Position numbers and translations under genes: made by a program
Origin: Anaerocaecibacter muris
Lineage (GTDB): Bacteria > Bacillota > Clostridia > Christensenellales > Pumilibacteraceae
DNA length: 64,000 bases
Reading direction: 5' to 3'
Assembly (NCBI RefSeq): GCF_943192945.1
Contig: NZ_CALPCE010000005.1
Span: forward strand, 1-64,000
The notes under the pieces: generated by a model
The model's input: the letters and a program-made list of their open reading frames with translations, nothing else
Database searches by the model: none
What the model was told of the DNA's origin: nothing
Part shown: positions 1 to 64,000 of the stretch, piece after piece
Numbering within the stretch: the stretch's first letter is position 1
How the letters are laid out: each line of letters begins with the position of its first letter

Positions 1-43
1 AGGCGCGGCTAGTAACAATTTAGGGCTTTTGCCCGCATATGAG

Positions 44-70
44 AAACCCCCGGCTTCGCCGGGGGAGTTT
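44..70. terminator. GC-rich terminator-like hairpin
   Basis: An 8-bp GC-rich stem (CCCCCGGC / GCCGGGGG) closes on a three-base TTC loop and is flanked by AAA on the left and AGTTT on the right. It probably ends a gene lying left of the window. The T-tract is short. No gene is visible in bases 71-236, which are AT-rich and hold a small dyad at 137-155 (AGCAAT / ATTGCT). Confidence 0.6.
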
Positions 71-236
71 CATTGCGCCGTTAATTTCATGTAATGGGTA
101 GGCGACTGATAGCAATAAATTTAAGATAATGGTTTTAGCAATTTAATATATTGCTTTGAAACTAACTTGTTATTGCAATGGACGGCGGGCGAATTGCGCC
201 GAATATTTAAAATTTACAAAACCTTTTAAAAAGTAG

Positions 237-265
237 TTGTGTTTTTTTTGTAAATGGGTTATAAT
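237..265 (+). promoter_or_regulatory. sigma-A promoter of rnj
   Basis: The -35 TTGTGT (237-242) and the perfect -10 TATAAT (260-265) are 17 bases apart. Transcription would start near 272, leaving a leader of about 255 bases before rnj. Confidence 0.6.
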
Positions 266-271
266 GATTGT

Positions 272-527
272 GACGCGAGGTTAGTCGCACAAGTCATTTT
301 AATAACGGAATAATACACGGTCGCTTTTATATGTTTGCGGTTTTCGGCGTTGTCGGCGCGGAAACAAATTTGCCCCGTAATTATTCGAGCTTAAAGCTCA
401 TCATGCGACATCTTTTCGACGCGGAGTTTAATCGCTTTGCGTTGCGCCGCGAGGCGGATTAAAATATATAAACTCACGGAGCAATCCGTTTACATAACAC
501 AAGTAATATCAATCGGAGGCAAATATT
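272..527 (+). other. long leader of rnj, with a possible 43-codon ORF
   Basis: This is the untranslated region between the rnj promoter and its start. It contains an open frame at 331-462 (ATG to TAA, 43 codons) with the local GC-rich codon style but no convincing Shine-Dalgarno site. Its 3' end overlaps an imperfect dyad, TTAATCGC (about 429-436) against GCGGATTAA (about 454-462). It could be a small protein, a leader peptide or a structured 5' UTR; I do not recognise the peptide. Confidence 0.3.
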
Positions 528-2204
528 TTGCAACAAAAAAAGTTTGTCGAGCCAGTGCTTAAAGTCATATTTTTAGGCGGCGTGGGCGAAATAGGAAAGA
601 ATATGACCGCGCTCGAATTCGGCGAGGACATTATAATTATCGACTGCGGATCGACTTTTCCGACGTCGGACACACCCGGCGTGGATTTGATTATCCCCGA
701 TCCCGCGTACCTGCTTTTAAACAAGGACAAGATTCGCGGCATAGTCATAACGCACGGACACGAAGATCATATAGGTTCTGTTCCGTACTTCTTAAAAGAG
801 TGTAACGTGCCCGTATACGGCACGCGGTTGACGCTAACGCTCATAGAAAACAAATTGCGCGAAATGCGTATAGACAACGCCAAGCTAAACGTCGTTCAAC
901 CGGGTAACGTTATATCGCTCGGCAGAGCGTTCAAAGTGGAGTTTGTCAAGGTGTCGCACTCAATCGCGGGGTCTTGCGCGCTATCCGTTTCGACGCCCGT
1001 CGGCACGGTGTTCCACACGGGCGACTTTAAAGTCGATTACACGCCTATCGACGGTAATATGATAGATTTGCAACGCATTGCGGAAATAGGCAAGCAGGGC
1101 GTTTTGCTGTTGCTTTGCGAAAGCACCAACGTCGAGCGACCCGGCACGTCTATGAGCGAAGCGACGGTCGGACGATCTATGCGCAACATATTTAACGAGA
1201 ACAAAGACAGGCGACTTATTATCGCCACGTTCGCGTCCAACATACACCGCCTGCAACAGATTATCGATCTTGCGGCGGAGTTCGGCAGGAAGGTCGCGTT
1301 TTCGGGCAGGTCTATGATAAACGTCGCGGAGTGCGCGGCGCGCATAGGCGAGCTTAAAATAGACAGAAGTCAGATTATAGATATAGAAAAAGTCAAAAAT
1401 GTTGACGATAAAGACTTGGTTATTTTGACGACGGGCAGTCAGGGCGAGCCTATGAGCGCGCTCACGCGCATGGCGTCCGACGATTTTTCCAAAGTAAAGC
1501 TCGGTTACAACGATACGGTAATACTCTCCGCGCACCCGATCCCCGGCAACGAACGTATGGTGTATTCTGTTATAAACAACGTGTACCGTCACGGCGCGCG
1601 CGTTATTTACGAAAGTCTTGCGGAGCTTCACGTTTCGGGACATGCCTGCCGCGACGAGCTGTCGCTCATGCACGCGCTGTTAAAACCGCAGTATTTTATT
1701 CCCGTTCACGGCGAGCACAGACACTTGCAAAAGCATGCGGAGCTTGCCGTCGCAATGGGCGAACAGCCGTCGCATATAATAATAACCGATATAGGCGACT
1801 GCGTTTACGTTTCGCACAAGACGTTCAAAATCGGCGAGCAGGTTGCTTCGGGCAGTCTTTTGGTGGACGGCTTGGGCGTGGGCGACACGGACAGCTCTGT
1901 TTTGCGCGACCGCAAACATCTTGCGGAGGACGGCTTGCTTATCGCCGTAATTTGCATTGACGAACTATCGGGCACGGTGTCGGCAATCGACATTACGTCG
2001 CGCGGCTTTGCTTACGACAAAGAGGGCGGCGACGACTTTTTCGAGAGCTGCCGCGAGGCTGTCGCGCGCATACTGTCGGGCATGGACTTGCGCGATTGCG
2101 AGCGCAATATGCTCAATAACACGATCAGAAAAGAGCTCAAAAACTATATATTCAAAAAGACTCGGCGCAGTCCGATGATTCTTCCCATGGTGATAGATTG
2201 TTGA
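528..2204 (+). CDS. rnj: ribonuclease J
   Basis: RNase J is a metallo-beta-lactamase/beta-CASP ribonuclease with 5'-3' exonuclease and endonuclease activity in mRNA turnover and rRNA maturation. The product is 558 residues, close to the usual 555. The metal site THGHEDH lies at residues 75-81, followed by HTGDFK and the beta-CASP motifs SAHPIPGNE and VHGEHRH. The start is TTG at 528, chosen because GGAGG at 515-519 sits eight bases upstream. It overlaps the next gene by seven bases, so the two are probably co-transcribed. The identification is secure; which paralogue (J1 or J2) cannot be told from one copy. Confidence 0.95.
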   Translation: MQQKKFVEPVLKVIFLGGVGEIGKNMTALEFGEDIIIIDCGSTFPTSDTPGVDLIIPDPAYLLLNKDKIRGIVITHGHEDHIGSVPYFLKECNVPVYGTRLTLTLIENKLREMRIDNAKLNVVQPGNVISLGRAFKVEFVKVSHSIAGSCALSVSTPVGTVFHTGDFKVDYTPIDGNMIDLQRIAEIGKQGVLLLLCESTNVERPGTSMSEATVGRSMRNIFNENKDRRLIIATFASNIHRLQQIIDLAAEFGRKVAFSGRSMINVAECAARIGELKIDRSQIIDIEKVKNVDDKDLVILTTGSQGEPMSALTRMASDDFSKVKLGYNDTVILSAHPIPGNERMVYSVINNVYRHGARVIYESLAELHVSGHACRDELSLMHALLKPQYFIPVHGEHRHLQKHAELAVAMGEQPSHIIITDIGDCVYVSHKTFKIGEQVASGSLLVDGLGVGDTDSSVLRDRKHLAEDGLLIAVICIDELSGTVSAIDITSRGFAYDKEGGDDFFESCREAVARILSGMDLRDCERNMLNNTIRKELKNYIFKKTRRSPMILPMVIDC

Positions 2205-3394
2205 CCAACGTTCCCGAACTATTAGCGCCCGCGGGCGATATGAAAAAGCTGGACGTCGCGCTCGAATACGGCGCGGACGCGGTTTATCTTGCGGGTAAAA
2301 AACTGGGCATGCGCGCCGCGTGCAAAAATTTCGACTACGACGGGCTTAAAGCCGCGTCGCTCGCCGCGCACAGTCGGCGCAAAAAGTTTTACGTCACGCT
2401 CAATATTTTCCCCAACGATAAGGATTTGGAGGGCGTGGACGAGTATATCGACTACCTTCAAAGTCTGCACGTGGACGGGCTTATAATTTCCGATTTGGGA
2501 CTTATAGAGCACGTTACAAGCAAGCACGCCAACGTACCCGTGCACGTTTCGACGCAAGCCAACGTCATGAACAGCATGACCGCGCGTGTGTATGCCGATA
2601 TGGGCGTAAAAAGAATAGTGCTCGCGCGCGAACTCAACTTAACCCAAATACGCAAACTGCGCGACGGTTTGCCCGACGACGTTACGCTCGAAGCGTTTGT
2701 GCACGGCGCGATGTGTGTGTCCTATTCGGGCAGGTGTTTGCTGTCCAATTATCTTACCGGAAGATCCGCCAATCGCGGCGAATGTAATCAGGCATGCCGC
2801 ATGGTGTTTACGCCCGAAATAGGCGGGGGCGGCTTGGAATTTGCGCAGGACGACGGAACTTATATTTTCGGCGGAAACGATTTAAACATGATCGAGCATT
2901 TGGACGAGCTTGCCGACGCGGGCGTGTCGTCGTTCAAAATTGAAGGCAGGGTCAAATCCGAATATTACGTCGCGTGTATAGTCAACGCATACAGAAAGGC
3001 GATAGACGCGGTTGCAGCGGGCAAGCGCGTGTCGACCGAATACGTTGCGGAAACAAAAAAAGCTCCCAATCGCGGATTTAACACGGGATTTTATTACGGT
3101 CAGCCCGCGCACGACGAAACGCCGCAAAAGTATTACGAGTTTTGCGGTATGGTCATGCACGATTCGCCCGACGGCGCGGTGGTCGAAATGCGCAACCGTT
3201 TTAAAACGGGCGAAAAGTTGGAGGTACTGTCGCGCGACGACGGCTATCTTAACAAGATAATAATCGTGCCCGAAATGACCGACGATAACGGCGAAAAGAC
3301 AACCGACGCAAAAGTGCCGTGCAAACGTTACACTCTGTGCGGCGTAAGATTGCCCGAACTGTCTATATTGCGCCGTGCGCCGATAACCGCATAA
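2198..3394 (+). CDS. peptidase U32 family protein
   Basis: A 398-residue protein with the family opening (ELLAPAGD, ADAVYLAGKKLGMRA) and the U32 signature around residues 167-195: EAFVHGAMC, then SGRCLLSNY, then NRGECNQACR with conserved cysteines. Family members in Bacillota (TrhP type) take part in tRNA uridine hydroxylation rather than proteolysis; this assignment is by family. The TTG start at 2198 overlaps the rnj stop. The C-terminal part matches the U32-associated beta-barrel region in position and length. Only one U32 gene is present here. Confidence 0.85.
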   Translation: MLTNVPELLAPAGDMKKLDVALEYGADAVYLAGKKLGMRAACKNFDYDGLKAASLAAHSRRKKFYVTLNIFPNDKDLEGVDEYIDYLQSLHVDGLIISDLGLIEHVTSKHANVPVHVSTQANVMNSMTARVYADMGVKRIVLARELNLTQIRKLRDGLPDDVTLEAFVHGAMCVSYSGRCLLSNYLTGRSANRGECNQACRMVFTPEIGGGGLEFAQDDGTYIFGGNDLNMIEHLDELADAGVSSFKIEGRVKSEYYVACIVNAYRKAIDAVAAGKRVSTEYVAETKKAPNRGFNTGFYYGQPAHDETPQKYYEFCGMVMHDSPDGAVVEMRNRFKTGEKLEVLSRDDGYLNKIIIVPEMTDDNGEKTTDAKVPCKRYTLCGVRLPELSILRRAPITA

Positions 3395-3419
3395 ATAGTA
3401 ATCGCACTGTTTATAACGC

Positions 3420-3448
3420 TTGCAATCCCGATTAAATAGTGATATAAT
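3420..3448 (+). promoter_or_regulatory. sigma-A promoter of rnpB
   Basis: TTGCAA (3420-3425), a 17-base spacer and a perfect TATAAT (3443-3448). The expected start near 3455 falls exactly where RNase P RNA homology begins. Confidence 0.8.
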
Positions 3449-3454
3449 ATTTTC

Positions 3455-3772
3455 GAGATGACCGGACGGTTGCGTTTTTAACGAGGAAAGTCCGAACACC
3501 GCAGGACAGAACGCCGGCTAACTACCGGTGAAGGCGACTTCAAGGAAAGTGCAACAGAAAATAACAGCCTTAATATTTAAGGCAATGGTGAAAAGGCGAG
3601 GTAAGAGCTCACCGTCGAGGCGGTAACGCCCCGAGCCGTGTAAACCCCGTTCGGTGCAAGACATAAGGGTTAAGGTGGTCCGCCGTCCTTTACAATCGCT
3701 CGACCGCAAGCGGCAACGCTTCGGCAAGATAGATAACCGTCATAACAGAATTCGGCTTACGGGTCATACTCA
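3455..3772 (+). ncRNA. rnpB: RNase P RNA (M1 RNA)
   Basis: This is the catalytic RNA of RNase P, which removes 5' leaders from pre-tRNAs. The conserved landmarks are in order: GAGGAAAGTCC near 3482, AGTGCAACAGA near 3548, GGTGAAAAGG near 3585, GTAAACCCC near 3640 and ACAGAATTCGGCTTA near 3745, which pairs back toward the 5' end. A strong promoter precedes it and an intrinsic terminator follows directly. It resembles the ancestral type A layout; I assign it by the conserved segments and did not fold it in full. Confidence 0.93.
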
Positions 3773-3773
3773 C

Positions 3774-3805
3774 GCTCACAGACATTGTTCTGTGAGCATT
3801 TTTTT
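3774..3805 (+). terminator. terminator of rnpB
   Basis: A perfect 9-bp stem GCTCACAGA (3774-3782) / TCTGTGAGC (3789-3797) with a six-base loop, followed by a run of T. Confidence 0.9.
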
Positions 3806-3857
3806 ACGGATTTTTGCTGTCGCGTCGCGGATAACTAAACTGCGGACGGGCGATATA

Positions 3858-4541
3858 TCAGTGAATCGCTTTGGTGATTTTTCCGATAGCGCGTTTTTCT
3901 ATGCGCGACACGTAAGAACGCGAAATATTTAGTTCTTTTGCCACTTGCGATTGAGTTTGCGCCTCTTTGCCCGTTAGCCCGTAACGCATGGAAATAACTT
4001 CGCGTTCGGGATCGGACAGCACCTTATTCATTACTTCTTTTACTTTTTCGAGGACTATGCTGTTTTCAATCTCCGCATAGCCGTCGCCCTGTTGCGGGAT
4101 TACGTCCATGAGCGCAATGTCGTTACCCTCTTTGTCGGTGCCGACCGATTCGTAAAGGCTTACCGCCTGTCGGTGCTTTTTATTGGCGCGTATGTACATT
4201 AAAATTTCGTTTTCGATACACTTGGCGGCGTAAGTGGTCAGCTGGCAACCCTTATTCGGCTCGAAAGTTTCTATTCCCTTGATTAGCCCGATGCTTCCGA
4301 CGCTTATAAGATCGTCGGCTTCGCCCGCATTGTTGTACTTTTTGACGATATGCGCGACAAGTCGCAGGTTGTGCCTAACGAGCAAGTCGTATGCTTCGCG
4401 GTCGCCGTTCTTTTTGTAGCGGTCGAAGTACATGCGTTCTTCCTCGGCGGGGAGAGGCTTGGGAAAAGACCCGTTGTTGTTGACGAACGACGTAAAAAAG
4501 AAGATACGCGACAGGAACGTCATAAATGTTTCGATTATCAT
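3858..4541 (-). CDS. sigK: sporulation sigma factor, sigma-K type
   Basis: A 227-residue sigma-70 family protein. Region 2 carries NLRLVAHIVKKY and DDLISVGSIGLIKGIETF; region 4 ends with the helix-turn-helix SQVAKELNISRSYVSRIEKRA. The first 20 or so residues are hydrophobic (FLSRIFFF), like the pro-sequence of pro-sigma-K, so proteolytic activation by SpoIVFB (not in this window) is likely. SpoIVB, the forespore trigger of that step, is coded at 57.7 kb. The gene is unbroken, with no skin-type insertion. A sigma-E-like promoter lies 44 bases upstream, matching the known control of sigK in the mother cell. Sigma-E is the closest alternative, but the N-terminus fits sigma-K better. Confidence 0.88.
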   Translation of the reverse strand: MIIETFMTFLSRIFFFTSFVNNNGSFPKPLPAEEERMYFDRYKKNGDREAYDLLVRHNLRLVAHIVKKYNNAGEADDLISVGSIGLIKGIETFEPNKGCQLTTYAAKCIENEILMYIRANKKHRQAVSLYESVGTDKEGNDIALMDVIPQQGDGYAEIENSIVLEKVKEVMNKVLSDPEREVISMRYGLTGKEAQTQSQVAKELNISRSYVSRIEKRAIGKITKAIH

Positions 4542-4584
4542 AGACCCTCGCTTTCGACTGATTTGGTATGGGCGTCGGAGTTCT

Positions 4585-4614
4585 ATTGTATGCCGAATAA
4601 TGTCGAAATTTGCC
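4585..4614 (-). promoter_or_regulatory. sigma-E-like promoter of sigK
   Basis: Read on the minus strand, GGCAAATT (-35), 14 bases, then CATACAAT (-10). The sigma-E consensus is about GTCATATT-N14-CATACAAT, so the -10 matches fully and the -35 matches at 6 of 8. The spacer contains TGTCGAA (plus strand 4601-4607), which looks like a Spo0A box. Confidence 0.65.
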
Positions 4615-4686
4615 TGTCCGTTTTATTTTGTGTAGGCAAGGTTGAGCGGATCGGGCTAAAACATGGGTACTTTTATATAAAAATTC

Positions 4687-4715
4687 TTGCAATTATAAAA
4701 ATAATTTGTTACAAT
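4687..4715 (+). promoter_or_regulatory. sigma-A promoter of the membrane protein gene
   Basis: TTGCAA (4687-4692), 17-base spacer, TACAAT (4710-4715). Confidence 0.7.
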
Positions 4716-4738
4716 AAACCGAAGAGAGGGCGGTTACA

Positions 4739-6250
4739 TTGATTTTTTTATCACAAAACGGAGTTTCTGCGACGTCCAACGCGGTTATAGCGGTATTTTT
4801 GGCGGCGCTCACGGCGTTATCTATAATAGGACTTATCGTGTGCCTTTGCAGGTTTACGGACAGCGACGGGCAGGTGAAAAACACAGCGGTCGCGTTTTTG
4901 CTTATATTCGGCGCGGGGTTTGCCGTAAGACTGATATTCGCTCTGTGTGTTCGAGGGTATCGCGACGATTACGCGTTGTTTACGGGCATGTTCAACCATC
5001 TTAAAAACTACGGATTAAGCGGTTACTATAACGGCGACGCGTCGGTCGTGCTTTATCCGACCGTGTACTTTATATATTTGATTTTCGGCGGGCTGTCCAA
5101 TGTCACGGGCTTTTCGCAGTACGGCTTGGGCACGCAGTTTATGATTAAACTACCGCTAATAATAGCCGACCTGCTCGCGGCTTTTGCTGTTTACAAAATA
5201 GCAAAGCGATATTTCAACAAGCGCGTCGGCTTGGCGTTGTGCGCGTTTGTGTGCGTGTGTCCCATATTCTTTATAGGATCGAGCCTGTGGTGCACGCCCA
5301 TAACCTTTACCGTCATGTTCGCATGCTTCGGGTGCTACTGCCTCGCGCAAAAGAAGTATATCGGAACGATCGCGCTTATGACTGCGGCGGCGTTTTCGAG
5401 CAAAGAGGGCATATATCTGTTCCCTGTGACGTGCGTGTTTTGCGCATATCATTTCGTTAAAGCAATCGCAAATATCAGACGCGGCAAACCGCAGGGCGTG
5501 AGCATACTTGCCGACGACTATCGCGCGGCGGTGACTGTGCCTGTCGGATTTATTGCCTCGCTTGTCGGCGCGTATGTTTTGGGACTGTTCGCGATTGCTT
5601 CGTACAGCTACAATCCTTTTACGTACATTTATCAATTTTTGCTCGCGCCGCTCGTAGACTGGAAGTATTTTACTTTCAACGGGTTAAGCGTGTACGCAAT
5701 ATTCAATCAGAACGGCAGTGTGCCGAGCGCGCGTTTTCCGTCGTGGCTGTTCGTTTGCATATTTATCGCAATAATAGTTGCGGTCGTGTGCGTCGTGTAT
5801 TTTTCCAAGCGCAACCGTGCGACTATGGTCATGCTCGCGGCGTACGCGCTGTACACCATGCAATCATATTACCCGGGATCGACGGCTATCGGGTTTCAGA
5901 GCGTGTTTATCGTTTTGATAGCCGCATACGCGCTCGTGCGCGATAAGCGACTGTTGACGGTGCTGTTTGTTAGCGGTATTGCTTACGTCATAAACTCGGT
6001 GACAACGCTGGGCGCGGCGGGGTATCTCAATAATTTAAGCGATTACAATTTCGGAACGGAACAAATATTGCTCACGGGCGCAATGAGCGCCGTGCCTATT
6101 GCGTGCTCGGTTGTGACGGTGCTTGCGCATTTGTATTTTACCGTCGTTACGGTCAGCGTGGGCATGACGGGGCAAAAGAAGATGTTGGAGCACAGAGAAG
6201 GAATTTTACCCGCTATTAAAGAGTATTTTTCGGTTAAGAGGGTTCGATAA
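4739..6250 (+). CDS. polytopic membrane protein, GT-C glycosyltransferase-like
   Basis: A 503-residue protein with about ten to twelve hydrophobic segments. After the second segment an extracytoplasmic loop holds RGYRDDYALF with an acidic pair (residues about 76-85), the place where GT-C fold transferases of the PMT/ArnT type carry catalytic acids, and the rest is a membrane barrel with few charges. I infer transfer of a sugar from a lipid carrier at the outer face of the membrane; substrate and acceptor cannot be told. The start is TTG at 4739 behind GAGAGGG. It precedes comM by three bases but no functional link is evident. It could also be a flippase-like protein. Confidence 0.55.
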   Translation: MIFLSQNGVSATSNAVIAVFLAALTALSIIGLIVCLCRFTDSDGQVKNTAVAFLLIFGAGFAVRLIFALCVRGYRDDYALFTGMFNHLKNYGLSGYYNGDASVVLYPTVYFIYLIFGGLSNVTGFSQYGLGTQFMIKLPLIIADLLAAFAVYKIAKRYFNKRVGLALCAFVCVCPIFFIGSSLWCTPITFTVMFACFGCYCLAQKKYIGTIALMTAAAFSSKEGIYLFPVTCVFCAYHFVKAIANIRRGKPQGVSILADDYRAAVTVPVGFIASLVGAYVLGLFAIASYSYNPFTYIYQFLLAPLVDWKYFTFNGLSVYAIFNQNGSVPSARFPSWLFVCIFIAIIVAVVCVVYFSKRNRATMVMLAAYALYTMQSYYPGSTAIGFQSVFIVLIAAYALVRDKRLLTVLFVSGIAYVINSVTTLGAAGYLNNLSDYNFGTEQILLTGAMSAVPIACSVVTVLAHLYFTVVTVSVGMTGQKKMLEHREGILPAIKEYFSVKRVR

Positions 6251-6253
6251 TAG

Positions 6254-7798
6254 ATGCTTGCGAGAATAAACAGCTATGCGCTTAACGGGCTTGACGGGTA
6301 CGGCGTTACGGTCGAGGTCGATATACATGCCGGCTTGCCCGCGTTCGACGTCGTGGGTTTGCCCGACGCGGCTGTAAAAGAGTCGCGCGAGCGCGTGCGT
6401 TCCGCAATCAAAAACTGCGGTTACGATTTTTCGCCGCGCAAAATTACCGTCAATCTCGCGCCCGCATACACCAAAAAGGAAGGACCTATTTTCGACCTTG
6501 CAATAGCTTTGGGCATACTGTGTTCGACCGAGCAGGCGGGTGTGGATATGCACCTTAAACCGCTCGACGCGGTTCGCGAATACGCGTTTTTGGGTGAGTT
6601 GTCTTTGTCGGGGGCGGTCACGCGCATAAACGGCGTAATGCCCATGCTAATATCCGCGCGCGAGCGCGGCGTGAAAAAGATCGTCATTCCGCGCGCAAAC
6701 GCCAACGAAGCAAAATACATACACGGCATAGACGTTTACGCCGTCGAAACGCTTAAAGACGCGGTCAAGCTGATAAACGGCGAGGTCGCAATGCCGCTTG
6801 AAAAAAGCGACATAAGTATAGGCGGTTCGGTAGATTGCGGCGAGGATTTAAAATACGTAAAAGGTCAGTATTCGGCTAAACGCGCGCTGGAAATAGCCGC
6901 GGCGGGCGGGCATAATATCTTAATGATAGGCGCGCCAGGGGGCGGAAAGACCATGCTTGCCAAGTGTCTGTCGGGTATTCTGCCCGATATGACCGAGCGC
7001 GAAATTTTGGAAACGACCAAAATTCACTCCGTTGCGGGTATACTCGACTGCGAAAAAGGCATTGTCGCGTCGCGTCCGTTTCGCAGTCCGCACCACACCG
7101 CGAGCAGAGTGTCATTAACGGGCGGCGGCGCGGCGGCAAAACCCGGTGAGATAAGTTTTGCGCATAACGGCGTATTGTTTTTGGACGAGCTTCCCGAATA
7201 CCCGCGAAGCGTGCTCGAAATATTGCGCCAACCGCTCGAAGACGGCGTAGTAAGCGTGTCGCGCGCGTCGCGGTCGGTCGAGTATCCCGCCAATTTCATG
7301 CTTGTGGCAAGCATGAATCCTTGCCCGTGCGGATATTACGGGTCGCAAGTTCACGAGTGTTCTTGCTCGACATCGCAAATTCAGAAATACATGTCGCGAA
7401 TATCGGGTCCGTTACTCGATAGGATTGATTTGCACATACAGGTGGACGAAGTAAATTACGACGACTTGACATCGGACGTCGAGGCGGAAAGTTCGGCTTG
7501 CGTGAAAGAGCGGGTGAACGCCGCGCGGGAATTGCAAAACAAACGCTATGCGGGCACGACGGTGCACTCCAACGCCGATATGACGAGCGCAATGATAAAA
7601 AAATATTGCGTACTCGACGGCGCGGGCGAAAAAATACTGCAAGCCGCGTTCGACAAACTCGGCATGTCTGCTCGCGCGTATACGCGCATTTTAAAGGTGG
7701 CGCGCACGATAGCCGATCTTTGCGGCGCGCCCGATATTTCGGCAAAGCACGTTGCGGAAGCTGTGATGTACCGCGCTCTCGATAAGGCGGTAAAATAA
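6254..7798 (+). CDS. comM: YifB/ComM family Mg-chelatase-like AAA ATPase
   Basis: A 514-residue protein of typical family length. The N-terminal ChlI-like domain (residues 1-165, with GLPAFDVVGLPDAAVKESRE) is followed by an AAA+ module with Walker A GAPGGGKTM near residue 226, Walker B VLFLDELPE, and the short cysteine cluster NPCPCGYYG in the Mg-chelatase-like insert. ComM in naturally competent bacteria is a hexameric helicase for branch migration during transformation; in most other lineages the role is unknown. It lies directly before dprA, also a DNA-uptake gene, with a two-base gap, suggesting an operon. Confidence 0.9.
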   Translation: MLARINSYALNGLDGYGVTVEVDIHAGLPAFDVVGLPDAAVKESRERVRSAIKNCGYDFSPRKITVNLAPAYTKKEGPIFDLAIALGILCSTEQAGVDMHLKPLDAVREYAFLGELSLSGAVTRINGVMPMLISARERGVKKIVIPRANANEAKYIHGIDVYAVETLKDAVKLINGEVAMPLEKSDISIGGSVDCGEDLKYVKGQYSAKRALEIAAAGGHNILMIGAPGGGKTMLAKCLSGILPDMTEREILETTKIHSVAGILDCEKGIVASRPFRSPHHTASRVSLTGGGAAAKPGEISFAHNGVLFLDELPEYPRSVLEILRQPLEDGVVSVSRASRSVEYPANFMLVASMNPCPCGYYGSQVHECSCSTSQIQKYMSRISGPLLDRIDLHIQVDEVNYDDLTSDVEAESSACVKERVNAARELQNKRYAGTTVHSNADMTSAMIKKYCVLDGAGEKILQAAFDKLGMSARAYTRILKVARTIADLCGAPDISAKHVAEAVMYRALDKAVK

Positions 7799-7800
7799 CA

Positions 7801-8862
7801 ATGTTGATGTCCGATCTTTATCTGTGGTTGTCGTACTCGCACGTTCCCACTGCCAAAATAAATAAAATCCTGCAAAAGATGTCGCCGACGGCGTTGTGGG
7901 ACGCGTTTGCCGAAGAAAGCAAATATATTCTCGACGATAAAACTTTCAACGCGTTAAAGCGCACGCGCAACGTCGAATATATCGAACGCGCAAAACAATA
8001 CCTTGAAACAAATAATATCAAATACGTCACGCGCGCCGATCCGATATATCCGTCGTTGCTTATGCAGTCGGAAGTCAATCCTCCGCCCGTGCTTTATTAC
8101 AAAGGCAAGATCGAGATCGCGCGCGATCCGTGCATTGCCGTCGTCGGCACGCGCCGAGCGTCGCAGTACGGCAGATATGTTACGGACAGGATAGTACGTG
8201 AACTTGCGGGCGCGTTTACGGTAGTAAGCGGGCTTGCCGCGGGAATAGACGGGTTTGCGCATACCGCCGCGCTCAATGCCGGCGGCAACACCGTAGCAGT
8301 GCTCGGTAGCGGAATATTTCACGCTTCGCCGTCGTCCAATCTTCGACTGTTCGATGAAATTTGCAAGAGCGGGCTTGTTTTGAGCGAATATCCGCCCGAC
8401 GTGCATGCGTCCGAATACACGTTTCCGCAACGCAACAGGTTGATAAGCGGGCTGTCCAAGGGCGTGCTCGTCGTGGAGGCCGCGGAGCGAAGCGGGTCGT
8501 TAATCACCGCTAATTGCGCGCTCGAACAGGGCAGAGATGTGTTTGCGGTCATGGGCGACGTGGATAAAACGCGGTCTGTCGGCACAAACAAACTTATAAA
8601 AGACGGCGCGGTGCCCGTGACGTGCGCGGCGGATATTTTGGAATATTACTCCGTGTCCGCCAAAAAATCCGAGCCTAAAACGGTGGCTTTGGATTTTACG
8701 GAACAACGCGTTCTCGACGAATTGTCCGCGGGTGAAAGGTCGTTCGACGGCTTGACCGAAGCGTGCGGACTGACCGCCGCGGAACTGAACACGGCGTTGT
8801 CCGCGCTCATAATCTACGGATTGGTTCACGAAAAAGCTAAAAATTTGTATTGCGTATCGTAA
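7801..8862 (+). CDS. dprA: DNA-processing protein DprA
   Basis: A 353-residue protein. An N-terminal SAM-like segment is followed by the DprA Rossmann-like domain (GTRRASQYGR, VSGLAAGIDGFAHTAAL, VLGSGI, FPQRNRLISGLS, EAAERSGSLIT) and a C-terminal winged helix. DprA loads RecA onto incoming single-stranded DNA in transformation and is conserved in many non-competent bacteria. The start ATG at 7801 follows comM closely; an ATG six bases later is also possible. The order dprA-topA-trmFO is the common Bacillota arrangement. Confidence 0.93.
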   Translation: MLMSDLYLWLSYSHVPTAKINKILQKMSPTALWDAFAEESKYILDDKTFNALKRTRNVEYIERAKQYLETNNIKYVTRADPIYPSLLMQSEVNPPPVLYYKGKIEIARDPCIAVVGTRRASQYGRYVTDRIVRELAGAFTVVSGLAAGIDGFAHTAALNAGGNTVAVLGSGIFHASPSSNLRLFDEICKSGLVLSEYPPDVHASEYTFPQRNRLISGLSKGVLVVEAAERSGSLITANCALEQGRDVFAVMGDVDKTRSVGTNKLIKDGAVPVTCAADILEYYSVSAKKSEPKTVALDFTEQRVLDELSAGERSFDGLTEACGLTAAELNTALSALIIYGLVHEKAKNLYCVS

Positions 8863-8877
8863 AAAAGGAGATATACG

Positions 8878-11142
8878 GTGAAACTTGTTATTATAGAGGG
8901 TTTCGGTAAGCTCGAAACCGTGCAAAAATACCTCGGCAGCGGATATAAAGTTTTCGCAACGGGCGGACACGTCCGCGACTTGCCGTCCAAGCGCTTGGCG
9001 GTGGACGTAAAAAACGATTTCGAGCCGACATACGTCGTTATGGACGACAAAAAAAGCGTTGCCGAAAGCCTTAAAAAAGCGGCGAGCGGCGCAGAAACGG
9101 TGTTGCTCGCAACCGACCCCGACCGCGAGGGCGAGGCTATTTCTTGGCACGTTGCAACTTTGCTCGATATTCCCGCCGACGCGCCCGTGCGCATCGAATT
9201 TAACGAAATAAGCAAAAACGCCGTGCAAACCGCGCTTAAAAACCCGCGCGCCATCGATAAGAATTTGGTGGACGCACAGCAGGCGCGGCGCGTGCTCGAC
9301 AGGCTTGTCGGCTACAAGGTGTCGCCCGTGCTTTGTCAAAAAATCCAAAGCAATTTGAGCGCGGGCAGGGTGCAGTCCGTTACGCTTCGGCTTGTCGTGG
9401 ACAGAGAACGCGAAATTCAAGCGTTCGTGCCCGAGGAATACTGGAACTTCTTTTCCCATCTAAAAACCGAAAGCGGCGAAAATATTAAAACCGCGCTCAA
9501 CGGGTACAAGGGCGAAAAGATTAAACTGTCGTGCGAAGACGACGTTAAAAAATTGGTGTTCGACCTCGAAAACGCGCAATATACGGTTAAAAACGTCAAA
9601 AAGAGCGTGACGAAATCGCACCCTTACGCGCCGTTTATCACGTCCACAATGCAACAGGACGCAATGAACAAACTCGGCATGAGTTTGCGCCAAACGTCGT
9701 CCGCCGCGCAAACGCTTTACGAGGGCGTGGAATTGCCTAACGAGGGCAAAGTCGCGCTTATAACTTATATACGAACGGACTCCACGCGCGTATCGAGCGC
9801 AGCCATTGCCGCCGCGCGCGAATATATCGGCAAAAATTACGGCGACAAGTACTTGCCCGAAAAACCCAATTATTACGCGTCCAAAAAGAGCGCGCAGGAC
9901 GCGCACGAAGCGATTCGTCCCATTTCGCTCGACCGCACGCCCGAAAGCGTAAAGCCGTATTTAAACAAATACAATTACATGCTTTACAATCTTATATATA
10001 AGCGGTTTTTGGCGAGCCAAATGGCGGACGCGACATATAATTCCGTGTCCGTGGACATTGCCGCCAACGATTACGATTTCCGCATAAGCGGCAGAACGCC
10101 CGTGTTCGACGGCTTTACAAAGGTCTATGCGGCGGCGGAAAAGCCGTCGTCCGACGACGATAAGTCGGACGATAACAAGCGTGTGCCCGAACTTACCGTG
10201 GGCGAAACGCTGGGCTTTGTCAAACACGAATACGAACAGAAATTCACAAAGCCGCCCGCGCGCTACACCGAAGCGAGTCTTGTAAAAGCCATGGAAGAAA
10301 AGGGCATAGGCAGACCTGCGACATACACGCCGACGGTCACGCTGTTGTTCTCGCGCAAGTATATAGAAAAGAGCGGGCGCGCTATTGCCGCTACCGAACT
10401 CGGTTGCAAAGTTACGGACATGCTCGTTAAGTATTTTCCCGACATTATGGACGTCGGGTTCACGGCGAATATGGAGAGCGAACTCGACGGCATAGAGGAA
10501 GGCGGCGTGCGCTGGCAAAACGTAGTCGCGGGATTTTACGAAGGGTTCGAGGATAAAATCAAAGCGGCGAAGGGCGACGATTATACGCTTAAAGCTCCCG
10601 ATGAACAGACCGATTTCGAGTGCGAAAAATGCGGCGCAAAGATGGTCATAAAGACGGGCAGATTCGGCAAGTTTTTGGCATGCCCCAACTATCCCAAATG
10701 CAAGAACACCAAAAATTTGGACGAAAACGGCAATATTTCCGAGCCGAAGGCTCCGGAGGTGTCGGACGTCGTCTGCGATAAGTGCGGCGCCATGATGGTG
10801 GTTAAAACGGGCAAATACGGCAAATTCTTGGCGTGCCCCAACTATCCCAAGTGCAAAAATATAGTAAACCTCGATAAGCCCGCGGACGCGAACGAACCGC
10901 CGCTTCCGCCGTGTCCCAAGTGCGGAAAACCGCTTAAAAAGATAACGACGCGCAAGTCGGTGTTTTACGGATGCTCGGGTTATCCCGACTGCGACTTTGC
11001 GTCGTCCGATCCGCCTACCGGCGAAAAGTGTCCGGAGTGCGGCGCGCCGCTCGTTATGAAAACGGGCAAAAACGGCAAGTATGTCAAGTGCATTGGCAAG
11101 ACCTGCAAGTACAAAAAAAGCGTTGAAAATGACGGCAAGTAA
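8878..11142 (+). CDS. topA: DNA topoisomerase I
   Basis: A 754-residue type IA topoisomerase that relaxes negative supercoils. The Toprim domain is at the N-terminus (with DPDREGEAISWH near residue 82), the active-site tyrosine is in ITYIRTDST near residue 297, and HEAIRPI follows. The C-terminus has four C4 zinc ribbons, starting near residues 582, 631, 680 and 717 (CEKCGAK, CDKCGAM, CPKCGKP, CPECGAP), each closed by a second cysteine pair. It starts with GTG at 8878 behind AAGGAGAT. A 515-codon antisense frame over this gene is a codon-bias shadow. Confidence 0.97.
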   Translation: MKLVIIEGFGKLETVQKYLGSGYKVFATGGHVRDLPSKRLAVDVKNDFEPTYVVMDDKKSVAESLKKAASGAETVLLATDPDREGEAISWHVATLLDIPADAPVRIEFNEISKNAVQTALKNPRAIDKNLVDAQQARRVLDRLVGYKVSPVLCQKIQSNLSAGRVQSVTLRLVVDREREIQAFVPEEYWNFFSHLKTESGENIKTALNGYKGEKIKLSCEDDVKKLVFDLENAQYTVKNVKKSVTKSHPYAPFITSTMQQDAMNKLGMSLRQTSSAAQTLYEGVELPNEGKVALITYIRTDSTRVSSAAIAAAREYIGKNYGDKYLPEKPNYYASKKSAQDAHEAIRPISLDRTPESVKPYLNKYNYMLYNLIYKRFLASQMADATYNSVSVDIAANDYDFRISGRTPVFDGFTKVYAAAEKPSSDDDKSDDNKRVPELTVGETLGFVKHEYEQKFTKPPARYTEASLVKAMEEKGIGRPATYTPTVTLLFSRKYIEKSGRAIAATELGCKVTDMLVKYFPDIMDVGFTANMESELDGIEEGGVRWQNVVAGFYEGFEDKIKAAKGDDYTLKAPDEQTDFECEKCGAKMVIKTGRFGKFLACPNYPKCKNTKNLDENGNISEPKAPEVSDVVCDKCGAMMVVKTGKYGKFLACPNYPKCKNIVNLDKPADANEPPLPPCPKCGKPLKKITTRKSVFYGCSGYPDCDFASSDPPTGEKCPECGAPLVMKTGKNGKYVKCIGKTCKYKKSVENDGK

Positions 11143-12427
11143 AACCGTAAACATTATAGGCGGCGGGCTTGCGGGGTCTGAAGCCGCGCTGTATCTTTCG
11201 GCACGCGGAGTGTCGGTTAGGCTGTTCGAGGCTAAACCGTCGTGGCGTTCGCCCGCGCACAAGAGCGCGGATTTTGCGGAAATAGTTTGTTCCAACTCGC
11301 TCAAAAGCACCGCGGAAACAACGGCGAGCGGTGCGCTAAAAAACGAGCTCGGCGTTATGGGTTGCGCGCTATTGAATATCGCGCGGCAAAACGCAGTGCC
11401 TGCGGGTAGCGCGCTCGCGGTCGATCGCGATCGTTTTTCCGCCGCAGTCACAGATGAAATACGTTCGCGCGAAAATATCGAGATTGTCAACCGAATAGTG
11501 CGCGACATTGATGTGTCGGAGCCTACGCTCGTTTGTGCGGGACCTGTATGTCACGACGATCTTGCGCAGTCGCTCGCGACGTTGACGGGCGAGCGATCGT
11601 TGCATTTTTTCGACGCCGCAGCGCCCATAGTGACGGCGGAAAGCATAGACATGTCGCGCGCGTTTTTCGGCGCGCGGTACGGCAAGGGCGGCGACGACTA
11701 TCTTAATTGCCCCATGACAAAGGACGAATATCTTGCGTTTCATGTCCAACTGATAAACGCCGAGCGCGTCGTTGACGAAATAGGCGGCGTGTTCGAGGGG
11801 TGCATGCCCGTCGAGGTAATGGCGGCGCGCGGCGTGGACGCGTTGCGATTCGGTCCGCTTCGCCCCGTCGGGTTCAGAGATGCGGGTAAACCGTATGCAG
11901 TGTTACAGCTTCGGCGCGAAAATTGCGCGGGCACGCTGTTTAATCTTGTGGGGTTTCAGACAAATCTTAAATTCGGCGAACAAAAGCGCGTATTCTCCAT
12001 GATCCCCGCGCTCCAAGCCGCGGAGTTTGTGCGGTACGGCGTTATGCACCGTAATACCTTTATAAACGCGCCCGTCGCGTTGAATTCCGATCTGCGGCTT
12101 AAAAACTATCCCAACGTGTTTATTGCGGGGCAGTTGTGCGGCGTTGAGGGGTATGTGGAGAGCATAGCGACGGGATTGCTGGCGGCGATAAACGTCGAGC
12201 GCATGTTGCGCGGCGAGCCTACCGTCGTGCCGCCCGTCGAAACTGTGCTCGGCGCGCTGTGCAATTATATCACTTTGCCCAATGTAAACTTCCAGCCCAT
12301 GAACGCCAATTTCGGCGTGCTTCCGCCTATGGACAGCGTTAAAAAAGCGGAGCGCAAGCGCGCGTATTATGACCGAAGCGACCTAAAAATCCGCGAGTGG
12401 GCGCAAAGCGCAATATACGGCGGCTAA
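11129..12427 (+). CDS. trmFO: tRNA (uracil-54-C5)-methyltransferase TrmFO
   Basis: A folate/FAD-dependent enzyme forming ribothymidine-54 in the T-loop of tRNA, using methylene-THF. The 432-residue product opens with the FAD-binding motif IIGGGLAGSEAALYL and contains SNSLKS and the RENCAGTLFNLVGFQTNL region typical of the family. I chose ATG 11129, which overlaps the end of topA by 14 bases; a frame continuing further upstream is only overlap. In Bacillus an XerC gene (codV) stands between trmFO and hslV; here it is absent. A second copy of folate supply, glyA and folD, is within the window. Confidence 0.95.
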   Translation: MTASKTVNIIGGGLAGSEAALYLSARGVSVRLFEAKPSWRSPAHKSADFAEIVCSNSLKSTAETTASGALKNELGVMGCALLNIARQNAVPAGSALAVDRDRFSAAVTDEIRSRENIEIVNRIVRDIDVSEPTLVCAGPVCHDDLAQSLATLTGERSLHFFDAAAPIVTAESIDMSRAFFGARYGKGGDDYLNCPMTKDEYLAFHVQLINAERVVDEIGGVFEGCMPVEVMAARGVDALRFGPLRPVGFRDAGKPYAVLQLRRENCAGTLFNLVGFQTNLKFGEQKRVFSMIPALQAAEFVRYGVMHRNTFINAPVALNSDLRLKNYPNVFIAGQLCGVEGYVESIATGLLAAINVERMLRGEPTVVPPVETVLGALCNYITLPNVNFQPMNANFGVLPPMDSVKKAERKRAYYDRSDLKIREWAQSAIYGG

Positions 12428-12442
12428 ATATCCGCAATTTTG

Positions 12443-12471
12443 TTGTCAACCGCGCGCCGTTGTGATATAAT
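12443..12471 (+). promoter_or_regulatory. sigma-A promoter of hslVU
   Basis: TTGTCA (12443-12448), 17 bases, TATAAT (12466-12471). It leaves a leader of about 120 bases. No CtsR or CIRCE operator was seen. Confidence 0.75.
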
Positions 12472-12600
12472 TAAAAGGCAAGCGAGAGCGCACAAAAACG
12501 GACAATCGCGGACATGCGTAAGCGCGATAGCAAGTAATACTTTTAATGCGACGGATAAAAATACCGATTGTAATAAATTCTCGAAAGGAGTTAACTCGAT

Positions 12601-13134
12601 ATGAAACTTGAAGGAACGACCATTATAGGCGTTCGCCGCAACGGTCAAACCGTGATTGCGGGCGACGGACAGGTTACGCAAAATCAGCAGGTTATAATGA
12701 AAAGCAACGCGCGCAAAGTGCGCCGCGTGTACAACGACAGCGTTATTTTGGGCTTTGCCGGCTCTGTAGCCGACGCGTTTACGTTGAGCGAACGCTTTGA
12801 AGAAATGCTCAATAAGTTTTCGGGCAACCTTATGCGCGCGGCGGTGGAACTCGCCATGCTTTGGCGCGGCGACAGAGCTTTGCGCCAGCTCGAAGCGCTT
12901 ATGATAGTCGCGGACAAAACCGATATGTATATCGTATCGGGTAGCGGCGACGTGATAGAACCCGAACATGGCGTGTGCGCTATCGGCTCGGGCGGAAACT
13001 ATGCGCTCGCGGCGGGCAGGGCGCTTTTAGACAACACCGATATGACCGCCGAGCAAATCGCGCGCGAAGCAATGCACATCGCTTCCGATATTTGCATATT
13101 CACCAACTCCAATATCGTTGTGGAGGTCGCATAA
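12601..13134 (+). CDS. hslV: ATP-dependent protease subunit HslV
   Basis: The proteolytic dodecamer of the HslUV protease. The 177-residue sequence begins MKLEGTT; as in the family, cleavage before the first threonine of [10 protein letters not shown] would expose the N-terminal nucleophile, so a five-residue propeptide is inferred. [18 protein letters not shown] and the late [11 protein letters not shown] are family landmarks. The Bacillus homologue ClpQ uses serine; here it is threonine as in enterics. The start ATG follows GAAAGGAG. Its stop overlaps hslU as TAATG. Confidence 0.95.
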
Positions 13135-14456
13135 TGAATCTAACGCCCAAGCAAATCGTCGCGGAACTCGACAGATATATTATAGGACAGACAAAAGCCA
13201 AGCGCGCCGTGGCGATTGCGTTGCGCAACCGTTACCGCAGAAGTCAACTGCCCGAAAGCGTGCGCGACGAAATTACGCCCAAAAACATTATCATGAAAGG
13301 ACCGACGGGCGTCGGCAAGACGGAAATCGCGCGGCGGCTCGCCAAAATCATGCGCGCGCCGTTTATCAAGGTGGAAGCTACAAAGTACACCGAGGTCGGC
13401 TATGTCGGGCGCGACGTGGAGTCAATGATACGCGATCTCGCGGAGACGGCGGTGCACCTCGTCAAGGAAGAGCAAATGGCGGAGGTGGAGAGCAAAGCCC
13501 GCGCGTTTGCCGAACAAAAGGTTATAGACGCGATTGTCAAGGCGCGCAAAAAAAATAATTCGGACATTGCCGAAAACGTGTTGAAAGCGCAGATTGCTGA
13601 CGAACTTCACGACGGCAAGCTCAAAAATACCGTTATAGAAATCGAACTCGCGGAACGCATGCCGCAAATGGAAGCAATGCCGGGGATGGCGATTGATCTT
13701 AACCTCGGCGAAATGCTGGGAAGCCTCGGCAGTCTTATTCCGCAAAAGAAAAAGCGCCGCAAAGTTTCCGTCGAGGAAGCTGTCGCGCTGTACATGGAAG
13801 AAGAAAGCGAGCGGCTTTTGGATATGGACGCTATCAAAGCGGAGGGCATTAAGCGCGCGCAAGAGGACGGCATTATATTTATCGACGAAATCGATAAAAT
13901 AGCCAACAAGCAAGGCTCCGGCGGCGGCATGGACGTATCGCGCGAGGGCGTACAGCGCGATATTTTGCCAATAGTCGAGGGTTGCACCGTTATGACCAAG
14001 TACGGCGCAATCAAAACCGATTATATTCTGTTCATTGCGGCGGGCGCGTTCCAAATTTCGAGCGTCACCGATCTTATCCCCGAACTGCAAGGACGTTTCC
14101 CCATACGCGTCGATTTGGAATCGTTGACTTACGAGGATTTTATTCGCATATTCACCGAGCCCGAAAACGCAGTGACGCGGCAGTATGCGGCAATGCTGTC
14201 TGTCGAGAATATAGAACTCACGTTCACGCCCGAAGCTATCGAGGAAATGAGCCGCATAGCCGCCATGGAAAACGAAACGGGCGAGGACATCGGCGCGCGC
14301 AGACTTCACACTATTTTGGAAAGTTTGCTCGAAGACATCAGCTTTAATGCCGACGGAAACAATCCGCAAATACAGGTGGTAGTAGACAAAGCCTACGTGG
14401 AAGAACATCTTGCAAAGGAAATTTCCGCGCACAACCTCAAAAAATTCATTTTATAG
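13134..14456 (+). CDS. hslU: ATP-dependent protease ATPase subunit HslU
   Basis: The AAA+ unfoldase that feeds HslV. It is 440 residues with [19 protein letters not shown] at the start, Walker A GPTGVGKTE, a variable I-domain around residues 110-230, Walker B IIFIDEIDKI, and the C-terminal tail LKKFIL, which docks into HslV. An open frame extends upstream to 12975 within hslV, but the TAATG junction and the conserved N-terminus fix the start. Confidence 0.97.
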   Translation: MNLTPKQIVAELDRYIIGQTKAKRAVAIALRNRYRRSQLPESVRDEITPKNIIMKGPTGVGKTEIARRLAKIMRAPFIKVEATKYTEVGYVGRDVESMIRDLAETAVHLVKEEQMAEVESKARAFAEQKVIDAIVKARKKNNSDIAENVLKAQIADELHDGKLKNTVIEIELAERMPQMEAMPGMAIDLNLGEMLGSLGSLIPQKKKRRKVSVEEAVALYMEEESERLLDMDAIKAEGIKRAQEDGIIFIDEIDKIANKQGSGGGMDVSREGVQRDILPIVEGCTVMTKYGAIKTDYILFIAAGAFQISSVTDLIPELQGRFPIRVDLESLTYEDFIRIFTEPENAVTRQYAAMLSVENIELTFTPEAIEEMSRIAAMENETGEDIGARRLHTILESLLEDISFNADGNNPQIQVVVDKAYVEEHLAKEISAHNLKKFIL

Positions 14457-14465
14457 CAGCGTATT

Positions 14466-15725
14466 ATGGTAAACGTACCCAAAGGCACAAAGGATATGTT
14501 GCCCCGCGAATCGCACAAATGGCAGGCGGTAGAGGCGGCGGCAAAAAAGATTACCGCGTTATACAACGTCAAACAAATTCGCACGCCCGTGTTCGAGCAT
14601 GCCGAATTATTTTTGCGTTCGATAGGCGACAGCACGGACATTGTCAATAAGGAAATGTATATTTTCGAGGACAAGGGCGGGCGCAAAATGGCGTTGCGTC
14701 CGGAGGGCACGGCGGGCGTCGTGCGTTCCGTGCTCGAAAACAATCTGTGCGAAACACTGCCGCAAAAGGTGTTTTACATAGAGGGCGTGTATCGTTACGA
14801 ACAGCCGCAAGCGGGCAGGTACAGAGAACACCATCAGTTCGGCGCGGAGTTTTTCGGCAGTGAATTGCCTTGCTTCGAGGTGGAACTGTTGAGCATGGCG
14901 CGCGATTTCCTTAAAGAAATCGGGTTTAGCGATTTGCGGTTGCGCATTAACACTATCGGTTGCAACGAATGTCGCGCCGAATACAACAAGGCGTTGCGCG
15001 CATTTTTGGCGGGCGTAAAAGATAAAATTTGCGGCGACTGCAAACGTCGCGCAGAAATCAACCCGTTGCGCACGCTCGATTGCAAAGTCCCGTCGTGCAA
15101 GGAAATTTACAAATCCGCGCCGCAGATTTCCGATTTTCTTTGCGACAACTGCAAGCAACACCACAAACAAGTGCTTAAAGGTTTGGACGCCGCGGGAATA
15201 CAGTATTTCGAGGACAAAAATCTCGTGCGCGGTCTGGACTATTACACGCGCACGGTATTCGAGTTTTGCGACGGCGACTTGGCTGTGCTGGGCGGCGGGC
15301 GTTACGACAATTTGTGCGAACAGCTCGGCGGCAAGCATACGCCTTGCGTGGGGTTCGGTTGCGGTATAGAACGGCTTATCGCCGCGGCGGAAACTCGCGG
15401 CATCGAGTTCGCCGACAATACGCCTTATGTGTTTGCGGCGGCGCAGTGCGACAGCGCGCGCGAAACCTGCGCCGATATTGTCGCGCAGTTGCGCAACATC
15501 GGCGTTTCCGCGGAATACGACTTGATGGGTAAAAGTCTGAAAGCGCAATTCCGTTATGCCGACAGACAGGGTTTCCCTTACGTAATAACGGTGGGCGAGG
15601 CGGAAATGCAGTCGGGCAAATATACGCTTAAACGCATGGCGGACGGCAATACGACGGCGATCGGCGCGGCTCGGCTTGCGCAGGACGTCAAATCGGCAGT
15701 CGAAAAAGACCGCGCGCAAAGTTAA
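14466..15725 (+). CDS. hisS: histidyl-tRNA synthetase
   Basis: A class II synthetase of 419 residues. Motif 2 (YIEGVYRYEQPQAGRYREHHQ) and the HisRS-specific motifs LVRGLDYYTRTVFEF and VLGGGRYDNL are present, with motif 3 in GFGCGIERL and a C-terminal anticodon-binding domain. A CxxC pair with a second cysteine pair near residues 160-195 (CNEC, CGDC) is a zinc-like insertion also seen in some relatives. It stands nine bases after hslU. No aspS follows, although hisS-aspS is common. Confidence 0.95.
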   Translation: MVNVPKGTKDMLPRESHKWQAVEAAAKKITALYNVKQIRTPVFEHAELFLRSIGDSTDIVNKEMYIFEDKGGRKMALRPEGTAGVVRSVLENNLCETLPQKVFYIEGVYRYEQPQAGRYREHHQFGAEFFGSELPCFEVELLSMARDFLKEIGFSDLRLRINTIGCNECRAEYNKALRAFLAGVKDKICGDCKRRAEINPLRTLDCKVPSCKEIYKSAPQISDFLCDNCKQHHKQVLKGLDAAGIQYFEDKNLVRGLDYYTRTVFEFCDGDLAVLGGGRYDNLCEQLGGKHTPCVGFGCGIERLIAAAETRGIEFADNTPYVFAAAQCDSARETCADIVAQLRNIGVSAEYDLMGKSLKAQFRYADRQGFPYVITVGEAEMQSGKYTLKRMADGNTTAIGAARLAQDVKSAVEKDRAQS

Positions 15726-15735
15726 GAGGGTACGA

Positions 15736-16416
15736 TTGCAAAAGGCTTTTGACAGAACTGTATCGCTCATAGGCGAGCAAGCATTCGACAGACTGGCGCA
15801 GTCGCGCGTGATTGTCGTGGGGCTGGGCGGAGTAGGCGGCGCGGCGGCGGAAGTCCTTGCGCGATCGGGCGTGGGCGCGCTTACTCTCGTAGACGGCGAC
15901 GCATTCGAGCCGACTAACCTAAACAGGCAAATTCTTTGCACTGTCGCCGACGTAGGCAAAAACAAAGCGGAAGTAGCCGCGGCGCGCGTGCACGGCGTCA
16001 ATCCGAGCGCGAGCGTTACGGCGGTATCCGAGTTTGTGACCGCCGATAATATCGACGGTATACTCGGCGACGGACGGTTCGACTACTGTATCGACGCTAT
16101 CGACGATTTAAAAAATAAAATTTTGCTTATTACTGCGTGCAAACGCGCGGGAATACCCGTTATTTCCGCAATGGGCGCAGGGAACAGGCTCGATTGCGAT
16201 TTCGAGCTTACCGATATATTCAAGACCAAAAACGACCCGTTTGCGCGCAAACTTCGCCGCGAACTTAAAACGGCGGGCGTGGACAAGCTGGATGTTGTGT
16301 GCGCAACGTCGCCGCCGTTCGTGAGAGCGGGCGAACCCGCGTCAATCGCCGCGCCGCCGCTCGTTATGGGCGCGATGATAGCGGGGTATGCCGTTAAGAG
16401 GCTTGCGGGCGTATGA
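15736..16416 (+). CDS. tcdA: tRNA threonylcarbamoyladenosine dehydratase (TcdA/CsdL-like)
   Basis: An E1-like ThiF-fold enzyme of 226 residues. The nucleotide-binding loop VVGLGGVGGAAAE, DGDAFEPTNLNRQ, and CIDAIDDLKNK are family motifs. TcdA cyclises t6A-37 of tRNA to ct6A using ATP. The start is TTG at 15736, chosen for GAGGG just upstream and the conserved N-terminus (QKAFDRTVSLIGEQAFDRL). It follows hisS by ten bases. Other ThiF-fold enzymes are possible but the family-specific spacing favours TcdA. Confidence 0.85.
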   Translation: MQKAFDRTVSLIGEQAFDRLAQSRVIVVGLGGVGGAAAEVLARSGVGALTLVDGDAFEPTNLNRQILCTVADVGKNKAEVAAARVHGVNPSASVTAVSEFVTADNIDGILGDGRFDYCIDAIDDLKNKILLITACKRAGIPVISAMGAGNRLDCDFELTDIFKTKNDPFARKLRRELKTAGVDKLDVVCATSPPFVRAGEPASIAAPPLVMGAMIAGYAVKRLAGV

Positions 16417-16889
16417 CGGAGAGTTGCAGGGTAAAAAAAGTTCGGCGCGGTATAATATACGTGGAGCTGAACAAATCGCAAAAGTGCGACGGGTGCAAAA
16501 TGTGCGCTTTCGGCAAGAACAACACGATTGTCATGCCCGCGCTATGCGACTTGCCCGTGCAGGTCGGACAGACCGTGACGGTGCGCATGCCCGCTCAATC
16601 CGCAGGCAACGCCGCGCTGTTGATATACGCGGTACCGCTGTTGACAATGCTGATAGGCGCGTTGATAGGTCTTGTCGGCGAGTGGCAGTTGCAATTAGGG
16701 CTTGCGACGGCGGGGCTTGTCGTAGGGCTTGCGGCGATAATACCGATAGAACGACTGTACAGAAAAAAGTCGGGCGCGTTGCCCGTTGTGATAGCGGACA
16801 TAAGCGAAACCGCATGCGCGCAGGACGCGGACGCGGGCGAACGGCAAACAAATGAAAATACCGATAACGGAGAGCAATATGGAACTTGA
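16413..16889 (+). CDS. RseC/MucC-like membrane protein
   Basis: A 158-residue protein with an N-terminal cytoplasmic beta-rich region holding a cysteine cluster ([11 protein letters not shown], residues about 25-35), two adjacent transmembrane helices (about residues 68-110) and a short polar tail. This is the layout of the SoxR-reducing/RseC family, in which the cysteines may bind a redox cofactor. It overlaps tcdA by four bases and glyA by eleven bases. The physiological role in this organism is unknown; Rnf genes, the usual partners in Clostridia, are not here. Confidence 0.7.
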
Positions 16890-18123
16890 ACTGATTGAAA
16901 AAATCGACCCCGAAGTTGCGGCGAGCATGAAAAAAGAACTCAATCGCCAACGCAACAAAATCGAACTCATAGCGAGCGAAAACTTTGTGTCACCCGCGGT
17001 CATGGCGGCGGCGGGATCGCATCTCACCAACAAATACGCCGAGGGCTATTCGGGCAAACGCTATTACGGCGGTTGCGAATACGTTGACGAAATAGAAACG
17101 CTTGCTATCGAGCGTGCAAAATCGTTATTCGGCGCAGAGCACGCCAACGTGCAACCGCATTGCGGCGCGAACGCCAATCACGCGGTGTTTTATGCCGTCC
17201 TTCAACCCAACGACACGTATCTCGGCATGAACCTCGCGCACGGCGGACATCTTACGCACGGCTCGAAAGTCAATTATTCGGGCAGATATTACAACGTCGT
17301 GCCTTACGGTGTGAGCGAGCAGACCGAAACGATAGATTACGACGAAGTCGAGCGGCTCGCGGTCGAGCACAAGCCCAAGCTAATACTCGCGGGCGCGTCG
17401 GCGTATCCGCGCGTAATCGATTTTAAAAGATTTCGCGAAATTGCAAACAAGGTGGGCGCGGTGTTCATGGTAGACATGGCGCACATAGCGGGACTTGTCG
17501 CGGCGGGGCTTCATCCCAATCCCGTCGAGTATGCGGATATAGTTACTACCACCACGCACAAAACGTTGCGCGGTCCGCGCGGCGGCATGATACTTTGCAA
17601 GGAGCAGTATGCAAAGGCGATAGATAAAGCTATTTTCCCCGGCACGCAGGGCGGTCCGTTGGAGCATATTATAGCGGCAAAAGCGGTTGCGTTCAAGGAA
17701 GCCGCTTCGGACGATTTCAAAAAATATCAATCGCAGGTTGTTAAAAACGCCAAGGCGTTGGCGGACGAATTTACCGCGCGCGGCGTCAATCTCGTGTCTG
17801 GCGGAACGGACAATCATTTAATGCTCGTAAAACTGGAAAACGGCATGACGGGCAAGGATCTCGAAACGTTGCTCGACGATTGCAATATTACGGTGAACAA
17901 AAACGCCGTGCCGTTCGATAAAATGCCGCCCTCAAAAACTTCGGGCATACGCATAGGATCGCCCGCGGCGACTTCGCGCGGCATGAAAGAGGAGCAAATG
18001 ACTGTGATTGCCGACTGTATCGCCGACGCTATACAAAAAGGCGAAAGCGCAAAACAGAGCATACTCGAAAGGGTCAAAAGTCTTACCGATAAATTCCCGC
18101 TGTATTCGGACGTCAAGGCGTAA
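16879..18123 (+). CDS. glyA: serine hydroxymethyltransferase
   Basis: A PLP enzyme interconverting serine and glycine with THF and methylene-THF. The product is 414 residues, normal length. Landmarks are [33 protein letters not shown], the PLP lysine in [14 protein letters not shown], and [11 protein letters not shown]. The start ATG 16879 is preferred over an in-frame ATG at 16852 because GGAGAG lies five bases before it. A terminator follows. Confidence 0.97.
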
Positions 18124-18148
18124 GCATTTATTTATAATCGTGTGTATA

Positions 18149-18178
18149 AGCGGGCGCAAAAAACGCGCTCGCTTTTTG
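18149..18178 (+). terminator. terminator of the glyA operon
   Basis: AGCGGGCGC and GCGCTCGCT form a stem with one mismatch around an A-rich loop, followed by TTTTTG. Confidence 0.75.
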
Positions 18179-18230
18179 CGTGATTAAAAACCCGATAAAT
18201 CTAAAACCCTATAAATTAACAGGGAATTAC

Positions 18231-18259
18231 TTGACATTGCCGCGCGATAGTGTTAGACT
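18231..18259 (+). promoter_or_regulatory. promoter of iscR-iscS
   Basis: A perfect -35 TTGACA (18231-18236), 17-base spacer, -10 TAGACT (18254-18259). A small dyad TAGT-N5-ACTA (18248-18260) overlaps the -10 and could be part of an Rrf2 operator. Confidence 0.75.
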
Positions 18260-18288
18260 AATACCGTAAAACAAACAAGGAGAGCGTT

Positions 18289-18711
18289 ATGCGTTTATCG
18301 ACAAGAGCTACTTACGGCATGCGACTGTGCTTTATGCTGGCGCTGTCCAAAACCCCGCTGTCCGCGTCGCAACTCGTAAGACAAACCGACGTCGGTATAA
18401 AATATTTGGAACAGCTTTTGGCTATGCTCAAACGCGGCGAAATAGTCAACGCGTACAGGGGCAAGACCGGCGGATATATTTTGGCGCGCGAGCCTCGGCT
18501 CATTACCGTGGGCGACATGCTTGTCGCGCTCGACGACGGATTCGACGCGCCCGCGTGCGTGTGGGGGAATTGCGAGGACATTTATTGCCCCAACCGCAAC
18601 GTGCTCAACAAACTCAACGACGGAATAAACAGCGTGCTCGACAGCGTTACTTTGCTCGACATTGTCAACGACTACCGCAATAATTGCGCCGCGCCGCACT
18701 TCGAGCTATGA
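18289..18711 (+). CDS. Rrf2 family transcriptional regulator (IscR-like)
   Basis: A 140-residue Rrf2 winged-helix protein beginning MRLSTRATYGMRL. Three cysteines in the region CVWGNCEDIYC (about residues 85-95) are placed like the iron-sulfur ligands of IscR, so cluster sensing is likely. It is followed, with an ATGA overlap, by a cysteine desulfurase gene, the normal target of such regulators, so autoregulation of this small operon is inferred. GGAGAG precedes the ATG. CymR-type regulators lack the cysteines and are a less good fit. Confidence 0.88.
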   Translation: MRLSTRATYGMRLCFMLALSKTPLSASQLVRQTDVGIKYLEQLLAMLKRGEIVNAYRGKTGGYILAREPRLITVGDMLVALDDGFDAPACVWGNCEDIYCPNRNVLNKLNDGINSVLDSVTLLDIVNDYRNNCAAPHFEL

Positions 18712-19814
18712 ACGATAAAATTTACTTGGACTGCGCCGCGACAACTCCCGTTGACGACGAAGTGTTGCAAGCAGCTTTGCCCTATTATAGAGAATTATTT
18801 TACAATCCCTCGTCCACGCATGCCGCAGGTCAAAAAGTCGCGGCGGCGGTGGAAAGCGCGCGAGCGCGTTGCGCGGCGGCTATAAACGCCGACCCGTCCG
18901 AAATATTTTTTACTTCGGGCGGCACGGAAGCCGTCAACTGGGCAATGAGCGCAATGCCGGACGGCAAAACTCACGCGGTGGTTTCTGCAATAGAACACGA
19001 CTCTGTTTTGGCGTGCGCGGAACGGCTTAAATCGCGCGGATATGCGGTTGATTACGCCAAGCCCGACAGGTACGGCATAATTACGCCCGACGCGATAAAA
19101 AGCCTTTTACGCGCCGATACGGGGCTTGTATGCGTCATGGCGGTTAATAATATAGTGGGAAGCGTACAACCGATAGCGCAGTTGGCAAGCGTTGCGCACA
19201 GTGCGGGCGCGCTGTTATTTACCGATGCGGTACAGGCTGTAAATTCTTTGGACATAGACGTAAAAGAGTGGGGCGCGGATATGATCGCGGTGTCGGCGCA
19301 TAAGTTTTACTCGCTCAAAGGCGCGGGATTTTTGTATGTAAAAAAGGGCGTTAAGCCCGCGCCTCTACTAATAGGCGGGGAGCAGGAACGAGGATTGCGC
19401 GCGGGTACGGTGGCCGTTCCGTCCGTCGTCGCCATGGGCGCGGCTATCGAAAAAGCCCAAGCGGGCGCGCGCGAATACAACGAGCACGTCAAGGCGGTAA
19501 AAACGGAGTTTTTAAAAACGCTCGAAGTCGGCAGACCCGTCGAATGCGCGCGGAGCGCGGACGATATTGTATCGGTTGTGTTCGACGGGATAAACGGCGG
19601 CAGGCTTGCTGTCGCGCTGTCTTGCGCGGGGGTGTGCGCCTCGGTCGGGGCGGCGTGTTCTGCGGGGTCGGCTACGCCGCCCAAAACGCTTATCGAAATG
19701 GGTGTGAAAAATGCGGACTGTTCCGTGCGATTTTCGTTCGGTCGGTGCGTGAGCGTTGAGCAGGCAAACGCCGCGGCGCGTATAGTAAACGAAGTTGCGT
19801 CACGGCTGATTTAA
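18708..19814 (+). CDS. iscS: cysteine desulfurase (IscS/NifS type)
   Basis: A PLP enzyme releasing sulfur from cysteine for iron-sulfur clusters and thio-modified tRNA. The product is 368 residues, with MNDKIYLDCAATTP at the start, FTSGGTEAVNWA, the PLP lysine in VSAHKFYSLKGAG, and the catalytic cysteine loop SVGAACSAGSATPP. The ATG overlaps the iscR stop. No iscU scaffold gene follows in this window; it must be elsewhere or replaced by another system. Confidence 0.93.
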   Translation: MNDKIYLDCAATTPVDDEVLQAALPYYRELFYNPSSTHAAGQKVAAAVESARARCAAAINADPSEIFFTSGGTEAVNWAMSAMPDGKTHAVVSAIEHDSVLACAERLKSRGYAVDYAKPDRYGIITPDAIKSLLRADTGLVCVMAVNNIVGSVQPIAQLASVAHSAGALLFTDAVQAVNSLDIDVKEWGADMIAVSAHKFYSLKGAGFLYVKKGVKPAPLLIGGEQERGLRAGTVAVPSVVAMGAAIEKAQAGAREYNEHVKAVKTEFLKTLEVGRPVECARSADDIVSVVFDGINGGRLAVALSCAGVCASVGAACSAGSATPPKTLIEMGVKNADCSVRFSFGRCVSVEQANAAARIVNEVASRLI

Positions 19815-19846
19815 TTGTAGGCGATTGTTATATATCGTTAAAAATA

Positions 19847-19885
19847 AAAGCGGCGCGCCGACGTGTAAGTACGGAACGCCGCTTT
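19847..19885 (+). terminator. terminator-like hairpin after iscS
   Basis: AAAGCGGCG (19847-19855) pairs perfectly with CGCCGCTTT (19877-19885). Bases 19886-20012 beyond it show no gene. Confidence 0.65.
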
Positions 19886-20012
19886 CGATTTCGTAATAGC
19901 GAGTGATCGCCGTATTAACCGATAGCGCAAAATGTTTAGCCGATATTAAAATGCGGCAGCTCGACCGTCGCTACAGTCAGTCCGCGAGCGGCAAGTTAGC
20001 CGCGTGATGCCT

Positions 20013-20141
20013 TCAATTATCGGCTAATTTTTCTTGCGCGGCTTTGAGCGCCTTTTCGGGAACTTTGGAGTTCTCCATTTTTTTGAGCGCGACCGCGCCC
20101 GCTATCGCGCCGATTGTAAATCCCAATATAATGCGTTTCAT
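20013..20141 (-). CDS. small YtxH-like membrane protein (42 residues)
   Basis: A short gene on the minus strand that simple length cutoffs miss. GGAGG stands five to six bases before its ATG. The product has one glycine/alanine-rich membrane helix near the N-terminus (IILGFTIGAIAGAVAL) followed by a charged amphipathic tail rich in lysine and alanine, the layout of YtxH-type small proteins, which are usually stress-linked and poorly known. It sits alone between iscS and ruvX, divergent from ruvX. The SD site and the helix make a real gene likely; the family name is tentative. Confidence 0.7.
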   Translation of the reverse strand: MKRIILGFTIGAIAGAVALKKMENSKVPEKALKAAQEKLADN

Positions 20142-20238
20142 AATGCCCTCCGTATATATTATGTAATATAACGGCACACGTTATACGGCAAGGATTGCGT
20201 CGCGTTAAAAATATTTTGTAAAATCTTTTTAAAAAAGC

Positions 20239-20267
20239 TGTAAAATTTGCTTTTAATATGTTATACT
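20239..20267 (+). promoter_or_regulatory. promoter of ruvX with a very short leader
   Basis: TGTAAA (20239-20244), 17 bases, TATACT (20262-20267). The expected start near 20274 leaves only about five bases before the ruvX ATG at 20279, with no room for an SD site. The -35 is weak. Confidence 0.5.
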
Positions 20268-20278
20268 GTATCGTAACT

Positions 20279-20704
20279 ATGGAAGGCAGACTTTTAGGCG
20301 TTGATTTCGGATTAAAGCGGATTGGCTTGGCGGTGTGCGACGACGCGCATATCCTTGCTACGCCGTTGCCCGTTTATCACACCAAGTCCATGCGTAATTC
20401 CATAGACCGCGTTGCGGCGGTCGCTCGGGAGAGCGAAGCGCGCGGCATAGTTGTGGGCTTGCCGCTCAACCTCGACGGGAGCGAGTCCGTTCAGTCGGGG
20501 CGTGCGCGTGCGTTTGCTCGCAACGTTCAAAAAGTGACGGGCTTGCCTGTCGAGCTGTTCGACGAGCGTTTGACGACGGTCGAAGCAGACGAGCTGTTGC
20601 GGGAAGCGGGCGTTACGAAAGCCGCGGAACGCGCTTTACTTGTGGACAGTATGGCGGCGAAAGTCATTTTGCAGAGCTATATTGACAATAATAAAAATCG
20701 GTAG
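20279..20704 (+). CDS. ruvX: RuvX/YqgF family nuclease
   Basis: A 141-residue RNase H-fold protein implicated in 16S rRNA 5'-end processing and formerly called a Holliday junction resolvase homologue. Key motifs are GVDFGLKRIGLAVCD, VVGLPLNLDG with acidic and glycine landmarks, DERLTTVEA, and VDSMAAKVILQ. I chose ATG 20279, where the conserved N-terminus begins, instead of an upstream in-frame ATG at 20258, which lies inside the promoter spacer. It is followed by the DUF1292 gene, the usual Bacillota neighbour (yrrK-yrzB). Confidence 0.9.
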   Translation: MEGRLLGVDFGLKRIGLAVCDDAHILATPLPVYHTKSMRNSIDRVAAVARESEARGIVVGLPLNLDGSESVQSGRARAFARNVQKVTGLPVELFDERLTTVEADELLREAGVTKAAERALLVDSMAAKVILQSYIDNNKNR

Positions 20705-20716
20705 GAGATAACTATC

Positions 20717-21136
20717 ATGGCTGAAAATCAAGACGAAAACGTTGAGCTCATTGACGAAGAGGTCATCACGCTTTACGACGATAACAACAACGAAGTAGCT
20801 TTCAACGAAGTTGCGGTAGTCGAATATCAGGGCGAATTTTACGCGCTTTTGCAACCCGTCGAGCCTATGGAAGGTCTGGGCGAGGACGAGGCGATTATCT
20901 TTAAGGTTATTCAAAAGGACGACGAAACCGACGAGTTCGAGCCCGTGACCGACGAGAGCGTGCTCGACGCCGTATTTAACGAATATTTAAAAGCCGAGGC
21001 GGAATTCGCAGACGAGTGCGAATGCGGTTGCGGTTGTCATCACGGCGAGTGCGATCACGAGGGTTGCGACTGCGATCACGAGCACGGTGAGTGCGAGCAT
21101 GACGGTTGCGACTGCGGTTGCGAACACAAAAAGTAG
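20717..21136 (+). CDS. DUF1292 (YrzB) protein with a Cys/His-rich C-terminal tail
   Basis: A 139-residue acidic protein. Residues about 1-98 match the small DUF1292/YrzB family (ITLYDDNNNEVAF, VVEYQGEFYALLQP), of unknown role and usually ending near residue 90-100. The last 40 residues are an added tail with 11 cysteines and 7 histidines in short repeats such as CGCGCHH, GECDHEGCDCDHEH and GCDCGCEH. Such spacing suggests metal binding (zinc or copper). GGAG precedes the ATG. It is the second gene after the ruvX promoter. Confidence 0.85.
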   Translation: MAENQDENVELIDEEVITLYDDNNNEVAFNEVAVVEYQGEFYALLQPVEPMEGLGEDEAIIFKVIQKDDETDEFEPVTDESVLDAVFNEYLKAEAEFADECECGCGCHHGECDHEGCDCDHEHGECEHDGCDCGCEHKK

Positions 21137-21221
21137 TATCGGGCAGGCGGGCACGCTTTTGCCGATATATTAAATAATTACAAATTCGGCGCAAAATTAC
21201 GTAAAAACACCCGTAAAATAT

Positions 21222-21250
21222 TTGCGTTAAGATTGCGGCTGTGGTATAAT
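21222..21250 (+). promoter_or_regulatory. sigma-A promoter of rpsB
   Basis: TTGCGT (21222-21227), 17 bases, TATAAT (21245-21250). Confidence 0.75.
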
Positions 21251-21256
21251 CATTAA

Positions 21257-21337
21257 GAATACTCACTCGGTTGTTTTTCTGTGCGCGGTTAAATCTTTCA
21301 TGATCGTGTTCAAACCGAGGCGGTAAACGGAGAAATT
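21257..21337 (+). promoter_or_regulatory. structured leader of rpsB
   Basis: An 81-base leader in which CTCGGTT (21266-21272) pairs perfectly with AACCGAG (21313-21319), closing a 40-base loop just upstream of the SD site (ACGGAG). Ribosomal protein genes are often feedback-controlled through such leaders; S2 autoregulation here is inference only. Confidence 0.45.
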
Positions 21338-22192
21338 ATGGCAAACATAATCACGATGAAACAGCTTTTGGAAGCGGGCGTTCATTTCGGACATCCCACG
21401 CGCAAGTGGAATCCCAAAATGAAAAAGTATATATATGTCGCGCGTAACGACATTTATATCATCAACCTCGAAAAGACGGTGGAAATGATTGACAAGGCAT
21501 ACGCTTTTGTCAAGGACGTCGCATCCGAGGGCAAGTCGATACTTTTTGTCGGCACCAAAAAACAAGCGCAGGAAGCTATCATGCAGGAAGCGCAAAAGTG
21601 CGGCATGTACTATGTCAAGTCGCGCTGGCTGGGCGGCACGCTTACCAATTTCCAAACAATGAAATCGCGTATCGAACGGCTCAACAAACTTAACCTCATG
21701 GAAAAAATGAACGAGTTTGCTTTGCTCCCTAAAAAGGAAGTTCTCAAACTCAAAGCCGAGCGCGACAAGCTCGAAGATAACCTCGGCGGCATTAAAGATA
21801 TGCGCACGCTCCCCGGCGCGTTGTTCGTTGTAGACCCCAAAAAGGAACGCAATGCGGTGCTCGAAGCGCGCAAGCTCCATATTCCAATTGTCGCTATCGT
21901 CGATACTAACTGCGATCCCGACGAAGTCGATTACGTCATACCCGGCAACGACGACGCTATCCGCGCCATAAAATTGATTGCGGGCGCAATGGCGGACGCC
22001 GTTATCGAAGCACGCGAGGGCGAGGAAGGCTTGGCGGCGCGTCGCGCGGTCGAGGCGCAAATGCAGGCGGAAGCGGAAGCCGCCGCCAAAGCAAACGTCG
22101 AAGTTGTGGAAACTCCCGCTACCCAAGAACAGCTCGACAAACTCGCAAACGGCGCGGACGAACAGCCTGCGACGGAAGCCGCCGCGGAATAA
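21338..22192 (+). CDS. rpsB: 30S ribosomal protein S2
   Basis: A 284-residue S2, beginning [19 protein letters not shown] and containing [19 protein letters not shown] and [11 protein letters not shown]. The core matches the usual 230-250 residues; the extra C-terminal 35 or so residues are alanine- and glutamate-rich and probably disordered. It is followed by tsf, as in most bacteria. Confidence 0.97.
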
Positions 22193-22284
22193 TTTTCCTT
22201 TTCGGTCGGTTTTGTAAGGTAAACAAAAATAAAAAACGGGGTTGACCCGTAGCGAAAACAATTAAATATTTCAGGAGTAATATC

Positions 22285-23223
22285 ATGGAAATTACGGCAA
22301 AGGATGTAGCCAAGTTAAGAGATATAACGGGCGTCGGTATGATGGCATGCAAAAAAGCGCTTATAGCAACCGACGGCGATATAGACAAAGCGTGCGAATA
22401 TCTGCGCGAGCAGGGTATGTCGATAGTCGCCAAAAAGGCGTCGAGAATAGCCGCCGAGGGCGCGGCTTGGGCGTACATTTCGGACGACAAGCACACGGGC
22501 GCGCTCGTTGAAGTAAACTGCGAATCGGACTTCGTAGCCAAGAGCGACGTATTTACCAAACTGTGCGAGGATATTGCGAAAGCGGCGGCGCAGAGCGGCG
22601 AGGAAGACGCTGAAAAACTTAAAGCGGTAAAAACCGCGGAAGGCACTATCGACGAACTTATCACCGCGGCGACGGCAAAGACCGGCGAAAAAATATCGCT
22701 TCGCCGCGCGACCGTTCAAAAGAACGCGGGCGCGATAGAAGAAGCGTATATCCATATGGGCGGCAAAATGGGCACGCTCGTGGAAATCAGCGCGGACGGC
22801 GCGACTTCCGCCAACACCGCGGACATAGTCGCCATGGCGCACGACATAGCAATGCACATTGCGGCGTTCCAACCGCCTTACGTTCGCAAGAGCGACGTTC
22901 CGCAGGACGCTGTCGATCACGAGCGCGAAATTATCAAACAGCAGCTTATGAACGACGAAAAGAATAAGAACAAGCCCGAAAACGTGCTTGCAAAGATTGC
23001 GGAAGGCAAACTCGGCAACTTCTACAAAGAGAACTGCTTGTTGTATCAAGCGTTTGCCAAAGACCCGTCGATCACCGTCGAACAGCTTGTCGAGGCAACC
23101 GCCAAAAAGACGGTCGCAAAGCTCGACGTCGTGCGGTTTACCAAGTTCGTCATGGGCGAAGGCATCGAAAAGCGCACGGACAACCTCGCAGAAGAGGTAG
23201 CCAAGCTGTCCGCCAACAAGTAA
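22285..23223 (+). CDS. tsf: elongation factor Ts
   Basis: The guanine nucleotide exchange factor of EF-Tu, 312 residues. The N-terminal UBA-like domain (AKDVAKLRDITGVGMMACKK) and the TDFVAK-like segment (CESDFVAKSD) are conserved, and the dimerisation core follows. The SD site AGGAG is seven bases before ATG. A hairpin with a T-run follows, which may reduce but not stop transcription into pyrH. Confidence 0.97.
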   Translation: MEITAKDVAKLRDITGVGMMACKKALIATDGDIDKACEYLREQGMSIVAKKASRIAAEGAAWAYISDDKHTGALVEVNCESDFVAKSDVFTKLCEDIAKAAAQSGEEDAEKLKAVKTAEGTIDELITAATAKTGEKISLRRATVQKNAGAIEEAYIHMGGKMGTLVEISADGATSANTADIVAMAHDIAMHIAAFQPPYVRKSDVPQDAVDHEREIIKQQLMNDEKNKNKPENVLAKIAEGKLGNFYKENCLLYQAFAKDPSITVEQLVEATAKKTVAKLDVVRFTKFVMGEGIEKRTDNLAEEVAKLSANK

Positions 23224-23233
23224 TTAACGTCAG

Positions 23234-23267
23234 ATCGGCTTATTGATTTTTTCGGTAAGCCGATTTT
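23234..23267 (+). terminator. hairpin terminator between tsf and pyrH
   Basis: ATCGGCTTA (23234-23242) pairs with TAAGCCGAT (23256-23264), followed by TTT. No new promoter is evident before pyrH, so partial read-through is likely. Confidence 0.65.
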
Positions 23268-23287
23268 CAAGTGTTTAGGAGAATACC

Positions 23288-23983
23288 ATGTACAAGAGGG
23301 TTTTGTTAAAATTAAGCGGCGAAGCGCTTGCGGGCGAGGCGGGTTCGGGTATCGATCCCGCAACCGTGGACAGGGTCGTCGTACAGCTTGTGGAGCTTGC
23401 CAAAAAGGGCGTGCAAATAGCTATCGTCGTGGGCGGCGGAAACTTTTGGCGCGGTCGGCAGGGCGTCGCTATGGATAAGGTTACGGCGGACCACATGGGC
23501 ATGCTCGCGACTATCATGAACGCTTTGGCGTTGCAGGACGCTATCGAGAAAAAGGGCGTGCCGACGCGCGTGCAGACTGCGCTGTCCATACCCGACGTTG
23601 CGGAACCGTTTATACTGCGTAAAGCGTTGCGGCACTTCGAGTGCGGGCGTATCGTGATATTCGCTTGCGGCACGGGCAATCCGTATTTTACAACCGATTC
23701 GGGCGCGGCGCTCCGCGCGGCGGAGATAAAAGCAGACGTACTGCTCATGGCGAAAAACGTGGACGGCGTTTACGACAGCGATCCCAAAACGCACCCCGAC
23801 GCGAAAAAACTTAACGAATTGACGTACATGGAAGTGCTTAACAAAAACATTGCGGTAATGGACTTCACGTCCGTCACCATGTGCATGGAAAACAATATCC
23901 CGATAGTCGCGTTCGGCTTGTCGGACGAAAACAGCATTATTCGCGCCGTATCGGGCGAGAAGATCGGGACAATAATTCATTAG
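23288..23983 (+). CDS. pyrH: UMP kinase
   Basis: A bacterial-type amino acid kinase-fold enzyme making UDP from UMP. The 231-residue product has [37 protein letters not shown], and [20 protein letters not shown], all diagnostic. It lies in the conserved rpsB-tsf-pyrH-frr order, with AGGAG before the start. Confidence 0.97.
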
Positions 23984-23996
23984 AGGACGGTATATC

Positions 23997-24560
23997 ATGC
24001 AAAACGAACAACTTATAGAGCAATCGAACAAGATTGACGAAAAACTTAACAAAGTGCTCGAACACCTTAAATCGGAACTCAATTCCATGCGCGCGGGCAG
24101 AGCTAATCCCGTCGTGTTGAGCCGCGTGACGGTGGATTATTACGGCATGCAAACTCCGCTCAACCAAATGGCTAACATTTCGGTTTCGGACGCGCGCACG
24201 CTTACCGTGTCGCTGTACGACGTTTCGGCGCTTAAAGAAGTCAAAAAAGCTATTTTGGCGGCGGAATTGGGGCTTAACCCCGTTGACGACGGCAAGGTTA
24301 TACGTTTGTCGTTCCCGCAACTCACCGAGGAACGCCGTCGCGACCTTATAAAGCAGGTTAAAAAGACGGGCGAGGACAGCAAAGTCGCGCTTCGCAACGA
24401 ACGCCGCGACGCGCTCGACTTCGGCAAAAAACTCAAAAAGGAAGTGTCCGAGGACGAACTCTCGGAGTTTGAAAAAATAATACAAAAGAAACTCGACGGC
24501 GCAGTCGAGAAAGTGGATAAGCTGATTAAGGAAAAGGAAGCCGATCTGCTTGAAATCTGA
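23997..24560 (+). CDS. frr: ribosome recycling factor
   Basis: A 187-residue RRF, which with EF-G splits post-termination ribosomes. Landmarks are LNSMRAGRANPVVLSRVTVDYYG and PQLTEERRRDL. The C-terminal long helix is normal in length. Its end overlaps uppS by 11 bases. Confidence 0.97.
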   Translation: MQNEQLIEQSNKIDEKLNKVLEHLKSELNSMRAGRANPVVLSRVTVDYYGMQTPLNQMANISVSDARTLTVSLYDVSALKEVKKAILAAELGLNPVDDGKVIRLSFPQLTEERRRDLIKQVKKTGEDSKVALRNERRDALDFGKKLKKEVSEDELSEFEKIIQKKLDGAVEKVDKLIKEKEADLLEI

Positions 24561-25260
24561 TAAACTCACGGAGTCGGTCGCTGCGTCGAGCGTGCCTCGG
24601 CATGTCGGCATAATAATGGACGGCAACGGCAGATGGGCGACAAAGCGTCTGTTGCCGCGCGCCGCGGGACACCGTGCGGGAGTAAAAAACATTACGCCCG
24701 TCGTGACGTGCGCGCTTGAATACGGCGTGCGGTGCGTTACGCTTTACGCGTTTTCGACAGAGAACAAAAACCGTCCGCAGGACGAAGTGTCCGCGCTTGT
24801 GGATTTGATACGCAAGCGCTTAAAGCCTATGACGCGCGAGCTTATAGAGCGCGGCGCGCGAGTAGTGTTTTCGGGCGAACGCGATTATTTCCCCGACGAC
24901 GTTATTGCGATAATGTCAGACGTGGAAAACGAAAACACGGACAAATCGGCGCAAGTCGTTAATATCGCGCTTAATTACAGCGGTAGGGCGGAAATCGTGC
25001 GCGCGGCGCGTTTGGCGGCGCGTCGCGGCGAAATAACGCCCGACGGCTTGGAACGCGAGCTTTATACGTCGGGCTTGCCCGAGCTGGACATGATTGTGCG
25101 CACGGGCGGAGAAAAGCGATTAAGCAATTTTTTGCTTTATCAAGCCGCATACAGCGAACTGTTTTTTACGGACACGCTGTGGCCCGATTTCGACAGTGCG
25201 GAGTTTACGGAAATGCTTGACGAATTCGGGCGCAGACAGCGTAGGTTCGGGCGTGTATAA
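24550..25260 (+). CDS. uppS: undecaprenyl diphosphate synthase
   Basis: A cis-prenyltransferase making the C55 carrier for peptidoglycan. The 236-residue product contains HVGIIMDGNGRWA with the catalytic aspartate, GHRAGVKN, LYAFSTEN, and RTGGEKRLSNFLLYQAAYSE. The TTG start at 24550 overlaps frr. It leads the lipid genes cdsA, dxr, rseP and ispG. Confidence 0.96.
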   Translation: MKSDKLTESVAASSVPRHVGIIMDGNGRWATKRLLPRAAGHRAGVKNITPVVTCALEYGVRCVTLYAFSTENKNRPQDEVSALVDLIRKRLKPMTRELIERGARVVFSGERDYFPDDVIAIMSDVENENTDKSAQVVNIALNYSGRAEIVRAARLAARRGEITPDGLERELYTSGLPELDMIVRTGGEKRLSNFLLYQAAYSELFFTDTLWPDFDSAEFTEMLDEFGRRQRRFGRV

Positions 25261-25311
25261 ACCGCAGTATTGCGGTCGAATATAATTGTTACGGGAGGTC
25301 GGATACGTAAC

Positions 25312-26235
25312 GTGAAAAAAGACCGAGTTGTTACAGGTACGTTTATAGCGATTGTTTACGTCGCGGTGTTCTTGCTTGCAATGTACGTTCACCCGATATT
25401 TTTCGACGTGTTTATTTTTGCGATCACGCTCGGCGGCGTATACGAAATGTGCAGAGCCGTTTCCAACGTAATGAGCGCGCCTATATTTTTGATAGATCTT
25501 ATTCAAGTCGTCGTCGGATTCGCGGCGTTTTGGTTTGCGCAATATTTCTTTAAAACCAACGCGTCGGGCATGACGGCTTATTTTATCGTGCTTGCGGGTA
25601 CCGTCATAGCAACGCTTATAATAACGGCGTGTTCCAAAACTTACGTAAAAGGCAATGCCGTTTCCACGATTTTCGTCATGCTGTATCCGAGCGCGATCCT
25701 CATGTTTTCGGTCGCCATAAACTACTTTATGACCGCGGAAATAGGTATTTCCGTAATGTCGGCTTTGCCGCAACGCAATGCGGGCATTGCGCTTATGTTT
25801 TTGGTTCCCGCGTTTACCGACGTTTTTGCGTATCAGATTGGCAGTGCGATCAAGGGCAAAAAGCTGTGTCCGAGCATCAGCCCCAACAAGACTATAAGCG
25901 GTGCGATCGGCGGGCTTTTGGGCGGAATAGTTGGCGCGGGCGTCGTGTTGCTGTTGACTTATTTCGCCGTTACCTACAACGTCAATATTTTCGGGTTAGG
26001 CATGCTAACGGACGGCTGGACAAGCACTATAATAAACTTCCTCGCGCTCGGTCTGTTCGGATCGGTGTTCGACCAAGCGGGCGATCTTGTCGCGTCGTTT
26101 GTCAAGCGCAGATCCGGAATTAAAGATTTTTCCAATTTGTTGCCGGGGCACGGAGGCGTGCTCGACCGCGTGGACGGATTTATGTTCTGCGGCGTGTTCT
26201 TTTACATGTACTTCGCAGTCATGCTTATTTTATGA
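25312..26235 (+). CDS. cdsA: phosphatidate cytidylyltransferase
   Basis: The integral membrane enzyme making CDP-diacylglycerol from phosphatidate and CTP. It has about eight transmembrane segments in 307 residues and the family signature near the C-terminus: SFVKRRSGIKDFS, then LLPGHGGVLDRVDG. I chose GTG 25312 because the upstream open frame lacks a start with good context; GGGAGG lies somewhat far (about 13 bases) upstream. Its stop overlaps the dxr start. Confidence 0.92.
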   Translation: MKKDRVVTGTFIAIVYVAVFLLAMYVHPIFFDVFIFAITLGGVYEMCRAVSNVMSAPIFLIDLIQVVVGFAAFWFAQYFFKTNASGMTAYFIVLAGTVIATLIITACSKTYVKGNAVSTIFVMLYPSAILMFSVAINYFMTAEIGISVMSALPQRNAGIALMFLVPAFTDVFAYQIGSAIKGKKLCPSISPNKTISGAIGGLLGGIVGAGVVLLLTYFAVTYNVNIFGLGMLTDGWTSTIINFLALGLFGSVFDQAGDLVASFVKRRSGIKDFSNLLPGHGGVLDRVDGFMFCGVFFYMYFAVMLIL

Positions 26236-27362
26236 AAAATATAGCTGTTTTGGGCAGTACCGGATCGATAGGTACGCAAACGCTCGACGTCATACGCAAC
26301 AACCGCGACGTTTATAAAGTCGTGGGGCTTACTTGCGGAACAAACGTACAAGAGCTTGCGGCGCAAGCAAAAGAATTCGGTTGCGCGACGGTCGGCGTCG
26401 CGGACGAGAAAAAGCGTGCGGAACTGCGCGCGCTTTTGCCCGACGCCGATATTTATTGCGGCGACGAAGCGCTTACGCAAGTAATGTCGGAAGCGGATAT
26501 TGTCGTAGCGGCGATCGTGGGCATGGTGGGACTTAAAGCCGTGCTTGCCGCGTTGAACGCGGGCAAAACCGTCGCGCTTGCCAATAAAGAATCGCTTGTC
26601 GCGGGCGGCGCGGCTGTGACCGAGGCGTTAAAACGCGGCGGCAAAATTTTGCCCGTCGATTCCGAACACTCCGCGGTGTGGCAATGCTTACAGGGCGAAA
26701 AAGAATTTAAACGCATTATTTTGACCGCGAGCGGCGGGCCGTTTTATTTCACGCCTGCGGACGAGCTTAACGACGTTACGCCCGAACGCGCCGTCGCGCA
26801 CCCCAACTGGCGCATGGGCAAAAAGATTTCCGTGGACAGCGCGACAATGATGAATAAGGGTTTGGAGATAATCGAGGCGCGCTGGCTGTTCGACACGTTT
26901 GCTATCGATTATGTAATCCACCCCGAAAGCATAGTTCATTCTATGGTCGAGTTTGCCGACGGATCGGTCAAGGCGCAGGCTTGTTTTCCCGATATGCGCA
27001 TGCCCATACAGTACGCGTTGTCCTATCCCGATCACGCGCCGCGCGAATACAAACCAATGAGCTTGCCGTTAAATCTGCGGTTCTTGCCGCCCGACGAAAT
27101 TAAATTTCCCGCGCCCAAGCTCGCGCGACAGGCGATAGAGCGCGGCGGCACCGCTGCAACGGTGCTAAACGCGGCTAACGAAGCGGCTGTGCGATTGTTT
27201 TTGGAGCGCAAAATACCGTTTACGGACATCGTGCGTACTGTCGAAACCGCACTCGATAAAGAGCTGTCGGACGACGACGTGTCGGCGGGCAATATTTTTG
27301 AAACGCATAATCGCGTATACCGTAAAATATACTTGAATGGCGGCGGCGAATTGCCGTTGTAA
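26232..27362 (+). CDS. dxr: 1-deoxy-D-xylulose 5-phosphate reductoisomerase
   Basis: The second enzyme of the MEP pathway, NADPH-dependent. The 376-residue product opens with the nucleotide-binding motif LGSTGSIGTQTLDV, and has ANKESLVAGG, PVDSEHSAVWQCL, and ATMMNKGLEIIEARWLF. Other MEP genes in this window are ispG and dxs, so isoprenoid supply is by this route. It overlaps cdsA by four bases. Confidence 0.97.
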   Translation: MKNIAVLGSTGSIGTQTLDVIRNNRDVYKVVGLTCGTNVQELAAQAKEFGCATVGVADEKKRAELRALLPDADIYCGDEALTQVMSEADIVVAAIVGMVGLKAVLAALNAGKTVALANKESLVAGGAAVTEALKRGGKILPVDSEHSAVWQCLQGEKEFKRIILTASGGPFYFTPADELNDVTPERAVAHPNWRMGKKISVDSATMMNKGLEIIEARWLFDTFAIDYVIHPESIVHSMVEFADGSVKAQACFPDMRMPIQYALSYPDHAPREYKPMSLPLNLRFLPPDEIKFPAPKLARQAIERGGTAATVLNAANEAAVRLFLERKIPFTDIVRTVETALDKELSDDDVSAGNIFETHNRVYRKIYLNGGGELPL

Positions 27363-27420
27363 CGCAAACGTCGCGTTAAAGAGCGACGTATTGCGCGGGT
27401 GTCGCCGCAGGAGAGAGAAT

Positions 27421-28680
27421 TTGGAATACTTTGGGTATATAGTTTTATCGCTTGCAATATTGTTGGTAATGGTGCTTATTCACGAGCTGGGGCACTATTC
27501 TACGGCTAAAATTCTCGGCTTTACCATCGAGGAATTTTCGGTCGGATTCGGACCGAAAATATTCGGCAAGCGTCGCAAAAACGGCGAGTTGTTTTCGTTC
27601 CGCGCTTTTCCGCTCGGCGGTTATTGCGCGTTCCTCGGCGAAACGGACGACGAGGAAGAAGAAAAGCAAAAGCCCGATAAGGTCGAAATAAAGACTGCCG
27701 ACGTAAATGCCGACAGTGCGGTTTCGAACGATACGGACGGCAAATCGGCGACAGGCGAAAATAAGAGCGACGACCTGTTCGAGCACGTTATGCGCGAAAA
27801 GACGGACAGTAACGGCGGCGCGCAAGACAAACAGGTCGCTGAAAAAACCGTTCGGCTCGATAAAAACGGCAATCCCGCAAAGACTTTCAATCAACAAAAA
27901 CCGTGGAAGCGCATAATAGTGTTGCTCGGCGGCGTTACGTTTAATTTTGTTTCGGCGATAATATTTTCGTTGATATATATCTGGGTAGTAGGGTACGCCG
28001 CGCCGCAGATTAACGACGTGTATCTCGATCCCGACGGCAATGCTTATTGCGATTTGCAAAAGGGCGATATTATCCTTGCCGTAAACGGCGAAAACGTAAG
28101 CGTAATGAATTCTTACAACGACATTATAGCGGGCGTTAAGGAAGGTCAAGAAGTCACGTTCAAAATTGACAGAGCGGGCAAGGTTGTATCTGTAAAAGCC
28201 ACAAAGCAGAAAATAGCGTCCACAAACGCCGACGGCAAGCCCGTTACTTACGTCGGATTCGGATTTTTGTCCAATACAGAATTTGTCGGCGGCAATGCGT
28301 CCAACGCGTTTAAATATTGCGTTCCGTACACGTTCAAACTGTCGTGGTCGATACTCGGTTCGTTCGGACAGTTGTTCACTGGCAAAGTTCCCATTACGGA
28401 CGTTACCGGTCCCGTCGGGTCGGTCAAGTTGATGGCGGACATTTCGCTCGCGGACTGGCGTAATATTCTTATACTGTTGCCGCTGTTGGCGAGCAACCTC
28501 GCAATGTTCAACCTTTTGCCGTTCCCCGCGCTCGACGGCGCGCGCATTGTGTTTACCGTTATCGAGTGGATACGCAAAAAGCCGATCAACCGCAAAGTAG
28601 AGGGAATTATAAATTTTGTCGGGTTGGCGGTACTGTTGTTGTTTGTTCTGATTGTTGACATTTTGTCGTTCGCGTTGTAG
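27421..28680 (+). CDS. rseP: site-2 metalloprotease RseP
   Basis: An intramembrane zinc protease of 419 residues. HELGH in the first transmembrane helix and NLLPFPALDG near the C-terminus are the two active-site motifs; a PDZ domain lies about residues 210-290. Between the first helix and the second (about residues 75-160) is a long acidic, lysine-rich insert not found in compact relatives. The start is TTG at 27421 with GGAGAG upstream; an earlier in-frame ATG at 27337 lies within dxr. Its substrate in this organism is unknown. Confidence 0.93.
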   Translation: MEYFGYIVLSLAILLVMVLIHELGHYSTAKILGFTIEEFSVGFGPKIFGKRRKNGELFSFRAFPLGGYCAFLGETDDEEEEKQKPDKVEIKTADVNADSAVSNDTDGKSATGENKSDDLFEHVMREKTDSNGGAQDKQVAEKTVRLDKNGNPAKTFNQQKPWKRIIVLLGGVTFNFVSAIIFSLIYIWVVGYAAPQINDVYLDPDGNAYCDLQKGDIILAVNGENVSVMNSYNDIIAGVKEGQEVTFKIDRAGKVVSVKATKQKIASTNADGKPVTYVGFGFLSNTEFVGGNASNAFKYCVPYTFKLSWSILGSFGQLFTGKVPITDVTGPVGSVKLMADISLADWRNILILLPLLASNLAMFNLLPFPALDGARIVFTVIEWIRKKPINRKVEGIINFVGLAVLLLFVLIVDILSFAL

Positions 28681-28683
28681 AAT
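28655..28683 (+). promoter_or_regulatory. promoter of ispG, predicted leaderless
   Basis: A perfect -35 TTGACA (28655-28660), 17 bases, -10 TAGAAT (28678-28683), inside the 3' end of rseP. Only six bases separate the -10 from the GTG start of ispG, so the transcript should begin at or next to the start codon. Confidence 0.7.
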
Positions 28684-28689
28684 ATATCC

Positions 28690-29742
28690 GTGAGCGCTAC
28701 CGTAAGAATAAAAAATATACAGATAGGCGGCGGCAACAGAATAGCCGTTCAGTCTATGACCAATACCGACACTCTCGACACGCAAGCGACGGCGGATCAG
28801 TTAAAGCGGTTGCAACTCGCGGGGTGCGACATTGCGCGCATTGCCGTGTCGAGCGAGGCGGAAGTAAACGCGTGCGCGGCGTATATCGGCAAGTTCGATA
28901 TGCCGCTTGTCGCCGACATTCAGTTCGATTACCGTCTTGCCGTCAAGTGCGCCGAAATAGGCTTTGATAAAATTCGGTTCAACCCCGGGAATATCGGCGA
29001 CGAAAGCAAAGTCAAATATACCGTTGACGCTTGCAAGGCGCACGGCACGCCCATCAGGATAGGCGTTAATACGGGTTCGCTCGAAAAAGAGTTTTCGGGC
29101 ATGAGTAAAAGCGACGCGCTTGTTGCGAGTGCGTTGAAGCATGTGCGCTTGCTCGAAAAGTTCGGGTTTTACGACATTGTTATTTCGGTCAAGTCGTCGG
29201 ACGTAAAGACCACCGTTGACGCATACAGACAGCTTGCGGCAAAAACCGATTACGCTCTGCACATCGGCGTTACGGAAAGCGGCGCGGATGAACGCGGCGT
29301 TGTGCGCTCGGCAATCGGCATAGGCGCGCTGTTGATTGACGGAATAGGCGATACCGTGCGCGTGTCGTTATCGGGCGATCCCGTAAAAGAGGTTGCGGCG
29401 GCGCGGCTTATTTTGCAGGAAGCGGGCTTGGACAAAGATTATTGCGAAATTATTTCGTGCCCCACGTGCTCGCGGTGTAAGTACGACTTGAAGTCCGCCG
29501 TGGACGAACTGAAAGCCGCGACCAAGGACATTAAAAAGCGCGTCAAGATTGCCGTAATGGGTTGCGTGGTCAACGGACCGGGGGAAGCCTCCGATGCGGA
29601 CTTCGGCGTTGCAGGCGGCGCGAGCGGAAAAGCCGCGCTGTTCGAGCGGGGCAAGGTTATAGGCACGATAGACGTTGCGGACATAGTCCCTACGCTTTTG
29701 AAAATGATTAACGACAAGATAGCCGACGACGGGAATAATTGA
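28690..29742 (+). CDS. ispG: 4-hydroxy-3-methylbut-2-en-1-yl diphosphate synthase
   Basis: An iron-sulfur enzyme of the MEP pathway, 350 residues. It has QSMTNTDTLDTQAT, ADIQFDYRLA, NPGNIG, and the cluster ligands in SCPTCSRCKYD and VMGCVVNGPGEA. The GTG start has no SD site; the promoter placement suggests leaderless translation. It sits between rseP and the polC locus, a common Clostridia arrangement. Confidence 0.96.
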   Translation: MSATVRIKNIQIGGGNRIAVQSMTNTDTLDTQATADQLKRLQLAGCDIARIAVSSEAEVNACAAYIGKFDMPLVADIQFDYRLAVKCAEIGFDKIRFNPGNIGDESKVKYTVDACKAHGTPIRIGVNTGSLEKEFSGMSKSDALVASALKHVRLLEKFGFYDIVISVKSSDVKTTVDAYRQLAAKTDYALHIGVTESGADERGVVRSAIGIGALLIDGIGDTVRVSLSGDPVKEVAAARLILQEAGLDKDYCEIISCPTCSRCKYDLKSAVDELKAATKDIKKRVKIAVMGCVVNGPGEASDADFGVAGGASGKAALFERGKVIGTIDVADIVPTLLKMINDKIADDGNN

Positions 29743-29745
29743 CAA

Positions 29746-31245
29746 ATGAACGAAATTTATAAAAAAATAAACGAAAGAACGGGCGGCAAGTACGAAAAAC
29801 TGCGGTTCCCGCGAGTGGCGTTCGAGGGCGGCAGCGCGGTTGTAACCGTTGCGTGCAAGCCCGACGACGTTGCTTTTGCCAATGCAAATAAGCTCGAATT
29901 GCTTGAACTGTTGCGCACGGAGTGCGCGTTTCATACGCCTATAAAAATAACAGTTGACGGCGCGACGCCGACTGTTTCGTCGTTGCGTACGGCGGTTGTC
30001 AAGTTTACGGAGAAGTTTGCTTACGTGTCGTCCGTAATACATACGATAGCGGCGCAGACCGAGCCGCAGCTTGTCGTGTCCATAAAAATGCACAAGGCTA
30101 TGTACGAGCTTGCGCAAAACGATTATATCCCGCGGCTCGAGGAGTTTTTAAAAAATTCTTACGCAGATGAGGTGCGACTGGACGTGACTGCTGTCGAGTA
30201 TGCGCAAAGCGGATCGAATTATGCCGCGAGCGCGTCGAGCGGCGGCAAGTCGGAATATGCAATTACGGACGTAAAGCCGGTGCTCGGCAGTCTTGCGCCC
30301 GCGACGGCGAAGTCCGTTTCGAGTATTATCGCAAACGAATACAATGTCGTTGTCTGCGGCGTGTTTGCCATGCCTACGGAGTTTACGAGCAAGGGCGGGC
30401 GAAAGTACGAGCGGTTTTTGCTGTACGACGGCGAAACATCGTTACAGTGTCGGTTCAGTCCGAGCGGCGGCGTAAGTCTTGCCGATCCGACGCTCCTCAA
30501 TAAGACGGTGTGCGTTTTGGGCAATGCCGAATACGACGCATATCGCAACGAAGCGTCCGTATCGGTAAGGGAGCTGTCCGTGTGCAATGCGGACGGGCTT
30601 TGTCCGATAGCGCCCGTACCCGCGCCCGCCGAATACGACAGGGTAAAACCTCAACCTTACAACGAATACGTACAGTCGAGCATGTTCGACGGCGGGTTTG
30701 AATTGCCGCCCGCACTGAAAGGCGATTTTGTTGTTTTCGACTTTGAAACGACGGGACTGTCCGTGTTGTACGATCGTCCGACGGAACTGGGCGCGGTAAA
30801 AATTTCGGACGGAAAAATAACCGATACATTTTCCACGCTTATCGATCCGCGCCGACCTATCCCCGAAGAAGTGTCCGTTAAAACGGGCATAACGGACGAC
30901 ATGGTAAAAGGACAACCGCTGTTCGAGGACGTGTTGCCCGATTTTTACAAGTTTTCTTACGGCTGTTCGTTCGTGTGTCACAACATATCGTTCGATTTTC
31001 CGTTCCTGCTTAAAGGCGGGAATAGGTGCAACCTTGCGTTCGGCGACAGGCGCACTTACGACACTATGGCGATTGCGCCGCTCGCGCTTGCGGGCATACA
31101 AAAGCTGTCGCTCGACAAAGTTCTCGAAGGGCTGGGGCTTGTAAACGACAATGCGCACCGCGCTGTGACCGACGCGGCGGCAACAGCCAAAGCGTTTATA
31201 GCAATGCACCGAATTTTGGCTGATAAAAAGCGCGGAGATAAATAA
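29746..31245 (+). CDS. polymerase-less PolC: N-terminal domains, OB fold and DEDDh exonuclease only
   Basis: At the normal polC position (between ispG and rimP) the frame codes only 499 residues, against about 1,400 for PolC. Residues about 1-150 resemble the two N-terminal PolC domains, about 190-290 an OB fold, and about 325-495 the proofreading exonuclease. The exonuclease residues are complete: D332 and E334 in FDFETTG, HNISFD with D417, and H471/D476 in HRAVTDA. The PHP domain that normally surrounds the exonuclease and the whole polymerase (palm, thumb, fingers) are absent. The frame is clean and followed at once by the rimP promoter. It may be a functional 3'-5' exonuclease, or a remnant with the replicative polymerase elsewhere. 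Confidence 0.85.
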   Translation: MNEIYKKINERTGGKYEKLRFPRVAFEGGSAVVTVACKPDDVAFANANKLELLELLRTECAFHTPIKITVDGATPTVSSLRTAVVKFTEKFAYVSSVIHTIAAQTEPQLVVSIKMHKAMYELAQNDYIPRLEEFLKNSYADEVRLDVTAVEYAQSGSNYAASASSGGKSEYAITDVKPVLGSLAPATAKSVSSIIANEYNVVVCGVFAMPTEFTSKGGRKYERFLLYDGETSLQCRFSPSGGVSLADPTLLNKTVCVLGNAEYDAYRNEASVSVRELSVCNADGLCPIAPVPAPAEYDRVKPQPYNEYVQSSMFDGGFELPPALKGDFVVFDFETTGLSVLYDRPTELGAVKISDGKITDTFSTLIDPRRPIPEEVSVKTGITDDMVKGQPLFEDVLPDFYKFSYGCSFVCHNISFDFPFLLKGGNRCNLAFGDRRTYDTMAIAPLALAGIQKLSLDKVLEGLGLVNDNAHRAVTDAAATAKAFIAMHRILADKKRGDK

Positions 31246-31284
31246 TTTTTACGTTTAAAAAATGTTAAAAGTTTTGCAAAACGC

Positions 31285-31313
31285 TTGCAAAATCATACGA
31301 ATAATGGTATAGT
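31285..31313 (+). promoter_or_regulatory. sigma-A promoter of the rimP-nusA-infB operon
   Basis: TTGCAA (31285-31290), 17 bases, TATAGT (31308-31313). Confidence 0.75.
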
Positions 31314-31319
31314 ATTATC

Positions 31320-31396
31320 GGTACTATAAGGTTTAGCATGAGAGTGGGTTGTCAGCCCGCTCTCAATTGCTGTTACGGAGGTTTGCTATTAACAGC
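31320..31396 (+). promoter_or_regulatory. structured leader of rimP
   Basis: Two hairpins. The first, 31340-31364, pairs GAGAG with CTCTC and GGG with CCC through a G-T pair; similar leader hairpins open many Bacillota rimP-nusA operons. The second pairs GCTGTTA (31369-31375) with TAACAGC (31390-31396), placing the SD site GGAGG (31377-31381) in the loop and the presumed start codon at the base of the stem, which could regulate translation. Confidence 0.55.
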
Positions 31397-31852
31397 GTTA
31401 TAGAAAAGGCAATGCCTATCATAGAGGACGTTGTCACCGCGCTCGGTTACGAGCTTGTGGACGTAGAATATAAGACGTTGTACGGCGACAAACATCTTAT
31501 AGTGTACATCGCAAGCGAAAAGGGCGTAAGCCTCGACGATTGCGAAACGGTATCCAACGCTTTGGACGCGCCGCTCGACGCGCTCGACCCCACTTCGTCC
31601 ATGCCGTATTGCTTGGACGTGTCCTCGCCGGGGCTTGACAGACCGTTCAAGTCGCAGCGCGATTACGAACGCAATTACGGGAGTAAAGTGGAAGTCAAGC
31701 TGTTCGCGCCGATAGACGGTTCCAAGCAAAAGCTGTACGTCGGCACGCTTGTCGAGCGCACGGACAGCGCGGTCACGATAGAAACGGACGGCGTAAACAC
31801 GTCAATCGAAAACGGCAAAATCGCGCTTGTCAGACCGTATATCGAGTTCTGA
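31388..31852 (+). CDS. rimP: ribosome maturation factor RimP
   Basis: RimP helps assemble the 30S subunit. The 154-residue product has PIIEDVVTALGYELVDVEY and the conserved LDVSSPGLDRPF. There is no ATG, GTG or TTG at the position expected from family length; the codon with ideal spacing (six bases) from GGAGG is ATT at 31388, the rare initiator used by infC in many bacteria. A downstream ATG at 31412 is the alternative and would remove the first helix. It heads the nusA-infB operon as usual. Confidence 0.88.
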   Translation: MNSVIEKAMPIIEDVVTALGYELVDVEYKTLYGDKHLIVYIASEKGVSLDDCETVSNALDAPLDALDPTSSMPYCLDVSSPGLDRPFKSQRDYERNYGSKVEVKLFAPIDGSKQKLYVGTLVERTDSAVTIETDGVNTSIENGKIALVRPYIEF

Positions 31853-31890
31853 CGCAACAAAGAAAATTATTTCTCGGGAGAAAGATAGAA

Positions 31891-33039
31891 ATGGCTAAAA
31901 AAAGTTCGACGCTCACGCTCCAAGCTGATTTTTACGACGCATTGAGCGACCTCGAAACCGAACGCGGCATTAAAAAAGAAGTGTTTATAGACGCGCTTCA
32001 AGACGCGCTTACAAGCGCGTACAAAAAGCAATACGGCGTTCCCAAGGCGATTAAAATAATTATGATGCCCGAATTTAAGAAATTCGAGATTCATACTTGC
32101 CAAAAGGTCGTGGAGCAGGTCGAGGAACGCGAAACGGAAATAAGCCTCGAAGACGCTCGGCTTATCGATAAAAAATACAAAGTCGGCGACGAAATTTTGG
32201 GACCCGTGGACGCCGCGGAGTTCGGGCGTATCGTCGCGCAAATGGCGAAACAAATCGTCACGCAAAAACTGCGCGCGGTCGAGAGCGAAAAGGCGTACAG
32301 CGAACTTTCCGAAAAGGAAGAACAGCTCGTTACCTGTATCGTTCACCGTATCGACGGCAAAAACGTGTGCGTGGAAATCCAAAAAATGGAAGCCGTGCTT
32401 TATCCCAAAGATCAGCTTCCCGGCGATAAGTTCAAAGTCGGCGACAAAATAAAAGTTTTCGTGCGCGGAATCAAAACCACCACGCGCGGACCGCAAGTGC
32501 TCGTAACGCGCACTGCGCCCGGGTTTGTTCGCAAGCTGTTCGAGCTTGAAGTTCCCGAAATTGCGAGCGGCGTTGTCGCTATCAAGGGCATTGTCCGCGA
32601 AGCGGGATTGCGCACCAAGATGGCTGTGTATGCGACCGATTCGGGCGTGGACGCCGTGGGCGCGTGCGTGGGCAACAGGGGCGCGCGCGTAAACAGCATA
32701 ATTTCCGAGGTCGGCGGCGAAAAGATAGACATTATACCTTGGCACGAAGACCCGCTCGAATATATAGCTCGCGCGCTTCTTCCCGCCAAAGTCGTCATGG
32801 TCGAAGCCAAAGAGGACGAGCGCGTCGCGCGAGTGGTCGTCATGGACGATCAGTTGAGTCTTGCCATCGGCAGAGAGGGCGTCAACGCACGGCTTGCCGC
32901 AAAGCTCACGGGCTGGAAGATAGACATTAAGCCGTACTCGGCTATGGAGCAGGAAGTTAAAGCCGCTACCGAGCGCGCCGAGCAAATGGGCAGCGACAAC
33001 TTCGACGTATTCGACGAGGATCTCGGAGAACTCGACTAA
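31891..33039 (+). CDS. nusA: transcription termination/antitermination factor NusA
   Basis: A 382-residue NusA, binding RNA polymerase and nascent RNA. The N-terminal domain, an S1 domain (about residues 135-200) and two KH domains (GACVGNRGARVNSIISEVGGEKID and AIGREGVNARLAAKLTG) are in order. It lacks the C-terminal acidic repeats of enteric NusA, as is normal in Bacillota. The stop codon directly abuts the ylxR start. Confidence 0.96.
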   Translation: MAKKSSTLTLQADFYDALSDLETERGIKKEVFIDALQDALTSAYKKQYGVPKAIKIIMMPEFKKFEIHTCQKVVEQVEERETEISLEDARLIDKKYKVGDEILGPVDAAEFGRIVAQMAKQIVTQKLRAVESEKAYSELSEKEEQLVTCIVHRIDGKNVCVEIQKMEAVLYPKDQLPGDKFKVGDKIKVFVRGIKTTTRGPQVLVTRTAPGFVRKLFELEVPEIASGVVAIKGIVREAGLRTKMAVYATDSGVDAVGACVGNRGARVNSIISEVGGEKIDIIPWHEDPLEYIARALLPAKVVMVEAKEDERVARVVVMDDQLSLAIGREGVNARLAAKLTGWKIDIKPYSAMEQEVKAATERAEQMGSDNFDVFDEDLGELD

Positions 33040-33309
33040 ATGAAGCACATACCTTTGCGGTCGTGCATAGTATGCAGACGGCAGAAAGACAAATCGGAAC
33101 TGTTGCGCATTGTGCGTCAACCCGACGGCGCGGTCGTTATAGACGCGACAGGCAAAGCGGCGGGGCGCGGCGCGTATGTATGCAAGTCGGGCGACTGCAT
33201 GCAAACGGCGGTTAAAAAACGCGCGCTCAACCGCGCATACAAACAGCCGCTGTCCGACGAAGTGTATAAGGAGCTTGAAAAGGCTTACGAAAGTATCGAT
33301 GCTGACTAA
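33040..33309 (+). CDS. ylxR: YlxR family RNA-binding protein
   Basis: An 89-residue protein with the family signature RSCIVCRRQKDKSELLRIVR and GRGAYVC. YlxR (RnpM) in Bacillus has been linked to RNase P regulation. It starts one base after the nusA stop and overlaps ylxQ by 11 bases. Confidence 0.9.
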   Translation: MKHIPLRSCIVCRRQKDKSELLRIVRQPDGAVVIDATGKAAGRGAYVCKSGDCMQTAVKKRALNRAYKQPLSDEVYKELEKAYESIDAD

Positions 33310-33637
33310 TAAAGAACAGGGCGATAAATTTTTGACAATGGTCGGATTTGCCAAGCGCGCGGGCGCGATAGTGTTGGGTTACGACAGCTTGCGCACGGCA
33401 AAAGGCGTTAGGCTTATAGCGGTAAGCGACACGGCGTCCGACAATTTAAAAGACGACATGGAGCGTTTGGCGGACAAGCGGAATATCCCGATAGTGTATG
33501 CGCCGACGCTCGAAGACAAAGTAGGCGGCAATGTAAAAGCGCTGGGGATAACCAATTCGGATATGTCCCGCGCAATAACGAACTATGTTTCGGACGGCGC
33601 GACGCAGTACGGAATAAGGCTCGGAACACGGAGGTAA
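33299..33637 (+). CDS. ylxQ: L7Ae-family ribosomal protein YlxQ
   Basis: A 112-residue member of the L7Ae/L30e/S12e/Gadd45 fold, with GFAKRAGAIVLGYDSL and LADKRNIPIVY. Members bind kink-turn RNA. Its place between ylxR and infB is the standard one. I took ATG 33299; an ATG 39 bases later is also possible. Confidence 0.85.
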   Translation: MLTNKEQGDKFLTMVGFAKRAGAIVLGYDSLRTAKGVRLIAVSDTASDNLKDDMERLADKRNIPIVYAPTLEDKVGGNVKALGITNSDMSRAITNYVSDGATQYGIRLGTRR

Positions 33638-33642
33638 TATTT

Positions 33643-36267
33643 TTGGATAACACCACCACGACAAACAACGTAACGACCGCGGAGGACGCGGCGAACGGCG
33701 TTAAACGCCTGCACACGCTCATAGAATCGGGCGAGGTGCAAGGCTATATCAAGCGTTTGGCGGAAATTCGCAAGCGGGTGGAAAAGCTGTACGCTTCCGA
33801 ACGCGCCAAACTGTCCGAGTACGCGTCCGAGCGCGAGCGTTTGGAACGCGAGGAGCGTCAACGCATAGCCGCAGAGCAGGAGGCGCAACGCGCGGAGAGC
33901 GCGCCCGCGCCCGAAGCCGTTGTCGATAGCGCGGAAGCGGAACAGCCCGTTGCGCAGGACGGCGCGGAGTTCGTTTCCGACGCGCCCAAAGCGGACGAGC
34001 AAAAGCAGGCGGAACAACCTGCCGCGCAACCTGCGGAACAGGTAAAAGAAAAGGACGCGCAACAGCAAGCCGTAAAGCCTGTTTCGCCTAACGTAGTTCC
34101 CGCCGAGTCCTCGACGGGCGGCACGCGTACAGCCATACCCAGTTATATCCGCGGCGTAATAAAACACACGCCGCGTCCCGCGCCGGAAAGCAAGCCGCGC
34201 ACGGAACGGAGCAGGGACGGTCGTCCGCCGCTTCGCACGGGCGCGCCCGCAAGACCCGCCGCGCCGAGAACGGGAAGCGCCGCGTCGCGCCCGACGGTCG
34301 TAAAGTTCGAGCCGCCCGCGGCAGGGCGCAAACAGCGCGAGCCGATAGGCAAAAAATCCGCAGTCAAGCCCGACGACAAGCGGCAAATGAACAAGCGCAC
34401 GCTTATTCGTAAAGGCTATATTCAAGAGAATGTGGACGAAGAGCGCATGGGCACGCGCAAGCTCAAAAACAAAAAGGTCAATAAGGTAGTGCCGTTCGCG
34501 CCTATCAAGATAGAAAGCGCGGTTATCACCACCGAAAACCTTACCGTCAAAATCCTGTCCGAAAAGATAGGCAAGACGGCGCAGGAAATTATAAAACAGC
34601 TCATGGAACTCGGAATCATGACGACCATCAATTCGGTCGTGGACTTTCCGACAATGCAGCTCGTAGCCGACGCGCTCGGCGTAAATATCGAGTTAAAACT
34701 CGAAAAAACCAAAGAAGAAGAATTGCTGGAATTGCACGCAGAGCCCGATCCCGAGGAGAGCTTGGTTAAACGTCCGCCTATCATCACCGTTATGGGTCAC
34801 GTCGATCACGGCAAAACATCGTTGCTCGACGCTATACGCAAAACATCGGTCGTAAGCGGCGAAGCGGGCGGAATTACCCAGCACATCGGCGCGTATTCCG
34901 TGGACGTGAACGGCGAAAAAATAACCTTCCTCGACACCCCCGGACACGAAGCGTTTACCGAAATGCGTCGGCGCGGCGCGACCGTAACCGATATTGCGGT
35001 GCTTATCGTCGCGGCGGACGACGGCGTTATGCCGCAGACGATAGAGGCTATCAAGCATGCAAAAGCGGCGGACGTGCCTATCGTCGTAGCCGTAAACAAG
35101 ATAGACAAACAGGGCGCGAACATCGACAGAATTAAACAACAGCTTGCGGAACACGAATTGGTTTGCGAGGAGTGGGGCGGCAATGTGCCTATGATACCCG
35201 TTTCGGCTAAACAGAACAAAGGTATCGACACGCTGTTGGAAAACATACTGTTCCAAGCGGAATATATGGAACTGCGCGCCAACCCCAACCGCAGTGCGCG
35301 CGGCTACGTTATAGAAGCGCGGCTCGACAAGGGCAAAGGTCCTATCGCAACGGTTATCGTACAGAACGGCACGCTCAAAGTGGGCGATTATATAGTGTCG
35401 GGCACGACATACGGCAGAGTGCGTTCGCTTACGGACGACAAGGGCAAAAACATTAAGTCCGCCGGTCCGTCCATGCCCGTCGCGGTTTACGGACTTGCGC
35501 AAGTGCCTTCCGCGGGCGATCCCATCGCCGTTGTCGAAAGCGAAAAAATGGCGCGTCAGGTCATCGAGGAGCGCGCGGCGAAAGCCAAAAACAACATGCT
35601 TGCCGACGTGCCGCAAGCCGATCTCGACGAGGCGTTTAAGAACCTCGGCAACGATAAGTTCAAAGAATACAAAATACTTGTTAAAGCGGACGTACAGGGT
35701 TCGAGCGAAGCGGTTAAAGACGCATTGCTCAAACTGTCCAATGACGAAGTCAAAGTGAACGTCGTATTCAGCGGCGTCGGCGCAATCAATCAGTCCGACG
35801 TAATGATGGCGGATGTTGCGCATGCAAGCATTATAGGCTTTAACGTCAAGCCCGACAGCGACGCGCGCAATGCGGCGGAACGCGCGGGTATAGACGTCAA
35901 ATTGTTCGGCATAATATACGAAGCGCTTGACTATGTGCAAGCGGGTATGGACGAAATGCTTGCGCCCAAGTTTGTGGAACGCGTTACGGGTCGCGCAATC
36001 GTGCGCACCACGTTCAAGGTTACGGGCGTAGGTATCGTCGCGGGCAGTTACGTGCAAACGGGCAAGATTGTGCGCGGCGGAAAAGCCAAGCTCTATCGCG
36101 GCGGCAAGGTCATATACGAAGGCAATATTTCCGGCTTAAAGCGTTATAAGGACGACGCAAAGGAAGTTACTATCGGGTTGGAATGCGGTATTTCGCTCGA
36201 CGGTTACACCGAGTATTTGGAAGACGACGAAATCGAATGTTATGTCGTCGAAAAGGAGAGTAAGTGA
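33643..36267 (+). CDS. infB: translation initiation factor IF-2
   Basis: An 874-residue GTPase placing initiator tRNA on the 30S subunit. The first 270 residues are a low-complexity Ala/Glu/Arg/Pro-rich region, followed by the IF2_N domain (ENLTVKILSEKIGKTAQEIIKQLM), the G domain (VMGHVDHGKTSLLDAI, DTPGHEAF, NKIDKQ) and domains II-IV. TTG at 33643 follows GGAGG. It overlaps rbfA by four bases. Confidence 0.97.
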   Translation: MDNTTTTNNVTTAEDAANGVKRLHTLIESGEVQGYIKRLAEIRKRVEKLYASERAKLSEYASERERLEREERQRIAAEQEAQRAESAPAPEAVVDSAEAEQPVAQDGAEFVSDAPKADEQKQAEQPAAQPAEQVKEKDAQQQAVKPVSPNVVPAESSTGGTRTAIPSYIRGVIKHTPRPAPESKPRTERSRDGRPPLRTGAPARPAAPRTGSAASRPTVVKFEPPAAGRKQREPIGKKSAVKPDDKRQMNKRTLIRKGYIQENVDEERMGTRKLKNKKVNKVVPFAPIKIESAVITTENLTVKILSEKIGKTAQEIIKQLMELGIMTTINSVVDFPTMQLVADALGVNIELKLEKTKEEELLELHAEPDPEESLVKRPPIITVMGHVDHGKTSLLDAIRKTSVVSGEAGGITQHIGAYSVDVNGEKITFLDTPGHEAFTEMRRRGATVTDIAVLIVAADDGVMPQTIEAIKHAKAADVPIVVAVNKIDKQGANIDRIKQQLAEHELVCEEWGGNVPMIPVSAKQNKGIDTLLENILFQAEYMELRANPNRSARGYVIEARLDKGKGPIATVIVQNGTLKVGDYIVSGTTYGRVRSLTDDKGKNIKSAGPSMPVAVYGLAQVPSAGDPIAVVESEKMARQVIEERAAKAKNNMLADVPQADLDEAFKNLGNDKFKEYKILVKADVQGSSEAVKDALLKLSNDEVKVNVVFSGVGAINQSDVMMADVAHASIIGFNVKPDSDARNAAERAGIDVKLFGIIYEALDYVQAGMDEMLAPKFVERVTGRAIVRTTFKVTGVGIVAGSYVQTGKIVRGGKAKLYRGGKVIYEGNISGLKRYKDDAKEVTIGLECGISLDGYTEYLEDDEIECYVVEKESK

Positions 36268-36632
36268 GTTTTCGCGGCGGCACAAGCCACAGATCGGAGC
36301 GGATAGCGAGCGTAATAAAGCGCGACGTGTCGGTTATAGTCGATTCGTTGTCAGATCCGCGTATTCGCGGCGTGAGCGTGATTGACGCGGAAATGTCGCG
36401 CGATCTCAAATACGCCACGGTGTTTGTCGCTATCGACGGCGACGACAAATCTGTGCTTGCCGCGCTCAACGGCAGTGCGGGTTATATTCGCCGTCAGCTT
36501 GCCGAAACCAACAGCGAAATGCGCGGCGTGCCGCGGCTCAATTTCGTGATAGACAAGTCGCAAGCGTATTACGAGCGAATAGAGCAGGTTATAAAGGGTT
36601 TTCACGAGGATGACGAAAAACACGACGGCTGA
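36264..36632 (+). CDS. rbfA: ribosome-binding factor A
   Basis: A 122-residue KH-fold factor for 30S maturation. It has RSERIASVIKRDVSVIV, DPRIRGVSVIDAEMSRDLKYA and the C-terminal PRLNFVIDKS. It uses GTG at 36264, overlapping infB, and its end overlaps nrnA by 23 bases. Confidence 0.93.
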   Translation: MSFRGGTSHRSERIASVIKRDVSVIVDSLSDPRIRGVSVIDAEMSRDLKYATVFVAIDGDDKSVLAALNGSAGYIRRQLAETNSEMRGVPRLNFVIDKSQAYYERIEQVIKGFHEDDEKHDG

Positions 36633-37575
36633 TATATTAAACGCAATCAATCGCGCGGAAAGCGTGCTTGTTTGCGGGCATATTCGACCCGACGGGGATT
36701 GCATTAGTTCCGCGCTTGCGGTCAGGCGCATTTGCGAAAAATTAGGCAAAATCGCGGACGCGGTTTGCGATTGCGACAAACCGCAGTCGTTCGGGTTTTT
36801 GCCCGATTACGAATTTTTTTGCGCGCCGCGGCTCAAAAAATACGATCTTTTTATTGCCGTGGACTGTGCTAACGAAAAGCGATTGGGAAATTACGTCGCG
36901 TTTTTGCAGTCGGCGGATTTCAGCATAAATATCGATCATCACCCGACTAACGACGGATATTGCAAGATTAACCGTATCGTTCCGGACGCGTGCAGTACGT
37001 GCGCAGTGCTTTACGATTTGTTCAAGGACGAAGGGCTAATCGACGAGCGCGTTGCGACTTTGCTGTACACCGGCTTGTCTACCGATACGGGGCACTTCAT
37101 GCACTCCAATACCGACGACACCGTGTTCAACATAGCGGCGGAGTTGTGCCGCTTGGGCGTGAACGTCGGAAAAATCAATCACGATATATATTGCAATAAG
37201 AGCTTGCAACGTATTAAATTAACCGCGCGCGTGATTGACGGGATTAGGCTGTACAAAGACGGACAAGTCGCGCTCATGGTTATAGGGCTTGACGACCTTG
37301 CCGCGTGCGGGTGCGCGTCGGAGGACACCGAGGGGCTTATAGATTACGCGTCGAGCATCACGGGCGTAAAAGTTTCCGTCGCAATGTGCGAGCAACAGGG
37401 CGGACTGTTCCGCGTTTCGTTCCGTTCGGTGGAAGCGGACGTCGCGGCGGCGGCGGGCGCGTTCGGCGGCGGCGGACACAAGCTCGCCGCGGGTTGTGTA
37501 ATAAACGGCAACCGTTACGACGTGGAAGAAAAAGTTATCGCCGCGGCAAGCGCCGCAATAGACAAACTACCGTGA
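36610..37575 (+). CDS. nrnA: DHH-family phosphoesterase NrnA
   Basis: A 321-residue DHH/DHHA1 protein, degrading nanoRNA and/or pAp and some cyclic dinucleotides. The motifs are GHIRPDGDCISS, VDCANEKRLG, the DHH-equivalent NIDHHPTN, and the C-terminal GGGGHKLAAGC. It lies between rbfA and truB, the common Clostridia position, with overlaps on both sides. Confidence 0.93.
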   Translation: MTKNTTADILNAINRAESVLVCGHIRPDGDCISSALAVRRICEKLGKIADAVCDCDKPQSFGFLPDYEFFCAPRLKKYDLFIAVDCANEKRLGNYVAFLQSADFSINIDHHPTNDGYCKINRIVPDACSTCAVLYDLFKDEGLIDERVATLLYTGLSTDTGHFMHSNTDDTVFNIAAELCRLGVNVGKINHDIYCNKSLQRIKLTARVIDGIRLYKDGQVALMVIGLDDLAACGCASEDTEGLIDYASSITGVKVSVAMCEQQGGLFRVSFRSVEADVAAAAGAFGGGGHKLAAGCVINGNRYDVEEKVIAAASAAIDKLP

Positions 37576-38420
37576 ACGGACTGATAAATCTTTACAAACC
37601 GTCGGGCATGTCGTCCGCTCTCGCCGTGTCGAAAGTAAAACGCATACTCGGCGAAAATACGGTCGGGCACATGGGTACGCTCGACCCCATGGCGGAAGGC
37701 GTGCTTGTTATAGGCGTGGGCAAGTCTGCGCGGCTGTTCGATTACTTATCGGGCAGAAAAAAAACGTACATAGCCAAGTTTAAATTCGGGTATTCGACCG
37801 ACACGCTCGACGCGCTCGGCACGGTGGTCGAAACTACGAACGACATACCGAGCGTGGACGCAGCGCTCAACGCAATGCTGTCGCTTGTAGGGGAAATAAG
37901 CCAAGTTCCGCCGTCGTTCAGCGCAAAGCACGTAAACGGCAAGCGCGCATACGACCTTGCGCGTAGCGGACAGGCAGTCGAACTCGCACCCAAAACCGTA
38001 ACGGTGTACGGCGCGGAGCTTATTTGTCAACCGCGTATGGACGAAATGGTCTTTTCGATAACCTGTTCGGCGGGCACGTATATCAGAGCGATTTGCCGCG
38101 ACGTCGCAAAAATGTGCGGGTCGCTTGCGACGTTGACTTATTTACAGCGCACACAATCGGGTTGCTTCGACGTGAAAGACAGCGTAAGTTTGGAGTCGCT
38201 CGAAGTGCGCAAGCAGGCGGCGATAATATCGGCGGAGGAGGCAATGCTCGACATGCCCGTGTACGCGGCAGACGCGGGTTTGTACGACGATATAACGCAC
38301 GGACGCAAGATAAAAGCGGAGTTCGACGGCGACGCGCGTATCTATTGCAACGGCGAGTTTTTCGGTATAGGCTGTTCGCGCGACGGCGTTTTGAAAATCA
38401 AAACATATTTGAGGGACTAA
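37572..38420 (+). CDS. truB: tRNA pseudouridine-55 synthase
   Basis: A 282-residue TruB making the T-loop pseudouridine. It has NGLINLYKPSGMSS, the catalytic aspartate in HMGTLDPMAEGVL, and GTYIRAICRD. GTG 37572 is the start, overlapping nrnA by four bases; the open frame further upstream is coincidental. It joins ribF by a TAATG overlap. Confidence 0.95.
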   Translation: MNGLINLYKPSGMSSALAVSKVKRILGENTVGHMGTLDPMAEGVLVIGVGKSARLFDYLSGRKKTYIAKFKFGYSTDTLDALGTVVETTNDIPSVDAALNAMLSLVGEISQVPPSFSAKHVNGKRAYDLARSGQAVELAPKTVTVYGAELICQPRMDEMVFSITCSAGTYIRAICRDVAKMCGSLATLTYLQRTQSGCFDVKDSVSLESLEVRKQAAIISAEEAMLDMPVYAADAGLYDDITHGRKIKAEFDGDARIYCNGEFFGIGCSRDGVLKIKTYLRD

Positions 38421-39304
38421 TGATTATGAAGGAATTGACATCGGAACAAGCGTGCCTTGCGCTCGGATATTTCGACAGCGTGCATCTGGGGCACAGAAAC
38501 CTTATAAACGTTGCGAGCGAGTACGCGCGCGAAAACGGGCTTGCTTGCGCGGTCGCCACGTTCTCGAATAACGCGTATAAATTGTTCAACTTCGACGGCA
38601 AGCAGGTGTACACTTATGCCGAGCGGTGCGAGCTGTTGGACGGACTGTGCGATTACATATTGCCCATGCGGTTCGACGTGCGGCTTAAAAATTACGGTGC
38701 TGAACATTTTTTGGATTTGATAACTGCGCGGCATAATATTAAAGCGTTTGTGTGCGGATACGATTATCTGTTCGGCGCAGGCGCAAAAGGCGATAGCGCG
38801 TTCTTGCGCGAATACTGCGAGCGGCACGGAATACACTGCATAATCGTTCCCAAGTACGAGGCGGACGGCGAGCGCGTATCGACGACCGTCGTTAAAAATC
38901 TGCTCGCTTCGGGCAATGTCGAAAAGGCAAACGCGTTTTTGGGCGCGCCGTTCATGCTTCGCGGGCGTGTTGTGCGCGGTCGCGGTGCGGGGCGCATGTT
39001 TGACATACCCACGGCAAACATAAAACTGTCATCTGGAAAAATGTTGCCTAAAAGCGGCGTTTACGGCACGACGTGCGTGCTTGACGGCAAAACCTACGAT
39101 TGCGCGACCAATATAGGCGCGCGCCCGACGTTCGGGCTGACAAAATCGGTCGTCGAAACTATGATAAATGATTTTAACGATAATATTTACGATCAAGAAA
39201 TAAAGTTGTATTTTCACAAACGCTTACGCGACATCGCCAAGTTCGATACGCCCGCGGAGTTGTCGCGGCAAGTGCACAAGGATATAGAGTGGAACAAAAA
39301 ATGA
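38420..39304 (+). CDS. ribF: bifunctional riboflavin kinase/FAD synthetase
   Basis: A 294-residue protein. The N-terminal FAD synthetase domain has GYFDSVHLGHRNLI and CGYDYLFGAGAKGD; the C-terminal flavokinase domain has GRGAGRMFDIPTANI. It makes FMN and FAD. FAD users nearby include TrmFO. Start ATG 38420 is preceded by GAGGGA; an ATG six bases later is possible. An upstream in-frame extension to 38024 lies within truB. Confidence 0.94.
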   Translation: MIMKELTSEQACLALGYFDSVHLGHRNLINVASEYARENGLACAVATFSNNAYKLFNFDGKQVYTYAERCELLDGLCDYILPMRFDVRLKNYGAEHFLDLITARHNIKAFVCGYDYLFGAGAKGDSAFLREYCERHGIHCIIVPKYEADGERVSTTVVKNLLASGNVEKANAFLGAPFMLRGRVVRGRGAGRMFDIPTANIKLSSGKMLPKSGVYGTTCVLDGKTYDCATNIGARPTFGLTKSVVETMINDFNDNIYDQEIKLYFHKRLRDIAKFDTPAELSRQVHKDIEWNKK

Positions 39305-40143
39305 TTAGAATAGGACCGTCGGGAAACAGCGACGCGTTTTATGCGTCGGGCAGAAAGCACACGTATCAAGAGGGCGAGTTTTTACACTCGATCGGGCTGA
39401 ACGCGTTTGAATATTCGTTCGGACGCGGAGTGTCCATGTCTGACGATACGGCGAACAAAATAAAATCGGAGTTTGCCAAGTACGGCATAGCGTTAAGCGT
39501 GCATGCGCCGTACTACACTAACTTTGCGAATCCCGATCCCGAAATGATAGCCAAGTCGATAGGCTACATCAAGCAGTCGTTGACGGCGTGCAACAAAATG
39601 GGTGGCGAGCGCGTCGTGTTTCACCCTGCGGCGTGCGGCAAGGCGACGAGAGCGGAAGCCGTCGAGGCTACAAAACGCAACCTCGCACTGCTTGCCGAAA
39701 GCTGTAAAGATATTCCGTTCGCGTTTAAACTGTGCGCCGAAACCATGGGTAAAAACAACCAAATAGGCACGGTCGAAGAAGTGGTGGATTTTTGTTTGAT
39801 AGACGATATGTTTTATCCGTGCTTTGATTTTGGGCATATTAACGCGTACACGCACGGCGGGCTTAAAACAAAAGACGATTACCGTCGCATACTCGACTAC
39901 ACGATAGACAAACTCGGGTTTGAAAAAGCGTCGGTCATGCACGTGCATTTTTCTAAAATTCAGTACGGCGACAAGGGCGAAATAAGGCATTTGACGTTCG
40001 CCGACGACAAATACGGTCCCGAATACGCGCCGCTCGGCGAGCTGTTTGACGAGTATAAAATGTCGCCTTATATAGTTTGCGAGTCCAACGGCACAATGTC
40101 CGACGACGCGCTCATTATAAAAAATGTGCATAAAAACGCTTAA
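39301..40143 (+). CDS. AP endonuclease family 2 (endonuclease IV-like) TIM barrel
   Basis: A 280-residue TIM barrel with the metal ligands expected in endonuclease IV: SVHAPYYTNF, VVFHPAA, LCAETMG, CFDFGHINAY, VMHVHFSKI and IVCESNG. These residues support cleavage at abasic sites, but sugar isomerases share the fold. It overlaps ribF by ATGA. The stop codon lies inside the next promoter. Confidence 0.8.
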   Translation: MIRIGPSGNSDAFYASGRKHTYQEGEFLHSIGLNAFEYSFGRGVSMSDDTANKIKSEFAKYGIALSVHAPYYTNFANPDPEMIAKSIGYIKQSLTACNKMGGERVVFHPAACGKATRAEAVEATKRNLALLAESCKDIPFAFKLCAETMGKNNQIGTVEEVVDFCLIDDMFYPCFDFGHINAYTHGGLKTKDDYRRILDYTIDKLGFEKASVMHVHFSKIQYGDKGEIRHLTFADDKYGPEYAPLGELFDEYKMSPYIVCESNGTMSDDALIIKNVHKNA

Positions 40144-40168
40144 CATATAAGAAGTTTTATGATATAAT
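40140..40168 (+). promoter_or_regulatory. sigma-A promoter of the M24 peptidase-efp operon
   Basis: TTAACA (40140-40145) overlaps the previous stop codon; then 17 bases and TATAAT (40163-40168). Confidence 0.8.
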
Positions 40169-40246
40169 ATTATTGTTTCGGCGACGGGCGGAACGCATAT
40201 CCGTTACTCGCGCGAGCGATTTTGCAAAACAACTTGAAGGTAGTTT

Positions 40247-41299
40247 ATGGTTACGAACAACTTGTTTGATAACAATCCGAAGATCGACGCTTTTGTGTTT
40301 ATCGACGAATCCAACCGTTTTTATTTCACTCGGTTTGAAACGTCGTTCGGCGCGGTGGTTTTGTCGCGCGGCAAAAACGTGTTTATAACCGATTTCCGTT
40401 ACGAAGCGGAGGCGCGCGAGCACGTCGAGGATTTTGATATTGTAATTACTACCTATAAAGATTTTTACGCAAAGATTGCGGAAACGCTTACTGCATTGGG
40501 CGCAAAATCCGTCGGTTTCGGCGAAAAGATTTACATTGACGAATATAACGAGTTAAAAACCGCGCTCGCGGGCTTTAAACTCAAACCGTCGGAAGCCGCC
40601 GTCGAAGCGGTGCGCGCCATCAAAACCGAGGAAGAAATTTCGTTGATTAAAACCGCGCAACAGATAGCGGAAGGCGCGCTGAAACGCGCTATTTCGCATG
40701 CCAAAGTCGGTATGACCGAGCGCGAATTGATGGCGGAAATAAATTACGAAATGATTATCGGCGGCGCAGAAAAGTATTCGTTTGAAACTATCGTCGCGTT
40801 CGGCGCGAACTCCGCGCAACCGCACCATCATCCGTCGGATAAAAAACTCGATAAAAACGAGCTTATTTTGGTGGATATGGGCGCAAAATATAAGGGTTAC
40901 TGTTCGGACATGACGCGCACGTTCTGTCTGGGCAATGCGGGCGCGCAATTAACCGAAGTTTACAATATTGTCAAGGAAGCGCAGGAATACGCTATAAAAA
41001 ATATAAAAGCGGGCATGACGTGTCACGACGCGGACGCGCTCGCGCGCGAATACATAACGTCTAACGGTTACGGCGATAATTTCGGTCATTCGTTCGGGCA
41101 CGGCGTAGGTATAGACATTCACGAGTTCCCGCGGGTGGGAAGTTCGTCGCAGACCGTATTGCAACCCAATATGATAATCACCGCGGAACCGGGGATTTAC
41201 GTGCAGGGTTTGGGCGGCGTTCGCATAGAAGACATGCTTGTCGTCAAGGAAGACGGAGTGGTCAACCTTACGGCTTACGATAAAAAACTCAACGTTTAG
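40247..41299 (+). CDS. M24 family Xaa-Pro aminopeptidase
   Basis: A 350-residue aminopeptidase P-like enzyme. The creatinase N-domain (residues 1-125) is followed by the pita-bread M24 domain with metal ligands in [33 protein letters not shown] and ITAEPGIYV. It removes N-terminal residues before proline. It is directly followed by efp, whose product relieves stalling at polyproline; the pairing (yqhT-efp in Bacillus) is widely conserved. Confidence 0.92.
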
Positions 41300-41322
41300 T
41301 AATTTATTCCGAGGAGGATATT

Positions 41323-41883
41323 ATGGTATCGGCAGGAGATTTCCGCAAAGGCACAACATTTGAAATGGAAGGCAAGGTTTATACCGTTGTCGAGTTTCAG
41401 CACGTAAAACCCGGCAAAGGTTCGGCGTTTGTCCGTACAAAAATCAAAAACGTCATAACGGGACAAGTTCTCGAAAACACGTTCAACCCGTCCGACAAGT
41501 ACGAGGAAGCGCATATCGACAGACGCGAATACCAGTATTCGTATAACGACGGCGATCTGTACTACTTTATGGACACCGAAACGTTTGACATGCTCCCGCT
41601 CAATCACGACCTTTGCGAGGACGCATTGCGTTTTATAAAAGAGGAAATGACGGTTACAATTTCGTCGTACAAGGGATCGCCGTTTGCCGTCGAACCGCCC
41701 AACTTTGTTGAGTTGGAAATAGCGGACACCGAGGGCGGTATTCAGGGCGACACCAGTAAGCCCGGCAACAAGCCCGCAACCCTCGAAACGGGCTACACCA
41801 TAGGCGTGCCGCTGTTCGTCAATATCGGCGATAAAATCCGTGTGGATACTCGCACAGGCACGTATATGGAACGCGTTAAATAA
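41323..41883 (+). CDS. efp: elongation factor P
   Basis: A 186-residue EF-P with [37 protein letters not shown] in three segments and the OB domains TFNPSDK and [11 protein letters not shown]. The tip loop reads HVKPGKGSA, so the modifiable lysine position holds lysine (K of PGKGS). It promotes peptide bond formation at consecutive prolines. GAGGAGG precedes the ATG. A terminator follows. Confidence 0.96.
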
Positions 41884-41901
41884 TAATAATTTAGTCAAGC
41901 A

Positions 41902-41941
41902 AAAACGGAGCGTAAGGACAACCGCCGCGCTCCGTTTTTTT
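41902..41941. terminator. bidirectional terminator between efp and the ABC-F gene
   Basis: AAAACGGAGCG (41902-41912) pairs with CGCTCCGTTTT (41928-41938), with A-run and T-run on either side, serving two converging genes. Confidence 0.85.
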
Positions 41942-41971
41942 ATTGCGTTTTTCCGATAATCCGACAGCGAG

Positions 41972-43447
41972 TTAAAGATAAATTGTCTTGTTTGCAATCG
42001 ACTGTCTGAACGCGCTGTCGTGTTCGACAAACAGCATAGTCGGCTCAAACTCTTTTATAAGGTTTTCTATCTGGATGCGCGAATAAAAATCCAAGTAGTT
42101 AAGCGGTTCGTCCCAAACATATAAGTACGCTTTTTGGCAAAGACTTTGCGCAATAAGCACTTTTTTCTTTTGCCCCTCGGAATACGCAGACACGTCGCAA
42201 TCGAACAGGTCGATTTTAAAATCCATTTTTCGTAAGACCGTTTTAAACAAACTTTCTTCAATGTCGGCAAGTTTAGCCACGTCGGACAGATTGCCGCGTA
42301 AGTGCGAAGTGTGTTGCGGCACGTAAGAAATTTTTAAGCCGTGAGCGACGCGCACCGTTCCATCGTAAGCTATCGGCGCGCCTGTTATAATTTTAATCAG
42401 GCTGCTTTTCCCGCAACCGTTTTTTCCGTCGAGCGCGACGCGGTCGCCGTTGCGTATTTCAAAGTCGGGCGGCGAGCACACGGCGCGGTCGCCGTATTTT
42501 ATCGTCACGTCGGAAAACGATACAAGGCGGACGGAGCTGTGCGCAAGCGGGGAGAGTTTAAGCCCGTACACCTTTTCTGTATTGCGCAACAACGCCGATT
42601 TTTCCTCGATAGCTTTTTGCTTTCGCGCTTCCGTGCATTTAGCGCGTTGCATCATCTTTGCGGATTTGTGACCTACATAGCCGCGATCGGGTTTCAGTCC
42701 GCTGTCCGTTTTGCCGAATTTAGACGCTTCCGTTTTGTCTGCCCACGCAGAAGTGCGCTTTGCCGCTTGCGACAGACGGTCTATGTCCTTTTTCAGCCGT
42801 TCGTTTTGTTGCGTTTCAAACGCTTGGCGGCGTTCGAAATTGGTAAGCCACGAACTGAAATTGCCCGACTGTATATCTATGTCCGTCCTGTTGAGCGAAA
42901 AAACATGGTCGATACAGCCGTCCAAAAACGCGCGATCGTGCGACACGAGAATATAGCCCTTTTTGCCGTTAAGATATTCGGACACGGCTTGGCGCGCGGC
43001 GGCGTCCAGGTGGTTTGTCGGTTCGTCTATCAGTAAAAACTTCCCGTCGTTTAAAAACAAACCGCACAGCAACGCTTTGGTCTGTTCGCCGCCCGACAGT
43101 TCGTTATAGGGACGATATAAAACGTCGCAATCCAATTTTATCGAATTAAATTCGCGCATAATTTCCCAGTCCTCGGCGGGACAAACGTCTTGCAGTATAT
43201 CGCGGCACAGTTTTGTGCCGTCGGCGACGGGATAGGGAAAATACTCGAACTTTACTGACGCGGAAATTTTTCCGCGGTATTCGTGTTTGCCCGCAAGCAG
43301 GTTTAAAAACGTGGTTTTGCCTTTGCCGTTTCGCCCGACAAAACCCAACTTCCAGTCGGTGTCTATTTGGAAACTTACGTTGTCGAAAATGACGGAATTT
43401 CCGCCGTCGTAAGAAAACGTAAGATTTTGCACGCTAATAAGCGACAT
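41972..43447 (-). CDS. ARE-type ABC-F ribosome protection protein (Lsa-like)
   Basis: A 491-residue protein with two ABC domains and no membrane segment. Walker A motifs are GRNGKGKTT and GKNGCGKSS, signatures are LSGGEQTKALL and YSEGQKKKVLIAQ, and the switch segments LLIDEPTNHLD and VWDEPLNYLD are intact. The linker between domains (about residues 190-290) is the drug-expelling arm. Sequence style (FSYDGGNSVIFDNVSFQIDT) is closest, from memory, to the Lsa/Vml group giving resistance to lincosamides, streptogramins A and pleuromutilins. The leader upstream carries a uORF and attenuator, supporting drug-induced expression. Which drugs it acts on cannot be read from sequence. Confidence 0.85.
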   Translation of the reverse strand: MSLISVQNLTFSYDGGNSVIFDNVSFQIDTDWKLGFVGRNGKGKTTFLNLLAGKHEYRGKISASVKFEYFPYPVADGTKLCRDILQDVCPAEDWEIMREFNSIKLDCDVLYRPYNELSGGEQTKALLCGLFLNDGKFLLIDEPTNHLDAAARQAVSEYLNGKKGYILVSHDRAFLDGCIDHVFSLNRTDIDIQSGNFSSWLTNFERRQAFETQQNERLKKDIDRLSQAAKRTSAWADKTEASKFGKTDSGLKPDRGYVGHKSAKMMQRAKCTEARKQKAIEEKSALLRNTEKVYGLKLSPLAHSSVRLVSFSDVTIKYGDRAVCSPPDFEIRNGDRVALDGKNGCGKSSLIKIITGAPIAYDGTVRVAHGLKISYVPQHTSHLRGNLSDVAKLADIEESLFKTVLRKMDFKIDLFDCDVSAYSEGQKKKVLIAQSLCQKAYLYVWDEPLNYLDFYSRIQIENLIKEFEPTMLFVEHDSAFRQSIANKTIYL

Positions 43448-43462
43448 ATAATTACCTCCGTG

Positions 43463-43499
43463 AAAAAAAGAGTTACAAGAAAGAAAATCCCGTAACTCC
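43463..43499 (-). terminator. attenuator terminator in the ABC-F leader
   Basis: On the minus strand GAGTTAC / GTAACTC form a 7-bp stem (43498-43492 and 43476-43470) followed by seven T, ending 16 bases before the ABC-F start. The loop and adjoining base (43476-43484) carry the sequence TCTTTCTTG on the minus strand, which can pair with the antiterminator at 43544-43553. Confidence 0.75.
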
Positions 43500-43543
43500 G
43501 ATTAACGCTTCGGTTAAATGGCGAAAAGGCGATATGTCGATTA

Positions 43544-43616
43544 TCTTTCTTGCGATTGCATAAGCACGCCGTTTGGCGCGGCGGTACTTATAACTGTGGT
43601 CTTTTAGCAAGAAAGA
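43544..43616 (-). promoter_or_regulatory. anti-antiterminator/antiterminator pair of the ABC-F leader
   Basis: On the minus strand TCTTTCTTGC (43616-43607) is perfectly complementary to GCAAGAAAGA (43553-43544), with a GC-rich hairpin between them (43563-43588). The second arm is also complementary over nine bases to the loop of the terminator at 43463-43499. This gives two mutually exclusive folds, the hallmark of transcription attenuation. Confidence 0.7.
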
Positions 43617-43624
43617 ATTCTCAA
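43604..43624 (-). CDS. leader peptide (uORF) MRILSC of the ABC-F attenuator
   Basis: A six-codon frame, TTG to TAA, with AGAGGTGA placed about eight bases upstream. Its codons 3-6 are the first arm of the attenuator, so a ribosome stalled here by a drug would free the second arm and disrupt the terminator. Size, SD site and overlap with the stem support a regulatory uORF; the TTG start is inferred. Confidence 0.55.
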   Translation of the reverse strand: MRILSC

Positions 43625-43652
43625 CGGACTGTCACCTCTGTTTGTTTTTTAT

Positions 43653-43681
43653 ATTATAGCATATAATTTTACGGAGCGCAA
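43653..43681 (-). promoter_or_regulatory. sigma-A promoter of the ABC-F transcript
   Basis: On the minus strand TTGCGC (43681-43676), 17 bases, perfect TATAAT (43658-43653). The leader before the ABC-F gene is about 200 bases. Confidence 0.7.
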
Positions 43682-43693
43682 GCGGTTTTATAA

Positions 43694-43723
43694 ATCATAT
43701 TACGGCAATTTTTACCATAGATA
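43694..43723 (+). promoter_or_regulatory. sigma-E-like promoter of spoIIIA
   Basis: ATCATATT (43694-43701), 14 bases, CATAGATA (43716-43723). The -35 matches the sigma-E consensus at 7 of 8 and the -10 at its CATA core. The -10 ends eight bases before the ATG of spoIIIAA, so the leader would be nearly absent. Confidence 0.6.
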
Positions 43724-43731
43724 TAAACGGT

Positions 43732-44628
43732 ATGGAAGAGCTGATGCGACTTATTCCCGACAAATACGCCGCGCCGATTAGGGCGAGGCTGTGTTACGAT
43801 CGTATAAGCGAAGTGCGCGTTATTAACCGCGCGCCCGTAAGAGTGTGTTACGACGGCGCGTATTATTACTTGTGCAAAACGGGTATCACTCGGGACAAGT
43901 CGGCGGCGTTTATTGCGGGCGAGCGCGAAGCGGAGGGCATTGTCATGCGCGCTTGCGAACACTCGCTGTATACCGTTACGGAAACTCTAAAACGCGGGTA
44001 CATATCCGTTTCGGGCGGGTTGCGGCTGGGCGTGTGCGGGAGCGGCGTCACCAACGGACAAGCGTTGACCGCGGTTAAGGATTTCAGTTCGGTCAATATT
44101 CGCTTGCCGCACCAGATTTTCGGTTGCGCCGCGGGGCTGTGCGCAAAAGCCGTAGCCGACGGCACTGTTAAAAATACGCTTATTATATCGCCTCCGGGGG
44201 CGGGGAAAACGACGCTGTTGCGCGACTTTTGCAGGCTTGTGTCCGATCGCGGATACTGCGTGCTGTTGTGCGACGAAAAATACGAGATCGCGGCGTCCGC
44301 TTACGGCGCGCCCACTCTCGACGTGGGGTGTTGCACGGACGTCATAAGCGGCATCGATAAAACGCGCGTGTTTGAAACAGGCATAGCGCACATGCGCCCC
44401 GACGTGATAATTACGGACGAGCTGTTTGGCACGGATATTGAAAGCGTGCGCCGAGCGGCGACTTGCGGAATATCCGTCGTTGCAACCGTTCACGCGAAAA
44501 ATACGGACGACGTAATGCTAAAACCCGAATTTCGCGCCGCGGCGGAGAGCGGACTGTTTATGCTGTACGCGGTTATTTCGCCCGCGCCGCGACGCGCCGT
44601 TACCGTGTTCGAGGAGGCGTCGATATGA
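43732..44628 (+). CDS. spoIIIAA: stage III sporulation protein AA
   Basis: The ATPase of the SpoIIIA-SpoIIQ channel between mother cell and forespore, related to secretion ATPases. The 298-residue product has Walker A SPPGAGKTTLLRD near residue 155, LLCDEKYEI and Walker B VIITDELFG. There is no SD site before ATG 43732; a second ATG at 43744 follows GGAAGAG closely and is an alternative. It leads eight genes in the canonical order, with overlaps. Confidence 0.95.
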   Translation: MEELMRLIPDKYAAPIRARLCYDRISEVRVINRAPVRVCYDGAYYYLCKTGITRDKSAAFIAGEREAEGIVMRACEHSLYTVTETLKRGYISVSGGLRLGVCGSGVTNGQALTAVKDFSSVNIRLPHQIFGCAAGLCAKAVADGTVKNTLIISPPGAGKTTLLRDFCRLVSDRGYCVLLCDEKYEIAASAYGAPTLDVGCCTDVISGIDKTRVFETGIAHMRPDVIITDELFGTDIESVRRAATCGISVVATVHAKNTDDVMLKPEFRAAAESGLFMLYAVISPAPRRAVTVFEEASI

Positions 44629-45110
44629 GCGTAAAGATTTTGATTGTGTTTATTTGCACGGCTGTCGGAACGGCGGCGGGCTACTTTGTAATGTGCGTAT
44701 ACAAGCGTAATTTTGATTACCTCGACGGCGTGTGCAAATTATTGAACGAACTCAAACGCAATATTTCGTATCGGCGCGACGCAGCGGCGAGCGTGCTGGG
44801 CGCGGCGGCGATAGACAGTGCGCAACTTAAAAAGAACGTAGCGGAATACATAGCGTATACGGGCGGAAAGGCGGACAAGCCGACGTTGAGCCGCGGTTTT
44901 CTCTCGGCGGAAACATACGCGCGCGTCTGCGAACTGTTTTATTCGCTCGGCAAGAGCGACGGCAATTCGCAACTCGACGAGCTGGAAATGTTTTTAAAAA
45001 CGTTCGGCGACATGCGCGCCGCCGCGGAAACAAAATGCAAAAAGCAGGGCGCGGTTGCGGTAAAACTCGGTTTTTTATTGGGGCTGGGTGTGGGCATTTT
45101 GACTTTATAG
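44625..45110 (+). CDS. spoIIIAB: stage III sporulation protein AB
   Basis: A 161-residue protein with an N-terminal membrane helix, a helical soluble middle (LNELKRNISYRRD, SRGFLSAETYARV) and a short C-terminal hydrophobic stretch (VKLGFLLGLGVGILTL), as in GspF-like SpoIIIAB. ATG 44625 has GAGGAGG upstream and overlaps the AA stop; the open frame upstream of it is overlap only. Confidence 0.9.
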   Translation: MSVKILIVFICTAVGTAAGYFVMCVYKRNFDYLDGVCKLLNELKRNISYRRDAAASVLGAAAIDSAQLKKNVAEYIAYTGGKADKPTLSRGFLSAETYARVCELFYSLGKSDGNSQLDELEMFLKTFGDMRAAAETKCKKQGAVAVKLGFLLGLGVGILTL

Positions 45111-45113
45111 GCG

Positions 45114-45317
45114 GTGAGCATGGACATAGACATAATTTTCAAAATAGCCGCGGTCGGGCTTATTACGGCTATAATCAGTCAGATACTAAAAAAGACGGAC
45201 AAGGACGAAATAGCCACGCTTGTCACGCTTGCGGGGCTTGTGATAGTGCTTATCATGATAATAAACATGATAGGACAGCTTTTCGACACGCTTAAATCCG
45301 TGTTCGGTATGTACTGA
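45114..45317 (+). CDS. spoIIIAC: stage III sporulation protein AC
   Basis: A 67-residue protein with two membrane helices (IIFKIAAVGLITAIIS and LVTLAGLVIVLIMIINMIG). The GTG start at 45114 gives two residues before the conserved MDIDIIFKIAAVG, the same as in the Bacillus protein; an ATG at 45120 is the alternative. Part of the SpoIIIA channel in the outer forespore membrane. Confidence 0.9.
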   Translation: MSMDIDIIFKIAAVGLITAIISQILKKTDKDEIATLVTLAGLVIVLIMIINMIGQLFDTLKSVFGMY

Positions 45318-45703
45318 TGGATATTTTTCGCATTGTCGCTATCGCGTTGATAACGGCGTTTTGCGTGCTTGTTTTGCGCGACGTCAAGAGCGAACTCGCC
45401 GCCGTGGTCGCGCTTGCGGGCGGCATTGTGGTAGTTCTGTCCGTCGTCGATTATTTTGCGGATATTTTTTCGGTGGTGTCGGCGATCGCCAAGCGCGCGG
45501 GGCTTGCCGCTTCGGTGGTGACGCTTTTGTTCAAGGTGATAGCCGTCGGGTACATAACGGAATTTTCCGCATCCGTCATAGAGGACGTGGGGCTGTCGTC
45601 GCTCGCGGATAAAGTGACGCTCGCGGGCAAGCTGATTATTGTGGGCGTGTCTTTGCCCGTGGTCGTGCAGTTGTTTGAGTTTATAGCGGGTATGCTTACA
45701 TGA
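45317..45703 (+). CDS. spoIIIAD: stage III sporulation protein AD
   Basis: A 128-residue polytopic protein with three to four hydrophobic segments, homologous in layout to AC with a duplicated, longer form. ATG 45317 overlaps the AC stop by one base. It is normal in length. Confidence 0.92.
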   Translation: MDIFRIVAIALITAFCVLVLRDVKSELAAVVALAGGIVVVLSVVDYFADIFSVVSAIAKRAGLAASVVTLLFKVIAVGYITEFSASVIEDVGLSSLADKVTLAGKLIIVGVSLPVVVQLFEFIAGMLT

Positions 45704-46938
45704 AAAAACTGTTGATATTGATTGTTGTGGCGGTGATTGCGCCGCTTGTGTTTTTGCGGACAAGCGCCGCGCCCGCTCGGGCGGCGGACGTTAATAACGA
45801 CGGAATTTATTCGGCGGGCACTGTCAATGCAAAAGACGGGGAGAACGACGGCGACGTAAACGAAAGCGTAGACGACCTGCTCGGCAATCTCAATCTTGCG
45901 GGCATACAGGGGCTTATCGACTTGCTTACGTCCGACCAGTTGGCGGTGTTCGGCTTCGACGATATTGTCAAGCGCGTGCGCGCAGTTGCCAACGGCGAGT
46001 ACAGCAGTGATTTCGGCAGTATAATATCGTATGTGTTCGCGCTGTTCGGCGCGGACGTATTCGAGTTTTTGCCTATGCTGATAGGTTGTCTTGCCATTGT
46101 TTTGGCGTACAATCTTGTCAACTCGGTAAAAGGCAAGTTCGCTTCGGAAGCGATCGAACGCGTCGTGTACTTTGCTACGGGCACGCTTGCGGTATCGCTT
46201 GTGGTCGGGTATTTTTCGACCGCGCTTGTCTATGCCGTCAAGTTTATCGCGTCGGTAAAAACACAGATCAACACCGTTTCGCCCGTGCTCATAACGCTTA
46301 TGACCGCGGCAGGCGCGTCGTCATCCGCGGGAGTGTACACGCCCACCGTCGCGGTGCTCGGCGGCGGCATGACGAGCATTATAACTTATTTGGCTTTTCC
46401 CGCGCTATTGATGGCGCTTGTTTTCGATATTATCGGGTCGGTGTCCACGGGAATTAAGCTCGGTAAAACGGCGGAGTTTTTTCGTTCCGCATGCAAGTGG
46501 TTTTTAGGCACGGCGTTCTTTTTGTTTATCGCGGTTATCGGCGTGTCGGGCATAACCGCGTCGGTGCGCGACGGCATATCGGTACGGGCGGCGCGGTTTG
46601 CCGTGTCCAAATACGTGCCGATAATAGGCGGGTATTTGTCGCAGGGCTTCGATTTTGTTATGGCGGGCAACGTGCTTATAAAGAACGCGGTTGGGTCGAG
46701 CGCGGTGGCGCTTATAATACTTTGCGCCGCGCCCGTAGTATCCAAGCTCGCCGTGTATACGCTTACGCTCAAACTGACCGCCGCGATAGCGGAGCCGCTC
46801 GGCGGCGACAGGTTCGGAGGCGTGCTTACGTCTGTGTCCAAGTCGTCGTCCATGATAGCGACGGTCGTAATAGCAATGACGTTCCTGTACGTGATGTTTT
46901 TGTCGATGATAATTTGCACGGGGAATATAGGATTATGA
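45700..46938 (+). CDS. spoIIIAE: stage III sporulation protein AE
   Basis: A 412-residue polytopic protein with a probable signal peptide (LLILIVVAVIAPLVFL, cleavage near ARAAD), an exported segment to about residue 100, then seven or so membrane helices, including AAGASSSAGVYTPTVAVLG and AAPVVSKLAVYTL, typical of SpoIIIAE. It overlaps AD and AF by four bases. Confidence 0.94.
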   Translation: MKKLLILIVVAVIAPLVFLRTSAAPARAADVNNDGIYSAGTVNAKDGENDGDVNESVDDLLGNLNLAGIQGLIDLLTSDQLAVFGFDDIVKRVRAVANGEYSSDFGSIISYVFALFGADVFEFLPMLIGCLAIVLAYNLVNSVKGKFASEAIERVVYFATGTLAVSLVVGYFSTALVYAVKFIASVKTQINTVSPVLITLMTAAGASSSAGVYTPTVAVLGGGMTSIITYLAFPALLMALVFDIIGSVSTGIKLGKTAEFFRSACKWFLGTAFFLFIAVIGVSGITASVRDGISVRAARFAVSKYVPIIGGYLSQGFDFVMAGNVLIKNAVGSSAVALIILCAAPVVSKLAVYTLTLKLTAAIAEPLGGDRFGGVLTSVSKSSSMIATVVIAMTFLYVMFLSMIICTGNIGL

Positions 46939-47405
46939 ATTCTTTTGCGGCGTGGGGCTTGACGATACTGGGGCTTGCTGTTGTCACGACGATAGCCGAA
47001 ATGCTATTGCCCAAGGGCAAGACGCGCAACGTTATTCGATCGGTCGCGGCGACGATTGCGGTGCTCGTAATAGTAACGCCGTTGCCGAGCCTGCTGAAAT
47101 CGGGCTTCAAATTCGAGTTCCCCGACGGTTCGGTGCAAATGGACGATGAATATTTGGAGTATACGGACGGGCTAAAACGCAAAACCGTCGAGCGCGCGGC
47201 GATCGCGTACCTTGCGGAAAAAGGGTATAAGGAAGGCTTTACTCTTACCGTGGAGCTTGACGGTTGGAGCGTAAAATCGGCGACTCTTAATTTTTCGGAT
47301 TTGGGCATGCCCGAAAATACCGAGCATATAAATAAGAGTGAAATCATCAAGCTGGTTGCGGACTACTTCGGCATCGGCGAGGAGGCGATTATGTCTTATG
47401 GGTAA
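46935..47405 (+). CDS. spoIIIAF: stage III sporulation protein AF
   Basis: A 156-residue protein with two N-terminal membrane helices (LTILGLAVVTTIAEMLLP and SVAATIAVLVIVTPLPSLL) and a soluble C-terminal domain. The start ATG 46935 overlaps the AE stop; an open frame to 46491 lies in AE. It ends eight bases into AG. Confidence 0.88.
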   Translation: MNSFAAWGLTILGLAVVTTIAEMLLPKGKTRNVIRSVAATIAVLVIVTPLPSLLKSGFKFEFPDGSVQMDDEYLEYTDGLKRKTVERAAIAYLAEKGYKEGFTLTVELDGWSVKSATLNFSDLGMPENTEHINKSEIIKLVADYFGIGEEAIMSYG

Positions 47406-47832
47406 GCTGTCCGGCTTTCTTGCAAAACTGAAAGCAATAAAGCACATAGAAATAATAGCGTGTTGCGCAGTGCTTGCGGCAGTGCTTGTCGCATATTTTT
47501 CTTTTGCGTCGTGCGGCGGCGAGACCGTTGACGACGTAAACGGAAAATTCGATATAGACAAGTCCGACTACTGCGCGTCTATGCAAGCTCAAGTAGAAAA
47601 CATAGTATCACAAATTTCGGGCGTGGGCAGCGCGTCAGTAGTAATCAACTGGGACAGGAGTGTGTCCGCATCATTTTCCGGCTCGCAGTCCGAAAACCCC
47701 AAAGCCGTGGGCGTGCTTGTAGTATGCGACGGCGGCGGCAATACCAAAGTCAAGCTCGACGTGATTTATGCGGTTTCTACACTGCTCGATCTGTCAATAG
47801 AAAAAATTATGGTTTATCCTAAATCCAAATAG
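47398..47832 (+). CDS. spoIIIAG: stage III sporulation protein AG
   Basis: A 144-residue protein with one membrane helix (IIACCAVLAAVLVAYFSFA) and a ring-building-motif domain (MQAQVENIVSQISGVGSASVVINWD, KAVGVLVVCDGG). SpoIIIAG forms a large ring in the intermembrane space. ATG 47398 overlaps AF; an earlier frame start at 47338 lies inside it. Confidence 0.9.
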   Translation: MGKLSGFLAKLKAIKHIEIIACCAVLAAVLVAYFSFASCGGETVDDVNGKFDIDKSDYCASMQAQVENIVSQISGVGSASVVINWDRSVSASFSGSQSENPKAVGVLVVCDGGGNTKVKLDVIYAVSTLLDLSIEKIMVYPKSK

Positions 47833-47844
47833 TCAGGAGGCAAT

Positions 47845-48324
47845 ATGAGTAAAAAGAAAAAAATCATTGTTCTTGCGAGTATGGTCGCATTGCTTGTTCT
47901 TACGGGTTGTTTGAACTATTTTCTCAACCGCCCGGGTTCGCAAAGCGCGGACGCGAACAATCAGGTAAGTTACAGCGACTACTTTGCGGCGTCGCGCGCG
48001 GACAGAGATTCTTCGCGTTCGGAAACGGTTATGTACTACGAGGCGATTATCAATAACGAAGCGTCCTCGGAAACGGCAAAGAAGAACGCCGAAACCGAAC
48101 TCGCCGCAGTCGTTGCAGGCATGAAAACCGAACAACAGCTCGAAACGCTTATTAAAGCGTTGGGCTTCGGCGACTGCCTTGTGACCGTCGGCAAAGAAAA
48201 CATCAATGTAATAGTTAAGTCCGACGAAATGACCGACGAGGAAGTTGCGCGCGTGCTCGACGTCGTAATGACCGAAACGGGCAAAACAATCGATTACGTT
48301 CGCGTTAAATCGCTTGACGTGTAA
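47845..48324 (+). CDS. spoIIIAH: stage III sporulation protein AH
   Basis: A 159-residue protein with one N-terminal helix and a soluble ring-forming domain (ETAKKNAETELAAVVAG, GFGDCLVTVGKENINVIVKS). It docks with SpoIIQ across the septum. GGAGG precedes the ATG. The helix ends LVLTGCLNY, so a cysteine stands where relatives usually have tyrosine, giving a lipobox-like LTGC. It is the last gene of the operon. Confidence 0.92.
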   Translation: MSKKKKIIVLASMVALLVLTGCLNYFLNRPGSQSADANNQVSYSDYFAASRADRDSSRSETVMYYEAIINNEASSETAKKNAETELAAVVAGMKTEQQLETLIKALGFGDCLVTVGKENINVIVKSDEMTDEEVARVLDVVMTETGKTIDYVRVKSLDV

Positions 48325-48398
48325 CAGTCTTATAAAAACTGCGGGCGCTTACCGTAATTCCCATAGGGAATTTAATAAAACGCAAATAAAAAGGTTTA

Positions 48399-48424
48399 GG
48401 CATAGCGTTAAGCTGTGCCTTTTC
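48399..48424 (+). terminator. terminator after spoIIIAH
   Basis: GGCATAGC (48399-48406) pairs with GCTGTGCC (48412-48419) with one G-T pair, followed by TTTTCTG. Confidence 0.7.
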
Positions 48425-48447
48425 TGTACTTTTTTTCGTGGACGAAT

Positions 48448-48465
48448 TAGGCTACTCGTAGCCTA
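48448..48465. promoter_or_regulatory. 18-bp perfect palindrome, possible operator
   Basis: TAGGCTAC and GTAGCCTA are separated by only TC, so a hairpin is less likely than a protein binding site. It lies 45 bases upstream of the -35 of the orphan gene. Confidence 0.4.
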
Positions 48466-48509
48466 GTGAGATATAGATATGTTTTATATTTCCCGCAAAA
48501 TTCAATCGG

Positions 48510-48539
48510 TTGCGTTCTTTCATTTTTTCGTGATATAAT
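48510..48539 (+). promoter_or_regulatory. promoter of the orphan gene
   Basis: TTGCGT (48510-48515), 18 bases, TATAAT (48534-48539). Confidence 0.6.
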
Positions 48540-48577
48540 AATTGTACGATAAACAGTAATTTAGCGGAGATTTTAAT

Positions 48578-49018
48578 ATGCTTACAACAGAGCCAACTAT
48601 TGAAATGATTCAGGAGTGGAAATGCATATATAACGAAAATCGTGATAAGTTGAAACCGAATCGGAAAAGCGGAGCAGAAATAAATGATTATTTTTGCAAC
48701 AAATATCGTTTTGAGAAATTAGATTCTTTATCTTTTCATGATGTCGTAGAATTCAACATTATGAAAAATGAATCTAATAGAGAGAAATTACCGCAAGGTG
48801 CAGTACCGCAAATTGTTGCATATAAAGCTAAAGATTCATCTGTTTTAGTCGGGATTGATTTAGTTACGGGGTTTTTCCATATTGAAGGAAAAGATATTAA
48901 TAGAGTGGCGGAAATTTACGATGACCTTTTTCTGTTCAGAGGATTAGACGAAACAGATATAAAAAATTATTTTTTAGTCGCACAATACATTCAGTGCTTG
49001 AATAACAAATTATCATAG
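48578..49018 (+). CDS. orphan protein of unknown function (146 residues)
   Basis: I do not recognise this protein. It is soluble, without signal peptide or membrane helix, mildly acidic, with tryptophan in the N-terminal part (IEMIQEWKCIY) and a hydrophobic/acidic C-terminal half (DSSVLVGIDLVTGFFHI, VAEIYDDLFLFRGLDE). AGCGGAG precedes the ATG. Its codons favour A and T strongly, in contrast to every neighbour, which points to recent transfer. It lies inside a segment bounded by inverted repeats. Small immunity or antidefence proteins can look like this, but nothing seen proves it. Confidence 0.8.
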   Translation: MLTTEPTIEMIQEWKCIYNENRDKLKPNRKSGAEINDYFCNKYRFEKLDSLSFHDVVEFNIMKNESNREKLPQGAVPQIVAYKAKDSSVLVGIDLVTGFFHIEGKDINRVAEIYDDLFLFRGLDETDIKNYFLVAQYIQCLNNKLS

Positions 49019-49061
49019 TAACGATAAATTTCAATTTATTTTTCTAAATAATGCGTATTTA

Positions 49062-49094
49062 AAAAGCTCTCGAACATATCGTTTGAGAGCTTTT
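49062..49094 (+). terminator. terminator of the orphan gene
   Basis: AAAAGCTCTC (49062-49071) pairs with GAGAGCTTTT (49085-49094). Confidence 0.8.
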
Positions 49095-49215
49095 GTCCTC
49101 GCTTGAAAGTGCAACTCTAAAAAATTTAGTTTTTTATTCCCTATGGAAATTGCGCATTATAAAGGCGTCCGTTTTTTTATGTGTTAAAAATTCCTGCGCA
49201 ACCGCATAAAAAGTA

Positions 49216-49244
49216 TTGTAATTTATTGCGCGTTGTGGTACAAT
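49216..49244 (+). promoter_or_regulatory. promoter of the asp23-nusB-folD operon
   Basis: TTGTAA (49216-49221), 17 bases, TACAAT (49239-49244). Confidence 0.7.
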
Positions 49245-49282
49245 TATTATGAATATGCTTATGCTTGCAAGGAGTAACTTTA

Positions 49283-49594
49283 ATGAGCGCGAAGCGTAAC
49301 AATGTATTTTCGGACGGAATAACGTACGGGCATAACGTACTGCGTTCGATTATCCGTTTGGCTACGCAGGAAATAAGCGGCGTCGAATCTGTCAGCGGCA
49401 GAGGCGTCCGCTGTTATATCGTGGGCGATACTATCGACGCGGACGTCTATATCGAAGTGAACAGCGAGGTAAGCTGTTCCGATATAGCGTACAAGGTGCA
49501 AGCCAACATTAAGAAATCGGTGGAAACAATGACCGATTACAAAATGGGCGTGATAAACGTAAATATCATATCGGTTAAATTCTTGAAGCATTAG
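49283..49594 (+). CDS. Asp23/Gls24 family protein (YqhY-like)
   Basis: A 103-residue Asp23-domain protein. YqhY stands before nusB in Bacillus too, where it affects lipid metabolism by acting near acetyl-CoA carboxylase. Here start ATG 49283 is taken because AAGGAG lies before it; an in-frame TTG at 49265 is less likely. Landmarks are GISGVESVSGRG-like text (ISGVESVSGRG) and IYIEVNSEVSC-like strands. A second Asp23 gene is at 63.4 kb. Confidence 0.85.
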   Translation: MSAKRNNVFSDGITYGHNVLRSIIRLATQEISGVESVSGRGVRCYIVGDTIDADVYIEVNSEVSCSDIAYKVQANIKKSVETMTDYKMGVINVNIISVKFLKH

Positions 49595-49602
49595 GAGATT
49601 AT

Positions 49603-50004
49603 ATGAAACGACGCGCCGCGCGCGAAACAGCGTTTAAACTGACATACGAAATGGTAATGACGGGGCAGTTCAACCCCGAAACAAAAGACGAACTTTGGGT
49701 AGACGCGGACAAGGATGCGCGGTCTTATATCGATAGCGTTATCGACGGGATTACCGCGCACAAAGATCAGCTTAAAGCCGTAATAGTCAAGTATGCCAAG
49801 GGCTATGAGTTCGACCGCATTTACAAAACCGATCTCGCGGTTTTGTATCTTGCGTGTTACGAAATTATGTACACGGACACGCCGCCCGCGGTGGTCGCCA
49901 ACGAAGCGGTCGAGTTAGCCAAAACCTATTCGGACACAAAAAGTCATGCGTTTATAAACGGCATACTCGCCTCCGTTATCAAAGGGGACGGCGCAAATGA
50001 GTGA
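49603..50004 (+). CDS. nusB: transcription antitermination factor NusB
   Basis: A 133-residue all-helical protein, with MKRRAARETAFKLTYEM and the C-terminal VANEAVELAKTYSDTKSHAFINGIL signature in two parts. It works with NusE in rRNA antitermination. It overlaps folD by eight bases. Confidence 0.93.
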   Translation: MKRRAARETAFKLTYEMVMTGQFNPETKDELWVDADKDARSYIDSVIDGITAHKDQLKAVIVKYAKGYEFDRIYKTDLAVLYLACYEIMYTDTPPAVVANEAVELAKTYSDTKSHAFINGILASVIKGDGANE

Positions 50005-50839
50005 GATTATAAACGGCAAAGCCGTTGCGGCGGAAATTCGCAAAACCGTGCTTGAACGTGCGAGCGCGTTCGAGCGCAAACACGGACGAAAAGTAGGGCT
50101 TGCGGTAGTGCGTGTCGGCGACGATCCCGCGTCCGCAATATACGTCAAAAACAAGATAAAGGCATGCGAGGAGTGCGGTATAGCCTCATATTCGCATTGT
50201 ATGGGCGCAAATACGTCGCAAGCGGAATTGATTGAGCTTATAAGCACGCTCAACGCCGACGCTTGCGTGGACGGAATTTTGGTGCAACTTCCGTTGCCCA
50301 AACATATTGACGAGCGCGAAACGCTGTCCGTGATTTTGCCGGAAAAAGATGCGGACGGGTTTCATGCGGTCAATGCGGGCAAGCTGTTTTTGGGCGAGCG
50401 CGACGGAACGGTCGCGTGCACGCCGCGCGGAATAATAGAGTTGATTAAATCGACGGGCGTTGGAATAGAGGGCAAGCGCGCCGTCGTTATAGGTCGATCG
50501 AATATAGTCGGAAAACCCGTTGCGGCGTTACTGCTCGAACATAACGCGACGGTTACGGTATGCCACAGCAAGACCGTTGATCTAAAAGAAATTACGCGCC
50601 AAGCGGACATACTCGTCGTTGCAGTCGGCAAAAAGCATTTCGTCACGGCGGACATGGTCAAGCGCGGCGCGGTGGTTATAGACGTAGGTATGAACCGCGA
50701 CGAGAGCGGGTTGCACGGCGACGTTGACTTTGACGGAGTGAAAGAAGTTGCCGGCTACATTACGCCCGTTCCAGGCGGCGTCGGACCTATGACGGTTGCG
50801 ATGTTGCTTTTAAACACGGTGGACGGCGCGGGCGCATGA
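49997..50839 (+). CDS. folD: methylenetetrahydrofolate dehydrogenase/cyclohydrolase
   Basis: A 280-residue bifunctional enzyme of one-carbon metabolism. It has VRVGDDPASAIYVKNKIKAC, DGILVQLPLPKHID, the NADP site VVIGRSNIVGKPVAALL, and PGGVGPMTVAMLL. It overlaps nusB and xseA, in the usual order nusB-folD-xseA-xseB-ispA. Confidence 0.97.
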   Translation: MSEIINGKAVAAEIRKTVLERASAFERKHGRKVGLAVVRVGDDPASAIYVKNKIKACEECGIASYSHCMGANTSQAELIELISTLNADACVDGILVQLPLPKHIDERETLSVILPEKDADGFHAVNAGKLFLGERDGTVACTPRGIIELIKSTGVGIEGKRAVVIGRSNIVGKPVAALLLEHNATVTVCHSKTVDLKEITRQADILVVAVGKKHFVTADMVKRGAVVIDVGMNRDESGLHGDVDFDGVKEVAGYITPVPGGVGPMTVAMLLLNTVDGAGA

Positions 50840-52071
50840 ACAGAGCGATGACCGTCGCGCAACTGTCCGCGTATTTGCGCGGGGTGTTCGACGACGAAGA
50901 ACTGTTGCATGACGTGACGCTTACGGGCGAAGTGACCGAGGTGTCGTACTCGGACAGGCATACTTTTATCACGCTTGCCGAGGGCGCGTATTCTGTGCGA
51001 TGCGTACACTTTTCGGCGCGCGACAAGATAGAAAAAGGCGCGCGGGTAGCGTTGCGCGGGAGCGTGAGTTTTTACGATAAGCGCAATTCGGTGTCGTTCA
51101 ATTATTCGGAGTTTTTTTTACAGGGAGTGGGCGACAAGAACGCGCGGCTCAACGAACTTAAAGAAAAACTGTGCGCGCTCGGTTACTTCGAGAACAGACC
51201 GCAACTGCCGCGATATATAGTCAACGTCGTAGCGGTTACAAGTCCCGACGGCGCGGCGATACGCGACTTTTTACGCGTGGTTTACGACAAAAACCCGTTC
51301 GTTAAAATTCGGGTTTATCCCGTCAAGGTTCAGGGCGAGGGCGCGGCGGCGCAAATGGCGCAGGCGATAGCGCGGTTGCAGTCGTACAGAGCGGACGTAA
51401 TAGTGCTTTGTCGCGGCGGCGGCAGCGACGAGGACTTGGACTGCTTTAACGACGAAAAACTCGCAACGGCGGTCGCGTTGTCAGAAATACCGATTATATC
51501 GGCGGTCGGACACGAAATAAACTATTCGCTGTGTGATTTCTGCGCGGGAACGCGCGCGGGCACGCCGTCCATTGCGGGCGAAATAGTCAATTCGAGGGCG
51601 AGCGCTATATTAAATGATTTGGCAAGCGCGACGTACAGACTTCAATCGGCGGTCGGCGCGCGTTACGATAAGCGTGTGCGCAGGCTTAATAAGCTGGGCA
51701 CGTCCGTAACAGCCGCCGTGTCCGAACGCGTAAACGACTGCTTCGGCGCGGTGCGACTTGCGGCACGGCGCGTCGGATACGCCGTTCGCAGTAAAACCGA
51801 AAACGCGGCTATGCGTTTAAGCACGGGCGCGGCGCAACTGCGGAACGCGGCGGTTAAGCCGTTTAACGGCAGTCGCGCGCGTTGCGACGGGTTGGCGGCG
51901 GTGCTATCCGCACTCGACCCGCACAGAATAATCAAGATAGGCTATGCCGCGGTGCTTCGCGGTAAATCGAGCGTAAGCGGCGCAAAGCAACTGCGCAAAG
52001 ACGACGAAATCGAATTGGTGTTTGCGGACGGCGTTGCTACAGCCGCGATCACGGGCATTAAAATCGATTGA
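50836..52071 (+). CDS. xseA: exodeoxyribonuclease VII large subunit
   Basis: A 411-residue protein with an N-terminal OB fold (VTEVSYSDRHTFITL), the catalytic core (VTSPDGAAIRDFLRV, CRGGGSDEDLDCFND, SAVGHEINYSLCDFCAGTRAGTPS) and a coiled-coil C-terminus. It degrades single-stranded DNA with XseB. Confidence 0.96.
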   Translation: MNRAMTVAQLSAYLRGVFDDEELLHDVTLTGEVTEVSYSDRHTFITLAEGAYSVRCVHFSARDKIEKGARVALRGSVSFYDKRNSVSFNYSEFFLQGVGDKNARLNELKEKLCALGYFENRPQLPRYIVNVVAVTSPDGAAIRDFLRVVYDKNPFVKIRVYPVKVQGEGAAAQMAQAIARLQSYRADVIVLCRGGGSDEDLDCFNDEKLATAVALSEIPIISAVGHEINYSLCDFCAGTRAGTPSIAGEIVNSRASAILNDLASATYRLQSAVGARYDKRVRRLNKLGTSVTAAVSERVNDCFGAVRLAARRVGYAVRSKTENAAMRLSTGAAQLRNAAVKPFNGSRARCDGLAAVLSALDPHRIIKIGYAAVLRGKSSVSGAKQLRKDDEIELVFADGVATAAITGIKID

Positions 52072-52091
52072 GAGATCGACGGGAGAAAACC

Positions 52092-52352
52092 ATGAACAAA
52101 ACCGAAAAAAACGACCAAACGACCTCGGCGGATTTTGAAAAGAAAATCGGCGAGCTTCAAAAATTGGTGGATAGACTGGAAAGCGACGCGGGCGTATCGC
52201 TCGAAGAAAGCATTAAGTTGTACGAGGACGGGTTAAAATTGACGCGCGAGTGCGTGAGCGATCTCAACGCTATGCAAGCACGTATTGCCGATTTAAACCG
52301 TCAGTTGGATATTATCTTGCAACAGCCCGCGGGCGGTGAATATAATGAGTAA
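52092..52352 (+). CDS. xseB: exodeoxyribonuclease VII small subunit
   Basis: An 86-residue helical partner of XseA with FEKKIGELQKLVDRLE, SLEESIKLYEDGLKLTREC. ATG 52092 with GGGAG upstream is preferred to a TTG at 52068. It overlaps ispA by eight bases. Confidence 0.93.
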   Translation: MNKTEKNDQTTSADFEKKIGELQKLVDRLESDAGVSLEESIKLYEDGLKLTRECVSDLNAMQARIADLNRQLDIILQQPAGGEYNE

Positions 52353-53265
52353 GATATTCGACGCTCGCTTGGCGGACTGGAAAGAGCAGATCGACGCCGA
52401 GCTTAAAGCAATACTCGACAAGCTCGATTATTCGGACGGGTTTAAAGAAATTCTCGAATACGCGCTTTTCCCGGGCGGAAAGCGGTTGCGCCCCGTATTG
52501 ATGTTGGAGTGGCACAGCATTTTTTCCGCGCCCGACGAATACGCTTTGCGTTACGCTTGCGGCATAGAAATTTTACATTCGTACTCGCTTATTCACGACG
52601 ATATGCCTTGCATGGACAACGACGATATTCGCCGAGGCAAACCGTCCGTACATAAAAAGTACGGCGAGGGTAAAGCATTGCTCGCGGGCGACGCGCTTCT
52701 CGACCTCGCTTACAGGCTGTTGAGCATGCCCACGCCGCAAGGCGAAGCAAGCCCGTTTGCCATGCTGTCGGCGTTGTGCGGCGACCTCGGACTTATTCAA
52801 GGTCAGTACGTCGATTTGTACGGCGAAATAAATACGTTCGACGACCTTGTTAAAATGTACAAACTTAAAACGGGCGCGCTTATCAGACTTGCGTGCATAA
52901 GCGGATTTATGCTCGGCAACAATCTTAATTACAAAATTTGCGATAAGCTGATAAATTCGCTGTACGCCGAATCGACGGCGACCGACGTTGCGGATATACC
53001 GCAAAGCGATATGCGGCTTATAGAATACGTCATGGCTTCGGGGTTCGGCGACGCGTTCGGTTGCGCGTTCCAGCTGTACGACGATATAACCGAATATATC
53101 GACGGCGAGGAGGTTGTCGAAACGAGCGCGCTCAAATACATGGATCTCGAACAGGCGAAAATCGCGCTCAACGATTATCTCAACGACGCGGCTAAAACTC
53201 TGGACGTAATAGGCAACAGAACCGAATATTTGCGGGCATTGTTGCAAAAATTCGTCGTGGTGTAA
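52345..53265 (+). CDS. ispA: farnesyl diphosphate synthase (IspA-type polyprenyl synthetase)
   Basis: A 306-residue trans-prenyltransferase with FARM IHDDMPCMDNDD-type residues (LIHDDMPCMDNDDIRRG), KLKTGALIRLA and the second aspartate-rich motif QLYDDITEY. ATG 52345 is preferred over a GTG nine bases upstream. Isopentenyl diphosphate comes from the MEP enzymes coded nearby. Confidence 0.95.
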   Translation: MSKIFDARLADWKEQIDAELKAILDKLDYSDGFKEILEYALFPGGKRLRPVLMLEWHSIFSAPDEYALRYACGIEILHSYSLIHDDMPCMDNDDIRRGKPSVHKKYGEGKALLAGDALLDLAYRLLSMPTPQGEASPFAMLSALCGDLGLIQGQYVDLYGEINTFDDLVKMYKLKTGALIRLACISGFMLGNNLNYKICDKLINSLYAESTATDVADIPQSDMRLIEYVMASGFGDAFGCAFQLYDDITEYIDGEEVVETSALKYMDLEQAKIALNDYLNDAAKTLDVIGNRTEYLRALLQKFVVV

Positions 53266-53277
53266 GTATAGGTTAAA

Positions 53278-55098
53278 GTGGATTACGGCAATATAAAAAC
53301 ACCGCAGGACTTAAAGCGGCTTAATATTTCCGAACTCGGCGGGCTGTGCGAACGGCTGCGCGAGCGAATAATAAACGTTGTGGAAAACAACGGCGGACAT
53401 CTCGCGTCTAACCTCGGCACGGTGGAGCTTACCGTCGCGTTGCATTACGTGTTCGACTGTCCGCGCGACAAGTTTATATTCGACGTCGGACATCAGGCGT
53501 ATACGCATAAATTGCTCACCGATCGCGCCGATAAATTCGACGGCTTGCGGCGCAACGGCGGCATTTCGGGTTTTCCTCAACCGACGGAAAGCGAGTACGA
53601 CTGTTTTTGCGCGGGACATTCTTCCACGTCGTTATCGGTCGCGCTCGGCTTTGCGGAAGCGGCAAAACGACGCGGCGAAGAAAACAAATCTGTCGCGGTG
53701 ATAGGCGACGGCGCACTTACGGGCGGCATGGCTTACGAGGCGTTAAACGCAATCGGTAGCGAGCAACTGCCTGTAATTATAGTGCTTAACGACAATAACA
53801 TGTCAATCAGTAAAAACGTCGGAGCAATGAGTAAATATCTTACGCGCCTGCGCGTGAGTAAAAAGTATGCGCGCATGAAAGCGGAAATAAAACGCGCGGT
53901 GTCCATAATCCCGCTGTTCGGCGACGGCGCTATCCATTTGATGGAAAAGGGCAAAAAGCTGTTAAAGCGCGTCGTGCTGTCAAATAAGATGTTCGAGGCA
54001 ATGGGCATATCGTATTACGGTCCGTTCGACGGGCACAATACGCGCGAACTTATCGACGTATTTTCGCAGGTTAAGAAAAAGAGCGGACCCGCAATCGTTC
54101 ACGTTATTACCGACAAGGGCAGAGGTCTGAAAAGTGCGGCAATCGATCCCGAACACTCGCACGGTATATCTTCGGTGGGAAGTAACGCGGGCAAGGATTT
54201 TTCAAAAGTGCTCGGCGATTTTTTGATCGAAGCCGCAAGCAAGGACAATCGGATAACGGCGGTGACAGCCGCCATGGGCATAGGCACGGGACTGGAAAAT
54301 TTTGCGGCGGTGCATCCCGATAAATTTAAGGACGTCGGGATTGCGGAGGAGCATGCCGTAACGTATTGCGCCGCGCTCGCCGCCGCAGGGCTTAAACCGT
54401 ATTTTGCGGTTTATTCCACGTTTTTACAGCGAGGGTTCGATCAGCTGTTGCACGACGTGTGTATAGGCAATTATCCCGTTACGCTGTGCATTGACAGAGC
54501 GGGCGTAGTCGGGGCGGACGGCATGACACATCAGGGTGTGTTCGATTTGAGTTATCTGTCGTTAATGCCCAATATGACTGTAATGTGCCCGACGGACGGA
54601 GCGGAACTGCGCGCCGCGCTCGAATTTTCGTTGACGTTCGACGCGCCGCTCGCTATTCGTTATCCCAAGTCTTATGTTTCGGAGCGAACGCACTCGTTGA
54701 TAGAGTACGGCAAGTGGGAACTTTTGCACCAAGCAAAATCCAACGTTTATGTGCTGTGCGCAGGCGGGCGCGCGCTCGACGCGGCGTATTCCGCGCTCAA
54801 TAAAGTTAAAATAAATATAGTCAACGCGCGGTTTGTCAAGCCGCTCGACGAGCGGTTTTTGCGCGACATAAACAAGAGCGGCAATGCGATTGTAACGGTA
54901 GAGGACAATATCGAGCGCGGCGGCTTCGGGTCGAATGTGCTTGCGTTTTTAAATTCTTGCGACGGCGGCAAAAAAGCGGACTGCGCAATAATAGCGCACG
55001 GCGACAGGTTTATCGACGACCGCGACATAGCTTCGTCGCTCGCGTCGTCGGGAATATGCGAAGAAATATTGATAAAGACGGTGAAAAGTCTTGAATAA
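53278..55098 (+). CDS. dxs: 1-deoxy-D-xylulose-5-phosphate synthase
   Basis: The TPP-dependent first enzyme of the MEP pathway, 606 residues. FDVGHQAYTHKLLTDR, VIGDGALTGGMAYEALN (TPP site), GITYYGPFDGHN-like ISYYGPFDGHN, and EEHAVTYCAALAAAGLKP are present. The GTG start has weak SD context; TATAGG five bases upstream may hint at another leaderless start. It is the usual partner of ispA. In Bacillus yqxC and argR follow; here they are missing and nadK is next. Confidence 0.96.
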   Translation: MDYGNIKTPQDLKRLNISELGGLCERLRERIINVVENNGGHLASNLGTVELTVALHYVFDCPRDKFIFDVGHQAYTHKLLTDRADKFDGLRRNGGISGFPQPTESEYDCFCAGHSSTSLSVALGFAEAAKRRGEENKSVAVIGDGALTGGMAYEALNAIGSEQLPVIIVLNDNNMSISKNVGAMSKYLTRLRVSKKYARMKAEIKRAVSIIPLFGDGAIHLMEKGKKLLKRVVLSNKMFEAMGISYYGPFDGHNTRELIDVFSQVKKKSGPAIVHVITDKGRGLKSAAIDPEHSHGISSVGSNAGKDFSKVLGDFLIEAASKDNRITAVTAAMGIGTGLENFAAVHPDKFKDVGIAEEHAVTYCAALAAAGLKPYFAVYSTFLQRGFDQLLHDVCIGNYPVTLCIDRAGVVGADGMTHQGVFDLSYLSLMPNMTVMCPTDGAELRAALEFSLTFDAPLAIRYPKSYVSERTHSLIEYGKWELLHQAKSNVYVLCAGGRALDAAYSALNKVKINIVNARFVKPLDERFLRDINKSGNAIVTVEDNIERGGFGSNVLAFLNSCDGGKKADCAIIAHGDRFIDDRDIASSLASSGICEEILIKTVKSLE

Positions 55099-55119
55099 TT
55101 TTGTCAAACAGGGTATAAT
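55091..55119 (+). promoter_or_regulatory. promoter of nadK, predicted leaderless
   Basis: TTGAAT (55091-55096), 17 bases, perfect TATAAT (55114-55119), then exactly six bases and the nadK ATG. No SD site can fit. Confidence 0.75.
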
Positions 55120-55125
55120 GTCGGT

Positions 55126-55917
55126 ATGAAAATCGGGGTGTTCTCCAATCCGAATAAGGACGTCGGCAACAAAGTGCGCGACAAAGTGTTTTCCGCGGCG
55201 CGCGAACTCGGCATAACCGCCGAACCGTTTGCCGAAGCGGACAAGTACGACTTTATAGTGTCCGTGGGCGGCGACGGCACGATTTTGCGCGTTGTAAAAA
55301 ACTGCGTTCAGTCGGACACGCCCATACTCGGCGTGAATATGGGCACGGTCGGGTTTTTGACGGAGGTAGAGCCGAGCGATATTCAAGCGGCGCTCAAACG
55401 CCTTAAAGATAAAGATTACATACTCGAACGCCGCGCGCTGATTGACGCGCGCGTGGGCGACGAACAGTTTTTTGCGCTTAACGACGTGGTTATGCGTTCG
55501 GTCGGCGGGCGCATGATAGCCATGGAAGTGCGCGTGGGCGACGCGTTGATAGATAAGTTTAAATGCGACGGTTATATAGCGTGTACGCCGACGGGTTCGA
55601 CGGCGTACTCGCTTTCGGCGGGCGGGTCGGTCATAGGTCCCAATACGCCCGTAATCGCGCTTACCCCCGTCAACCCGCACACGCTTCGCACCCGCCCGAT
55701 AGTCGTGGGGTCGTTCGAGCAAATCACTATGACAAACGTCGGCGCGGAACGCGCCGCGGTGTTTGTGGACGGCGAGCGCGCGGCGGAGCTGTCCGGCGGC
55801 GGGGTTGTTTCCGTCACGGGCTGGGACAGGAGCGCGATGTTCGTAAGGTTCGACAGAAAAAGTTTCTATTCGCGATTGCTCAATAAACTCAATCGCTGGT
55901 CGGCAGCGGAGGACTGA
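55126..55917 (+). CDS. nadK: NAD kinase
   Basis: A 263-residue enzyme making NADP from NAD. It has SVGGDGTILRV, NMGTVGFLTE and CTPTGSTAYSLSAGG. The start is fixed by the conserved N-terminus (MKIGVFSNPNKD) and lies six bases after the -10 hexamer. It overlaps recN by three bases, so recN probably shares this leaderless transcript. Confidence 0.95.
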   Translation: MKIGVFSNPNKDVGNKVRDKVFSAARELGITAEPFAEADKYDFIVSVGGDGTILRVVKNCVQSDTPILGVNMGTVGFLTEVEPSDIQAALKRLKDKDYILERRALIDARVGDEQFFALNDVVMRSVGGRMIAMEVRVGDALIDKFKCDGYIACTPTGSTAYSLSAGGSVIGPNTPVIALTPVNPHTLRTRPIVVGSFEQITMTNVGAERAAVFVDGERAAELSGGGVVSVTGWDRSAMFVRFDRKSFYSRLLNKLNRWSAAED

Positions 55918-57614
55918 TGTTACAAAGGATAACGATACATAATCTTGCGCTGATACGCGATCTGGAAATAGAATTTTCGGACGAACTCAACGTATTTTCG
56001 GGCGAAACGGGCGCGGGCAAATCCATAATAGTAGATTCGCTGATGCTACTTGTAGGTGCGCGGTACGACAAATCGCTTATCAAGTTCGGTGCTGAAAGCG
56101 GGTATGTCGAGGGCGTGTTCGATTTTAAGGACGACGCACCGCTTATTGCCGCGGGTATAGACTGCGAGGACGGAATATTTATCGTCACGCGCAAGTTCAC
56201 CAAGGACGGGCGCAACGATATTCGCGTAAACGGCAAGCAAATGACGACCGCAATGTTGCGCGAACTCATGCAGAACTACGTTGATATTTACGGACAAAAC
56301 GAATATCAATCGTTGATGAAAATAACCGAACAGCGCAAAATCCTCGATTATTTCGTTTTCAAAACGGACGACGCGCGGCTTAAAACTCAACGCGAGCTTT
56401 ATAACGAATATAAAAAAGTAAAGGCGGATATGACCGCGCTGGGCGACGAAGCGGCGCGCGCACAGCGCATAGATATTCTCAAATATCAAATAGACGAAAT
56501 CAAAGCCGCGGCGGTGCAAGCGGGCGAGGAGGAAAAACTTGTCGAGCGCAGGCATGTGCTAATGGCGGCGGAGCGTATAAAAAACGCTTTGGCTGACGGG
56601 TTTTCGCGGTTGGATTCGGACGACGGCGCAAGCGGCGCAGTGGCGGACGCGGGGCGTTCGCTGTCCTCTATTTCATCGCTCGGCGAAGAGTACGCGCAGC
56701 TTTACGAACGGTTGCGTTCGGTGCAGATAGAACTCGACGACATTGCCGAGTGCATAAAAGACGAGCTTGACGGCATGGACGGAAGCGAGCGCGAGCTGGA
56801 CGAAGTTGCGGACAGGCTGGACAAACTGCGCGCGCTAAAAGCCAAGTACGGCGGTTACGAGGCTATGCAAAAGTTTTTGGCTAACGCCGAAAAGGAACTG
56901 GACGTAGCGCAGAACGGTGCGGAGTATTACGAAGAACTGTGCGAAAAAGAGAGCAAACTTCGCAAGGCGTTGTACGAAAACAGCGTTGCCGTTTCCGCGC
57001 TTCGGCGCGACGGCGCGGCGCGCATGAGCGCGCGCATACTCGCGGAGCTTGCCGATCTCGGCATGGCGAATTCCGCGTTCGAGGTTGTGTTTGCGCCGCA
57101 ACCGAGCTATGACGATTTTACAGGTAAAGTAAACGCAAACGGCTTTGACGAGTGCGAGTTTTATTTAAGTCCCAACGTCGGACAACCGCTGTTGCCGCTT
57201 GCCAAAATAATATCGGGCGGCGAAATGTCGCGGTTTATGCTTGCGATAAAACTTATTACGGGCGATTTGAGCGCGATTGAAACGATGATATTCGACGAAA
57301 TCGATACGGGTATAAGCGGCGCGACGGGACTTTGCGTTGCCAAAAAGCTCGCCGAACTGTCGCGCGGACATCAGGTGTTGTGCGTAACTCACTTACCGCA
57401 AATAGCCGCAATGGCGGACGGGCATTATTATATAGAAAAGTACGAAACGGACGGCGACACGACGACGCGCGTAACCGCGTTGGGGCGCGACGGCATGATC
57501 GGAGAGATCTCGCGGCTGTCGGGAACAAAGGGCGTGTCTACGTCGTCCGATAAAAACGCGACCGAGCTTAAAGATTGGAGCGACGCGTTTAAAGCCGCGC
57601 TTGTCGGCGGTTGA
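55917..57614 (+). CDS. recN: DNA repair protein RecN
   Basis: A 565-residue SMC-like ATPase in double-strand break repair. Walker A VFSGETGAGKSIIVDSL near residue 30, a central coiled coil (about residues 150-370), the ABC signature ISGGEMSRFMLAIK and Walker B TMIFDEIDTGISG are all present. The order recN-spoIVB-spo0A is conserved in Bacillota and holds here. Confidence 0.96.
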   Translation: MLQRITIHNLALIRDLEIEFSDELNVFSGETGAGKSIIVDSLMLLVGARYDKSLIKFGAESGYVEGVFDFKDDAPLIAAGIDCEDGIFIVTRKFTKDGRNDIRVNGKQMTTAMLRELMQNYVDIYGQNEYQSLMKITEQRKILDYFVFKTDDARLKTQRELYNEYKKVKADMTALGDEAARAQRIDILKYQIDEIKAAAVQAGEEEKLVERRHVLMAAERIKNALADGFSRLDSDDGASGAVADAGRSLSSISSLGEEYAQLYERLRSVQIELDDIAECIKDELDGMDGSERELDEVADRLDKLRALKAKYGGYEAMQKFLANAEKELDVAQNGAEYYEELCEKESKLRKALYENSVAVSALRRDGAARMSARILAELADLGMANSAFEVVFAPQPSYDDFTGKVNANGFDECEFYLSPNVGQPLLPLAKIISGGEMSRFMLAIKLITGDLSAIETMIFDEIDTGISGATGLCVAKKLAELSRGHQVLCVTHLPQIAAMADGHYYIEKYETDGDTTTRVTALGRDGMIGEISRLSGTKGVSTSSDKNATELKDWSDAFKAALVGG

Positions 57615-57684
57615 TATTATCGGGCGCATATAAAATTCGATTAAGAAGTATATAATTCGACACGCGGCAAACACTATCGAAAGT

Positions 57685-58662
57685 ATGAAAAAATTGCGCG
57701 TGATATTATGTGCCGTGCTGGCGCTTGTCATGATTTTGTGCGCGCCGCAAAACGTTTATGTCGCGGCGGAACGGCAAATGGTGTATGTCGGCGGGTTCCC
57801 GATCGGGATCTCGGTCGACGCGGGCGGACTGCTCGTTGAAAGCGTTACGGGCGTGGAAACTGAATACGGCACGGTCGAAGTGGAAGGACTGCAAAAGGGC
57901 GATATTATAAAAACCGTGGACGGCGCGGACGTTTTGTCGGTTGACGATATTTCGGAACTGCTTACCGACGAAAAAGCGACGGTGGAATTACTGCGCGACG
58001 GTCGGCTTATAAGCGTGGAAATCACGCCCGTAATCGAGGCATACAGCTTAAAGCCGCGTTTGGGCGTTAAGATAAAAGATAAGGTTTACGGCGTAGGCAC
58101 GGTAACTTTTGTGCGCGAGGACGGGAAGTACGCGGCGCTCGGTCATGAAATTTACGACGGCGAAACGGGCGTGCATATTCCGTTTGCGGGCGGGCACGTC
58201 CACGCTTGCAAAGTTATAGGCGTAAAGCGCGGTAAGAAAGGCGAGGCGGGCGCGATACTCGCGTCCATAACCGTGGAAAAAGTGTACGGCGACGTTGTGT
58301 GTAACAACAGTTTCGGCATCGCCGGTAAATTCAGCGCGAAGTTCGACAAAAGCGAGCTTTTGCCGCTCGCTACGCGCGACGAGGTAAAAATAGGCAAAGC
58401 GCAGATCAAAACGGCTGTAAACGGTACGCCCGAATATTACGATATAGAAATAATCAAAGCGTCCAAGCAACCGTCGCGAAAGGAAAAAGGAATGGTTTTG
58501 CGCATCACGGATAAGCGTTTGCTGGACAGCACGGGCGGCGTCGTGCGCGGCATGAGCGGTTCGCCCATAATACAAAACGGAAAAGTTATCGGAGCGGTCA
58601 CTCACGTTTTTTTAAACGACTTTACCAAAGGTTACGGCGTGTACGCCGATTGGCTCAACTGA
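57685..58662 (+). CDS. spoIVB: SpoIVB serine peptidase
   Basis: A 325-residue S55 peptidase made in the forespore, exported, and triggering pro-sigma-K processing in the mother cell. A signal/anchor helix (residues 5-25) is followed by a PDZ domain (about 35-110) and the peptidase domain with H154 in ALGHEIYDG and S293 in GMSGSPIIQNG. It starts at ATG 57685. A sequence resembling a sigma-G -35 (GCATA, 57626-57630) and a TTCGACA Spo0A-like box (57656-57662) lie upstream. sigK, its downstream effector, is at 3.9 kb. Confidence 0.94.
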   Translation: MKKLRVILCAVLALVMILCAPQNVYVAAERQMVYVGGFPIGISVDAGGLLVESVTGVETEYGTVEVEGLQKGDIIKTVDGADVLSVDDISELLTDEKATVELLRDGRLISVEITPVIEAYSLKPRLGVKIKDKVYGVGTVTFVREDGKYAALGHEIYDGETGVHIPFAGGHVHACKVIGVKRGKKGEAGAILASITVEKVYGDVVCNNSFGIAGKFSAKFDKSELLPLATRDEVKIGKAQIKTAVNGTPEYYDIEIIKASKQPSRKEKGMVLRITDKRLLDSTGGVVRGMSGSPIIQNGKVIGAVTHVFLNDFTKGYGVYADWLN

Positions 58663-58727
58663 TCGATTTTCGAGTTAAAGCGGCAGTAAACTATCAAATT
58701 ACTTAATTTTACGCGCGGCGACGGTGT

Positions 58728-58733
58728 TACAAT
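58728..58733 (+). promoter_or_regulatory. -10 element of the Spo0A-like gene, predicted leaderless
   Basis: TACAAT ends exactly six bases before the ATG at 58740. No good -35 is visible at 16-18 bases upstream (AATTTT at 58705-58710), so this call is weaker than those for nadK, rpe and ispG. Confidence 0.4.
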
Positions 58734-58739
58734 GATTGC

Positions 58740-59012
58740 ATGCGCGAGCGAATTAAAACGGAACTGAATAAATATATAAAACGAGGCAAAGCGTTGGAAT
58801 ATTTTACCGATGCGGTCGAGCTTTACGAAAGCGGCGGCGACAGCTTAAAACGCGTGTATGCGGAAGTCGCTATTAAGCGCGGCGTGAAAGCGGGCGCGGT
58901 TGAACGGTCTTGCTCGCTCGCGGTCGCGGAAGCGGATTCGGACGTGCAAATGACCGCAAAAGAGTTAATCGCGCTAATAAAAGAAAGAATTTTGTTTGAA
59001 ATTGACGAATAA
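58740..59012 (+). CDS. receiver-less Spo0A effector-domain protein (90 residues)
   Basis: The gene stands where spo0A normally follows spoIVB. Its 90 residues match only the DNA-binding domain of Spo0A: the early KALEYFTDAVEL (17-28) corresponds to the KGYxYLREAI segment, VYAEVAIKRGVKAGAVERS (39-57) to the LYPDIAKKFNTTASRVERA helix-turn-helix, and TAKELIALIKERILFE (72-87) to the C-terminal TNSEFIAMVADKLRLE. The phosphate-receiver domain, with its aspartate, is absent, and no frame for it exists upstream in the 77-base gap after spoIVB. It may bind 0A boxes without phosphorylation, or be a decayed paralogue. Confidence 0.75.
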   Translation: MRERIKTELNKYIKRGKALEYFTDAVELYESGGDSLKRVYAEVAIKRGVKAGAVERSCSLAVAEADSDVQMTAKELIALIKERILFEIDE

Positions 59013-59041
59013 GCGCGAATAGTCCGTCATAGATTTACAGT

Positions 59042-59662
59042 ATGAAACGGACGTTTGCAATATCCGATTGGTTATACAGACTGTCGCACACCGTAAAGCG
59101 CAACCGCTTATCGGTGCTTATTTATGCGTTGATATGTCTGTTGTTTTTGGTGGTCGGCATAGCTGTCGGCATTAACATCGCCGACAAGACGGTGTTTGTA
59201 GTGCGCAACGACGCGGGAATTTTTCGATTCCTGTGCGGCGATATCGGTATAGTTACATATTTTTTCCTCGATTTACTCATAACGTGTATTTACGCGCTGT
59301 TTGCCGCATCAATGTTTTTTTATAAAGCGTTGACGTTTTTATCGCTTATGCCGTGCGCATACAGGACTTATGTGCTCGGCATGAACGTAAGCGTTATTAT
59401 AGTTGCGTTTTCGGTGTCGTCGATTCCCATGCTTTTCGTGCTGTATGTGCCGATAAGCATTATAGAAATAGGCGTGCTGTGTATGCTGTCGTTCGGGTGT
59501 TTCCGATTTAACGCAATGAATTGCGGCGTAATGCCGTCGCGCGCCGACCTAAAAATGTATTATCGCTGTTTTTTACAGTTCGTGTTTGTGCTGGCGGCGT
59601 GCGGCCTTATTAAGGCAATCACACTCGCGTTGTTCGGATCTGCGCTTATCGGCATAATTTGA
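59042..59662 (+). CDS. spoIIM: SpoIIM-like membrane protein
   Basis: A 206-residue protein with about five membrane helices, no signal motif, and basic N-terminus (YRLSHTVKRNRLS). Length, topology and position (spo0A region, before dacF) match SpoIIM, a part of the SpoIIDMP engulfment machine in the mother cell. Direct sequence likeness is modest, so synteny carries much of the call. CATAGATT (59028-59035), resembling the sigma-E -10 seen at spoIIIA, ends six bases before the ATG; the -35 is poor. Confidence 0.6.
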   Translation: MKRTFAISDWLYRLSHTVKRNRLSVLIYALICLLFLVVGIAVGINIADKTVFVVRNDAGIFRFLCGDIGIVTYFFLDLLITCIYALFAASMFFYKALTFLSLMPCAYRTYVLGMNVSVIIVAFSVSSIPMLFVLYVPISIIEIGVLCMLSFGCFRFNAMNCGVMPSRADLKMYYRCFLQFVFVLAACGLIKAITLALFGSALIGII

Positions 59663-59663
59663 T

Positions 59664-59693
59664 GAATTAAAAGCTCCGAGAAAAGACAAAATA
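59664..59693 (+). promoter_or_regulatory. possible sigma-F-type promoter of dacF
   Basis: GAATTA (59664-59669), 15 bases, GACAAAATA (59685-59693), close to the sigma-F -10 pattern GGNAANANT. The -35 is weak; the assignment leans on dacF being a sigma-F gene in Bacillus. Confidence 0.35.
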
Positions 59694-59719
59694 TCGATAT
59701 GGATTTCTTCGGAGGGAAT

Positions 59720-60886
59720 ATGAATAAAAAGTTTTTGGTAGGGATAGCCGCCGTATTGACGGCTATCATAGCGTTTACGCCGTTATTCGGCAACGCGTTT
59801 GCCGCGGGTGCGGAAGTCGAGCCGAAGGGTTTGGCTAACACCTGCAAAGCGGCTATGCTCATAGACAGCGAAACAGGCACGGTCGTTTACGAAAAGAACA
59901 CGCGCGAGCACTTGCAGATTGCAAGCATGGTCAAAATCATGACTTTGGGTCTTGCGTTCGACGAAATCGAGCGGCGCGAAATTCCGTTCGACAGCATCGT
60001 AACCGCGTCCGAAAACGCGGCGGCAATGGGCGGATCGCAAGCGTTCTTGGATGCAAACGCCGATTACAAGCTGGACGAGCTGTTAAAAAGCATAGTAGTC
60101 GCGTCGGCTAACGATTCGTGCGTTGCGGTTGCGGAGTATCTGTACGGCAGTGTCGAAGCGTTTGTAGCGGCTATGAACGAACGCGCGCAAAAGCTCGGTT
60201 TGACCGATACTAAATTCGTCAACTGCACGGGCTTGCCGCAAGCGGGTCAGTACAGTTGCGCCGCGGACGTCGCCGCAATGTTTAAACTGCTCACCGAGCA
60301 CGAGCGTTTTTTCGATTATGCCAAAGTTTGGATGTACGATTTTCAGCATCCGAGCGGCAGAGTTACGGGGCTTACCAACACCAACAAGCTCATAAAGTTT
60401 TACGAGGGTTGCGACGGCGGTAAGACAGGCTACACCGACGAAGCGCGTTCGTGCATAACCGTCACGGCGAAGCGCGGCGACACTCGGTTAATCTGCGTCG
60501 CAATCGGTGCGGAAAATTCCAAAACTCGCAATAAAGAAGTTTCTGAAATGCTTAACTACGGGTTTGCGAATTACAAAACCGTGTACGCGGCACGCAAAGG
60601 CGAAGTGATAGGCGAATTTGCGGTAGCCAACGGCAAGACCGATAAAATTACGGTTGTGCTCGAAAAAGACTGTTCGGCGTTTATTGCGAGCGGCGAACAA
60701 TCGGAATTTTCGCTCGAACCGCAAATAAACAAACTTACCGCGCCCGTCAAGAGCGGCGACGTTGTCGGTAAAGTAATAATCAAGCTCAACGGCAACGACT
60801 TTGCGGAAGTAAACGCGATTGCGCAAAACGGATGCGCTCAAAAAGGATATAAGGATATACTCGACGACTTTATATCCAAGTGGTAA
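59720..60886 (+). CDS. dacF: D-alanyl-D-alanine carboxypeptidase (DacF type)
   Basis: A 388-residue penicillin-binding protein trimming peptidoglycan stem peptides. A signal peptide (to about FGNAFAAGA) precedes the S11 domain with SMVK (S69, K72), SAN (129-131) and KTG (235-237), and a beta-rich C-terminal domain. I chose ATG 59720, five bases after GGAGGG, over an upstream in-frame ATG at 59699, which would spoil the signal peptide. In Bacillus dacF leads spoIIAA-AB-sigF; here rpe follows instead. Confidence 0.93.
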   Translation: MNKKFLVGIAAVLTAIIAFTPLFGNAFAAGAEVEPKGLANTCKAAMLIDSETGTVVYEKNTREHLQIASMVKIMTLGLAFDEIERREIPFDSIVTASENAAAMGGSQAFLDANADYKLDELLKSIVVASANDSCVAVAEYLYGSVEAFVAAMNERAQKLGLTDTKFVNCTGLPQAGQYSCAADVAAMFKLLTEHERFFDYAKVWMYDFQHPSGRVTGLTNTNKLIKFYEGCDGGKTGYTDEARSCITVTAKRGDTRLICVAIGAENSKTRNKEVSEMLNYGFANYKTVYAARKGEVIGEFAVANGKTDKITVVLEKDCSAFIASGEQSEFSLEPQINKLTAPVKSGDVVGKVIIKLNGNDFAEVNAIAQNGCAQKGYKDILDDFISKW

Positions 60887-60936
60887 ATCGATCGACGGTA
60901 AAATAGCGCGTAACATTGCGTTTTTGTCGAAATCTG

Positions 60937-60965
60937 TTGACGGTCGCGCCTTCTTGTGGTAAAAT
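60937..60965 (+). promoter_or_regulatory. promoter of rpe-spoVM, predicted leaderless
   Basis: TTGACG (60937-60942), 17 bases, TAAAAT (60960-60965), then six bases and the rpe ATG. TTGTCGAA, a perfect 0A-box core, lies just upstream at 60924-60931. Confidence 0.7.
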
Positions 60966-60971
60966 GTAGCC

Positions 60972-61631
60972 ATGAGCAAAAGCAAAGTTCTTATAGCACC
61001 GTCGATATTGAGCGGCAACTTCGCCGATATGGGCAGCGACGTAAAAAACATGACGGAAATAGGCGCGGATTGGATCCACGTGGACGTTATGGACGGGGTG
61101 TTTGTGCCAAACCTAACGTTCGGGTTTAAGATGATAAGCGATCTGCGCCCGCTTTCCCAAATATTTTTCGACGTGCATCTTATGATCACGCAACCTATCC
61201 GCTACGTCGAGCGGTTCGTAAAATCGGGCGCGCAACTCGTGTCGTTCCATTACGAAGCGGAACAGGATATTAAAGGCGCGATCGAAAAGATTAAAGCGGT
61301 CGGCTGTAAGTGCGGGCTTGCTATAAATCCCGATACGCCCGTGGACGTAATAACGCCTTATCTCGCAAACCTCGATTTAATATTGATAATGTCGGTTTTT
61401 CCGGGGTTCGGCGGACAAAAGTTTATCGACGGGTCGTTGGAAAGAATAGCGTGCGCCAAATCGTTGCGCGACAAGTATGCGCCGCACGCGCTTATCGAAG
61501 TTGACGGCGGAGTCAACAAAGAAAACGCCGCAAGCATAATCGGCGCAGGCGCAGACGTATTGGTTGCGGGCAACGCAGTGTTCGGCGCGACTGACAGAGC
61601 CGCGGCGGTCAAATTCTTGCGCGGCGAATAA
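60972..61631 (+). CDS. rpe: ribulose-phosphate 3-epimerase
   Basis: A 219-residue TIM barrel of the pentose phosphate pathway, with IAPSILSGNFADM, DWIHVDVMDGVFVPNLTFG, MSVFPGFGGQKF and EVDGGVNKENA. The conserved N-terminus fixes ATG 60972. In Bacillus the order is rpe-thiN-spoVM-rpmB; here thiN is missing and spoVM follows. Confidence 0.96.
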   Translation: MSKSKVLIAPSILSGNFADMGSDVKNMTEIGADWIHVDVMDGVFVPNLTFGFKMISDLRPLSQIFFDVHLMITQPIRYVERFVKSGAQLVSFHYEAEQDIKGAIEKIKAVGCKCGLAINPDTPVDVITPYLANLDLILIMSVFPGFGGQKFIDGSLERIACAKSLRDKYAPHALIEVDGGVNKENAASIIGAGADVLVAGNAVFGATDRAAAVKFLRGE

Positions 61632-61694
61632 AACCTGTATAAAAAAGTAACGCCGCGCGCTCTTGCCGCATAAAAAGTGTAGAGGAGGTGCGGC

Positions 61695-61769
61695 ATGACG
61701 AAGATAATATGTGTTAAATTACCTAAAGTACTGGGGCGGATAGTGCGTTTGTTTAAGCGTTCCAAATAG
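61695..61769 (+). CDS. spoVM: stage V sporulation protein SpoVM (24 residues)
   Basis: A tiny gene with an excellent SD site (AGGAGGTG, eight bases upstream). The peptide holds the SpoVM hallmark KLPKVLGRIVRLF, corresponding to KLPKFLGGIVRAM in Bacillus; SpoVM is 26 residues there. It is an amphipathic helix that recognises the convex outer forespore membrane and anchors SpoIVA for coat assembly. Its place between rpe and rpmB is the Bacillus position. Too short for usual ORF cutoffs, it is easily missed. Confidence 0.93.
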   Translation: MTKIICVKLPKVLGRIVRLFKRSK

Positions 61770-61788
61770 ACAAGAAAATCAATTAACG

Positions 61789-61820
61789 AAAATCCGAGTT
61801 AAATAGCCCTCGGATTTTTT
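61789..61820 (+). terminator. terminator of rpe-spoVM
   Basis: AATCCGAG and CTCGGATT form an 8-bp stem with a ten-base loop followed by a T-run. Confidence 0.85.
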
Positions 61821-61890
61821 ATTTCAGATCACACAGATTCCCTATATTTACATTAATTACATTAAAAGTTCATAAATACGATTGTTTTAT

Positions 61891-61919
61891 TTGACAAGGA
61901 AAATAGCGGAGTATATAAT
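61891..61919 (+). promoter_or_regulatory. perfect-consensus sigma-A promoter before a gene remnant
   Basis: TTGACA (61891-61896), 17 bases, TATAAT (61914-61919): both hexamers are exact. It is the strongest promoter in the window by consensus, yet drives only a fragment. Confidence 0.8.
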
Positions 61920-61938
61920 ATAAAACCTGTTAAGCAGT

Positions 61939-62187
61939 ATGGGCGTAGGTCTGTATATAATGACGGCTGAAGTAAAAGGCACGGACAACTATACGGGACT
62001 TAAATACACGAATACGTTTAGAGTGTACGACATAGAGGGAACAACGGTAATAGTGGAAGAAGGCATGCCGTGGTGGGGCGTGCTGTTAATAGTGATGGGA
62101 GTAATAGCGATAATAGTAGCGGTAATGGTAATATTGCACGTGAAAGGCGTGTTGCAGTTAATAACAGGAAAGATGGTCACTGCTTGA
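61939..62187 (+). pseudogene. C-terminal fragment of a surface/membrane protein
   Basis: An 82-codon frame whose product looks like the end of a longer protein: a beta-rich ectodomain tail (TAEVKGTDNYTGLKYTNTF), a transmembrane helix (WWGVLLIVMGVIAIIVAVMVIL) in two pieces here for length, and a short basic end. There is no SD site and no signal peptide. It is probably a remnant left by recombination, though expression from the strong promoter upstream is possible. Confidence 0.5.
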
Positions 62188-62350
62188 AATAAAGCGCAGT
62201 CGCTCGGAAGCGGCGTTGATAGAGTCGCTTATAAGCAAGAGCGAACCGAAGAAAGAGGACGTGGAATACTTCCGCGCGTTCACTGCGGAAATAGAGGTCA
62301 AGCGCGACCGTATCCAAAAACTGACAAGAGAACTGGAAAAGTTGCTGTAA
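62165..62350 (+). pseudogene. C-terminal fragment of a coiled-coil protein
   Basis: An open frame without a start codon in good context, overlapping the previous fragment in another frame. It codes a charged helical tail (RSRSEAALIESLISKS, KRDRIQKLTRELEKLL) that reads as a coiled coil. I do not recognise the parent gene. A strong hairpin follows two bases after the stop, as after a real gene. Confidence 0.4.
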
Positions 62351-62351
62351 G

Positions 62352-62386
62352 TAACAAAGCCTTGCTAAATAAGCAAGGCTTTGTTA
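62352..62386. terminator. perfect 15-bp hairpin
   Basis: TAACAAAGCCTTGCT (62352-62366) and AGCAAGGCTTTGTTA (62372-62386) pair fully over a five-base loop. No T-run follows on the plus strand beyond the stem, but the arm itself ends in TTTGTTA. Confidence 0.65.
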
Positions 62387-62396
62387 TAGATAATAG

Positions 62397-62619
62397 ATAA
62401 GAGATAAAAGATAATAGTTGCGGAAGTTTTGCGTAAAGCAAAACTTGATTAGAATATAGTGCGGCTACGCCTTGATTTCTCGACAAGCTCGAAATGATGG
62501 GGAGAGGGTAAGGGCGTGATCGCTTCGGTCGAAATGATGTGGGGGGGGGAACAAGATAATAAATAAGAGATAAAAGATAATAGTTGCGGAAGTTTTGCGT
62601 AAAGCAAAACTTGATTAGA
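62397..62619 (+). repeat. exact 57-bp direct repeat, two copies
   Basis: Bases 62397-62453 recur unchanged at 62563-62619, 166 bases on. Each copy contains a perfect hairpin GTTTTGC-GTAAA-GCAAAAC. They flank one copy of the palindromic repeat family. Confidence 0.85.
62461..62503 (+). repeat. palindromic intergenic repeat, copy 1
   Basis: Core TTTCTCGACAAGCTCGAAAT is a near palindrome. The whole 43-base unit recurs at 62789-62832 with one added base. A degenerate part copy (CTTCGGTCGAAATGATG) follows at about 62522-62540, then a run of nine G (62541-62549). Confidence 0.8.
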
Positions 62620-62643
62620 GATATATATAGAAGTAACGCCAAA

Positions 62644-62692
62644 CCCCGTCATTCCGAGCTTGTCGATTGAGCTGGCGAACCGCCGCCGCAGG
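62644..62692 (-). repeat. palindromic intergenic repeat, inverted diverged copy
   Basis: On the minus strand it reads GGTTCGCC followed by CGACAAGCTCGGAATGACGG, related to the core of copy 1. Confidence 0.6.
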
Positions 62693-62788
62693 GAGTACAA
62701 GATTACATTAACGTAACGCAATTATTCGGGAGCAAACACAATAAACGGTCAAAGCCCACACACGACAGAAATCCAAGCTGTGCTTGGT

Positions 62789-62832
62789 GCGGCTAACGCC
62801 TTGATTTCTCGACAAGCTCGAAATGATGGGGA
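62789..62832 (+). repeat. palindromic intergenic repeat, copy 2
   Basis: Same unit as 62461-62503, with one base inserted. Confidence 0.8.
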
Positions 62833-62890
62833 TTGGGCTTTGCTTTTCTATATTTTTAGCTATAGTTTATAACAAGCGACTATGCCTTTA

Positions 62891-62952
62891 CGCCCATCAT
62901 TTCGACCGAAACGCGGAACGCGCGGAGCGGAGAAATCAAGGCGAACCGCCGC
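62891..62952 (-). repeat. palindromic intergenic repeat, long inverted copy
   Basis: On the minus strand it holds CCTTGATTTCTCCG and TCGGTCGAAATGATGGG at its two ends with a GC-rich centre, so a longer hairpin version of the same family. Nothing else is visible between the repeats in 62620-62985. Confidence 0.65.
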
Positions 62953-62985
62953 ATACATGTAAATCACAATTTACCGTCACAACAT

Positions 62986-63017
62986 AAAAAATCCGAGTGG
63001 AAAGACTACTCGGATTT
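62986..63017 (-). terminator. terminator of rpmB
   Basis: On the minus strand AAATCCGAGT / ACTCGGATTT form a 10-bp stem (63017-63008 and 62998-62989) followed by TTT. The stem resembles the spoVM terminator. Confidence 0.85.
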
Positions 63018-63061
63018 AGCGCTTGTTTGTAATAATATACGTCGGAAATTAAAACGCGATA

Positions 63062-63253
63062 TTAGTCGTTTTCTTGCTTTTTAGCGGTGCGCAGACAACG
63101 CGTGCAAACATACTCGTGCGAGATTTTGCCGTCAACTTCCGTTGTTACTTTATGAACATTGGCATTGAAGCTGCGTTTTGTCTTTTTGTGCGAGTGGCTG
63201 ACGTTGTTGCCGGACACTTTACCTTTACCGCAAACCGAACAAACTTTGCTCAT
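63062..63253 (-). CDS. rpmB: 50S ribosomal protein L28
   Basis: A 63-residue L28 of the zinc-binding type, with CSVCGKG near the N-terminus and CTRCLR near the C-terminus, plus KTKRSFNANVHKV. ATG 63253 has TAGGAGG upstream, so the longer frame starting nine codons earlier is rejected. It is divergent from the Asp23-fakA genes, the usual arrangement in Bacillota. Confidence 0.95.
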   Translation of the reverse strand: MSKVCSVCGKGKVSGNNVSHSHKKTKRSFNANVHKVTTEVDGKISHEYVCTRCLRTAKKQEND

Positions 63254-63296
63254 GTGTTTTAACCTCCTAACGCGGTACAACCTGATTTTCTATAAC

Positions 63297-63325
63297 AATA
63301 TACCACTTTTTTGACCTTTTGGCAA
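63297..63325 (-). promoter_or_regulatory. promoter of rpmB
   Basis: On the minus strand TTGCCA (63325-63320), 17 bases, TATATT (63302-63297). Confidence 0.65.
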
Positions 63326-63376
63326 CCGAAAATAGGCACTTTTTTGCTAAATTTTATAATTTTTAGGGTAAAACCC

Positions 63377-63405
63377 TTGCAAAATAATAATGAATAGGTT
63401 AAAAT
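63377..63405 (+). promoter_or_regulatory. promoter of the Asp23-fakA operon
   Basis: TTGCAA (63377-63382), 17 bases, TAAAAT (63400-63405). Confidence 0.65.
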
Positions 63406-63446
63406 ATATCCGTGCGGTACATATACTTAATTGTTTTGGAGTTATT

Positions 63447-63797
63447 GTGAGCGTCCATACTTCCAATGCCTATGGCAGAATAACGGTTACGGAGGACTCG
63501 ATAGCACAGGTTGCTGCCGACGTCGCTTTGGACTGCTACGGCATAGTGGACCTCGTATCCAAAACCTTTTCCGACAATCTGTCGGATTTGTTCAGGCGCA
63601 AACGCCTGTCGCGCGGAGTGAACGTATTTACCAACGGGGACAGAATTTTCATTGATTTATACGTTATAATCAAATACGGTCTGTCTATCGAAGCCGTTGC
63701 TCAGTCGCTCAAAAAAGCGGTCAAGTATCGAGTCGAGCATTTTTCGGGCATGGTGGTAGATACTATTAACGTCCACGTTGTGGGTATTAAGGTTTAG
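63447..63797 (+). CDS. Asp23/Gls24 family protein (YloU-like)
   Basis: A 116-residue Asp23-domain protein with NAYGRITVTEDSIAQVAADVAL-like opening (in two pieces: GRITVTEDSIAQV, AADVALDCYGIV) and FIDLYVIIKYG. GTG 63447 has GGAG seven bases before it and fits the promoter; the ATG at 63390 would lie inside the -10 region. It pairs with the fakA-like gene, as yloU does with yloV. Confidence 0.88.
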   Translation: MSVHTSNAYGRITVTEDSIAQVAADVALDCYGIVDLVSKTFSDNLSDLFRRKRLSRGVNVFTNGDRIFIDLYVIIKYGLSIEAVAQSLKKAVKYRVEHFSGMVVDTINVHVVGIKV

Positions 63798-63819
63798 TAC
63801 CGACTCTCGGAGGATTAAA

Positions 63820-64000
63820 ATGCAAAAATCTATCAACGGCGCTACTTTTCGCAAGATGGTTCTTAACGGCGCAAAGCTGTTGGATGCGAACAAAGCGCAC
63901 GTAAACGAACTTAACGTTTTTCCGGTTCCCGACGGCGATACCGGTACCAATATGTCGATGACAATGCTTTCCGCGTCCCGCGAGGTGTCGGGATGTTCTA
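63820..64000 (+). CDS. fakA: DhaL-domain protein, FakA/YloV-like (partial at window end)
   Basis: Sixty codons are visible before the window ends. NVFPVPDGDTGTNMSMTM is the nucleotide/metal-binding motif of DhaL (DAK2) domains. With its yloU-like neighbour it is the fatty acid kinase subunit FakA, which phosphorylates fatty acids bound to FakB. GGAGG precedes ATG 63820. Confidence 0.9.
   Translation, partial: MQKSINGATFRKMVLNGAKLLDANKAHVNELNVFPVPDGDTGTNMSMTMLSASREVSGCS

Follow-up and report, generated by a model that had tools for sequence, protein, structure and literature searches.

The polC locus of Anaerocaecibacter muris raises a question. Why should a gene that encodes no polymerase persist in the slot of a replicative one? 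The window analysed here is a stretch of 64,000 nucleotides, and the gene in question lies at 29746..31245 on the forward strand. It starts with ATG and encodes 499 amino acids. The flanking genes ispG (28690..29742) and rimP (31349..31852) are on the same strand and are identified as kept neighbours by synteny. The open reading frame starts 4 nt past ispG, and 103 nt separate its end from rimP. Hence, this short form of PolC fills exactly the polC slot, ispG-X-rimP. A preliminary description had reported a PolC-like N-terminus, an OB fold and an intact DEDDh exonuclease with no PHP or polymerase part, and hhalign, Pfam and synteny confirm each of these features. The PHP domain of full PolC is interrupted by the exonuclease. 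Neither PHP half was found in this frame, using Pfam or alignments with full PolC, so there is no PHP domain with an inserted exonuclease. The C-family polymerase core and HhH part are also absent, since the protein stops after the exonuclease. As had been argued, this is not a simple 3' truncation; the first PHP half has been lost besides the 3' part.

The remaining parts, all on the forward strand, follow the order seen in PolC. N-terminal subdomains I (29746..29961, residues 1-72) and II (29974..30195, residues 77-150) are KH-like alpha/beta regions, assigned by homology to the PolC N-terminus and by an AlphaFold2 model. Next is the OB fold (30253..30597, residues 170-284), which is all-beta in the model. 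The short-form family profile matched the OB of PolC 3f2b, and 20 of 24 family members matched the Pfam tRNA_anti-codon OB. In profile-profile comparison (hhalign), the first ~300 columns matched the PolC N-terminus with 98.9-99.7% probability. A linker (30598..30720) replaces the first PHP half in alignments with full PolC. The DEDDh 3'-5' exonuclease domain (30721..31236, residues 326-497) then completes the protein, with a Pfam RNase_T match at residues 329-484 of 499. The catalytic residues D332, E334, D417, H471 and D476, at just the positions given in the preliminary description, are invariant in an alignment of 24 diverse relatives. In the AlphaFold2 model (mean pLDDT 86.8), two alpha/beta subdomains and the OB region are followed by a loose linker, which leads into the exonuclease. 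Confidence is lowest around residues 311-320, within the linker. The best fold match of the predicted structure is full PolC 9qpc. The PDB entry 9qpc was also matched twice, by the N-terminal/OB part and by the exonuclease.

The exonuclease itself is, by profile score, of PolC type. With the family profile, PolC exonucleases scored 208 bits (2p1j, the best among all DEDDh structures) and 179 bits, compared with 138 for DinG, 124 for DnaQ and 108 for epsilon. Could a foreign DEDDh domain nonetheless have been fused to the PolC N-terminal and OB parts, replacing the original exonuclease? The linker ahead of the exonuclease is new and has a clamp-type motif. Furthermore, an unrooted and weakly supported exonuclease tree has PolC on one side of the short forms and DnaQ-like domains on the other. 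However, PolC exonucleases stand ~70 bits above any other solved DEDDh family, and the top NCBIfam matches are PolC models, although by just a few bits for the window protein. We regard a domain swap as quite improbable.

If PolC polymerase has been lost, replication must rest on another enzyme, and this had been suggested from the window sequence. The only C-family polymerase in the genome (1.97 Mb, 95.7% complete) is a DnaE of ~1,196 aa, encoded elsewhere, on contig C9. No second PolC was found by profile search, where PF07733 matched DnaE only. Hence, replication must rest on this protein. It has the PDxDxD motif of the polymerase, a full set of PHP metal-site residues and an internal clamp motif of its own; judged by sequence, these are the features expected of DnaE1. 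The possibility that DnaE1 has a broken PHP site, and so needs an external proofreader, was ruled out because all 41 genomes checked have the complete site. Apart from the short form, RNase_T matched just one protein of the A. muris genome, a divergent DEDDh-like protein of 344 aa (L043:1285-2319, contig C6). A separate DnaQ-like protein (~200 aa), present in most genomes of the genus, was not detected.

The same arrangement recurs across the order. PolC polymerase was present in 12 of 61 genomes and absent from 49. The short form was found in 47 of these 49, a count that includes a fragment in G021 and a copy in G052. The latter was found only with a family-specific query; the family-wide BLAST had matched an unrelated DEDDh protein. 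The two genomes with neither protein are just 78% and 67% complete. In a second set, none of 30 short-form genomes (28 of them new) had PolC polymerase, which was present in all 10 full-PolC genomes. In total, ~75 short-form genomes lack PolC polymerase, and almost every one has a single DnaE1 whose PHP site is intact. A sample of 111 genomes of the order gave 61 short-form matches, plus 5 more via a family-specific query. The exonuclease lay within a frame of >1,200 aa in 35, and the remainder were broken or undetected. By family, the short form occurs in ~15, full PolC in ~14 and both in none; no genome has the two together. Among 118 genomes of the class, full-length short-form matches were confined to this order. 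In other orders, the exonuclease was found in PolC-sized frames or in separate DEDDh proteins.

The short form is kept even in genomes of 0.8-1.1 Mb. Five genomes of one family (G064, G098, G147, G234 and G245; f26) measure 0.8-0.9 Mb and are rated 98-100% complete, unusually small for Clostridia. Several other genomes were unusual. G042 (f7; 3.2 Mb, 51% complete) gave 7 PF07733 matches and so may encode several DnaE-type polymerases or be a mixed bin. Seven genomes of full-PolC families (G185, G186, G194, G232, G235, G239 and G250) gave no exonuclease match at threshold and possibly encode exonuclease-less PolCs. One full-length PolC (L080:7024-11391; G048, f13) has an internal DEDDh domain in which catalytic residues are lost (FSLRTTG in place of FDxETTG). 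In another full PolC (L078:6774-10760; G046, f11), the first catalytic Asp is altered (FYIETTG) and the N-terminal region is shortened.

Both forms occupy position X in the order frr-uppS-cdsA-dxr-rseP-ispG-X-rimP-nusA-infB, barring local rearrangements. In a 12-gene marker tree, one change between the two states suffices (100% SH-aLRT support). In the DnaE tree, full-PolC genomes form one group, which the short-form genome G055 adjoins at 88%. Other orders of the class have full PolC. Together with the trees, this makes a single origin by loss the most likely history of the short form. Full PolCs of G046 and G058 were suspected as intermediates without the N-terminal PHP half because their exonuclease starts early. 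This was rejected; both have that half, and it is their N-terminal domains that are shorter.

Pairwise dN/dS within the genus was 0.09-0.20, alike in both halves of the protein, and that of the exonuclease was equal to or below that of the N-terminal part. These values indicate that the short form is under selection in the polC slot. A dying remnant or an assembly artefact is scarcely credible. A broken frame was seen in one sister genome (L018 in G003; 130 contigs, 84% complete), the sole such copy in the genus. Against this stand clean frames in dozens of genomes, the dN/dS values, synteny and retention in reduced genomes. Low dN/dS and conservation rule out decay, which was not evident in sister genomes. 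Because dozens of independent genomes have the short gene at this operon position, chance and an assembly error are excluded; hence, the concern that two contigs had been wrongly joined here did not hold.

How might the short form reach the replication fork? In the linker, the pentapeptide QSSMF (30673..30687, forward strand, residues 310-314) is a candidate beta-clamp-binding motif. A strict Q-x-x-[LM]-F is found in the linkers of 52 of 71 short forms, 19-26 residues ahead of the first catalytic Asp. A relaxed motif is at the conserved place in 66 of 71; one additional relaxed match, in L153, was spurious. The motif arose in 0.9% of shuffled linkers, but related sequences are not independent, so the counts are a statement of conservation and carry no p-value. 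In some short forms the motif is weak or missing, for example in G041 and G035. In the G041 protein (L067, f6), the DEDDh site is intact but no clamp-type motif can be recognised; the sister of G041 in the DnaE tree is f17, a family itself without catalytic residues. All of 11 full PolCs checked lack the motif at the linker position, and most have a C-terminal QxSLF instead. Conversely, the short forms, the window protein included, lack a C-terminal clamp-binding motif of PolC type. QxxLF is the published clamp-binding consensus (PMC12309361), and in the window protein the pentapeptide lies in an exposed segment, the low-confidence linker of the model. We infer from the sequence that this is a clamp-binding-type motif, and predict docking to DnaN.

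Clamp-type motifs also occur in repair proteins (PMC12309361), and many DEDDh relatives are repair or RNA nucleases. Accordingly, the short form could be an exonuclease that the clamp recruits to repair (mismatch repair, recombination or end processing) and not a proofreader of replication. However, it descends directly from a replicative polymerase and has kept the DNA-binding N-terminal domains. We consider a repair role unlikely.

Three lineages complicate a purely catalytic role. All or nearly all DEDDh positions are changed in f20 (7/7 genomes), f17 (7/7) and G026, a member of the window's own family, making 15 genomes altogether. These pseudo-exonucleases are 485-548 aa long and adjoin ispG wherever checked. 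The clamp-type motif is also weakened in f20 and f17. In pairs from these two families, similarity in the dead domain is about equal to that in the N-terminal part; the domain is thus still maintained. That the protein was kept after catalysis was lost argues that it has a second function, independent of catalysis. The preliminary description had proposed that proofreading was separated from the replicase. The polymerase is indeed gone and the DEDDh site intact; conversely, DnaE1 has a complete PHP site (41/41), so a second proofreader is not required, and three lineages lack the DEDDh residues.

These observations could mean that the short form is mainly a structural accessory. The N-terminal and OB parts would bind the clamp, DNA or DnaE1 and couple parts of the replisome, while the nuclease would be of lesser importance and could be dispensed with, given proofreading by the PHP site of DnaE1. 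The full-length pseudo-exonucleases at the locus, the conservation of their dead domains in f20 and f17, and the intact DnaE1 PHP all favour this. Set against it are the five catalytic residues invariant in 24 diverse members and a dN/dS for the exonuclease no higher than for the N-terminal part. A mainly structural role is thus a tentative, somewhat unlikely alternative.

The best explanation, which we think on balance slightly favoured, is that the short form is an accessory exonuclease, tethered to the clamp and acting in trans with DnaE1, with a non-catalytic role in addition. The ancestor of the clade most likely lost the PHP, polymerase and HhH parts, with the N-terminal, OB and exonuclease domains retained in place as a free-standing protein. 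The sequence data themselves establish the origin and domain layout of the short form, its conservation, the selection on it, the presence of the motif and a background with DnaE1 only; clamp binding, proofreading in trans and a structural role are what we infer. The short form would dock to the sliding clamp through Q-x-x-[LM]-F of the linker, and its OB and N-terminal parts would bind primer-template or single strands. The DEDDh domain may then trim, in trans, mispaired 3' ends left by DnaE1. The N-terminal domains, OB fold and clamp docking would also fill a non-catalytic role at the fork, and this would explain why three lineages retain the protein after losing the catalytic residues. In those lineages, the intact DnaE1 PHP site may have made DEDDh activity dispensable. 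There may be a simple path to this state. If exonuclease action in trans was what already made PolC useful in an ancestral cell with a capable DnaE1, the polymerase could then be lost, and the remainder kept and re-tethered to the clamp. The family-wide distribution, single origin, clamp-type motif and pseudo-exonuclease lineages extend the preliminary description.

In these cells, a classic replication enzyme appears to have been taken apart, leaving an accessory part. In their main text, surveys of C-family polymerases list DnaE1-only, PolC + DnaE1 and PolC + DnaE3 sets, exonuclease-less PolCs and some Clostridia with DnaE1 alone (PMC3919608, PMC12926913). A stand-alone protein of the present type was not found in the searched main text of these two broad surveys (PMC3919608, PMC12926913). 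According to the same text, both used complete genomes; the short-form clade consists mostly of uncultured gut bacteria. The openly accessible literature searched yielded no description. The data are about evenly balanced on whether this is a fourth bacterial replicative set. Such a set would pair DnaE1, as sole replicase, with a clamp-docked protein that arose once by dismantling of PolC and that is, in some lineages, a purely structural pseudo-exonuclease at the fork.

The findings bear on the question of why Clostridia keep two replicases, a PolC + DnaE1 system described as experimentally uncharacterised in the main text of one survey (PMC3919608). Removal of PolC polymerase in one lineage implies that DnaE1 alone can replicate such genomes. 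That part of PolC is under strong selection points to N-terminal and exonuclease functions separable from synthesis. Hence, the clade offers a natural setting in which to test proofreading in trans, how PHP and DEDDh sites share the work of proofreading, and what role the poorly understood PolC N-terminal domain plays. Drugs that inhibit PolC polymerase should also find no target in short-form bacteria.

The closest known system is PolC itself (NF001688, TIGR01405; 9qpc, 3f2b, 2p1j), which shares the locus, the domain order and, by profile score, the nearest exonuclease. The short form differs in lacking either PHP half, the polymerase core, HhH and the C-terminal clamp motif, and in placing its clamp-type motif between OB fold and exonuclease. 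DnaQ/epsilon of E. coli Pol III, which binds the PHP domain of DnaE and proofreads, resembles the short form: it too is a DEDDh protein of its own that accompanies a DnaE1 polymerase, and a clamp-type motif adjoins its exonuclease. However, epsilon binds the clamp via QTSMAF, which follows the exonuclease (PMC3642679), whereas the short-form motif precedes it. Furthermore, the short form ends with its exonuclease, with no C-terminal alpha-binding tail, has a large N-terminal and OB part and is not of the dnaQ lineage. A precedent for action in trans comes from B. subtilis, where DnaE and PolC form a physical complex and the PolC exonuclease removes errors made by DnaE (PMC5627055). The short form may likewise serve DnaE1, but the B. 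subtilis exonuclease lies within a complete, essential PolC (PMC5627055). Finally, polymerase-less PolX-like proteins, as presented in the main text of PMC12926913, are also polymerase relatives that lost the polymerase and kept a nuclease, although the polymerase family (X), the nuclease (PHP) and the setting (repair) all differ.
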